A stretch of DNA of 38,145 nt from an uncultured Actinomycetes bacterium (GTDB lineage: Bacteria; Actinomycetota; Actinomycetes; Nanopelagicales; Nanopelagicaceae). Positions within the stretch are counted from its first letter, which is position 1. Each line of letters opens with the position of its first letter. The notes beneath the pieces are model-generated. The model was not told the DNA's origin. It was given only the letters and a program-made list of their open reading frames with translations, and ran no database searches. Below, one piece after another: positions 1-38,145 of the stretch. Where the stretch lies: positions 1 to 38,145 of the forward strand of contig CAIQRN010000056.1 in the NCBI GenBank assembly GCA_903874255.1, written 5' to 3'. The position numbers and the translations under genes were made by a program.

Positions 1-22
1 CGAAATCGAGTAAAGGATAAGC

Positions 23-523
23 ATGCGAGCCCAAAGGAAAAATCTAGTTATTGCTTTAGTTATTGCGATTATCGTTACATCCATTGCAGCATTTGCAAAT
101 ATCGGAGGGAAAGAAAAAGTGACAGAGAGTTCAACAGGTTTGCCTGCAGTTACTGCTAATGCAGGAGAAGCACCAACAATTACTGCACCCTCAGGTGCGG
201 CTCCAACTACACTCGAAACCAAAGACATCATCGTGGGAACTGGCGTAGAAGTAAAAGCTAGTTCTACGTTGACAGTGCATTACACATTAATGACATGGTC
301 AAATGGTTCGATTGTTGAGTCATCATGGTCTAGCGGGCAGCCTGCGACTTTCCCGCTTTCTGGTGTAATCCAGGGTTGGCAGCAGGGTCTTCCTGGTGCA
401 AAAGTTGGCGGACGCCGATTGCTAGTTATTCCTGCATCCCTTGGTTATGGTCCTAATGGATCAGGCCCAATTGGTCCAAATGAAACATTAATTTTCGTCG
501 TCGACATCATCGGGGTGGCATAA
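23..523 (+). CDS. FKBP-type peptidyl-prolyl cis-trans isomerase, membrane-anchored or secreted
   Basis: Predicted to catalyse cis-trans isomerisation of prolyl bonds outside the membrane, helping exported proteins fold. The 166-aa product has an N-terminal hydrophobic segment (about residues 8-26) after a basic start, then a Thr/Ala/Pro-rich linker, then one FKBP domain from about residue 70 to the end. Family landmarks are visible: VHYTL, the VIQGWQQGLPG stretch, KVGGRRLLVIP, LGYGP and a closing ETLIFVVDI. There is no clear lipobox cysteine, so a signal anchor or cleaved signal peptide are both possible. The ATG is preceded by AAAGGA at good spacing. The stop is directly followed by the aquaporin ATG, so the two are probably co-transcribed. 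The upstream context lies outside the window. Confidence 0.9.
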   Translation: MRAQRKNLVIALVIAIIVTSIAAFANIGGKEKVTESSTGLPAVTANAGEAPTITAPSGAAPTTLETKDIIVGTGVEVKASSTLTVHYTLMTWSNGSIVESSWSSGQPATFPLSGVIQGWQQGLPGAKVGGRRLLVIPASLGYGPNGSGPIGPNETLIFVVDIIGVA

Positions 524-1177
524 ATGAAACTACGTACTTTCTTAGCTGAACTTGTTGGAACTGGCTTTCTTGCAGCTTCAATAGTTGGTTCGGGTGTAAT
601 GGCTACGAATTTAACTAAAGATGTTGCTCTTCAACTTCTTATCGTTGCTGTAGCAACGGTTTTCATGCTGGCTACCATGATTCAAATGCTTGGTCCAATA
701 AGTGGGGCACATTTCAACCCTGCAGTTACTTTTGTTGCTTTGATCAATAAATCCATTTCGGGACTCACCGCGCTTAATTATGTAGTGACCCAATTCCTCG
801 GCGCATTCATCGGTGTAGTAATAGCAAACGTAATGTTCAAACTTCCAGCAGTAGGTTCATCAACGGCTGCAAAATCAACGTCGAATTTATTAGTCAGTGA
901 AGTTATTGCAACTGCAGGTTTGATTCTGGTTATTCAATTAGTCTCAAAGCAGGCCGAAGGTCGTTATATTCCTCTGGCTGTAGCCGGTTGGATCGGTTCG
1001 GCATATTTCTTCACCTCTTCGACAACTTTTGCTAACCCCGCCGTAACCTTCGCACGCGCTTTCAGCGATACATTTGCTGGTATCGAGTTGAGCTCGGTTC
1101 CAGGATTTGTTATTGCGCAGTTAATTGGCGCAGTTATCGGACTTGGATTAGCCAAGGGATTGAGCAGTGAGCGCTAA
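524..1177 (+). CDS. MIP/aquaporin family channel
   Basis: Membrane channel for water or small neutral solutes. The 217-aa protein has about six membrane segments and both MIP signature loops, with NPA at residues 65-67 (HFNPAVTF) and again near 171 (ANPAVTF). The first segment region (FLAELVGTGFLAASIVGSG) is typical of the family. It is slightly short for a glycerol facilitator. The last 11 bases overlap the arsenate reductase gene in another frame, so the two are translationally linked. Known ars operons sometimes use an aquaglyceroporin (AqpS type) as the route for arsenite exit. The overlap makes that role plausible here, but this is inference from context and the pore selectivity cannot be read with certainty. 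Confidence 0.9.
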   Translation: MKLRTFLAELVGTGFLAASIVGSGVMATNLTKDVALQLLIVAVATVFMLATMIQMLGPISGAHFNPAVTFVALINKSISGLTALNYVVTQFLGAFIGVVIANVMFKLPAVGSSTAAKSTSNLLVSEVIATAGLILVIQLVSKQAEGRYIPLAVAGWIGSAYFFTSSTTFANPAVTFARAFSDTFAGIELSSVPGFVIAQLIGAVIGLGLAKGLSSER

Positions 1178-1571
1178 ACCAACGGTTTTATTTGTATGCG
1201 TTCATAACGCTGGCCGTTCACAAATGGCGGCCGGCTTTATGAAGGCATTAAGCAATGACCAAGTAGAAGTTTTATCGGCCGGGTCTGCGCCGAAAGATAC
1301 GATTAATCCAATTGCAATTGAGGCGATGGCCGAAGTTGGAATCGATATTGCAAACAATGTTCCAAAAGTTTTAACACCAGAAGCAGTCCAAGCATCCGAT
1401 GCGGTAATCACGATGGGTTGCGGGGATGCGTGCCCGTTTTATCCTGGCAAACGCTATGAAGATTGGGTCTTAGATGATCCAGCTGGTCAGGGAATTGAGT
1501 CGGTGCGAGTCATTAGGGATGACATAAAGTTGCGCGTAGAAAACTTATTAAAAGAGCTTTTACCTGCATAA
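1167..1571 (+). CDS. arsC: Arsenate reductase, low-molecular-weight phosphatase fold, mycothiol-dependent type
   Basis: Predicted to reduce arsenate to arsenite in the cytoplasm. The 134-aa protein has the anion-binding loop C11-VHNAG-R17-S18 (CX5R), a second cysteine cluster MGCGDACP (C85 and C89), and the DDP motif with the general acid near D103-P105. The GCGDACPFYPGKRYEDW stretch resembles the actinobacterial ArsC1/ArsC2 group, which uses mycothiol and mycoredoxin instead of thioredoxin; that assignment rests on family knowledge. The start is GTG inside the end of the aquaporin gene. No ArsR, Acr3 or ArsB is seen nearby, so arsenite would have to leave by the neighbouring channel or by a pump encoded elsewhere. 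Confidence 0.9.
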   Translation: MSAKPTVLFVCVHNAGRSQMAAGFMKALSNDQVEVLSAGSAPKDTINPIAIEAMAEVGIDIANNVPKVLTPEAVQASDAVITMGCGDACPFYPGKRYEDWVLDDPAGQGIESVRVIRDDIKLRVENLLKELLPA

Positions 1572-1645
1572 ATTGTGCATGTAGAGGGCTAACTCTCGCA
1601 CTTGCCATAGGGATTTAAGTCACAAAGTCGTACCGTACCCGTAAC

Positions 1646-1667
1646 GAAGTAAAGAGCACTTTACTTC
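1646..1667 (+). promoter_or_regulatory. Perfect 9-bp hairpin in the leader of the cytochrome b module
   Basis: GAAGTAAAG, a 4-base loop AGCA, then CTTTACTTC: a perfect inverted repeat ending 18 bases before the ATG of the 54-aa membrane protein. No T tract follows it, so it does not look like a terminator for arsC. It could be an operator or a 5'-UTR structure that protects or controls the cytochrome b message. Confidence 0.5.
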
Positions 1668-1685
1668 AAACGAACGGACAAATAA

Positions 1686-1850
1686 ATGACAGGCTGGATT
1701 TCAGATTTTATGAATCATCCTGCAACTTATCTTAAATCAGGTTGGCTGCAGATTTCAGTTTCAAATTTAATTGTGATTGTGCTGATGCTTACAGTTTTCG
1801 CATTAGCTGTCTTTGTTCCATTTCCTAAGGACAAAGAGGATCGCAAATGA
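1686..1850 (+). CDS. Small single-pass membrane protein of the cytochrome b module
   Basis: A 54-aa ORF beginning MTGWISDFMNHPATYL and ending PFPKDKEDRK. It has one hydrophobic helix (about residues 23-45), an aromatic N-terminal amphipathic part and a charged tail. Its stop overlaps the start of the cytochrome b gene as ATGA, which strongly supports real, coupled translation. I do not recognise a named family. By position it may be a small accessory subunit of the cytochrome b complex, as small single-helix subunits are common in b6f and bc1 complexes. The ribosome-binding site is weak (ACGGACAAATAA). Confidence 0.75.
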   Translation: MTGWISDFMNHPATYLKSGWLQISVSNLIVIVLMLTVFALAVFVPFPKDKEDRK

Positions 1851-2467
1851 GTGAGATGTGGACGGCGAAGCTTCGAAATAAGTGGCAAAAGAATTTACCA
1901 ATTGAAAAACTTCTTCCAGATGACCAACCAGCATATGTTGCATCCTGGATTTATGTTTTTGGTGTTCTTACTCTTTCTGCATTGGCGATGATCATTGCCT
2001 CCGGAATAGTTTTGGCTTTTGAAGGTCCGGCCTGGTATCACGTTTCTGATGTGGGCTTATTCACCAACAGTATGCACTTCTGGTCAGTCCAGATGTTCTT
2101 TGTCTTCATGGTGATCCACCTTTGGGGCAAGTATTGGATGGCAGCTTGGCGTGGAAATCGTTTTAGAACATGGGCAACGGGCGCAATTGCATTTGTTGCT
2201 TCAATCGCTACTGCTTTCACGGGCTACCTAGTTCAAACAAATTTCGATTCACAGTGGATTTCTTTTGAAGCAAAAGATGGTTTTAACTCCATGGGAATCG
2301 GCGCATTTTTTAATGTGACCAATCTCGGTCAGATGTTGTTACTTCACGTAGCGTTCTTGCCTCTGATCTTGGGAGTCATAACTGTTATCCACGTACTTAT
2401 GGTTCGCCGTCGTGGAGTTGTTCCACCGATAGATGCAGAGCCATCATTGAGTGAGGCAAAACGATGA
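1847..2467 (+). CDS. Cytochrome b, N-terminal (b6-type) di-haem domain protein
   Basis: Membrane di-haem cytochrome, predicted to move electrons between quinol and a partner across the membrane. The 206-aa protein has four helices and four histidines placed as haem ligands: H77 and H91 in the second helix, H167 and H182 in the fourth. The 14- and 15-residue spacings match chloroplast-type cytochrome b6, not mitochondrial cytochrome b (14 and 14). It lacks the C-terminal half with the PEWY quinol-site motif, as b6 does. It is coupled by ATGA overlaps to both neighbours. No Rieske protein or c-type cytochrome gene is in the window, so whether this is part of a quinol oxidase-type bc complex or something else is open. 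Confidence 0.85.
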   Translation: MSEMWTAKLRNKWQKNLPIEKLLPDDQPAYVASWIYVFGVLTLSALAMIIASGIVLAFEGPAWYHVSDVGLFTNSMHFWSVQMFFVFMVIHLWGKYWMAAWRGNRFRTWATGAIAFVASIATAFTGYLVQTNFDSQWISFEAKDGFNSMGIGAFFNVTNLGQMLLLHVAFLPLILGVITVIHVLMVRRRGVVPPIDAEPSLSEAKR

Positions 2468-3444
2468 GTATTTCAAAAGAAGCAAAGCACGACTTTGATG
2501 CCGCCCCATGGGCCGGAAAAACAAAGCGCTATGACATCGTTAAAGAAGGTTCAATTGCCGTTGCTTTCGTAGCAATTCTGGCGATTGTTCTCTCCTTACT
2601 TATGGGTTCACCTGATGAAACTCCACTTACATTTAAAGGGTGGGCAGTCAGTAACGCCGATAATTTCTATGCAACTGCAGTTCAAGAGTTAGCTGGCACA
2701 AGCGGAACTGCAACTTATGGCGGTCCTTACAACAAAGCCTCTGACGGCCTCAATGTTGGACCTTTCTGGTTGCAAAAATGGGCAGGTGTTACACATCCAA
2801 TTGACACCGTAAATGAATTTGTTATCGCCCCATTGAGCACACAAGTTATGTCAACAGAAATTGCAAGTGCTCTTGCGACATGGAAAGCAGCGAGTGATTC
2901 ACAGAAGCAAGCGTGGGCCACTGCTTATGACGATGCAATTACAAAGGTTGAAGGAAAACTTTCTGCTGTTCCTGCCGGTGCTTACGGTCCGGTTCCAGCA
3001 CTTGCAAAGGGATTAACCGATATGGCAAAGGGCGGTGCACTTGATGCCGCGCTTTTGTCACAAGGAGGTTTCTTCCAAACCGATAACACCAAGCAAATCT
3101 TGTTCTTTGGTGACGGTTCCTATTTAGATGATGCAGGAACAACTGCAAACCTTCAGGGTGGCACTTGGGGAATGATGAATGAAACCGGTCGTTACCCAGG
3201 TCAAGCCTGGTTGTGGCTCTATTCATTCTGGTATCAGATTCCTCCATTTAACAATGAAGAATCAAAACCAATTGGTGCAAATGCCGATGCTTACATCATG
3301 TACATCATGGGCGCTTTATCACTTGGTTTGATCTTGATTCCGATTATTCCTGGCGTTAAATCTTTACCGATGCGAATTCCAATTCACCGTGGAATTTGGC
3401 GTCAGTATTACCAAGCAAATGGAATCAATCGCCGCAAGAAGTAA
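2464..3444 (+). CDS. Membrane-anchored ectodomain protein of the cytochrome b module
   Basis: 326 aa with a hydrophobic helix near residues 29-47, a large soluble middle region (about 50-270) and a second helix near 274-296 followed by a basic tail. The topology suggests both ends inside and the middle outside. It has no cysteine at all, hence no c-type haem site and no Rieske cluster. A stretch near residues 241-262 (GRYPGQAWLWLYSF, then QIPPFN) is rich in aromatics and could pack against the membrane or a quinone. Its start overlaps the cytochrome b stop (ATGA). It may stand in for subunit IV, but I see no PEWY motif, so I only call it a partner of the cytochrome. A strong terminator follows. 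Confidence 0.75.
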   Translation: MSISKEAKHDFDAAPWAGKTKRYDIVKEGSIAVAFVAILAIVLSLLMGSPDETPLTFKGWAVSNADNFYATAVQELAGTSGTATYGGPYNKASDGLNVGPFWLQKWAGVTHPIDTVNEFVIAPLSTQVMSTEIASALATWKAASDSQKQAWATAYDDAITKVEGKLSAVPAGAYGPVPALAKGLTDMAKGGALDAALLSQGGFFQTDNTKQILFFGDGSYLDDAGTTANLQGGTWGMMNETGRYPGQAWLWLYSFWYQIPPFNNEESKPIGANADAYIMYIMGALSLGLILIPIIPGVKSLPMRIPIHRGIWRQYYQANGINRRKK

Positions 3445-3452
3445 AATCTAGA

Positions 3453-3490
3453 AATAAACCCTACCGATTTTTCCGGCGGTAGGGTTTATT
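3453..3490. terminator. Bidirectional intrinsic terminator between convergent genes
   Basis: A perfect 14-bp stem, AATAAACCCTACCG paired with CGGTAGGGTTTATT, around a 10-base loop, with T bases after it on the plus strand and A bases before it. It serves the cytochrome b module and, read the other way, the TSUP permease gene, whose stop codon abuts it at 3492. Confidence 0.9.
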
Positions 3491-3491
3491 T

Positions 3492-4238
3492 TTATGCCAG
3501 AAGAAACTTGGCTCCGGCAATTAAGAGAACGCAACCAAGCGCGCGTTTAACGCCTGTTGAAGATAACCGTGAAATACCAAAACGGGTTCCAATAAAAGCA
3601 CCAAGTAAAACTGCAACTAAGTAAATAGGTAGTTCGTGTGGCAAAGCTGTAGTTGATGCAAAGTTGCCAAGCAGACCAGATACTGAGTTCACAAAGATAA
3701 ATGCTGCAACGGTGCCACTTGCCTGCTTAACACTTACCCACCCCAACCAAATAATTAATGGGGATAGAAAGATACCGCCACCAGTGCCGGTGATACCTGA
3801 GAGCAGGCCAATACATGCACCTATAAAGATTGCGAGCGGTTTATTTATTTCTTGGATAGTTTTTTCACTTTGAACCGCTTGAATTAAAAAGCGAATTCCC
3901 GAGAGCAAAAGCAGCACACCAATAATTGGCTTATAGATATGGCTAGGCAGATTTATATGACCACCGATAAAAGCTGCCGGAATAGATCCAGCAATAAGGT
4001 AGAAGAAAAGAGATTTATGAAAAAGTTGGCTCTTGATATATCGAATCGAGGCATAAAGAGATACGAAAATATTGAGAGTAAGTGCCGTTGGTTTTATAAC
4101 GATTGGTGGCACATCAAAAATAGTCATGATGGCAATGTATGCCGAAGCTCCTGCATGGCCCACCGATGTATAAAGCATTGCGCCAAAAAAGAGGAAAGTT
4201 GCAATCAAGACCATGCTTAAAAGGATAATAGAAATCAC
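3492..4238 (-). CDS. TauE/SafE (TSUP) family membrane permease
   Basis: Predicted exporter or importer of a small sulfur-containing or organic anion (the family includes sulfite, sulfoacetate and taurine-related carriers). The 248-aa protein has about eight hydrophobic helices in two related halves. The family loop is recognisable in each half: TSVGHAGASAY near residue 25 and GITGTGGGIFLSPL near residue 150. The substrate cannot be told from the sequence. The start used is GTG at 4238; an ATG at 4214, eight codons inside, has a TATCCT box seven bases upstream on its strand and could be a leaderless alternative start that keeps most of the first helix. Confidence 0.85.
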   Translation of the reverse strand: MISIILLSMVLIATFLFFGAMLYTSVGHAGASAYIAIMTIFDVPPIVIKPTALTLNIFVSLYASIRYIKSQLFHKSLFFYLIAGSIPAAFIGGHINLPSHIYKPIIGVLLLLSGIRFLIQAVQSEKTIQEINKPLAIFIGACIGLLSGITGTGGGIFLSPLIIWLGWVSVKQASGTVAAFIFVNSVSGLLGNFASTTALPHELPIYLVAVLLGAFIGTRFGISRLSSTGVKRALGCVLLIAGAKFLLA

Positions 4239-4293
4239 AAGTGCCAGCCCCCATCTTTGCGAGATTTCGATGCAATGGGTTGGACCGCTGAAG

Positions 4294-4299
4294 TAGTTT
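4294..4299 (+). promoter_or_regulatory. -10 box of a predicted leaderless promoter
   Basis: TAGTTT, then six bases (TAAGCT), then the ATG of the secreted protein at 4306. There is no Shine-Dalgarno sequence. This matches the TANNNT-N6-start pattern seen at several genes in this window. Confidence 0.5.
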
Positions 4300-4305
4300 T
4301 AAGCT

Positions 4306-4767
4306 ATGAAAAAGCGAATCGTATTGGCTCTGATGTTGGTTTCACTATCCCTATCTGGAACTGTTGCCGTACATGCAGATACCGTGGCTCCAACTCGAGC
4401 GGAGCAAATCACGGCTATCGCCAATCAGTACAACCCAATTTTTGATTCGCAATATGCCCGCTTGATTGCCATTGCTTCAAAAGCTAAGACGCATGCCCCA
4501 ACGTATGCCCAATACAAAGCAATTTTGCTCGACTTCAACGATGTGCGTCGAATTATCAATGATGGACTAACCAGCTCAGTTTCAGATCTTGATGCCGTCA
4601 AGGCATATGCCCAAGAGGAATCCGGCGAATTTGCAATTTCGATTCCCGGTCTAGAAAAAATGGCTAAATCCATCACGACAATCACTTGTACTAAAGGCAA
4701 GTTAACTAAGAAAGTAACCTCGATTAAACCTCTTTGCCCTAAGGGTTATACAAAGAAGAAAAAATAG
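4306..4767 (+). CDS. Small secreted protein with Lys-rich Cys/Pro C-terminal tail
   Basis: 153 aa: signal peptide (MKKRIVLALMLVSLSLSG, cleavage likely after the VHA near residue 24), a helical middle region, and a distinctive tail from about residue 125: TCTKGKLTKKVTSIKPLCP followed by KGYTKKKK. I recall the same kind of tail on many otherwise unrelated exported proteins of acI actinobacteria, where its role is undescribed; that is memory and was not checked here. The two cysteines 18 residues apart could form a disulfide, and the lysines could bind anionic wall polymers. No enzymatic motif is seen in the body. The start is supported by the signal peptide and by the -10 box six bases upstream. 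Confidence 0.8.
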   Translation: MKKRIVLALMLVSLSLSGTVAVHADTVAPTRAEQITAIANQYNPIFDSQYARLIAIASKAKTHAPTYAQYKAILLDFNDVRRIINDGLTSSVSDLDAVKAYAQEESGEFAISIPGLEKMAKSITTITCTKGKLTKKVTSIKPLCPKGYTKKKK

Positions 4768-4768
4768 T

Positions 4769-4774
4769 TAAAAT
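4769..4774 (+). promoter_or_regulatory. -10 box of a predicted leaderless promoter
   Basis: TAAAAT, six bases (CAAACC), then ATG at 4781. The box sits in the 13-base gap after the preceding stop, so the phosphatase gene can be transcribed on its own. An imperfect -35 (TTATAC, 4746-4751) lies 17 bases upstream. Confidence 0.55.
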
Positions 4775-4780
4775 CAAACC

Positions 4781-5647
4781 ATGCATGTGAGCACGGTTTG
4801 TAAATACAACCAAGCAAGATCAATAATCGGTGCTGCTGCGATTCGAAAAATATTTCCAGAGCTTTCTGTTTTCTCGGCAGGAGTTCAAGCAACTTCCACG
4901 AATGTTCCCGAGCAAGTTCGATTCATCGCCGACAGGTGGGGGATTCCAGTACAAGAATCAACTTCTACCTCGGTAACGTCTTCAGTAGAAATCCTCAATA
5001 GCTCAGATTTAATCATCGCCGCTGATGAAGAGGTTGCACATTTACTTGGCCAGAGTGTTAATAATAAATCCATAGTTAATCTGCAGGAAATTTCTACAGC
5101 AATCGAATTCACCCCACATGATCCAACGGGTATGCAGGGTTTACAAATGGAGATTGAACTGGCAAAAGTTGTCGCACTGACTATTCAGGAAGTAGTTACA
5201 TTTCTAAAACTACGTTCCAAGAATTCAATCACTGCCGTAATTCCGCGCACGCCACAAGCAGAAAGTAGAGCCATAGAACAGACATTATCTGCAAACAAAA
5301 GTAAAGGTTTCATACTTGATTTAAATCTTCGAACTCCAGATGCCAGTATTTGGAAAGACGCACATCTGCCAATAACAATAATTAAAGGTGACTACACCAG
5401 CGAACTTACAAAATTAGTAAGCGCATTGCACAAGAAAAAAGCCACCGCAGCGATTCTTGCGCCGGCATATGAATCAAGTTCCCCAGAAAATATTTGGCTC
5501 AGCCGCGAACTGATTAATTCGATCGTAAAATTGAGCGCTATTGCACCAGTCACATTACTGACTTCGCCCCTGACTATCGCCGGTAGAACAGTGCCCGATG
5601 CTTACTTCGCATCTCTTGCCGCTTCTCGTGTTGATGTGATTTCTTAA
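4781..5647 (+). CDS. Low-molecular-weight protein tyrosine phosphatase with extra C-terminal domain
   Basis: Likely dephosphorylates the tyrosine kinase encoded just downstream (a Wzb/Wzc-like pair). Residues 1-145 form an LMW-PTP domain: the catalytic P-loop is C7-KYNQA-R13-S14 (CX5RS) and the general-acid loop is DPTGM with D114. The glycine usual at the third P-loop position is replaced (C-K-Y-N). The protein is 288 aa, nearly twice the usual 150. The extra C-terminal 140 aa (from about AVIPRTPQAESRAIEQTL) has an alternating strand-helix look, but I do not recognise it. The start at 4781 is set by an upstream in-frame stop at 4769 and the -10 box; it leaves only six residues before the catalytic Cys, normal for this family. 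Confidence 0.8.
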   Translation: MHVSTVCKYNQARSIIGAAAIRKIFPELSVFSAGVQATSTNVPEQVRFIADRWGIPVQESTSTSVTSSVEILNSSDLIIAADEEVAHLLGQSVNNKSIVNLQEISTAIEFTPHDPTGMQGLQMEIELAKVVALTIQEVVTFLKLRSKNSITAVIPRTPQAESRAIEQTLSANKSKGFILDLNLRTPDASIWKDAHLPITIIKGDYTSELTKLVSALHKKKATAAILAPAYESSSPENIWLSRELINSIVKLSAIAPVTLLTSPLTIAGRTVPDAYFASLAASRVDVIS

Positions 5648-5673
5648 GCAATTTGCCCTAAGGTTTGTCCCCT

Positions 5674-7167
5674 ATGGACCTCAAAGACTATTACCGCCTG
5701 CTGCTGCGAAACCTGCCCATCGTTATCGCTACAACATTAGTCGGCACGATTATCGCCGGCCTTTATTCTTTCTTAGCGACGCCGGTTTATGAAGCCAAGA
5801 TCCAACTTTTCGTTTCGACACCTTCTAGCGCTCTAGACATCAGCGCACTTGCTCAAGGTTCAAGCTTTTCACAGCAGCGTGTAAAGTCTTACGCACAAGT
5901 AATTAACGGTCCTGAAACGCTTAATCCAGTTATTCAAAAACTGCACCTTGATGTCACTGCCGATAAATTGGCTAAGCAGGTAAGTGCTACCGCGCCACTT
6001 GATACTGTTTTAATTAACGTCACGGTTTCAAATACCGATCCTGCGCTTGCTGCATCCATCGCAAATGCAATTGGAACTCAATTTTCACTTACTGCCAATA
6101 CTTTAGAATCCAGCGACCCTACGATGGCTGGTTCTATAAAAGTTTCAATGGTTAAGTCGGCAGTACTTCCAACTTCTCCAGCCAGTCCTAAAAAGGGAAT
6201 CAACATAATTCTGGGCTTCATCTTGGGTCTTGGTTTAGGTACCGGACTTTCAATTCTGCGCCAGATCTTTGACAACACCGTAAAGAACGAAGAACAACTT
6301 GGCGATGTTCCACTATTGGCGGCAATCGCTTTTGATAACGATGCAATAGATAATCCGCTCATTACTAAAGCGGGTCGCTATGCAACGCGCACCGAGGCTT
6401 TCCGCCAACTTCGCACGAACCTGCAATTTATCCGTGCTGATAATCCACCTAAAGTAATTGCCGTTACTTCTGCGCTTCCAGGTGAAGGAAAGACAACAAC
6501 AACCATCAACCTTGCAATCATGCTTGCACAAGCAGGTATGAAGACACTTCTGGTCGAAGCCGATCTACGCCGCCCGCGTATTTGTGAATACATGGGAATC
6601 GAAGACAAGCAGGATCTTGGCCTTGCACAGTTGCTCAATGGTGAATTAAATATTGATCTTGCAAAAGATGTAAAGAAAGCCTTGAACAGCAGTGAGGTAG
6701 AGAATTTAAGCGTCTTAACGACAGGAAAAATTCCTCCCAACCCAGCCGAGCTTCTTAACTCTCCACGTTTTGTTCGCCTAGTTGAACTTCTACGTAAGGA
6801 TTTTGATTACGTAATTTTCGACTGCCCACCACTCTTGCCTGTTACTGATGCAGCGATTATTTCCACTCAGATGGATGGAACAATTCTGGTAGTTCGTGCA
6901 GGCTCAACACGCATTACGCAATTCCGTGGCGCCTATGATGCAATCGCAAGCATCGGATCATCAGTTCTAGGCGTGGTTCTTAACATGATTCCACTTTCTC
7001 GCGATGGCGAAGATTATGGATATCGCTATGGATATTCATATGGCTATAAGTATAAATACGGTACGTATGGTGATTACAGTCCATTGAAAAAACAACGCGG
7101 ACGTTCAGGTTACGCACCGGCCGGTTACGCACCGCGCGAACAAAATCAAACTAAATCCGATAGCTAA
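5674..7167 (+). CDS. Polysaccharide co-polymerase fused to BY-type tyrosine kinase (Wzz/Wzc-like)
   Basis: Controls chain length and export of the surface polysaccharide by tyrosine autophosphorylation. The 497-aa protein starts with a Wzz segment: helix at about 15-35, extracellular coil, second helix near 170-190. The cytoplasmic kinase follows: Walker A ALPGEGKTTTT near 266, Walker A' LLVEADLRRPR near 291, Walker B VIFDCPP near 379. The tail has a tyrosine cluster of more than ten Tyr (YGYRYGYSYGYKYKYGTY) which would be autophosphorylated. Wzz and kinase are in one chain, as in Wzc, instead of split as in most Firmicutes. I chose ATG 5674, since TAAGG lies ten bases upstream; a TTG at 5665 would leave no spacing. 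The tyrosine phosphatase gene ends 26 bases upstream. Confidence 0.9.
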   Translation: MDLKDYYRLLLRNLPIVIATTLVGTIIAGLYSFLATPVYEAKIQLFVSTPSSALDISALAQGSSFSQQRVKSYAQVINGPETLNPVIQKLHLDVTADKLAKQVSATAPLDTVLINVTVSNTDPALAASIANAIGTQFSLTANTLESSDPTMAGSIKVSMVKSAVLPTSPASPKKGINIILGFILGLGLGTGLSILRQIFDNTVKNEEQLGDVPLLAAIAFDNDAIDNPLITKAGRYATRTEAFRQLRTNLQFIRADNPPKVIAVTSALPGEGKTTTTINLAIMLAQAGMKTLLVEADLRRPRICEYMGIEDKQDLGLAQLLNGELNIDLAKDVKKALNSSEVENLSVLTTGKIPPNPAELLNSPRFVRLVELLRKDFDYVIFDCPPLLPVTDAAIISTQMDGTILVVRAGSTRITQFRGAYDAIASIGSSVLGVVLNMIPLSRDGEDYGYRYGYSYGYKYKYGTYGDYSPLKKQRGRSGYAPAGYAPREQNQTKSDS

Positions 7168-7180
7168 ACCCTCAACTCTT

Positions 7181-8623
7181 GTGAAACGGACAATCAAGTA
7201 TTTCTTGGTAGTCCTTTCGGCCATTGCAACCGCCTACTTAATTGCAATCGCACTGTTGTTGCTGCAAGCCAATTTCATTAAAAACGATATTGCTTCCCTG
7301 TTTCACGCCATTGAATCTGGAGCCACAGTCGCTTCACAAGAGAAATTAACTTCGAAAATTGATCACGAGATTTCTAGAACTGCCAACGTATTAAATTCCC
7401 CCTTCTTTCACCCCATAGTTCGCCACTACATGCCTGCACCTAACGCCGAATTCTTTTTGATGCGCACCTTAATCAAACTCGCCCCAACTGTGCTGGGTTC
7501 AGAAGCCCCAAAGAAATATCTAATTGTTTTTCAAAACTCTGCCGAAGCTCGCGGCACTGGTGGAATTATTGGCGCTTTTGCCGAGATAGAAATCTCGCGG
7601 GGAAAAATTACGATTCTTCGTCAGGGTTCCAACGCCGGCCTGCAATCACTCAATGACATACCAATCACCATGCCAAGTGAATACGCCAATGTTTATGGCA
7701 GTGACCCAGCCATCTGGCAAAACTCCAACATGTCACCGCACTTTCCCTATGCCGCCAAAATCTGGTCAGCGCTTTGGCAAAAACAATTTAATGAAAAGCT
7801 CGATGGAGTAATTGCCACCGACCCAACGGCCCTGAGTTATGTATTGCGCGCTACCGGCCCAATAACTTTGGCATCTGGTGAGAAAATTAGCGCAAACAAC
7901 GTGGTTGAAAAAACCTTATCAACTGCATACCAACGCTTTGCAACAGACAACGATGCACGAAAAGAATATTTAGTTGAAGTAATGAAGACTGTTATGCAAC
8001 AGTTAATAAACGGCGGATATTCAAAGCTAACTTTTGCACGTGAGGTGCAGACCCCTCTTCGCGATCGCCGAATACTTTTTGCATTGTCTAATCCACGCGA
8101 CCAGTCATCACTGTTGCCTACAATAATTAGCGGAAATCTAGACAATAAAGCTAATAACGAGTTCCGCGCAGTGATTCAAAATATCTCGGGCAATAAATTG
8201 GATTACTACCTTCGCAAAGAAACCCACATCCAATCTAAAGCCTGCAGCAGCCCATTACAGACAACAATCTCTGTCACCATAACAAATACGTTAAGAAATT
8301 TTTCTTCTCTGCCAGATTACGTTAAAGGCCGCCTGGATTTAAATCAGCCCCACGGCATCAATGGTCGCCATGGCTTCACGGTCATGATCTATGGCCCAAC
8401 CGCAGCCGAGGCAATCTCGGTCATCCGCAGCGATGCGGGCCAAGAGGGGCCAGCCCTAGCCCAAGAGCGTGGCCGCCCGATAGCAGTTTTCAACGCCGAC
8501 CTTGCGCCTATGGCTTCCGAGACTTATACCGTCACATTTGCTGGCGGAACCGGCCATATTGGCTACGTAAAACAGGCACTAGTCATACCTGAGCAAATAT
8601 CGATTCAGGATGGATGCCGATAG
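7181..8623 (+). CDS. DUF4012 family protein
   Basis: 480 aa, with one N-terminal membrane helix (about 7-29) and the rest predicted outside the membrane. The DUF4012 core is clear: KYLIVFQNSAEARGTGGIIG at about 113-132, then AFAEIEISRGKITIL. This actinobacterial family has no established enzymatic role; it is often found near polysaccharide genes. The gene follows the kinase by 13 bases, suggesting one operon and a role in processing or attaching the polymer (inference). The start is GTG 7181; no strong ribosome-binding site is visible. Confidence 0.85.
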   Translation: MKRTIKYFLVVLSAIATAYLIAIALLLLQANFIKNDIASLFHAIESGATVASQEKLTSKIDHEISRTANVLNSPFFHPIVRHYMPAPNAEFFLMRTLIKLAPTVLGSEAPKKYLIVFQNSAEARGTGGIIGAFAEIEISRGKITILRQGSNAGLQSLNDIPITMPSEYANVYGSDPAIWQNSNMSPHFPYAAKIWSALWQKQFNEKLDGVIATDPTALSYVLRATGPITLASGEKISANNVVEKTLSTAYQRFATDNDARKEYLVEVMKTVMQQLINGGYSKLTFAREVQTPLRDRRILFALSNPRDQSSLLPTIISGNLDNKANNEFRAVIQNISGNKLDYYLRKETHIQSKACSSPLQTTISVTITNTLRNFSSLPDYVKGRLDLNQPHGINGRHGFTVMIYGPTAAEAISVIRSDAGQEGPALAQERGRPIAVFNADLAPMASETYTVTFAGGTGHIGYVKQALVIPEQISIQDGCR

Positions 8624-8636
8624 CACCAATGTGGTC

Positions 8637-8642
8637 TATCGT
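8637..8642 (+). promoter_or_regulatory. -10 box of a predicted leaderless promoter
   Basis: TATCGT, six bases (TTTGCC), then ATG at 8649. The box lies just past the DUF4012 stop and supports the internal ATG as the true start over the ATG at 8610. Confidence 0.45.
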
Positions 8643-8648
8643 TTTGCC

Positions 8649-9083
8649 ATGAAGACAAACACTGCCAAGACCGCATTAATCCTTGCCGCTGCAATCGCAT
8701 TTTCAACTGCAACTCCATCGATCGCAGCCACCTACCCGCCAACGATTAATAAAATTACTTTAAATACTTCTTTGGTCGTTGTTGGTTCATCAACAGTCAC
8801 AGTTAAGACTGTCTTAACATTAACTAAAACGAGTACTGCTACCACCATCAAAGCCAACACACCAATTCGTGTATTAGTTAAAGGAATTAAATCTGGCGCA
8901 GTCGTTCACTCAACTTTAAAAGCTCCAAATGGAAAAGTAACGGTATTGCCTGACATCGTTGCAAATTCAAAAGGTGTTATAGATGTCAAAGCACTTGCGT
9001 TGAAGGTTCCTGGCAAGTATTCACTGTATTACTGGCTACCAAATGGAACATATAAATTGCTAACAATTACAGTTAAAAAATAA
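8649..9083 (+). CDS. Small secreted protein, beta-rich
   Basis: 144 aa with a clear signal peptide (MKTNTAKTALILAAAIAFST, cleavage near the AA after SI). The mature part is Thr/Val/Lys-rich and predicted to be beta-sheet, ending PGKYSLYYWLPNGTYKLLTI then TVKK. That ending resembles the C-terminal module of the large adhesin at 25609, which ends TYIVQLSSSTGAKYFIKVVV. Both look like a small Ig-like fold. No catalytic motif. The start is at 8649 because that places the signal peptide at the N-terminus; a longer reading from 8610 would bury it. It overlaps nothing and is followed by a strong terminator. Confidence 0.75.
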   Translation: MKTNTAKTALILAAAIAFSTATPSIAATYPPTINKITLNTSLVVVGSSTVTVKTVLTLTKTSTATTIKANTPIRVLVKGIKSGAVVHSTLKAPNGKVTVLPDIVANSKGVIDVKALALKVPGKYSLYYWLPNGTYKLLTITVKK

Positions 9084-9102
9084 TTTAAAACTATTTAACG
9101 TT

Positions 9103-9135
9103 AAGGCGCTTACTAAGAAATTTAGTAGGCGCCTT
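9103..9135. terminator. Bidirectional intrinsic terminator
   Basis: A 15-bp stem with two G-T wobbles (AAGGCGCTTACTAAG / TTTAGTAGGCGCCTT) and a 3-base loop, followed by T bases on the plus strand. It lies between the converging secreted-protein gene and the sugar transferase gene, and includes the stop codon of the latter. Confidence 0.9.
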
Positions 9136-10528
9136 TTCCTGTAATCATCACACCGATTGTTCTAAAGATTAACCACAGATCACCGCTAAAGCTCCAGTTC
9201 ATTGCATAGTTCAAATCAAAGGTTACTGATTTATCCCACGACAAATCGGCACGTCCACTTACTTGCCAAGGCCCAGTCACTCCTGGCTTAACGCCCAAGC
9301 GACGAGATGCGATGGGGGAGTATTGAATCGCCTCTTCTGGCAACGCAGGGCGCGGACCAACAACAGACATTTCACCACGCAAGACATTTATAAACTGTGG
9401 CAGTTCATCGAATGAGCTACGGCGTAAAAACTTGCCCATCTTTGTAATACGTGGATCGTTAGGATTCTTAAAAAGAACGTGGCCATCGCCATGGCCATTA
9501 GGCACAAGATCCTTAATTTGGTCAGCATCTCTGACCATGGTTCTAAATTTGAGGAACTTAAAAATCTTTTTATCCATTCCTACACGCTCACTTATATACA
9601 AAATAGGCGTGCCTTGGGTAATAAGCATCGCAAGCACAAGCAAAGCCCAGATAGGAAAACCGATAACTAAGACGAGCACAGAAAAAACGATGTCAAAAGA
9701 GCGTTTAATGATTCGATCTAACCGATCAATGCGGCTTGCTCTGAAGCGAAAGAATGGTGAACTTGAATCGCGAACTAAGAAGTTCACATATGACTCTTGC
9801 AGTGCAAGCGTTGGGTAAACCAATATTGAAACATGGAAAGAGCTCAAGTGATTAACAATCACATGCGGAGGCAGCCGGCCTTCATTGGGTGCAATTACTA
9901 GAAAATCTGCATACTCATTTTTCATAACTGCTTTGCTAATAAATGAATCGAGTTCATTGACAGAGTCATGAAGCACATGGGTAGCAACCACGTGATACCC
10001 CAAATTAAATTCAGTATCAACCTTGTGCGCGAACTCTTTCAAGAACGCCTCATCTGTTCCAATTAAGTAGATGCCGCGCCCGGTACGTTTCTTATGATGA
10101 AGTAAGTGACTAAGCACAAAACGAACAACGTGGCGCAGAGTGAACATAAAAGTAACGCTGATCAAAGCGTAAAGACCATAAGCGATTCGAGAGAAGGCTG
10201 TATGCGAAAGAAAGAAAGCAAAGCCTAAGCCAAAAAGAAAGTAGCAAGCTCGGTTAAATAGATGACCGTCTTTTAAGTTTGCGTCAAATTGCATGTACGG
10301 CTTGTAGGCACCAACTGCGATGAAGTACAAAATCCAGACGAATGAAATCAGCAAAACTAAAGCGGTGTAGCGAAAATTAACATCAAAAACTTGAACAATT
10401 GTTTCTTCACTGTGATCCAAAATCTCGTAACCCAAAACCGTGCCCGAAGCTACGAGTAATGAAAAAACATCTGCGAAGAAAATTGAGATCGCGTAAAAAT
10501 TTAGCCAGGCTTTCTTATGGTTATGCAT
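9122..10528 (-). CDS. Polyprenyl-phosphate sugar-1-phosphate transferase (WbaP/CpsE type)
   Basis: Starts the repeat unit by moving a hexose-1-phosphate from a UDP-sugar to undecaprenyl phosphate. Residues 1-155 hold about five membrane helices, then a nucleotide-binding-like domain, then the conserved transferase domain (about 270-468) with a membrane hairpin and the motifs FLKFRTMVRDAD, RRSSFDELPQF, MSVVGPRPALPEE and GVTGPWQVSGR. The 468-aa length is normal. I use the ATG at 10528 (MHNHKKAWLNFY), which has a G-rich run upstream; in-frame ATG 10561 and TTG 10567 are alternatives. It probably fixes Gal or Glc as the first sugar, though the sequence does not decide which. Confidence 0.9.
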   Translation of the reverse strand: MHNHKKAWLNFYAISIFFADVFSLLVASGTVLGYEILDHSEETIVQVFDVNFRYTALVLLISFVWILYFIAVGAYKPYMQFDANLKDGHLFNRACYFLFGLGFAFFLSHTAFSRIAYGLYALISVTFMFTLRHVVRFVLSHLLHHKKRTGRGIYLIGTDEAFLKEFAHKVDTEFNLGYHVVATHVLHDSVNELDSFISKAVMKNEYADFLVIAPNEGRLPPHVIVNHLSSFHVSILVYPTLALQESYVNFLVRDSSSPFFRFRASRIDRLDRIIKRSFDIVFSVLVLVIGFPIWALLVLAMLITQGTPILYISERVGMDKKIFKFLKFRTMVRDADQIKDLVPNGHGDGHVLFKNPNDPRITKMGKFLRRSSFDELPQFINVLRGEMSVVGPRPALPEEAIQYSPIASRRLGVKPGVTGPWQVSGRADLSWDKSVTFDLNYAMNWSFSGDLWLIFRTIGVMITGKGAY

Positions 10529-10769
10529 TATTGCCCCCGCCTGTATGGCCACTGACTGCATTAACAATGCTGGCCCCCGTAAGAATCATGTGCCGAATAG
10601 TAATATCGCAGCACCTCTGGGTAAAGAATCTAATGAAGAATATTCGAACAATGTCCGTACAAGTGGCTTAAGACCAGTCACGCTTGCCTATTTATGAGCC
10701 AGCACTCATGACTGATGCAATTCTGAATTGTCAAAATAGTTTCGGGGGGCCACCCCAGCCATAGGCGAT
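10529..10769. other. Intergenic region between sugar transferase and GDP-fucose synthase genes
   Basis: 241 bases without a credible gene. On the minus strand a perfect TTGACA (10734-10729) could be the -35 of the sugar transferase promoter, but no good -10 follows at normal spacing. A short G/C-rich inverted repeat (GGGG-CCA-CCCC, 10743-10755) could be a weak terminator for the GDP-fucose synthase gene; it lacks a T tract. Confidence 0.4.
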
Positions 10770-11723
10770 TTATGAAGCGTTAAGAGACTCTAAATACCAG
10801 TTATAAGTAGACAGGATTCCATCTCTTAACTCAATCTCAGGTTTCCAACCAAGTTCATTTATTCTCGTGGTGTCCAATAGCTTCCTTGGTGTTCCATTGG
10901 GTTTGCTTTCATCCCATTCGATTGTTCCCTTGAATCCAACAATTTCAGCAATCAATATTGCAAGATCTTTTATTGAAATATCACGGCCCCAACCAACGTT
11001 TATCGGCATCCCGTCTTCGTAATTTTCAAGTAGATACAGGCAAGCCCGGGCTAAGTCATCAGTATGCAGGAACTCTCGAAGAGGTGATCCGGTTCCCCAT
11101 AAAATTACTGTCTGAGTTTGAGTAATTTTCGCTTCGTGAAATCTGCGAATTAATGCCGGCAAAACATGACTACTTGTTAAATCGAAATTATCTCCAGGCC
11201 CATATAGGTTTGTTGGCATAGCGGAGATCCAACTTCTTCCGTACTCACGTCTGTATGACTGAACCTGCGTCACGCCTGCAATTTTTGCAATCGCGTAGGC
11301 ATCATTAGTCTCTTCGAGCTTGCCGGTTAAGAAGGATTCTTCGCGTATGGGTTGGTCAGCAAACTTTGGGTAAATGCATGATGAGCCAAGGAATAGAACT
11401 TTGCCCACATCATTCTTGTGCGCGGCTTCAAATAAGTTGGTCTGAATTCGGATGTTGTCATTCAAAAATTCCACCGGATAAGTTGCATTCGCCACTATTC
11501 CGCCCACTTTTGCCGCTGCAATTATGAGTACTTCGGGCCTAGCCTGGGTAATTGCCCTGAGGGTTGACTCTTGCTCGCGCAAATCGAGTTCGATTGAAGT
11601 ATGACCAGTTAAATGAGTGAAACCTGAAGACTCTAAGAATCTCCAAATGGCAGAGCCCACCAAACCACGATGACCCGCAATATATATGCGTGAATTTCTA
11701 TCGAGTTTCGTCTTCATATTCAT
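10770..11723 (-). CDS. fcl: GDP-L-fucose synthase
   Basis: NADPH-dependent epimerase/reductase making GDP-L-fucose from GDP-4-keto-6-deoxymannose, the product of the divergent neighbour. The 317-aa extended SDR protein shows the nucleotide motif G17-HRGLV-G23, the LGSSCIYP strand carrying the catalytic Ser, and YAIAK near residue 143 as the YxxxK pair. AAAKVGGIVANATYPVEF and the NVGWGRDISIKDLA region are typical of this enzyme and separate it from general epimerases. It supplies the donor for the GT11 fucosyltransferase at 14974. The start is ATG 11723, with a second ATG two codons on. Confidence 0.93.
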   Translation of the reverse strand: MNMKTKLDRNSRIYIAGHRGLVGSAIWRFLESSGFTHLTGHTSIELDLREQESTLRAITQARPEVLIIAAAKVGGIVANATYPVEFLNDNIRIQTNLFEAAHKNDVGKVLFLGSSCIYPKFADQPIREESFLTGKLEETNDAYAIAKIAGVTQVQSYRREYGRSWISAMPTNLYGPGDNFDLTSSHVLPALIRRFHEAKITQTQTVILWGTGSPLREFLHTDDLARACLYLLENYEDGMPINVGWGRDISIKDLAILIAEIVGFKGTIEWDESKPNGTPRKLLDTTRINELGWKPEIELRDGILSTYNWYLESLNAS

Positions 11724-11788
11724 TTGTTCTTATTCAATCATGAATTACAGTAAGCACACAGGTTCAACACATTGACCAAGAGGGAATA

Positions 11789-12763
11789 ATGAAAAAAGCA
11801 CTCATTACTGGCATTACTGGTCAAGACGGCTCTTACCTGACAGAACTGCTGCTGGAAAAAGGCTACGAGGTCCATGGAATTATTCGACGGGCCTCAAACT
11901 TTAATACTCAACGCATCGATCACCTGATTGAAAATCCTGAAATCTATAATCAGAAACTATTTCTCCATTACGGCGATATGACAGATGGTTCACGTCTTGT
12001 CACATTGATCGCAAAGCTTGCACCCGATGAGGTTTATAACTTAGCCGCCCAGTCACATGTTCGCGTTTCATTTGATGAGCCTGAATACACAGGCGATACC
12101 GTCGGACTTGGTACAACGCGACTATTGGAAGCAATTCGCATTACGGGTGTGAACTCAAAGTTTTATCAAGCTTCATCGTCAGAGATGTTTGGTGCGACGC
12201 CTCCGCCGCAGAATGAGGAGACTCCTTTTTATCCGCGCTCGCCGTACGGGGCAGCCAAGCTATATTCCTACTGGATGACTAAGAATTACCGAGAGGCTTA
12301 TGGGCTATTTGCCTGCAACGGTATTCTTTTTAATCACGAATCAGAACGCCGCGGCGAAACCTTTGTGACTCAGAAGATTGCCTTGGGGGCGGCTCGAATT
12401 GCACAAGGCAAGCAAAAAGAGCTCATATTGGGAAACCTGGATGCAATCCGTGACTGGGGATATGCACCAGAGTACGGGGAGGGGATGTGGCGAATGCTCC
12501 AACACAGCACTCCCGATGACTATGTGCTCGCTACAAATACAGGTTATTCAGTTCGAGAATTTCTAAAGTTTGCATTTGATACCGTCAATCTCGACTGGGA
12601 AAAATATGTGAAATTTGACCAACGGTATGAGCGACCTACGGAAGTTGATGCACTAATTGGCGACTATAGTAAAGCCGAAAAAATTCTAAAGTGGAAGCCT
12701 TCCATACTTACACCTCAGCTTGCCTCCATAATGGTAAAGAACAACCTAAATTTAGCCCAATGA
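11789..12763 (+). CDS. gmd: GDP-mannose 4,6-dehydratase
   Basis: Converts GDP-D-mannose to GDP-4-keto-6-deoxy-D-mannose, the first step to GDP-L-fucose. The 324-aa SDR protein has G8-ITG-QDG-SYL, the [14 protein letters not shown] stretch specific to Gmd, SSSEMFG, the catalytic YGAAK near residue 153, and the [16 protein letters not shown] and [12 protein letters not shown] blocks that bind the nucleotide sugar. It is slightly shorter than most Gmd proteins. AGAGGGA gives a good ribosome-binding site. It is divergent from the GDP-fucose synthase gene with 65 bases between, not in the usual tandem order, so the two share a promoter region. Confidence 0.95.
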
Positions 12764-12831
12764 TTCCACTAATATTCTTCCCTTGGGACTGCGGTATCAA
12801 TTCACCATTAAGCTCTTGTGATTGCTAATCT

Positions 12832-13794
12832 ATGAAACTCTCTTCACAAACTAATGAACCTAGTAAAAATGACGATACTCTTCATTTTCCTTTAAAGATT
12901 CTAATAGTTGGAACTGTTAGGAATGTAGCGAAAACCTTGGGGAAAAATTTTTCAACAGTTTCGAATGCCTTTGGCGAATTTAGCGAAGTAAAGTTCCTGT
13001 TTGTAGAATCTGATTCAACTGATAAAACTGTTGATAAATTGGAATTACTTAAACACCAGTACGCAAATGTTGAATACATTACCTTGGGAAAGTTGAGCGA
13101 TACACTGAAGACCCGCGTAGAAAGGATAAGACACTGTCGGAACGTATACGTGAATTATATCCAAAGACACTTCCCCGAGAAAGCATGGGACTTGATCGTC
13201 GTTATCGACTTTGATGATCGTTTTTTCCGACTTCAAAAAGATGATTTACTGTCTGCTTTGGAACGACGAGCTGAATGGGATGTTTGTTGTTCAAATCAAA
13301 AAAATGGCTACTACGATATTTATGCTTTGAGACATCAAGAGTGGAATCCTACGGATAGTTATAGAACCTTAAACTGGTTCATTTCGATTAAGAAAATCTC
13401 ATTAGAAGATTCTTCGCTTCTTTCGTTTTTCAAAAATTTACTATTAATTGATCAGCTATTTGATATCACAATTGCAAAAAAAATGATCAAGTTGAAAACC
13501 CAAGAACTTGTTTACGTTGACTCTGCATTTGGTGGACTCGCTATTTATAACGCCATTGCATTCCTTGAGTCAGATTACAGTTGTGAAGACAGTATTTATC
13601 CAGAATGTGAACATGTAACATTTCACAGGAAATTGCGCGCCCGTGAGATGAAAATCTGCATTGATCCTAGTTTAGTGACTGCAAACTGGAATTTTCATAA
13701 CTTAAATCGCCTACGTATTTGGAGATTAACAAAATTGCTGATTAGAATTGGAACCAAAAGATACCCTTTCTCTTGGTTGGAATCTACTAATTGA
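12832..13794 (+). CDS. GT-A-like glycosyltransferase of unclear family
   Basis: 320 aa, soluble. The N-terminal half looks like a nucleotide-sugar fold: ILIVGTVRNVAKTL, then FLFVESDSTDKT, then RIRHCRNVYVNYI, then a metal-site candidate VVIDFDDRFF near residue 125. Further on, NGYYDIYALRHQEWNP and the VYVDSAFGGLAIY stretch resemble the fungal capsule mannosyltransferase-like (GT69/Anp1-like) proteins; this is a weak, recalled likeness. Placed between the GDP-mannose enzymes and an epimerase, it probably adds one sugar of the repeat unit. A TAATCT box directly abuts the ATG. Codon use is AT-rich, like the rest of the variable core. Confidence 0.65.
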   Translation: MKLSSQTNEPSKNDDTLHFPLKILIVGTVRNVAKTLGKNFSTVSNAFGEFSEVKFLFVESDSTDKTVDKLELLKHQYANVEYITLGKLSDTLKTRVERIRHCRNVYVNYIQRHFPEKAWDLIVVIDFDDRFFRLQKDDLLSALERRAEWDVCCSNQKNGYYDIYALRHQEWNPTDSYRTLNWFISIKKISLEDSSLLSFFKNLLLIDQLFDITIAKKMIKLKTQELVYVDSAFGGLAIYNAIAFLESDYSCEDSIYPECEHVTFHRKLRAREMKICIDPSLVTANWNFHNLNRLRIWRLTKLLIRIGTKRYPFSWLESTN

Positions 13795-13916
13795 TCCTTC
13801 TTCGGTGAATTCTTTCTTTGGAGAAAGTTGGCAACATCGCTTTAGAACATAACTTTTGTAAGTCTCAAAGCATTAAGTATTTTTCTCAAGAATGTGTTTA
13901 TTGGCTTCTTTTGAAG

Positions 13917-13922
13917 TAAACT
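13917..13922 (+). promoter_or_regulatory. -10 box of a predicted leaderless promoter
   Basis: TAAACT, six bases (TTTGCA), then ATG at 13929. No Shine-Dalgarno sequence precedes the epimerase gene. Confidence 0.5.
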
Positions 13923-13928
13923 TTTGCA

Positions 13929-14927
13929 ATGAATTACTTGGTCACGGGTGGAGCAGGCTTTATTGGATCGGAACTAATCAAGCTACTTGTTAAGAATGGT
14001 TGCTCCGTTTTTAGTATCGATCGTCACCCAAATAAGAACTTAGATACCCTCGGAAATTCGGTGAGACAAGTTATATGCGATATCTCTGATTACTCCCAGT
14101 TGCTGGCGTCTTGTAGTGATTTGCCAAAAATCGATGGAATCTTTCATTTAGCGGCTTTAAAATCAGTAACTGGTTCCGAATCAGAACGTGACCTGTATCA
14201 GAGAGTGAATGTTTTGGGAACTGAGAACGTTTTGAAATTCATGGAAGACATGAAGATTACAAAACTCTTATTTGCTTCGAGTGCAGCTGTATATGGAAAT
14301 GGGAATGGTTCCAAATTATTGAGTGAAACCAATGCAGTTTCACCTATCAATTGGTATGGGACAACAAAAGTTCTAGGCGAGAATTTAATAAATAAATTCA
14401 TTGAAGACCATCCTGATTCTTATTCTTGTGCCCTCAGATTGTTTAATGTTATCGGTATCGGGGAAGGGGAAAACCCTGATATCAAGGGTGAAAATGCTAT
14501 AAGTATCATTCTCAATGCAATTAGCCGAGGAACGAGATTCAAAGTCTTTGGAAACACTCATGACACACCCGATGGCTCTTGCATGCGTGATTACATTTCT
14601 ATTAAGGACACCGCAGAAGGATTTTACAGAGCAATGCTTTACCTTGAGAAGCACCCAAAGGTTCGAAATGAGACAATTAATTTGTGTAGTGGAATAGGAA
14701 CCTCGGTTTTGCAACTTGTGGCCGAATTTAGAGCTAAGTCAGTCAGAGAATTTGACTTCGAAATTTGTCCTTCAAGACCAGGGGAACCAGGAAAGTCGGT
14801 AGGCGATCCTGCCAAGACTTCAATGATTCTTGACTGGATGCCATCTACCGAAGTGAGTGAATCTATTCATGACATTATGTCTGTATTTAACCCAATTTCC
14901 GTTTCTCAAAATTACTCAGATCAATAA
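13929..14927 (+). CDS. NAD-dependent sugar epimerase (UDP-glucose/UDP-GlcNAc 4-epimerase-like)
   Basis: 332-aa extended SDR enzyme, GalE-type. Visible: G7-GAGFIG-S near the N-terminus, the DISDY strand, FHLAALKSVTGSE (typical of GalE), SSAAVYG with the catalytic Ser, and YGTTK near residue 143. RLFNVIGIG and CMRDYISIKDTAEG follow as in 4-epimerases. It would make UDP-Gal or UDP-GalNAc, the donors needed by the GT6 transferase in the operon that converges on it; the sequence does not tell which. Its end faces the end of the GT11 gene, with 46 bases between and no clear terminator. Confidence 0.85.
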   Translation: MNYLVTGGAGFIGSELIKLLVKNGCSVFSIDRHPNKNLDTLGNSVRQVICDISDYSQLLASCSDLPKIDGIFHLAALKSVTGSESERDLYQRVNVLGTENVLKFMEDMKITKLLFASSAAVYGNGNGSKLLSETNAVSPINWYGTTKVLGENLINKFIEDHPDSYSCALRLFNVIGIGEGENPDIKGENAISIILNAISRGTRFKVFGNTHDTPDGSCMRDYISIKDTAEGFYRAMLYLEKHPKVRNETINLCSGIGTSVLQLVAEFRAKSVREFDFEICPSRPGEPGKSVGDPAKTSMILDWMPSTEVSESIHDIMSVFNPISVSQNYSDQ

Positions 14928-14973
14928 AATCATGGAGAGTTTTACTTGTTAAAAATTGTTGGATTAGAACCTA

Positions 14974-15825
14974 TCAGATTCCAAAGTAATCGACTGTCTT
15001 TATGTTGCCTGCGTCATCAGTGGTCTTAGTGAGAATCAACCAATCTTCCTGATAAAGGTTCGACTCATGACGGCCCGGGGACTTCAGCCACGGATACGGA
15101 GCGATAACCTTCTGACTTCGTTTCATGTCTCGGGAAAATTGGGTAGCCCACCAGGAGAAAGTGCTGTTACTAATTACAATATAGTTGTAGTGGCTCATCA
15201 AAAAGATGTCTTCTAAGGGGGAAGTCTGGTTGAGTTTGAAATTCCAACCACGCTTTTGGGCCTCGATAGCAAATTCTTGATCATCTGAAAAGACGTCGAC
15301 TTCCAATTTTGAATCAATTGTGAGGAAATGCTCAACAGCTCTTTCAAAATACTCTATCTCACATAGTCCGTGATGGTCAGACGTGTTTTTATTTAGATAA
15401 TCCCCTCGGCGAACATGAACAGCAACACGGTCTTCAGATGGACCTTCCAAACATCTACGATACTTCTCGTCCAAAATTGGAAAGACCCTCGGAGCAAGTA
15501 ATTTACTCTGAAAGAACCCATCGAAATATCTAAACTTGACGATCCCTGGATTCAAATAATCTACTTTTTCATTATCAATGAATATCGTACCGCTTCGAAA
15601 TTTTCGAAGGTAGAAATGAAAAAATCTCGAAAAACTCTTAGACTTATATTGATTTATGAGAGAGAGTGCTGATAATTCTCTAGATGCGTCTTTATGTCGT
15701 GAAAAATACCACGACACGTCTATTATGACTCTTTCTTCAAGTTGTTGACACAAGAAATCTACAAAAGCAATTTGGAAAAGTTGATTTCCTAAACCCCCTT
15801 TCATTGAGACAATCTTACGACTCAT
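14974..15825 (-). CDS. Alpha-1,2-fucosyltransferase, GT11 family
   Basis: Transfers L-fucose from GDP-fucose to the 2-position of a galactose. The 283-aa product carries the GT11 signatures: VSMKGGLGNQLFQIAF at the N-terminus, VAVHVRRGDYLN near residue 138 (the GDP-fucose-binding HxRRGDY motif), VDVFSDDQEFA, and IVISNSTFSWWATQFS. The reading frame stays open 30 codons upstream, but AGGAGA lies at good spacing before ATG 15825 and the family N-terminus starts here, so I take this start; it overlaps the GT6 stop by 11 bases. It is the last gene of the minus-strand operon. The GDP-fucose enzymes 3-4 kb away supply the donor. Confidence 0.92.
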   Translation of the reverse strand: MSRKIVSMKGGLGNQLFQIAFVDFLCQQLEERVIIDVSWYFSRHKDASRELSALSLINQYKSKSFSRFFHFYLRKFRSGTIFIDNEKVDYLNPGIVKFRYFDGFFQSKLLAPRVFPILDEKYRRCLEGPSEDRVAVHVRRGDYLNKNTSDHHGLCEIEYFERAVEHFLTIDSKLEVDVFSDDQEFAIEAQKRGWNFKLNQTSPLEDIFLMSHYNYIVISNSTFSWWATQFSRDMKRSQKVIAPYPWLKSPGRHESNLYQEDWLILTKTTDDAGNIKTVDYFGI

Positions 15826-16537
15826 ACTTTCTCCTGATCTTGTTAAGTATCGTTTCCTTTTCTTGCCGAAAATACCGATGGTCTTTGTCCAGCGCAAGAA
15901 TAATTGAATCCTCATTCTTCTGCTTTTCAGGAGTGCAATACGCGGTAGACAAAACCTGTGCTGGAAAATTCATTGACAAATAGTGATTCCAAGCGGATTC
16001 GTCATGCCAGACAGGAATGGAATTAGTAACTATCGATTTCAATGATTTTTCCGAAAGGTAGTCGCATGCCTTCAAATATGCCTCAGAGCTCCCTCCTTGA
16101 ACGCCACCTGCGTAGTACTTCGCATGCGGGTGAGGTGAAACATTAAATACACTATTCATATTCTTTTCATAGGGCAATGCGTGATAATCCATGTTGGCAT
16201 AACCAGGATGTGTGACTGCGATTAATCCATCAACTTCACTAAGTTTAAATTTTTTGACAAACAACATATCAACGTCTGTGTAAACAAGATAGTCACAGTC
16301 AAATAAATTTGAACTTTGCGCATACAAGGAGAAAGCTTGGTACCTCAGAAAGGTTGATAAAGGCCATTCAAAGAAACCCCACGGCAACCATTTTGCATCT
16401 AATTTTGATTGTATAGGCTTATCGGCCAAAACATAAATTTCATTTAAATCTTCAACATTATTGACAACGGAATTTAGCAACGGCCCAAGAAAATAATCAT
16501 ACTTGCCAGTTGCCATCGTCACTATATTTACTTTCAT
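15815..16537 (-). CDS. GT6 family (ABO blood-group-like) alpha-1,3-galactosyl/GalNAc transferase
   Basis: Predicted retaining transferase adding Gal or GalNAc alpha-1,3 to a fucosylated galactose. The 240-aa protein matches the catalytic core of vertebrate ABO transferases and Bacteroides GT6 enzymes: DYLVYTDVDMLF with a DVD motif (D88-D90), VTHPGY at 108-113, LPYEKN, KYYAGGVQGGSSEAY at 140-154, and PVWHDESAWNHYL with WHDES at 177-181. Most bacterial GT6 proteins have NxN in place of DxD, so DVD here is unusual. YYAGG equals what I recall for the GalNAc-specific Bacteroides ovatus enzyme, hinting at GalNAc, but specificity is not proven. GGAG precedes the ATG. It overlaps both neighbours and ends inside the GT11 start. 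Confidence 0.88.
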   Translation of the reverse strand: MKVNIVTMATGKYDYFLGPLLNSVVNNVEDLNEIYVLADKPIQSKLDAKWLPWGFFEWPLSTFLRYQAFSLYAQSSNLFDCDYLVYTDVDMLFVKKFKLSEVDGLIAVTHPGYANMDYHALPYEKNMNSVFNVSPHPHAKYYAGGVQGGSSEAYLKACDYLSEKSLKSIVTNSIPVWHDESAWNHYLSMNFPAQVLSTAYCTPEKQKNEDSIILALDKDHRYFRQEKETILNKIRRKYES

Positions 16538-17535
16538 TAATTTACTCCAATTAACTTTCTTAAAAATCCTTTTAGCAGTTGCTTCGGGAGGACCCTACCC
16601 ATTATTAGTAAATCTAACATTTTTCTATCCGAATTTCGTATGGTTCGTAAAAAATAAGACGTCGAAATCTTCAAACCATTTGAACCAACAAAATCCTTTA
16701 AGTACTTTGAGCCAAACTTCAAATCAATTACTGCAATCCGATGGACGTTCAGGAAATCGCTATATAAATCCATTCCAGGTCTGGATTTAAGAAGTTCTTC
16801 ATAATACTCAAGTACATCACTCCGCGAATTTTCAGTAAGTAAAGCGAATCGATTGGTCTCCTGCAACAGACGAACTAGCTCATTCATTGATGATTCGTTT
16901 GGTTTGTTTTTCGAATTCTGAAACTCTGAGATTCTATACTTCAGAAGTACATTGGGAATATTTGAAAACCTCGCCTTATCTATTAAGGAAATCCACAATG
17001 CTAAGTCTTCCATATAAGTCGCTCCGTCTGGATAAACAAATTCTCCGAGAATATCTCGATTAATGAAAATAGTCGGATGAACCATCGGGTTTTGTAAATG
17101 CAACAGCGAATCTTTAATCGACTTGTCACTCTTCGGCACGTTGAGTATTCCAGTCTTACGACCTGTTGAATCGATCAAAAAAGCCCGAGAACCGAGTATT
17201 GCAATATTTGGATTAGCCTCCATGTATCTTTCTTGAGACTCAAACCTGTTTGGAAGAGCTATATCATCTTGATCCATGCGTGCGATGTACTTTGCTCCGG
17301 AATATTGCAGCCCAATATTGAGCGCACCTTCAACCGTTCGAGCATTGGATTCAATAACACGAATTTTCTTGTCACGGAAGTGCCTATCCAAAAGTTCTGT
17401 CACCGATTTATCGGGAGAATCGTCCACGACTAGAATCTGGAAATCTTGGAAAGATTGGCAGAGAATTGACTTTACGCTTTCTAGCAGATGATCATTCGCT
17501 CTATGACTCGGAAGCAATACATCAACTTTTGGCAT
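16537..17535 (-). CDS. GT2 family glycosyltransferase
   Basis: 332-aa inverting transferase of the GT-A fold. The N-terminal domain has PKVDVLLPSHRANDHLLES, LVVDDSPDKS, and the metal/nucleotide site RMDQDDIALPNRF (D88-Q-D90-D91); MEDLALWISL further on holds the ED that usually carries the catalytic base. There is no membrane segment. The sugar cannot be predicted. It shares one base with the start of the GT6 gene and overlaps the upstream GT2 gene by 14 bases, so the operon is tightly coupled. Confidence 0.88.
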   Translation of the reverse strand: MPKVDVLLPSHRANDHLLESVKSILCQSFQDFQILVVDDSPDKSVTELLDRHFRDKKIRVIESNARTVEGALNIGLQYSGAKYIARMDQDDIALPNRFESQERYMEANPNIAILGSRAFLIDSTGRKTGILNVPKSDKSIKDSLLHLQNPMVHPTIFINRDILGEFVYPDGATYMEDLALWISLIDKARFSNIPNVLLKYRISEFQNSKNKPNESSMNELVRLLQETNRFALLTENSRSDVLEYYEELLKSRPGMDLYSDFLNVHRIAVIDLKFGSKYLKDFVGSNGLKISTSYFLRTIRNSDRKMLDLLIMGRVLPKQLLKGFLRKLIGVN

Positions 17536-18316
17536 TTGTTCTAGTTTCTCTCATTATTTCAAAAACTAATCTTAGCAAATTAGTCATAGTTGATCGCATT
17601 AAGGGCAATGTCAAAACTTCTCTTAGAAAGAATTTAAGTAATCTGAGTTTTTGTGTGCTCCCACTTTCACTAAATTGTCTCGAAAGAGATTCTCCTTTGT
17701 CTTGATAATTCACTAAGAATGATTCTATTCGAGCACTTCTAATCCCAATAAAATGAATCCTTAACCACAGAACGTAGTCTTCACCCGACTCGGAAAGGCC
17801 GCGAAAACCACCAAGAGGGTCAAGCAAATTCCTCGCAATCACGACTGAACTAGTGACAAATTCGTTTTGTTTCAAGAAATCCGAAAAATGAAAAAATCTT
17901 GTTCCATTTGAAACAAAGTACGGATCTCTAGAACTCATCTTTAATGCGTTTGTTCCTGTTATTTGAATATTCATTTGGTTCATGAAAGTCAATTGGATGC
18001 TCATTTTGTTGGGTTCCCACGTATCATCATCATCCAAAAATGCTATGAAAGAAGAATTACTCTTCGATATCGCAAAGTTTCTTGATTTTGAAACATTAAA
18101 AAGTCCTAGATTTCGATGGATCTCGGCCTTCGATGTTGCCTTACAAAGAACTTCGCAACAAATTTTCAATTCGGGATTATCATGAGTAATTAAGATTTTT
18201 TTAGGCTGTAAAATTTGATTGTTAATCGATTCCAGAGATTTACATAAGCATCTTTTACTTGAATTAGGCAGGATGACCACGTAGTCATATTTCCAATCCA
18301 TATTAATTCTTTTCAT
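17522..18316 (-). CDS. GT2 family glycosyltransferase
   Basis: 264 aa, GT-A fold. VVILPNSSKRCLCKSLESI opens the domain, NVSKSRNFAISKS precedes the donor site FIAFLDDDDTWEPNKM (D95-D98), and SGEDYVLWLRI holds the ED motif. It is rich in cysteine near the N-terminus (five within about 35 residues), unusual next to its neighbours. ATG 18316 overlaps the ABC transporter stop by 14 bases; ATG 18301, five codons later, is also possible. The substrate is unknown. Confidence 0.85.
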   Translation of the reverse strand: MKRINMDWKYDYVVILPNSSKRCLCKSLESINNQILQPKKILITHDNPELKICCEVLCKATSKAEIHRNLGLFNVSKSRNFAISKSNSSFIAFLDDDDTWEPNKMSIQLTFMNQMNIQITGTNALKMSSRDPYFVSNGTRFFHFSDFLKQNEFVTSSVVIARNLLDPLGGFRGLSESGEDYVLWLRIHFIGIRSARIESFLVNYQDKGESLSRQFSESGSTQKLRLLKFFLREVLTLPLMRSTMTNLLRLVFEIMRETRTNAKS

Positions 18317-19919
18317 GGAGTTCGTTCAAATAAACCGATTGATTCGCGACTTCCTGCAAGGAATTTCTGTGTGATATGACAATTAACGACAGGAGCGGAA
18401 AGTTTACTTGTAGATTTTTAATCAGTTCAAACTCAGAGTTGATATCTAATCTACTCGTGATTTCATCCAACACAAGGACATGTGGCTTTGCAAGTAAAGC
18501 TCGCGCGATGATCAATCTTGACTTCATGCCACTCGATAAATCCGAACCTGCTTCCGCATCCGCATCCTTACTCTCAAAAAGGAACATACTGTCAATTCCA
18601 CAGGTGAGTTTTACAAAATCAACTTCTCGTTCTGTATAGAGCCCATCGATATTCCAATTCAGAATTGAATTAATTGTTCTTCCAAATATTTCTGATTCTG
18701 AACTCACCACTATTGCATTATTATTGGAATCCAATGAGATTGGTCTCCCACAGATTTCAATAGAACCACTTGATGGTTGAATGATTCCAGTTAGTAAGTC
18801 ACTTATTGTACTTTTTCCGATACCACTTTTGCCATGTATCAAAAGTAATTGTCCATGCTCCAATTTCAAATCAAATTCATTTATTATTTTCCCGCTATCA
18901 GGGTAGGCGAAAGTCACTTTCGCAACATTAACACTAAACGTCTCGGTGCTACATTCTTGCTTCGATTGCTCTTCCGAATTAATGACTACACTTGTTGGTT
19001 TCAAAACTTCTAAACGGTACATCCAATCCTCAACCCAAAACCTACAGTCCTTCACATACTTTAATTGCTGTTGTGCATCTTGAATTTTAGGAATTAATCT
19101 ATAAAAAAGCCCAAGAATAACTAGGATTTCTGTCACTCTTGTTGGACCTTGTAGCAAAAACAATATGGTCACACTGATCCCAAACAAAACGTCGGTTGCT
19201 AGTTTTCCGTTCAACGGAATTTTTCCATCTACTTTTCTATTTTTTTGCAAATTATCGATTTTTGTATTCAATGATTGAAGCCAAGTTCCAGCAACATTAG
19301 ATTGCTTGAGTGTTTTCAATCCACCAACAAGCATGATCGAAAAATGACTTAGTTCGCGATTGGCCTCTTGTAGTGATCTTTGTGTTTGTTTCAAGAAGCG
19401 GGTTGAGTGCCGGTAAGCCAGCGACATAAAGAGGCTTAATCCAAAAACTAGAAGGGCGTAATTTGGGTTCCATATCAGCGCAACAATTATCGATAGCCCC
19501 GCACATAATACGTTGCCAAGCGACCTCACACTTAATCCAATCAAATTCGCCACTTGACTTGAATCGCTAATGATTGCAGTATGCAGTTCACCCCCCTTCA
19601 GGGAACTCAGGCTCAGCCAATCGCTTTCGATGATTGACCGCGACAGCGTCAGCTTGAAGGTTGCTTCAATGCTTGTTTGAATGCCCAGCAATAAAATTGC
19701 CCCAGACCATTTCATCAAAGCCGACAACGTTAAAGCTAAACCAAAGTAGATTATATTTTTCGTAAATGTATCCGAATCGTAATTGCTCGAAATGACTTTA
19801 CTTAAAAAGTAAATTGATGCAATCTCTAGAACAAATCCAAATACAGATATCACCAAATAGCCAACAATAAAAAGTTGCTTCTTTCTTGCCAATTTATACA
19901 AAGTTAAGAACAACTTCAT
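18303..19919 (-). CDS. ABC transporter, fused permease and ATPase (lipid-linked oligosaccharide flippase-like)
   Basis: 538-aa half transporter: six membrane helices in residues 1-290, then an ATPase domain with Walker A GKSGIGKST near 361, a degenerate signature LSSGM near 458, and Walker B VLVLDEI near 480. The layout matches exporters such as PglK and MsbA. No Wzx-type flippase is present in the window, and this gene lies between a Wzy-like polymerase and glycosyltransferases, so I infer that it flips the lipid-linked repeat unit. GAGGA precedes ATG 19919, which overlaps the polymerase stop as ATGA. The signature glycine-rich loop deviates from LSGGQ (LSSGM), which may lower ATPase activity. 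Confidence 0.82.
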   Translation of the reverse strand: MKLFLTLYKLARKKQLFIVGYLVISVFGFVLEIASIYFLSKVISSNYDSDTFTKNIIYFGLALTLSALMKWSGAILLLGIQTSIEATFKLTLSRSIIESDWLSLSSLKGGELHTAIISDSSQVANLIGLSVRSLGNVLCAGLSIIVALIWNPNYALLVFGLSLFMSLAYRHSTRFLKQTQRSLQEANRELSHFSIMLVGGLKTLKQSNVAGTWLQSLNTKIDNLQKNRKVDGKIPLNGKLATDVLFGISVTILFLLQGPTRVTEILVILGLFYRLIPKIQDAQQQLKYVKDCRFWVEDWMYRLEVLKPTSVVINSEEQSKQECSTETFSVNVAKVTFAYPDSGKIINEFDLKLEHGQLLLIHGKSGIGKSTISDLLTGIIQPSSGSIEICGRPISLDSNNNAIVVSSESEIFGRTINSILNWNIDGLYTEREVDFVKLTCGIDSMFLFESKDADAEAGSDLSSGMKSRLIIARALLAKPHVLVLDEITSRLDINSEFELIKNLQVNFPLLSLIVISHRNSLQEVANQSVYLNELHEKN

Positions 19920-21295
19920 TTTATTTCCTCTAATTTTTTTGTGTCTATTTTTGGCTTTAAGTTAAATAGACCTTCTGCATTGGTGGAGATCTTGATGATA
20001 TAAATAAAAATAATAGTAGTAAATGAGTACAGTGGAGTATGAATCCGAATCGGATTCTCCCCAATAAGACTTAACGCTCCCCAGGTCAACAGCGGATATA
20101 CGATTCGCTTGACCTCTAACGATAGATGAACGAGCTTGCTGCGCCACAATACAAACATAAAAATAAAAAGCATTAAGCCTATAATTCCATATTCGACAAC
20201 AACCTGTAATAATTGATTATGTAGATACGACGAATTTATAAATTCCTTTGTGGTCAAACTTAAAGGGCCCACTCCAACTAGATTAGAAATGCTAAAAAAG
20301 TCCTTCGATATTTTGTAAAAAACTTCACGTTCTTTGAATCCCAATAATGAAATTCCTTGAAGCACAAATATTGGGGTGAAAAAGACTAGGACCATCAAGA
20401 AACTCAAATATTTCTTTGCAATCACCGCAGCAAAATGCACGCCGGCTAGGCCATATGAAGCGAGTGCAAGCGCTACGACTAAGAGTGCCCCACGCGAACC
20501 CGTGAGAATTGTGTTAGAAAAGAACAATAAAGCCAAAGCAAGCCGAAGCGAGCCCTTCTTTTGAAGGTATTCATAGCCGTAAATGATGCACCCCAGGCTG
20601 GTTACGAAACCGTAAATCGTAGGTGAGGCTAGAATACCTTGCATTCTTGAAGTAAATCCAAGGCCCCCATCGAATACTGATGTAAAAACCGCACTTTTTG
20701 AAGATAAACCGATAATTGTTGATGTCACGACAATCACATTAAGGACCGATTTTAAAAGAAAAAAATCGAATTTAACGTGCGTGACGGACAAAGAGAGAAT
20801 AAGCAAAATGTATATGGCACCCGTGATTAATTCCATTTTATAGAAATCAAAATTTAATTCAGCTTTTTGATTAACAACTCTCAAAAATATATAGAGAAAA
20901 AATGGGAAAGTGATGATTAGAAAAAGTTTATCTCTTTGTTTCATAATGAGTAGTATTGGAAGTCCTATAGCCGTAAAGATTCCTAGGAAAATAAAAAAAA
21001 TTGATTCGTTTCTTGAAGCGATGGCCTGGGCAATTTTCAAAATCAACGGTGAAAGGTTAAACAATGAAGCCGTCGCGGCTTGTCCCAAAAAGATCATGAT
21101 AATAACAAGATTACCAACTACGAATACCTGAAAAATACGATAAACATTTTCTAGTCCATATCTTATTTGTGTATTGATCTCATTGTTGTAATAAATTGCC
21201 ACCATTTTTCGGTATAGAAGATAAATTCCTAGAGATACCAAAAAGGCTTTAGAAAAAGTTTGAAACATCGCTGCTGCTGTCAAAAGGAAATTCAA
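19916..21295 (-). CDS. O-antigen/capsule polymerase-like membrane protein (Wzy/WaaL family)
   Basis: 459 aa with about eleven membrane helices. The family mark is the loop region TGSRGALLVVALALASYG near residue 260, followed by a large outer loop and SSYLHNQLLQVVVEYGIIG near 365, where the histidine-containing SxxHN stretch matches O-antigen ligase/polymerase proteins. It would join repeat units outside the membrane. The start is TTG 21295: AGGAGG lies eight bases upstream and the codon overlaps the preceding stop as TTGA. Next to the WbaP-type enzyme and the Wzz/kinase, this indicates a Wzy-dependent pathway. Confidence 0.82.
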   Translation of the reverse strand: MNFLLTAAAMFQTFSKAFLVSLGIYLLYRKMVAIYYNNEINTQIRYGLENVYRIFQVFVVGNLVIIMIFLGQAATASLFNLSPLILKIAQAIASRNESIFFIFLGIFTAIGLPILLIMKQRDKLFLIITFPFFLYIFLRVVNQKAELNFDFYKMELITGAIYILLILSLSVTHVKFDFFLLKSVLNVIVVTSTIIGLSSKSAVFTSVFDGGLGFTSRMQGILASPTIYGFVTSLGCIIYGYEYLQKKGSLRLALALLFFSNTILTGSRGALLVVALALASYGLAGVHFAAVIAKKYLSFLMVLVFFTPIFVLQGISLLGFKEREVFYKISKDFFSISNLVGVGPLSLTTKEFINSSYLHNQLLQVVVEYGIIGLMLFIFMFVLWRSKLVHLSLEVKRIVYPLLTWGALSLIGENPIRIHTPLYSFTTIIFIYIIKISTNAEGLFNLKPKIDTKKLEEIK

Positions 21296-22176
21296 GAGCT
21301 CTTCCTCCTAATTTTGTGGTACTCAATTGCACCGCGGATCAGCCCCATAAGTCTAATGGATTTGTTGAACGCATTCCTCCACTGGATTCGGATAAGAGTG
21401 AATAAAATCCCCACAACTGGTCTTAACAATATTCTGTGGAGAAGCCATCTTGAACTCAAAGTTGCAGATAGTGCCGCTCCCTCGCCGACTGCATAATTCC
21501 AAATTCTCTTTGTACTTTCTGAGTATTCCCCTCCATTGTATAATTCTTCGACTTGGTAATCTGGACAGTAAAGTCCTGGACTTTGAAAGCTCAAAATGCC
21601 AGATGCAAAAAGAATTCCTTCTCCTGACTTGAAGACGGTATCTGGTCCTAAACCAAATCGTTCGTCGTACCGGACTCCGGATTCGGCAATAACACTAGCC
21701 CTGAAACTCACTGCGGATTCGATTGTATGACCATAAAAATTTTTCGAGTTCAATAATTTATGTTTCTTTTTTTTCTTTTGCCTTATAAATTTAGGATTTT
21801 GGTTCCGTAGATATCCCGATACGAAAACAATCTCGTTTTGATTATTAAAGTGACTTTCAATCTCCTCCAGTGATTTCTTCGACACTAAAACGTCATCATC
21901 CAAGACAATAAAACAACTTCTAGAAGGATCTTTTTTTTGGCTAGTTAATTCTTCGAGGGCATAATTTATCGCTGCATTCCTACCCACCGAGAGGCCAGGG
22001 GAAGAAATCACCTCGGTAATTCTATCCCCACCATATTGAAAATTTGGAAGAGAAGAATTTGCTTGATTTGCAATGATGACATGATCTGGCTTACGTTTCC
22101 CATCAAAGAGCGCTTCTAAAGTCTTCTCGAGGTTGTCCCACCTTCCAATCGTTGAACAGATAATTGTCATTTCCAT
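21292..22176 (-). CDS. GT2-like glycosyltransferase
   Basis: 294-aa GT-A protein: MTIICSTIGRWDNLEKTLEAL, SPGLSVGRNAAINYA, then the donor site FIVLDDDVLVSKKSLEEI. It has a basic stretch RQKKKKKHK encoded by an eight-base T run (21767-21774 on the plus strand), and a second eight-base run lies at 21931-21938. It is the first gene of the minus-strand operon. ATG 22176 is chosen since TAAAGT lies exactly six bases upstream; ATG 22170 and TTG 22182 are alternatives. Sugar unknown. Confidence 0.82.
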   Translation of the reverse strand: MEMTIICSTIGRWDNLEKTLEALFDGKRKPDHVIIANQANSSLPNFQYGGDRITEVISSPGLSVGRNAAINYALEELTSQKKDPSRSCFIVLDDDVLVSKKSLEEIESHFNNQNEIVFVSGYLRNQNPKFIRQKKKKKHKLLNSKNFYGHTIESAVSFRASVIAESGVRYDERFGLGPDTVFKSGEGILFASGILSFQSPGLYCPDYQVEELYNGGEYSESTKRIWNYAVGEGAALSATLSSRWLLHRILLRPVVGILFTLIRIQWRNAFNKSIRLMGLIRGAIEYHKIRRKSS

Positions 22177-22182
22177 AAGCAA

Positions 22183-22188
22183 ACTTTA
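22183..22188 (-). promoter_or_regulatory. -10 box driving the minus-strand glycosyltransferase operon
   Basis: On the minus strand TAAAGT, six bases (TTGCTT), then ATG 22176. It stands back to back with the -10 box of the GT26 gene, about 45 bases away, forming a compact divergent promoter. Confidence 0.5.
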
Positions 22189-22232
22189 TCGGAACATCAA
22201 AGCTATATCTCAGTCATAATCGGTGATTCCTT

Positions 22233-22238
22233 TACACT
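22233..22238 (+). promoter_or_regulatory. -10 box of a predicted leaderless promoter
   Basis: TACACT, six bases (TATGCT), then GTG at 22245. It supports the GTG as the true start of the GT26 gene. Confidence 0.5.
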
Positions 22239-22244
22239 TATGCT

Positions 22245-23006
22245 GTGCCCCATGAACATAATCACGCGACCACCGTATCCATCGGCGGAATATCGATGCG
22301 ACCCTTGACTAGAGAAGAGATAGGCCATTCAATAAACAAGCCAATTGGACCCAACACCTCAATTGTGCTGCATTTCATTAATGCTTATTGTGTTGTTCTT
22401 GCCTCCCAGAGAAATAATCTACGAGAAATTTATAATCATAATGTCAAACTTTGCGATGGCACTCCACTTTTTTTGTTTCTGAGACTCTTCGATCGGAAGT
22501 TCGATCTCTTTCGAGGCGCAGACTTTATGAGAGATGTGTTAAGTGACGCTAGTTTAAGTAAAAATCATTTTTTTATCGGTGGCACAACGCAGAGTCAAAA
22601 AGATTTAGAGGCTGTTCTTTTGAAAGGAAATCCAGACTTACGTATTGTGGGTTCCATTTCACCTCCATATTTGGACAACTTTGATTTACTGATAGATGAT
22701 TGGGTAAGAATCCTTAAAAAAAGCCAACCAGATTTTGTATGGATTGGCATTGGAACTCCAAAGCAGGACTATTTAGCAGCTGCACTGTCAGATAAATTTA
22801 GTGCTGTGTACTTGACGGTGGGTGCTGCCTTTGATTTTTTGAGTGGCAATAAGAATGAATCCCCCCAGTGGTTACGAGGATCAGGCTTGGAATGGTTGTA
22901 CCGGTGGCTTCAAGAACCCCGTAGACTTTCGTCCCGTTATGTTGTTGGGAATGTGAAGTTTATGTCCTTGATCCTACAAACGCTTCTTCATAGGACATTC
23001 AAATAG
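22245..23006 (+). CDS. WecG/TagA/CpsF family glycosyltransferase (GT26)
   Basis: 253 aa. Family members add an amino sugar such as ManNAc or ManNAcA to a lipid-linked acceptor at the inner membrane face. Seen here: VSIGGISMRPLTREEIGHSI, LHFINAYCVVLASQ, LCDGTPLFLFLRLF with the conserved Asp, RGADFMRDVL, HFFIGGTTQSQ, WIGIGTPKQD near 166-175, GAAFDFLSGNK, and the basic SGLEWLYRWLQEPRR tail that contacts the membrane. All key family blocks are intact. It reads opposite to the long operon and has its own leaderless-type promoter. Confidence 0.9.
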   Translation: MPHEHNHATTVSIGGISMRPLTREEIGHSINKPIGPNTSIVLHFINAYCVVLASQRNNLREIYNHNVKLCDGTPLFLFLRLFDRKFDLFRGADFMRDVLSDASLSKNHFFIGGTTQSQKDLEAVLLKGNPDLRIVGSISPPYLDNFDLLIDDWVRILKKSQPDFVWIGIGTPKQDYLAAALSDKFSAVYLTVGAAFDFLSGNKNESPQWLRGSGLEWLYRWLQEPRRLSSRYVVGNVKFMSLILQTLLHRTFK

Positions 23007-23198
23007 TGCAAGTCCAGAAACATCGGTATCGTTTTTGTAGATTCCAGTCGTAGCTTAAGTGCTCTTAATTACGGGCCTTTGCTATTCCAGATTAACTTGA
23101 CCCGCGTATTCATGCTTTGCGTGTATCTGATTGTTCGGCTTGAAATGCCGCAGACAAGGCTTGACTACGTGGAAAACTAAGAGGGTGCCGACTGCAAG
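23007..23198. other. Intergenic region, no gene seen
   Basis: 192 bases between the ends of the converging GT26 and FkbM genes. I see no ORF, tRNA or stable terminator hairpin. Confidence 0.5.
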
Positions 23199-23984
23199 TT
23201 ATCCTCGCGTAGCCAAATAATTTGTAGTTTTGAAGTACTCGTCCTCTTCAGAATATTGTGTTACCCGAATGGGTCCAGATTCGGAAATCCTGTAGAGTTC
23301 AAAACCTAGCTGTGAGAAAAAATACCAAAAATCTTGGAAATATGTTCTGGTGTCTATATTGCACCCTCCAAATTCAAATTGAACAACTTGCACCATTTTT
23401 AGAGCCTCCGTGCCTCCCATTAGGACATCTAATTCATGCCCCTCTACGTCCATTTTTATAAGATCTGGGATGATCAAGGATTCCTTCAACCAGTTATCCA
23501 GGGAGTTTACTTCGACTTGTTCTGAGTGGTCGAATTTTATTTTGAAATGATCAAGCCTGCGCCTCGTTAGTGATGCAAGCCCACTCCCAGCAGTGTCTGA
23601 CCATAATGTTTGCGTCGACTTTGAATTGCTTAAGGCTAATGGAATGATTGTTATTTCCTTTGAGCCCCGAAATCTTTTCTGCAGCTCCTCACGCGCAGCT
23701 GAACTTGGTTCAAAGGCGAAGATTCTTGCATATGGGTTAGAGCCTAAAATTGCAGCAGAATACCGTCCCACATTAGCGCCAATATCGAGCACTACGGGGT
23801 TTTCAATGCCCCGTTTTGTCAAGAAATCAATAGCTATTTTGGCTTCTATTTCTACACTACTCGCTCCTCCAGCACCCTTTCCTTGCATTTGCTTTAAATC
23901 AAATTCAAGGATTCCTGGTAGTTTTGAATTTGTCTTGGCAAGCAACTTAACCGCATTTCGAATCAATTCGATCAGAATCCGCAT
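23199..23984 (-). CDS. FkbM family methyltransferase
   Basis: 261-aa SAM-dependent methyltransferase, probably O-methylating a sugar of the polysaccharide (inference from position). The SAM site is VVLDIGANVGRYSAAI, followed by FAFEPSSAAREEL (acidic residue binding the ribose), SLDNWL and LIKMDVEGHELDVLMG, the FkbM signature. The frame is open 17 codons further upstream to 24035, but ATG 23984 has GGAGGG at nine bases and matches the usual N-terminus, so I use it. Confidence 0.88.
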   Translation of the reverse strand: MRILIELIRNAVKLLAKTNSKLPGILEFDLKQMQGKGAGGASSVEIEAKIAIDFLTKRGIENPVVLDIGANVGRYSAAILGSNPYARIFAFEPSSAAREELQKRFRGSKEITIIPLALSNSKSTQTLWSDTAGSGLASLTRRRLDHFKIKFDHSEQVEVNSLDNWLKESLIIPDLIKMDVEGHELDVLMGGTEALKMVQVVQFEFGGCNIDTRTYFQDFWYFFSQLGFELYRISESGPIRVTQYSEEDEYFKTTNYLATRG

Positions 23985-24231
23985 AATTTTACGCCCTCCA
24001 ATACCTTTAGATTTTGGTCGACGTGATATGAACAAATCTTACACAGTTGAAGTCATAATTGAAATATAGTACTAAAAATAAATTTAAAACTTTGCTGTAT
24101 TTAATGGCTACTCAAAATTGATGCGTGATGAGCCATCCACTCATAAACTATGAGGGTCTATTTAGTCAGATTTATTGAAAATAGTTTAAATTTTGTATCA
24201 AAATTCCTCAATGCCCTCTAGATCAGGAAAC
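23985..24231. other. AT-rich intergenic region, no gene seen
   Basis: 247 bases, strongly AT-rich, holding the ribosome-binding site of the FkbM gene at its left end. No ORF, RNA gene or clear hairpin is visible. It marks the right edge of the AT-rich variable core. Confidence 0.5.
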
Positions 24232-24639
24232 TTAAAAATCGATTCTTGAAAATTTCCCAAATACTCGAAGTGCAATACCTGCACCAACAATATTCAACAA
24301 AGCATCCCGCACATCTGCAGCGCGCCCAGGAATAAAATTCTGCACGCACTCGATTGAAATCGATAGGCCAACGCAGATCAAGAAGGTTTTGCGGGCCGCG
24401 ACACTTCCAAAAGCCTTATAAATCAATATCGGCAAGGGCATGAGCAAGAAGAAGTTGCCGATCCATGCCAAGGCTCCATCAAGGTACAAAATGTTATGGG
24501 CAGCTGTAGGAATTGCACTACCGCTGTAAGTCGGTGGCGGTAATACGCCAGTCATATCTAGATCTTGGCGCGGAGTGAAGACGGCGAAGCCAAGAATTGT
24601 GAGATATATCAGCAGTAGTGCGCGATACATCTTTGGCAT
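24232..24639 (-). CDS. VanZ-like family membrane protein
   Basis: 135 aa with four hydrophobic helices. The VanZ-like signature is at the end: SISIECVQNFIPGRAADVRD followed by ALLNIVGAGI. An early PRQDLD loop is also typical. The function of this family is not settled; VanZ itself gives low-level teicoplanin resistance, and many relatives lie near wall or polysaccharide genes. ATG 24639 is supported by TAGACT six bases upstream; ATG 24630 lies three codons on. Confidence 0.85.
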   Translation of the reverse strand: MPKMYRALLLIYLTILGFAVFTPRQDLDMTGVLPPPTYSGSAIPTAAHNILYLDGALAWIGNFFLLMPLPILIYKAFGSVAARKTFLICVGLSISIECVQNFIPGRAADVRDALLNIVGAGIALRVFGKFSRIDF

Positions 24640-24645
24640 ACCCAG

Positions 24646-24651
24646 AGTCTA
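24646..24651 (-). promoter_or_regulatory. -10 box of a predicted leaderless promoter
   Basis: On the minus strand TAGACT, six bases (CTGGGT), then ATG 24639 of the VanZ-like gene. Confidence 0.5.
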
Positions 24652-24710
24652 TTGGGGCTGACACCAAGAAATCGGACGAGCACAATATGCCCTATTAAGG
24701 TTCACTTAGA

Positions 24711-24722
24711 CTGACTAGTCAG
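24711..24722. promoter_or_regulatory. Perfect 12-bp palindrome upstream of the LuxR-type regulator
   Basis: CTGACTAGTCAG, a perfect two-fold symmetric site, in the region between the divergent VanZ-like and LuxR genes, 83 bases before the GTG. Its size and symmetry fit an operator for a dimeric HTH protein, perhaps the LuxR protein itself. It occurs before the tad locus regulator; binding is not shown. Confidence 0.45.
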
Positions 24723-24805
24723 GGCGGGGGGTTAGTACCAAGTATGTCAGTGCCTCTAAATAGGGTTCCCTCAGTTGAATCTAGGAAAGATTGTGAGGTG
24801 AATGC

Positions 24806-25513
24806 GTGACGAACAATGACAAGTTTTCGCTCTGGTTAAGTTCTCATCCGGATCCAAATGAAATTGCAAGACACTTAGTTGAAGTAAGTTTTGCGCAATA
24901 TCGTTCTGTCAGTTCACGCATTAGCAAAATAAATAACGATGGCTCATTAACTTTTATAGGCGAATTCGGGCATAAAGAAGCGCTGCTTGGCAAGACATAT
25001 GCATCTGAAGAATGGCATCAATGGCGTGGGGATGCTGCGCGGTTGGCTCTGGGAATCGATTCGGGAAACTGGAATGAGCAGCACAAGCTTGTTGTCGCGA
25101 TGCTAATTGATAATGGCAATGTGCATGGTTTTGTAGTCGTTGATTTCAAGGAGACTGTTGATGATACTCAAGAGGTCGTTGACATGCTTCGCTCAATGTC
25201 TTACCCGCTGAGTCTTTATTTAACTGGCGAACAACTGATTGGAAATCGTGCGAAAGATTTCGCCATCGGTTCGGCATCTGCGGGCGGGGCACTTGCACAT
25301 GATGAAGCAGGGCAAGTGCGCAAACAGTTAACAGATCGCCAGATTGAAGTTTTGAAATTGGTTTCTCAAGGTAAAACAAATCACGAAATTGCAAAACATT
25401 TGGGATATTCGGTTTCAACTATTCGCCATGATGTAATGCATTTGTTCAGGGTTCTTCGAATCAGCGCTCGCAATGAAGCCGGGCCTAGAGCTGCAGAATT
25501 GGCGATTATTTAG
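24806..25513 (+). CDS. LuxR-family transcriptional regulator with GAF-like sensor region
   Basis: 235-aa DNA-binding regulator. The C-terminus (about 172-230) is a LuxR helix-turn-helix: LTDRQIEVLKLVSQGKTNHE, IAKHLGYSVSTIRHDVMHLF, then RVLRISARNEAG. Residues 1-160 have an alternating sheet-helix look compatible with a GAF domain; no phosphorylation Asp pocket of a receiver domain is seen, so it is not a standard two-component regulator. GAGGTG precedes the GTG start by five bases. It stands directly before the adhesin and the tad genes in the same direction, so it may control attachment (inference). Confidence 0.87.
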   Translation: MTNNDKFSLWLSSHPDPNEIARHLVEVSFAQYRSVSSRISKINNDGSLTFIGEFGHKEALLGKTYASEEWHQWRGDAARLALGIDSGNWNEQHKLVVAMLIDNGNVHGFVVVDFKETVDDTQEVVDMLRSMSYPLSLYLTGEQLIGNRAKDFAIGSASAGGALAHDEAGQVRKQLTDRQIEVLKLVSQGKTNHEIAKHLGYSVSTIRHDVMHLFRVLRISARNEAGPRAAELAII

Positions 25514-25573
25514 AGCTTTTTACTTAAAGTGCGAGTGCTAACTCTGCATGCTCCAAGAAAGTCAGCCATTCCC

Positions 25574-25602
25574 TTGGGGGCTCAAACCTTGCTCGGTATA
25601 GT
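25574..25602 (+). promoter_or_regulatory. Leaderless promoter of the adhesin gene
   Basis: -35 TTGGGG (25574-25579), a 17-base spacer, -10 TATAGT (25597-25602), six bases (GCCGTT), then ATG 25609. This is one of the two clearest examples of the leaderless pattern in the window. Confidence 0.6.
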
Positions 25603-25608
25603 GCCGTT

Positions 25609-28600
25609 ATGAGAAATGACTACCCCTCGAGCGCTAAAAGGTTACGTAAGAGTTGGATTCATCTAGGGGTAGCGCTAGGCACAGTCTTTTTTCTCGTAGT
25701 AACAGGACCGACAGGTCATGCGGCTACAGGTGCTGCAACAGTAGGAAATGGTTTAACGACAAGTGATTTAAATTCAATCGGGATGTCAGCCAACACTTTG
25801 GCAAGTCTATTGATTGATCCGGCATCCGGCATCACTGGTATTAATAGCGTGGTCTTTACGGGAAATAACAACCAAGCAGGTTCCATTCACGTAGTTGATC
25901 CCAACGTAGTTTCCTTCAATGACGGAGTGATTTTATCTAGTGGAAATATTGCCGATGTGGTGGGGCCAAATAAATCAGATAGCACTACAACTGATGAAGG
26001 AAATAATGGCGATGCTGATTTAGATCAGCTGATCCAGGATACGCAGACAGTGTTTCCGGCAACGTATGACGCGGCATCGCTGTCCTTTAAGTTCACAGCA
26101 CCGGTTGGTGCAAGTGATTTGTATTTCACGTATGTCTTTGGCTCTGATGAATACTTGGAATGGGTCAATCTTTATAACGACGTATTTGGTTTATTTGTAA
26201 ATGGGCAAAACTGCGCCGTTGCACCAAATCCATCATTAACTGGAACTGTGCCAGTAAGTATCGACACAATTAATAGTGCGGTTAACACCAATCTCTTTAG
26301 AGACAACGCCTTTATGACTGCAAGCAATCCTTTGAACTTCGAATCAGATGGTTTGAGTGTTGAGATGGTCTGTCATGCACAGATTCACGCAGGAGAAAAC
26401 ACAATTAAATTTGTAATCGCAGATACCAGCGATCGGGTTCTAGATTCAATCGTCATGATTAAATCTGGAAGCTTTTCAACTACTCCAATCGAATCATGTA
26501 ACAACAAAGTTGATGACGATGGTGATAACGCAGTAGATATGGACGACACCTATTGCACAAGCACAACTGTGGCAGCTCCTGCGGGAACTTCATTATTGCC
26601 GGTTGATCCAGTAACCAACCAGCCGGTTCCCGTTGCAGATGTGCCAACAGCGTATGGATTTAGTTCAATTACTACGCCGCCATTTACAGGCAATGAAGGT
26701 TCACCGATTTTGTTAGATGCAAACTTCAAAGGTTGGACCGCACGACTTGCATCTGCTCCTGGCGAGCCATATACAGTTTCAACTTCTTGGACAGTCAAAC
26801 TTAAATCGAATAACTCGATCACTTGTCAGATAACTCCGTCGGGAACTATTGCGCACACATATGGCACGTACATTGAACTTGCGTCGGCAATTTGCCCACA
26901 GGATGGCGAATACATTGCACAAATTGTTGGTATGGATAGCGAGAACAGTTCTGATTTTGATTACGACATTGATTTCTTTGTGCATAACGCACCGCCTTCA
27001 GTTGCTGTTGATGCATCAACTACGTATACGGCTGGAGTCGACGAGACAGTAAATTTTGTTGCAAATGTTTCAGATCCTGGTGGGGATGCAACGACTTGTG
27101 CAATTAACTGGGGCGACGGAAGCCCTGAATCCACGCCGGTAATTTCTGGCGGCACTTGCGAAGACAGTCATACGTATTCTTCTTTGGGCACAAAAATCGT
27201 TTCAGTTAAAGCATCTGACAATGTAAATGCAACTGCAGCTGCCGTTGCGGCGATCAACATCGCGCCTCCATTTGTTGCTACGGCACCGGATGCGCCATCA
27301 ATTACCGGTGCAATTGCCGGGGACACCACTGTTGAGTTGAGTTGGAGCGCACCTGCCAATGACGGCGGAGCAATAATCGATATGTACTCTATTTTCCAAT
27401 CTGAAACAGTTGATGGAACATATGTATCAAGTTCTGCAACTTGCGCAGCCCTTGATTCATTGACCTGCACCGTGGATAGCTTGGTAAATGGCACCACGTA
27501 TTACTTCAAGGTTATGGCGCATAATTCAGTTGACTGGTCTGTACTTTCTGCAGCAAGTGATGGCGTTGTTCCAGCGATAACTGGACTGGACCCTACCTTT
27601 GGTTCTGCAACACCGACCGAAGATGGATTTACTTTACAAATTCAGAATTTTGATACTGGTTACATTTGGGCAGGTACAAATTCCGAGCTAGGTTCGGTTT
27701 CTATTAGCGACACCGGCCTAATTACAGTCACCGGCCTGGGTTACTTGGTTTCATCAACTGTCACCATTACGACTTCCCTTACTGGTTACCTAGATGGAAC
27801 TGCAACTAGCGAAACAGTAACCACACTGGATGATCCAGCAGTGGCACAAGCTGCTGCAGATCAGACAGCAGCCGATGCCATTAAGACCCTCATCACCAAC
27901 TCATCTTGGAGCCTTGCTCGAAGCGGCTATGACGCACTAACTACTGCGCAAAAAGCTCTCGTCACAAACTATGCAACGCTAACTGCCCATGAAGATGCAG
28001 TGGCACAAGCTGCTGCAGATCAGACAGCAGCCGATGCCGTTAAAACTCTCATCACCAACTCTTCATGGAGCCTTGCTCGAAGTGGTTATGACGCACTAAC
28101 AAATAATCAAAAAGCTCTCGTCACAAACTATGCAGATTTAATAGCACATGAATCCACGCCACCTCCACCACCAAGTGGCGGCGGCGGTGGATATTTCCCA
28201 CCTCCATCTCCTGCACTTTCAAGTGACACTTCACTTTCTAAGTTCACTGTGAATGGAACAAATGCAATCGCCGGGGCAGTATCTATCAACGTTGAAAACG
28301 GTGTTACCTCTGTTGCAGTTGTTGCAACTGCTACAGATAGTGGTGCAACTGTTGTAATTACTGGAGATACAAAACTTGTAACTGGCAAGAATCAGATCAA
28401 TGTGAAAGTTACTGCAGCTGATTCAACGGTGAAGAACTACAGCGCTGAAGTTGTTGTTGCATCTCCTGCACCAACTCCAACACCGACACCAACACCGACT
28501 CCAACACCGACACCAACTCCTACTCCAACACCAACACCAACACCAACACCAACTCCTACTTCAACACCTGCACCTGCGAAGGTATTGGGCGGGGGAGTAA

Positions 28601-28926
28601 CTCAGGTCAATCCACAGAGCGCGGCAACTGCAACGAAACCATCTGTTGCAAAGCCAGCTACAACATCGGCAAAAGCGCCAACGGTTGTAGCAGTTACGGG
28701 TCAAGTACTTGCGCCAGTTGTGAAATCACTTCCAAAGAGTGTGAAGTTGACTGCAACAATTGTGATCAACGGAAAGAGCGTTTCACTTGGAACGGTAAAG
28801 ACAACTTCTGCCGGAGCCGCAACACTTCCAGCATTTAGTGCAGCAAAAGCTGGCACATATATTGTTCAACTGAGTTCAAGCACCGGAGCCAAGTACTTCA
28901 TCAAGGTGGTTGTGAAGGCTAAATAA
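25609..28926 (+). CDS. Large modular secreted adhesin-like protein
   Basis: 1105 aa, exported (basic start plus helix at 16-36, cleavage after HAA). Modules: a choice-of-anchor L domain (about 50-290: SADTL-like start, FVFGSDEYLEWVN, then DGLSVEM); a Ca-binding-like CNNKVDDDGDNAVDMDD; an uncharacterised part; a PKD domain (about 464-547, CAINWGDGSPES); a fibronectin type III domain (about 557-653); a beta domain; two 53-aa near-identical repeats (744-849); a Pro/Gly linker; a cadherin-like beta-sandwich (869-952, KFTVNG through VKNYSAEVVV); a (Pro-Thr)15 stalk; and an Ig-like C-terminus. There is no LPXTG motif or final membrane helix, so how it is held at the cell is unclear. It immediately precedes the pilin genes. 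Confidence 0.88.
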   Translation: MRNDYPSSAKRLRKSWIHLGVALGTVFFLVVTGPTGHAATGAATVGNGLTTSDLNSIGMSANTLASLLIDPASGITGINSVVFTGNNNQAGSIHVVDPNVVSFNDGVILSSGNIADVVGPNKSDSTTTDEGNNGDADLDQLIQDTQTVFPATYDAASLSFKFTAPVGASDLYFTYVFGSDEYLEWVNLYNDVFGLFVNGQNCAVAPNPSLTGTVPVSIDTINSAVNTNLFRDNAFMTASNPLNFESDGLSVEMVCHAQIHAGENTIKFVIADTSDRVLDSIVMIKSGSFSTTPIESCNNKVDDDGDNAVDMDDTYCTSTTVAAPAGTSLLPVDPVTNQPVPVADVPTAYGFSSITTPPFTGNEGSPILLDANFKGWTARLASAPGEPYTVSTSWTVKLKSNNSITCQITPSGTIAHTYGTYIELASAICPQDGEYIAQIVGMDSENSSDFDYDIDFFVHNAPPSVAVDASTTYTAGVDETVNFVANVSDPGGDATTCAINWGDGSPESTPVISGGTCEDSHTYSSLGTKIVSVKASDNVNATAAAVAAINIAPPFVATAPDAPSITGAIAGDTTVELSWSAPANDGGAIIDMYSIFQSETVDGTYVSSSATCAALDSLTCTVDSLVNGTTYYFKVMAHNSVDWSVLSAASDGVVPAITGLDPTFGSATPTEDGFTLQIQNFDTGYIWAGTNSELGSVSISDTGLITVTGLGYLVSSTVTITTSLTGYLDGTATSETVTTLDDPAVAQAAADQTAADAIKTLITNSSWSLARSGYDALTTAQKALVTNYATLTAHEDAVAQAAADQTAADAVKTLITNSSWSLARSGYDALTNNQKALVTNYADLIAHESTPPPPPSGGGGGYFPPPSPALSSDTSLSKFTVNGTNAIAGAVSINVENGVTSVAVVATATDSGATVVITGDTKLVTGKNQINVKVTAADSTVKNYSAEVVVASPAPTPTPTPTPTPTPTPTPTPTPTPTPTPTPTSTPAPAKVLGGGVTQVNPQSAATATKPSVAKPATTSAKAPTVVAVTGQVLAPVVKSLPKSVKLTATIVINGKSVSLGTVKTTSAGAATLPAFSAAKAGTYIVQLSSSTGAKYFIKVVVKAK
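27838..28155 (+). repeat. Two tandem 159-bp in-frame repeats in the adhesin gene
   Basis: Units at 27838-27996 and 27997-28155, each 53 codons (start AVAQAAADQTAADA, then SSWSLARSGYDAL, then QKALVTNYA). They are nearly identical at the DNA level over most of their length, which suggests recent duplication. They look helical and could act as a spacer or binding unit. Confidence 0.9.
28471..28560 (+). repeat. (Pro-Thr)15 coding microsatellite
   Basis: Fifteen in-frame hexamers of CCN-ACN, encoding a Pro-Thr stalk between the cadherin-like domain and the C-terminal module. The third positions vary, so the DNA is not a pure repeat, but length changes by slippage remain possible. Confidence 0.92.
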
Positions 28927-29005
28927 GAAGGGCCAAATCCACTTGATTCGCCTGGTCAGTTGATATTCTTTACGCATTAGTTCATCCCCAAGAAAGAGGA
29001 ATCCC

Positions 29006-29245
29006 ATGGCCGAAATGAACGCTAAGTTAATTTTCGCATTCACAGTCATGATTTCAGGGGTTCAGGCCAAGCTGACTCGATTTTCCCGCGACGAAAATGG
29101 GGCAACGGCCGTTGAATACGCTCTGATTATTGGCCTGATTACCATTGCAATTTTCACCGCAGTTCTCCTATTGGGAGATTCCATCGGCGTGCAAATCGCT
29201 AAAGCATCTTGTGCCGTACAAGGCAAAGATTATCCCTGCTCCTAA
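29006..29245 (+). CDS. Flp-type pilin 1
   Basis: 79-aa prepilin of the Tad pilus. Processing site G32-ATAVEY with Glu at +5, cut by the TadV peptidase, giving a 47-aa mature pilin made mostly of one hydrophobic helix (ALIIGLITIAIFTAVLLLG). The leader is 32 residues, long for Flp. The mature end ASCAVQGKDYPCS has two cysteines, uncommon in Flp pilins. AAAGAGGA precedes ATG 29006. It lies 79 bases after the adhesin gene, with no terminator between. Confidence 0.93.
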   Translation: MAEMNAKLIFAFTVMISGVQAKLTRFSRDENGATAVEYALIIGLITIAIFTAVLLLGDSIGVQIAKASCAVQGKDYPCS

Positions 29246-29284
29246 TTAAAGGTCAGGTGAAGTTGGCTTTTAAGTCCGCAATTC

Positions 29285-29327
29285 ACCCCCTGCTTTGATA
29301 TTATTGGGGGGTAAACCCTTCCCCCAA
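29285..29327 (+). promoter_or_regulatory. G-run with competing hairpins before the second pilin gene
   Basis: A six-base G run (29306-29311) can pair with C5 upstream (29285-29290, giving ACCCCC/GGGGGT) or with C5 downstream (TTGGGGG 29304-29310 / CCCCCAA 29321-29327). Only one can form at a time. The downstream form ends seven bases before the AAAGGA ribosome site. A TATTAT box (29299-29304) could also start a transcript in the G run. Function unknown. Confidence 0.45.
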
Positions 29328-29341
29328 AGCAAAGGAACGCC

Positions 29342-29608
29342 ATGACTGGTTTAATCACAAAAGGTTTCATAGCGGGAGATTTTTTCTTCCAAAAAACACA
29401 TGCGAAGATCGTACGTTTCACTCGCAATGAGAACGGCGCAACTGCCGTTGAGTACGCTCTAATCGTCGGTTTGATTACTGTTCTTATTTTTGCTGCAGTT
29501 AAGCTTCTAGGTGGTTCAATCAGCGACCAAATTACTAAAGCAACATGTGCGGTTCAAGGAAAAGGCTATAACACCAACTCCTTAACTGGCGCTATCACTT
29601 GTGCCTAA
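29342..29608 (+). CDS. Flp-type pilin 2
   Basis: 88-aa prepilin, a paralogue of the preceding gene. The site is again G32-ATAVEY, after a leader of exactly 32 residues; the mature form is 56 aa, with ALIVGLITVLIFAAVKLLGG as the helix and ATCAVQGKGY as a shared stretch before a longer tail ending ITCA. Both mature pilins carry two cysteines, 9 and 18 residues apart. AAAGGA is six bases before ATG 29342. A strong terminator-like hairpin follows, so pilin mRNA may end here most of the time. Confidence 0.93.
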   Translation: MTGLITKGFIAGDFFFQKTHAKIVRFTRNENGATAVEYALIVGLITVLIFAAVKLLGGSISDQITKATCAVQGKGYNTNSLTGAITCA

Positions 29609-29626
29609 TAAATTAAATTAGATAAT

Positions 29627-29680
29627 AAACACCTCTTCGCATTGGTAATTGAATCATGATGCGAAGAGGTGTTTTATTTT
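29627..29680 (+). terminator. Terminator-like hairpin overlapping the tadE start
   Basis: A perfect 16-bp stem (29627-29642 with 29659-29674: AAACACCTCTTCGCAT / ATGCGAAGAGGTGTTT), a 16-base loop, then TTATTTT. It has every mark of an intrinsic terminator after the second pilin gene. The right arm begins at the second ATG of tadE and the first ATG (29656) is in the loop, so folding would also mask translation. Confidence 0.85.
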
Positions 29681-30108
29681 CTGAACGTGGCGCAACTGCT
29701 GTTGAGTTTGCGCTCATTCTGCCCCTGATGCTGGTTTTGATTTTTGCACTAGTCGATTTCGGGCGAATTGGATATACACAGATCATGGTCGCATCGGTTG
29801 CAAATGATGGTGCGCGATTAAGTTCTTTAGATTCAGCGGGCGTCACTGATTCACAAAATGTTGTCGATTTTGTACAAAGTTCGGCACTTGATGCCGCAAA
29901 GATCGCACAGCTCGGTGGATCTGGTGCTTTAACAGTGACGGTTACGAAGTGCTCTAGTACTGCATCATCGGAAAATACGCTCGTAACTGCTTCAACAAAC
30001 TTCAAGTGGTTGCTCCCAGTTGGCTTATTGTCATTGGTCACAAATGGTGCCGCGTCTCTCGATGATTTTACGATTTCCTCAACTGGAACTATGAGATGCA
30101 TGAATTGA
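29656..30108 (+). CDS. TadE-like minor pilin
   Basis: 150-aa pseudopilin of the Tad system. The processing motif RG-ATAVEFALILPLMLVLIFA appears from residue 12, with Glu at +5, giving a short leader. The rest is a soluble outer domain with one cysteine near KCSSTASS and another near the end. Minor pilins of this type are thought to help start or cap the pilus. No Shine-Dalgarno sequence is visible: the start (ATG 29656 or 29659) lies in the terminator hairpin, so expression must depend on read-through and unfolding. The next gene starts one base after its stop. Confidence 0.88.
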   Translation: MMRRGVLFSERGATAVEFALILPLMLVLIFALVDFGRIGYTQIMVASVANDGARLSSLDSAGVTDSQNVVDFVQSSALDAAKIAQLGGSGALTVTVTKCSSTASSENTLVTASTNFKWLLPVGLLSLVTNGAASLDDFTISSTGTMRCMN

Positions 30109-30109
30109 G

Positions 30110-31237
30110 ATGCTGAAAAAATTTAAAAGTATTGAAAACGAGGACGGCGCAATTGCCGTAATTTTTGCAATCATCACATCCCTTGTAGTTGTTGGTTTAT
30201 TAGCCCTTGTAATAGATGTATCAGCGTTATATGCAGAGCGTCGAGTTGTACAAAATGCAGCTGATTCAGCCGTACTGGCAACCGCTCAAGAGTGTGCAAC
30301 AAGTGGCACTGGGGCCATTGATGGAAGTGGCGCTTATGGAAGCAATGTTTGTGCAAATCAGATTTACGTCAAAGAATTTGCCGGTAAATACGCAAATCTA
30401 AATTCGCCAGATTCATTGACGGATGTTTCTGAAGTTTGCGGATCGAGCCCCTTGAATTCCTGTGCATCGCTTACATCTGGAAAGTACGAGTGCCACAACG
30501 TCGATTCAAAATATCCAACTTACGTTCGAGTGAAAACGAGCACCAGGCAAAGTTCGGGCACGGGAATTAAATCAATTTTTGGTGCAGCCTCAGGCGCAAG
30601 TTCTAGCACAACGGTTGTAGGTTGCGCGCAAGCAGCTTGGGGAATAGCAGCTAGTGCACCAGTAATAATGCCGATTGCCTTGTCTGTTTGCGATTGGCAA
30701 TTGACTGGAGCGAATTCGCTAGTAAATTTCGATGCCACTTCACCAACTGTGCAATGTTCAATTAAGAATTTGTCTGGCAATTTCTCCACCCACGCATCAG
30801 CCACCAACGGATTCAATGTAATTAGCAATTTGGGGTGCCCTGGAATCGGAACACCACCACAAGTAAAATTGGGTGATGTAGTGCACATTGCAACTACGGG
30901 ACCTGAATTAAATCAGGTGGCAGGAACGTGCGGAGAATTTCAAACTCAACTCAGCAACTTGATTAATGCCAAAGTTTTCTTTCCACTCGTGGAATGTCAA
31001 TCCAACTGCGATGCCAACAACTCTTATGAAGTTCTGGGATTTCTTGGATTTAAGTACACGGGTAGCAAGTGGATGGGCGTGACACATGGAACAAATTCCA
31101 ATTGGCCTTCGGCATGTGACGCGACTCGAATCTGCCTTTACGGTACCTTTGAGCGTTCAGTTGTACCCGGGGCCGACATTTCCCTAGATGCAGGAACCCC
31201 TGATATCGGAGCTTTGGCCGTGCAACTATTACCGTAA
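30110..31237 (+). CDS. TadG-like protein with N-terminal Tad domain
   Basis: 375 aa. The N-terminus NEDGAIAVIFAIITSLVVVG and LALVIDVSALYAERRVVQNA followed by ADSAVLATAQ is the Tad domain (TadG). The pilin-like site here is G-AIAVIF, with Ile at +5 instead of Glu, so cleavage by the peptidase is doubtful. The outer part has many cysteines (over ten), spread in pairs, suggesting a disulfide-rich secreted domain. Its role is probably at the pilus base or as an anchor in the wall. ATG 30110 is one base after the tadE stop. Confidence 0.87.
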   Translation: MLKKFKSIENEDGAIAVIFAIITSLVVVGLLALVIDVSALYAERRVVQNAADSAVLATAQECATSGTGAIDGSGAYGSNVCANQIYVKEFAGKYANLNSPDSLTDVSEVCGSSPLNSCASLTSGKYECHNVDSKYPTYVRVKTSTRQSSGTGIKSIFGAASGASSSTTVVGCAQAAWGIAASAPVIMPIALSVCDWQLTGANSLVNFDATSPTVQCSIKNLSGNFSTHASATNGFNVISNLGCPGIGTPPQVKLGDVVHIATTGPELNQVAGTCGEFQTQLSNLINAKVFFPLVECQSNCDANNSYEVLGFLGFKYTGSKWMGVTHGTNSNWPSACDATRICLYGTFERSVVPGADISLDAGTPDIGALAVQLLP

Positions 31238-31258
31238 TTGAAAGCGAGAACTGAAAAA

Positions 31259-31987
31259 ATGGCACGTGCGAAGATGAAGAAGTCAACCCTTCAACTCATA
31301 GTGATCATTGTGCTTTCCGTGCTCTCTGGGTTGGCGATCTACACCTATACATCTGGTGTTGAATCACGGATTCGCGCTTCCGAACAAACCACACCCATCT
31401 ATATAACTCTTAAGCAGATTCCTGTGGGAACTGCCCTTGGCTCTGCAATCAACCAGGGATACATCGAACAGAAGCAATTTCCAAGAGATTCAGTTCCTTC
31501 ACAAGCAATTACATTGGTTAATACGGCAAATGCAAACCTAGTTGCAATGCAGACACTTCAACCTGGCCAAGTTATTTTGGAAAACAACTTTGGTGTGACG
31601 GCAGCAAATACCGGGGCACTCGTCATTCCAGATGGCCAACTGGCAGTCACAGTTTCATTGGGCGATCCTGCGCGCGTAGCCAGTTTCTTGCAGCCAGGTT
31701 CCGAGATCACAATTTTCGTAACTGGTACCAGAGACAAAATCAAATTTACAGATGTTTTAATTACTAGAACTCAAGTTCTGGCCGTTGGAACTCAAGTTCT
31801 TCCATCTAGCAATGGTGGTGCCGCTGGCAATTCTTCACCACTTATTACAGTTGCGGTATCACCTGATCAAGCTAAGAAACTTATCCATGCTTCACAGACG
31901 CTCTCACTGTACTTTGGTTTAAGAACTACAGGTGTGGATTTTGGAACGTCAGCTGCAGCTACTGATAACAATATTCTGAGTAAATAG
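31259..31987 (+). CDS. cpaB: Flp pilus assembly protein CpaB/RcpC
   Basis: About 242 aa, with one N-terminal membrane helix (LQLIVIIVLSVLSGLAIYTY) and a SAF-type domain: IYITLKQIPVGTALGSAI, then VAMQTLQPGQVIL. A C-terminal beta domain follows (RcpC/CpaB). In diderms it binds the secretin; here, with no outer membrane, it more likely contacts the wall. I prefer ATG 31259; TTG 31238 directly after the tadG stop and ATG 31274 are alternatives, none with a strong ribosome site. Confidence 0.87.
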   Translation: MARAKMKKSTLQLIVIIVLSVLSGLAIYTYTSGVESRIRASEQTTPIYITLKQIPVGTALGSAINQGYIEQKQFPRDSVPSQAITLVNTANANLVAMQTLQPGQVILENNFGVTAANTGALVIPDGQLAVTVSLGDPARVASFLQPGSEITIFVTGTRDKIKFTDVLITRTQVLAVGTQVLPSSNGGAAGNSSPLITVAVSPDQAKKLIHASQTLSLYFGLRTTGVDFGTSAAATDNNILSK

Positions 31988-32002
31988 AAGAGGTTATTAA
32001 CA

Positions 32003-33169
32003 ATGACATTCATTCTGACCGATTCGAGTGATGAGACACAGCGTTATCAGTTCACCCTAGGTGAAAACGTTGTTGTGACTACTTCTACCTACGAGCTGTA
32101 TGACTTAGTAAAAGCTAATAGCGAAGAACAGCTGATCATTATCGGGCCAAATGTAAAGATGGAAACTGCCCGTGTTGTTGCCGAGCATTTTCGCGTTGAT
32201 CGCCCAAGTTTGGGCGTGATTCTTGTGCGAACACGCCTGGATGTAACAACGATGAGCGAAGCGCTGCGATCTGGAATTCGCGAAGTCGTCAGCTCGGATG
32301 ATGCAGCAGCACTAGTCGCAGCAAGCAAGCGTTCGCTATCGATTTCAGGCCAGCTGATGGAAGCCAGCCGAATTGTGGGAGCTAGTAATTCACGCGGCAA
32401 AATACTGATTGTCTTTTCAGCTAAAGGTGGCTGCGGAAAGACAACATTATCGGTCAACTTGGCACATGCTTTGGCAAATTATACCGATTCAAAGGTGGCG
32501 CTCCTAGATTTCGATCTCCAATTCGGAGACGTAGCAGTTGCGCTGCAGATTGAACCTAAGAAAACAATTAGCGATGCAATTAGTATGCAAAATAATCTTG
32601 ATGAACTTGGCATAAATTCGCTAATGGTCAATCAAATGAAAAATTTAGATATTTTGCTAGCACCAACTAATCCAACCGACATTGAATTTATCTCAACCGA
32701 ACTCATTGATACGCTGCTTGAGTCACTAAAGAATTCTTATGACTATATTGTCGTAGACACTTCACCGGCATTTACCGATGTAATCCTGCGAGTATTTGAT
32801 CAAGCCGATCGTTGCTTCTTATTAACAACTCTCGATATGCCAGCGATTAAGAATTTGAAACTGGTTATCAGCACGTTAGAGGCGCTTAATATCAATAAAA
32901 CTAAATTGGAATTTATCCTCAATCGAAGCGATATTAAGTCTGGATTAACAATGCGCGAAGTTGAAGCGATGGTGGGGGAGACCTTCTCTACTCTTATTCC
33001 ATCTAGCAATGACGTATCTGCATCAACAAATCGCGGTGTCCCACTTGTCATTGAAAAGCCTCGTCATTCTGTTAGCCGAGAAATTATTGATTTAGCTATT
33101 CGTACTGATACTAGTTTCCGTCCTATTGTTGATAAGAAGCGCGGTATTTTTAGGAGAAAAAGTAAGTGA
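32003..33169 (+). CDS. cpaE: Tad pilus ParA/MinD-like ATPase CpaE/TadZ
   Basis: 388-aa protein placing the pilus machine at its site in the cell. The first 125 residues look like an atypical receiver domain; a deviant Walker A follows (SAKGGCGKTTLSVNLAHAL near 138-156), with LLDFDLQFGDVAVAL and VVDTSPAFTD, as in the ParA/MinD superfamily. GAGG precedes ATG 32003. Its stop overlaps the next gene's GTG as GTGA. Confidence 0.92.
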   Translation: MTFILTDSSDETQRYQFTLGENVVVTTSTYELYDLVKANSEEQLIIIGPNVKMETARVVAEHFRVDRPSLGVILVRTRLDVTTMSEALRSGIREVVSSDDAAALVAASKRSLSISGQLMEASRIVGASNSRGKILIVFSAKGGCGKTTLSVNLAHALANYTDSKVALLDFDLQFGDVAVALQIEPKKTISDAISMQNNLDELGINSLMVNQMKNLDILLAPTNPTDIEFISTELIDTLLESLKNSYDYIVVDTSPAFTDVILRVFDQADRCFLLTTLDMPAIKNLKLVISTLEALNINKTKLEFILNRSDIKSGLTMREVEAMVGETFSTLIPSSNDVSASTNRGVPLVIEKPRHSVSREIIDLAIRTDTSFRPIVDKKRGIFRRKSK

Positions 33170-34521
33170 GTCTTTCTGAGCGACTTGGTCAAGGAGATTC
33201 GGAAAACGCAAGATCCTTTCCTGATTTAAGTAAATTGAGCGAAGAGTTGAACCCCCGCTTTGAGGCCCCACAAACAAGTGATGACAGCATCAAAACGCAA
33301 GTTCTTGAGACATTAATTCAATCATTAGGTGCACAGTTATATTCTGGCCAAGTTGAAGAAGAGTTGCTTGAGCAAAATGTCTATGAAGCTATCGCCTCAG
33401 TTATCTCAACCAGCCAGCGCTCTTTAACTAGCTATGACCGTGCAGAACTTGTACAAAATATTGTCGATGAAATTATGGGCCTAGGTCCACTTCAAACTTT
33501 GCTTCGTAACCCGGATATTACTGAAGTGATGGTCAATCGCTTCGACAAGATTTTTGTTGAAATCAAAGGAACTATTACGGCAACAGATCTTAAATTTTCC
33601 TCTGAAGAGCATTTGCGCCGAACAATTGAGCGAATCGTTGGTCAAGTCGGTCGTCGAATCGATGAATCTAGCCCCATGGTTGATGCCCGCCTAGCCGATG
33701 GAAGCCGCGTTAATGCAGTTGTCCCACCAATTGCCTTGGATGGTTCATCACTAACGATTCGTAAATTTGCACAGGATCCTTTTACCGTTAAAGATTTAAT
33801 TGCAACAGGCACCTTTTCCATTGAAGCAATGAAATTCATCGAAAATTGTGTTGCTGGAAAATTTAATATCGTAATCAGTGGGGGAACCGGTTCAGGTAAG
33901 ACAACCTCTCTCAATGTTTTATCCTCGTTTATCGGCAAGAATGAGCGGATTATTACTATTGAAGATGCCGCCGAACTTCAATTGCCGCAGCCACACGTAG
34001 TGCGCATGGAATCACGCCCCGTAAATACTGAAGGTGCCGGCCAAGTAACGATTAGAGATTTAGTTCGCAACTCACTTCGTATGCGCCCAGATCGCATCAT
34101 TGTTGGTGAAGTTCGAGACGCTGCCGCAATGGATATGTTGCAGGCAATGAATACGGGCCATGAAGGATCACTAACCACAGTTCACGCCAACACTGCTCGT
34201 GATGCACTTACACGCATCGAGACAATGGTTTTGATGGCTGGAATGGATCTTCCTATTGAATTTATCCGTCAACAAATCGTTGAAGCAATTGACGTTATTG
34301 TTCAGCAAAATCGTATGCGCGATGGTTCAAGGCGAGTAACCCAGATAAGTGAAATCGTTGGTCTTGAAGGTAATGTGATTCAAGTCCAGGACATTTTTAC
34401 TTTCAACCATAATCCGGATTTGAATAGCAAAAATATTGGCGAGCTTGTACCTACAGGTCTGCCATTTAATAACAATAACTTCCGACGTGGCAGTGTTACA
34501 CCTTCGGCTCTGCTGAGATAA
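33166..34521 (+). CDS. cpaF: Tad pilus assembly/secretion ATPase CpaF/TadA
   Basis: 451-aa hexameric ATPase powering pilus extension and perhaps retraction. Visible: [37 protein letters not shown], Walker [16 protein letters not shown] near 239, [12 protein letters not shown] (Asp box), [14 protein letters not shown] (Walker B region) and [13 protein letters not shown] (His box). All catalytic motifs are intact. The start is GTG 33166 with AGGAGA upstream. Confidence 0.95.
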
Positions 34522-34525
34522 ATTT

Positions 34526-36142
34526 ATGAAGAGAATTTTAGTCAGCCTAGTTTTCGGGCTTCTTTGCCTTCAACCCCTGCCCGCACATGCAGCAACACCC
34601 GGTCCAATTATTTTCGTCATAGATACAAGCGGATCTATGAATCAGGGAAAATTGGAAGCAGTTAAAGCGGCAGTTACGCAGATAATTAATAATCTCAAAC
34701 CGGAACAGAAAATTGGAATTATTTCCTTTAGTCAAAAAGTTACGAATGCGTTGCCCTCTACATCTGATCATGAAGCCGCGCTTAGGCAGATAGATTCACT
34801 TTTTGCAGGTGGCGACACTTCTATGTATGACGCGGTTGAAGAGGCGATCAGTTTGCAAACCTTGGAACATCCAAGTCAGATTGTTCTACTAAGCGATGGA
34901 AAAGACACGACGAGTCTCTTGAAGCTGGATCGAATATTGACCGATGTTAAGAACGTCGGGATTCCGATTGAAGCCATTGGCGTCCAAGTAACTTCAGATC
35001 AGAAGAAAGTCTTACAATCAATTGCAGAGACAAGTGGTGGCGCTTACTACGGTGTTGCCGATATTTCAAAACTTATCCTGACTTATTCTGAAATATTAGC
35101 CGAACAGTTGATTCCAACGGCTAGCCCATCGCCAACGAAATCTGCAGAAGTAGAACAGCCAGTGAATTTTGGGCCTCTTCAATTTAATAGAAGTGTCTAC
35201 TTTGAAACACTTGTCGGCACGATTGCTGGAATTCTAGTTCTGTTGCTAGCAATTAATTTGCGCAATAGGAATCAAAATAGAAAAAGACAAAAAGCACGAG
35301 TTAAAACTTTACAGAAGTATTCTTACCGCCAAGCTAAAAAGGCAAGAAGACGAATAAAGATTTCAATTACTACATATAGTTTTGTTCCAAAGCGAATTGA
35401 AATTGCGATTCTTAGAAATCTCGAACTAATTCACAGTGAAAATAGATATGAAATGGTTGTTCAGGGACTGATAGGTTCTTGGGTATTTATATCGCTATTT
35501 GTCACTTTGATTGTTAACTCCATTTTCTTAGGCATGGTAATTGCCACTATTGCCGTGCCTCTTGTTTTTAAGGCTGTAATTAAAGCCATGCGTGGCAATG
35601 AGAAAGTTAAATTTGCCGAAGATTTGCCAGAGCTGCTCAATATTTTGGCAAGCGCATTACGTGCTGGCCTGAGTTTGGTTCAAGGGCTTGAGGCGTATTC
35701 GGGAGAAACTAAAAACGTAGTAGCCCGCGAAATTCGTCGCGCCATGGGCGAAATCAGAGTCGGAACACCGGTTGACGAAGCTCTCATGGGCGTTGCGGAT
35801 CGAATGGACAATGATGATTTGCGATGGGCTGTGACCGCGTTATCGATTCAGCGTGTGGTCGGTGGAAGTATGGCAACGATATTAACTACCGCCTATGACA
35901 CCGTACGTGCCCGTGCCGAGATTCGCCGTGAAGTTAAAACACTTGCCGCAGAAGGCAAGTTATCTGCCTATGTTTTGATGGCCCTGCCTATTGGAATTTT
36001 TGCTTTCCTATTCCTGACGCGCCGTGATTTTGTGGAGGTATTTTGGACTGATCCGCTGGGTATTTTATTTTCGATAATTATTATTTTTAACCTTGTGGCT
36101 GGCTGGAAGTGGATTAAGAAGATTGTGGAGATTAAAATATGA
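34526..36142 (+). CDS. Von Willebrand A domain fused to TadB (type II secretion F-like) membrane protein
   Basis: 538 aa. It begins with a signal peptide-like helix (1-22), then a VWA domain (about 27-195) with a complete-looking metal site, D33-T-S35-G-S37, GGDTSMYDA and LLSDGKDTT. A Pro/Ser linker and a membrane helix (about 228-248) lead to a basic segment and the TadB part, with T2SSF block LPELLNILASALRAGLSLVQ near 366 and four or so helices in all. Normal TadB has no VWA domain. The topology puts VWA outside, the T2SSF loop inside. The order of genes matches tadA-tadB-tadC. The fusion is one continuous frame. Confidence 0.9.
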   Translation: MKRILVSLVFGLLCLQPLPAHAATPGPIIFVIDTSGSMNQGKLEAVKAAVTQIINNLKPEQKIGIISFSQKVTNALPSTSDHEAALRQIDSLFAGGDTSMYDAVEEAISLQTLEHPSQIVLLSDGKDTTSLLKLDRILTDVKNVGIPIEAIGVQVTSDQKKVLQSIAETSGGAYYGVADISKLILTYSEILAEQLIPTASPSPTKSAEVEQPVNFGPLQFNRSVYFETLVGTIAGILVLLLAINLRNRNQNRKRQKARVKTLQKYSYRQAKKARRRIKISITTYSFVPKRIEIAILRNLELIHSENRYEMVVQGLIGSWVFISLFVTLIVNSIFLGMVIATIAVPLVFKAVIKAMRGNEKVKFAEDLPELLNILASALRAGLSLVQGLEAYSGETKNVVAREIRRAMGEIRVGTPVDEALMGVADRMDNDDLRWAVTALSIQRVVGGSMATILTTAYDTVRARAEIRREVKTLAAEGKLSAYVLMALPIGIFAFLFLTRRDFVEVFWTDPLGILFSIIIIFNLVAGWKWIKKIVEIKI

Positions 36143-37299
36143 GCGACTCACTATTTAATCTTCTTCCAATTTTTTCTGGTGTCCTTGTAACGATCACGCT
36201 TTTGCTTGCTTCTCGCGTTGGTCTTCGCAGTTTAAGTGAAGTTCGCATGAAGATGCGACGTCTTGAAATTGTGCGTAATTATCAATTTTCCGGAAAAGCA
36301 GGAGCCAAGAAGCTTTCCAAGCAGTTGGGTATGGCCAAGGTGGTTGTCGGTTCATACGGTGATCGACTCGTCAAAGACAAGTACCGCAACAAATTAGAGC
36401 GGTTATTGGTTAGTTCTGGTGACTGGGAAAACAAGAAATACTCTAAATTGGTTCAACGCAAGGTGGTTTTTTCAGTACTTGGTTTCTTTTCTGGATTTTT
36501 CATTTTGCTTCTTCGAAATATTCAACTGATTCCGATTCTCTTTGTCATTGCATTAGTTGCATACATGCTTCCCGACGTCGAACGTTTTCTGCAGAAAATT
36601 ACTGGAATCCGTTACCGAAATCGCCTGGAACATATGTTGGACCAAGCGGGCAGCTGGCAAAATAAGGACTACATGTCATTAATTCGCCGTAAAATTATTT
36701 TCTCACTTAATAGTTTCGTCGTTAGTTACCTATATTTAATTGCAAAAGATAAGAGTTATGGCAGCCTCTTGTTAAGTGCTATTGCCATTTTTATTGGATT
36801 CTTCTTGCCAGATATCTTGCTCCAAAACAAAGTCATTAAGCGCAAGGAAATGCTTGCCGATACTTTGCCAGATGCAATTGAAATGTTACAGATGTGCGTT
36901 GGAGCGGGCCTTGCATTTTCGGCAGCGTTATCTAAAGTTGCTGAAACCCAGAAAGGTCCAGTTGCCGAAGAGTTTGCTCGAGTGACCGCCGAAGTACAGC
37001 TTGGTCAATCTCGATCTGAAGCACTTGCGTCGATGGCTGAGCGAACACAGGAAAAGCATGTTCAGAAGTTTGTGAACTCTATGATGCAAGTAGATCGCTT
37101 TGGTATTCCGGTAGGAAATGTTTTGATTGAACAAGCCAAGGAAATGCGCGCAGCAAGACGCGCACGCGCAAGAGAGCGCGGACAAAAAGTTCCAGTAAAA
37201 ATCTTGGCACCTATCATGCTCTGCTTTTTACCAACGGTACTGCTGATCATTCTCGGCCCCGTCATAATCTCCATAATGCACGTATTTACGCAAGGTTAA
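36139..37299 (+). CDS. tadC: TadC-like inner-membrane pilus protein with internal duplication
   Basis: 386-aa T2SSF-family platform protein, partner of TadB. The core is LADTLPDAIEMLQMCVGAGL, then SAALSKVAETQKG, then a final helix pair. Its N-terminal part holds two copies of one segment: about residues 80-155 (KYRNKLERLLVSSGDWENK) and 157-235 (RYRNRLEHMLDQAGSWQNK), each followed by a basic RK-V/I-FS turn and two hydrophobic helices. The second copy is the one normally next to the T2SSF core. ATG 36139 overlaps the preceding stop (ATGA) and has GGAG upstream. Confidence 0.9.
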   Translation: MSDSLFNLLPIFSGVLVTITLLLASRVGLRSLSEVRMKMRRLEIVRNYQFSGKAGAKKLSKQLGMAKVVVGSYGDRLVKDKYRNKLERLLVSSGDWENKKYSKLVQRKVVFSVLGFFSGFFILLLRNIQLIPILFVIALVAYMLPDVERFLQKITGIRYRNRLEHMLDQAGSWQNKDYMSLIRRKIIFSLNSFVVSYLYLIAKDKSYGSLLLSAIAIFIGFFLPDILLQNKVIKRKEMLADTLPDAIEMLQMCVGAGLAFSAALSKVAETQKGPVAEEFARVTAEVQLGQSRSEALASMAERTQEKHVQKFVNSMMQVDRFGIPVGNVLIEQAKEMRAARRARARERGQKVPVKILAPIMLCFLPTVLLIILGPVIISIMHVFTQG

Positions 37300-37304
37300 T
37301 AATC

Positions 37305-37763
37305 TTGCCTGTCCAAGCTTTATTTATAGCGCCTTTTGCCATTGCATCTATTCCGCTCTTACTGGAAGATTTTCGTAATAAACGCCTACCAAATCGGATT
37401 ATCTATCCAACCCTCTTGGCAACATTCTTACTAATACTTGGTGATGCAGTAATCGAACGAGACTTTCAGATATTTTGGAGATCGATCACAAGTGCATGTC
37501 TTTCATTTGTATTTGCATTCATTCTCTATTTATTCGCTCGAGGTGGACTTGGCGCCGGAGATGTAAAACTTTATGCATTAACGGGGTTGGCACTCGGAAC
37601 ATTTTCAGAGCCTCATGTAGTTCCTGCCGCAACATTTTCAATAATTGGCGTTGCTCTGTACTCACTATTTTTAATTATTACGAAGAGGGCTACTGCAAAA
37701 ACCACAGTTGCATTCGGCCCATTCATAATCATTGGGGCATGGATTTCCATTTTTATTATCTAA
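37305..37763 (+). CDS. Prepilin peptidase TadV/CpaA (A24 family)
   Basis: 152-aa membrane aspartic peptidase that would cut the Flp pilins and TadE at G|ATAVE. It has about five helices. The first catalytic Asp is in LLEDFRNKRLPNRI near residue 22, the second in the GxGD motif GGLGAGDVKLYA near 86. Like other CpaA/TadV proteins it lacks the N-methylation domain. The start is TTG 37305, with AAGG about nine bases upstream; there is no in-frame ATG before the tadC stop. It is the last gene of the tad operon, before a terminator. Confidence 0.9.
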   Translation: MPVQALFIAPFAIASIPLLLEDFRNKRLPNRIIYPTLLATFLLILGDAVIERDFQIFWRSITSACLSFVFAFILYLFARGGLGAGDVKLYALTGLALGTFSEPHVVPAATFSIIGVALYSLFLIITKRATAKTTVAFGPFIIIGAWISIFII

Positions 37764-37790
37764 AACTCTCTGGCAATGGTTGAGAGTTTT
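37762..37790 (+). terminator. Intrinsic terminator after the tad operon
   Basis: A perfect 9-bp stem, AAAACTCTC / GAGAGTTTT, with an 11-base loop. The left arm begins in the TadV stop codon. The T run is only the four bases in the stem end. Confidence 0.8.
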
Positions 37791-37824
37791 ACGCTTATTG
37801 ACCATTTAACCCAACTAATGGATG

Positions 37825-37852
37825 TTGACGATTAAAGGCCAAAGATTACGAT
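37825..37852 (+). promoter_or_regulatory. Leaderless promoter of the right-end gene
   Basis: -35 TTGACG (37825-37830), a 16-base spacer, -10 TACGAT (37847-37852), six bases (TGCCTC), then ATG 37859. No ribosome-binding site is present. Confidence 0.5.
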
Positions 37853-37858
37853 TGCCTC

Positions 37859-38145
37859 ATGCAAGCACACGGAGCCGATGGATTAATCGCAGCGAATGAA
37901 ACACACGTCACTATTAACTGGACGACGCTTCGTGGCCGACTTTCTTCAGTTGATGGTTCTAACTTAGAAGTTATTCCAATTTCCAAAATATTTGAAGTTT
38001 TATTGATCCCAGCAACGCCGACAATGAAGGGTTGCTTGCAGTTTAACCTCATTGGCAGCGAGCATTCATTAGCATTTGAAGGCAATTGGATGGCTACTTT
38101 ACGTAAAGATAATTTGAATCACGTTGTACTTTTTAATGAGCCAGC
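37859..38145 (+). CDS. DUF4429-like protein, 5' part only
   Basis: The gene runs off the window; 95 codons are visible, beginning MQAHGADGLIAANETHVTIN. The stretch LRGRLSSVDGSNLEVIPISK then IFEVLLIPATPTMKGCLQFN resembles the PH-like fold of DUF4429 proteins, where a short strand (TIPLSSI) precedes a hydrophobic KPAG..NGYIQF-like segment. That likeness is recalled and not tested. The start is chosen from the -10 box six bases upstream. Confidence 0.6.
   Translation, partial: MQAHGADGLIAANETHVTINWTTLRGRLSSVDGSNLEVIPISKIFEVLLIPATPTMKGCLQFNLIGSEHSLAFEGNWMATLRKDNLNHVVLFNEP

Follow-up and report, generated by a model that had tools for sequence, protein, structure and literature searches.

A conserved hairpin at the flp-tadE junction of a Nanopelagicaceae tad locus, and its possible role in setting the ratio of pilin to assembly machinery

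In type IV pilus cassettes, a Rho-independent terminator lies between pilA and tfpY/tfpZ, and it has been proposed to hold the ratio of the pilin to the product of the downstream gene (PMC11841053). Stem-loops also follow the genes of abundant subunits in clostridia, where U tracts are poor or absent and the structures act by processing and stability, or by partial termination (PMC4423207, PMC9045158). In riboswitch expression platforms, a single hairpin both terminates transcription and hides the next initiation site (PMC2258182).

The hairpin described here lies in a 38,145-nt stretch of DNA (the window) from an uncultured actinomycete of the Nanopelagicaceae, at the 3' end of a promoter-proximal subunit gene, i.e., after the second Flp pilin gene and before the assembly genes of a tad locus, and it is best read as a variant of these post-pilin terminators, processing or stabilisation stem-loops and dual expression platforms. 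Like the pilA-tfpY/tfpZ terminator (PMC11841053), it directly follows the major pilin gene, but its system is Tad (Flp) rather than type IVa, it overlaps the next start codon, and its U tail is not conserved among relatives. It resembles the internal terminators and the stem-loops of selective RNA processing and stabilisation (SRPS), in which a long stem, in many cases with a poor U tract after it, lies at the 3' end of an operon's highly expressed first gene, for an abundant subunit; those elements have been described as intergenic (PMC9045158, PMC4423207), whereas here the right arm is coding and holds a start codon. As in a dual riboswitch platform (PMC2258182), one hairpin could terminate and, on read-through, hide the next start, although here there is no known aptamer, the element is inside an operon instead of a 5' UTR, and the apex holds the start codon. 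Since no Rfam family was matched anywhere in the window, we do not class the hairpin among riboswitches, though it may have an aptamer of a kind not yet described. A literature search for terminators overlapping a start codon found none.

The tad locus and its hairpin

The pilin genes, the hairpin and the assembly genes are all on the forward strand. Two Flp pilin genes, flpA (29006-29245; Pfam PF04964 Flp_Fap, E 2.2e-10) and flpB (29342-29608; the same family, E 4.9e-13), are followed by tadE (29656-30108, with its start at 29656 or 29659; PF07811 TadE, E 8.9e-16) and then, based on Pfam matches and gene order, by the remaining assembly genes at 30110-37299, namely TadG-like, cpaB/rcpC, a tadZ-like ATPase, the tadA ATPase, VWA-TadB and tadC. 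In the product of the TadB-like gene (34526-36142), a von Willebrand A domain at the N terminus is joined to the T2SSF domain. The flpA-flpB gap (29246-29341) holds C-run/G-run hairpins (-29.3 kcal/mol) and a TTGATATTATT motif common to the related genome G123, and is possibly a separate promoter for flpB. Adjoining the pilin genes on the 5' side is a gene for a very large predicted secreted protein (25609-28926; 1105 aa, with fn3 and PKD-like domains and PTPTP repeats), itself preceded by a gene for a LuxR-like regulator (24806-25513). Elsewhere in the window, convergent genes are separated by a strong terminator-like inverted repeat (3449-3494), bidirectional and U-tailed, which can serve as a within-genome yardstick.

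The preliminary description of this DNA reported a perfect 16-bp stem with a T-rich tail after the second pilin gene, its right arm encoding the first residues of TadE, and both parts of that report were borne out. The left arm (29627-29642) is non-coding, with its foot 18 nt 3' of the flpB stop codon, and is complementary at 16 of 16 nt to the right arm (29659-29674), from which it is separated by 16 nt. Part of that inter-arm stretch (29643-29658) is closed by two further pairs, so that the helix, with G-U pairs counted, comes to 18 bp with a loop of 12 nt; its last three bases (29656-29658) are an ATG, the first possible tadE start, and the right arm opens with the second (29659-29661) and encodes the TadE leader M-R-R-G-V. 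The U-rich tail, TTTTATTTT (29672-29680), is also coding, supplying Leu-Phe-Ser codons, and is common in full only to the window and G123. A 101-nt stretch across the junction folds at -38.5 kcal/mol, compared with -16.6 +/- 2.6 kcal/mol for shuffled versions, none of which (0 of 200) equalled it; with 16 perfect pairs and a z of -8.5, a stable stem, as an intrinsic terminator requires, is predicted for the transcript. The loop is a different matter, as a standard terminator scan accepts loops of 3-8 nt, and the scan of the window omitted the hairpin because its loop is longer than that limit. A long loop is atypical for a terminator, a short one being typical and not strictly defining. The hairpin is single-copy, i.e., a search of the genome with its sequence matched only itself and its own reverse complement, which rules out a repeat element of the REP or MITE kind.

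The stem and its tail among relatives

The size and base composition of the genome, together with a genus of many species, suggest a streamlined freshwater actinobacterium. The tad locus is patchy in the genus, with TadE profile matches in 7 of 135 genomes, that of the window included; a TadC search added one further locus (G127), on a contig that stops within tadG and does not reach tadE. At all seven readable loci, several of them from closely related genomes, a hairpin occupies the flp-tadE junction. Their longest uninterrupted helices are 18, 14, 17, 16, 13, 20 and 16 bp, where shuffled sequences average 7-8 bp, and their loops of 12-24 nt all lie outside the 3-8 nt range of the scan. The geometry of the junction is also retained, as the feet of the stems are 14-21 nt past the pilin stop and their 3' feet are 21-27 nt from the TadE VEF motif. 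Among 280 other ends of tandem genes in the genus, only 7 have a helix of at least 13 bp. Poor conservation of the pairing in relatives had been named in advance as grounds for abandoning the terminator proposal, and on this point the stem did strikingly well, having been kept at seven of seven loci and with compensatory changes. The hairpin was absent from two Flp-TadE junctions in other genera of the family (z +1.2 and +2.1), and a contig scan with the pilin as query matched only two alphaproteobacterial relatives. A separate feature was seen in G076 (L058:3150-3260), where two copies of an 8-bp palindrome, GACCGGTC, flank a TAGAAT hexamer 5' of the pilin gene, possibly forming a regulator site over the pilin promoter; the arrangement was not seen in G094.

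As three divergent species had junction sequences that were no longer alignable, and a MAFFT alignment of all seven misaligned their stems, covariation was assessed in the four alignable species and an arm swap was used for the rest. In those four, standard pairs made up 96.9% of pair cells, compared with 41-53% when the partner arm was slid, and four pairs had changed on both sides; none of 500 shuffles attained the covariation score. As counts from four related sequences, these are modest by themselves. One of the changes affects the start codon, CAT:ATG in the window having become CAC:GTG in G076 and G094. In the arm swap, each species' own arms paired over 13-20 bp and those of distant species over 5-9 bp. 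Ten G-U pairs are kept across the seven stems, and in five of the seven cases the sense strand gives the longer helix, with one tie and one exception, G118 (13 bp sense, 16 bp antisense). Read from sequence, the G-U pairs and the sense-strand preference point to a structure in the mRNA, not to a DNA palindrome or template-switch artefact.

The tail is less uniform. In the ten bases after the outermost G-C pair there are 8 U residues in the window and in G123, 7 in G094, 5 in G076, and 4 in each of G118, G080 and G148, i.e., a good tail in two species, a fair one in G094, and a weak tail or none in four. The window and G123 are thus good candidates for intrinsic termination, but because the tail is not conserved this cannot be the function that all seven share, and termination at the T tract, as the preliminary description had it, does not stand as a conserved property. 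The conserved feature is the stem.

Hairpins after Flp pilin genes extend beyond the genus. Across the class, a strong hairpin (z < -2.5) follows 34 of 75 Flp gene ends and 20 of 191 control stops, the latter including spurious open frames (P 1.5e-9, a value that is only a guide, as related genomes are not independent). No U tract is evident after the strong class hairpins (L098-L143). At many of the class Flp loci the next gene could not be recognised, and where a helix of at least 10 bp was accompanied by a recognised tadE-like frame, that frame was 71-132 nt beyond the helix. Overlap between hairpin and tadE was seen only in this genus, in which genes are closely spaced and the hairpin has merged with the tadE start. 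In G118, two genes for ABC substrate-binding proteins are also each followed at once by an equally strong, long stem-loop, as in PMC9045158; the first (L083, G118:C40 near 104600) lacks a U tail and the second (L086, G118:C40 near 186800) has one.

The tadE start codon and its occlusion

Translation of tadE could begin at either of two in-frame candidates, ATG 29656 at the edge of loop and arm or ATG 29659, with which the right arm begins. Just 5' of both is an in-frame stop, and there is no other in-frame ATG, GTG or TTG in the window between that stop and the mature region of TadE. The initiation site of tadE is therefore contained in, or abuts, the hairpin. Both pilin genes have SD-like sequences (AAGGA in the case of flpB, 5' of its ATG), whereas tadE has no SD upstream. 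Across the seven loci, the apex holds the start codon in six, the exception being G080, which has no ATG or GTG there and in which the one usual start codon available, a TTG, overlaps the stop of the pilin gene.

Several other ways of starting TadE were considered. An SD-like stretch in the right arm cannot serve a later start, as no in-frame ATG, GTG or TTG follows it in any species. An upstream, overlapping GTG as the true start in G076 and G094 is disfavoured by the pattern of substitution, with silent and replacing changes numbering 2 and 6 before the GTG in the stem, 6 and 2 after it, and 68 and 21 in the remainder of the gene. A pilin-TadE frameshift or fusion was ruled out by frame offsets that vary between species.

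The cost of opening the tadE start region is 29.2 kcal/mol in the window, the highest among 404 genus genes (mean 9.9, 99th percentile 20.2 kcal/mol), a set taken from the window and from 400 kb of DNA of G118 and G076, in which tadE was itself included and is the maximum, and for which the control start sites, picked by a simple rule, are approximate. The same cost is 17.6-33.0 kcal/mol for tadE in the relatives and 7-12 kcal/mol for the other tad-locus genes of the window. That the hairpin hides the tadE start, as had been suggested, was thereby upheld; the companion suggestion, that tadE translation is coupled to opening of the structure, fared less well where the pilin ribosome is concerned. 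A terminating ribosome covers approximately 10 nt beyond the stop codon, and the foot of the stem, 14-21 nt past that stop, is outside this footprint, making translational coupling through unwinding by the pilin ribosome unlikely.

Proposed role and its alternatives

The reading we favour, and consider rather probable, is that the hairpin sets stoichiometry at the level of RNA, keeping pilin high and the assembly genes low by ending or protecting the pilin mRNA and by blocking tadE initiation. A long stem would form in the mRNA a short way beyond the pilin gene, where a terminating ribosome should not reach it, and would make or protect the 3' end of the pilin message. In the window and its nearest relative this would probably involve partial intrinsic termination at TTTTATTTT, and in relatives with weak tails, processing and stabilisation or factor-assisted termination; processing and Rho-assisted routes are both available, since this genome encodes RNase E and Rho. 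In transcripts that extend further, the same stem would bury the tadE start and early codons, so that initiation would be rare, and Rho may cause further loss of the mRNA beyond, left untranslated. The overall result would be many pilins, whose abundance we infer from their role, and little assembly machinery.

A simpler possibility, which we hold to be doubtful but the most serious of the rivals, is that the hairpin belongs purely to the 3' end of the pilin mRNA, as a terminator or exonuclease barrier, that genome compaction pushed the tadE start into it, and that the block to initiation is a tolerated side effect. Post-Flp hairpins that do not overlap tadE are, after all, common in the class, the genus is compact (predicted genes cover 92-97% of the fetched DNA of relatives), and the fixed distance from the pilin stop suggests that the element takes its position from the end of the pilin gene. 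Were the overlap a neutral by-product that lowers tadE expression, however, some loci would be expected to have lost it, yet it is kept at seven of seven even though the sequences can no longer be aligned, and a compensatory change keeps the start codon paired.

Several points stand against stoichiometric control as we propose it. The U tail is weak or absent at four of seven loci, the apex in G080 holds no ATG or GTG, the helix of G118 is longer on the antisense strand, the loci number only seven and several are close relatives, and TadE is needed at some level, so its start must become accessible somehow. The hairpin might be a regulated translational gate that locks tadE and opens only under particular conditions, tying synthesis of the machine to a signal; it could be opened by temperature, by a helicase or RNA-binding protein, or by a nuclease that cleaves the loop and leaves tadE on a nearly leaderless message. 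We regard such a gate as unlikely. Purely translational control, with the stem hiding the tadE start and having no effect on transcription or mRNA stability, is improbable: it would suit the extreme occlusion at all seven loci and the unconserved U tail, but not a stem placed by the pilin end, nor the post-Flp hairpins elsewhere that cover no start, nor the textbook tail of the window and G123. A palindrome that acts only as DNA and has no function as RNA, whether it is a binding site or an inverted repeat that template-switch correction keeps perfect, is very improbable despite the perfect Watson-Crick pairing of the window copy over 16 bp, given G-U pairs that template switching would erase, helices mostly longer on the sense strand, a sequence and loop length not conserved as they are in a protein-binding palindrome, and a position fixed relative to the pilin stop.

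If the hairpin does set stoichiometry in the manner we favour, it would bear on a general question, namely how far more pilin than assembly machine can be made from one gene cluster, to which it is a compact possible answer that can be read from the sequence by itself: one stem would both end the pilin message and lock the next start codon, with compensatory change even at that codon. That hairpins are enriched after Flp genes throughout the class suggests that this may be an instance of a general rule.
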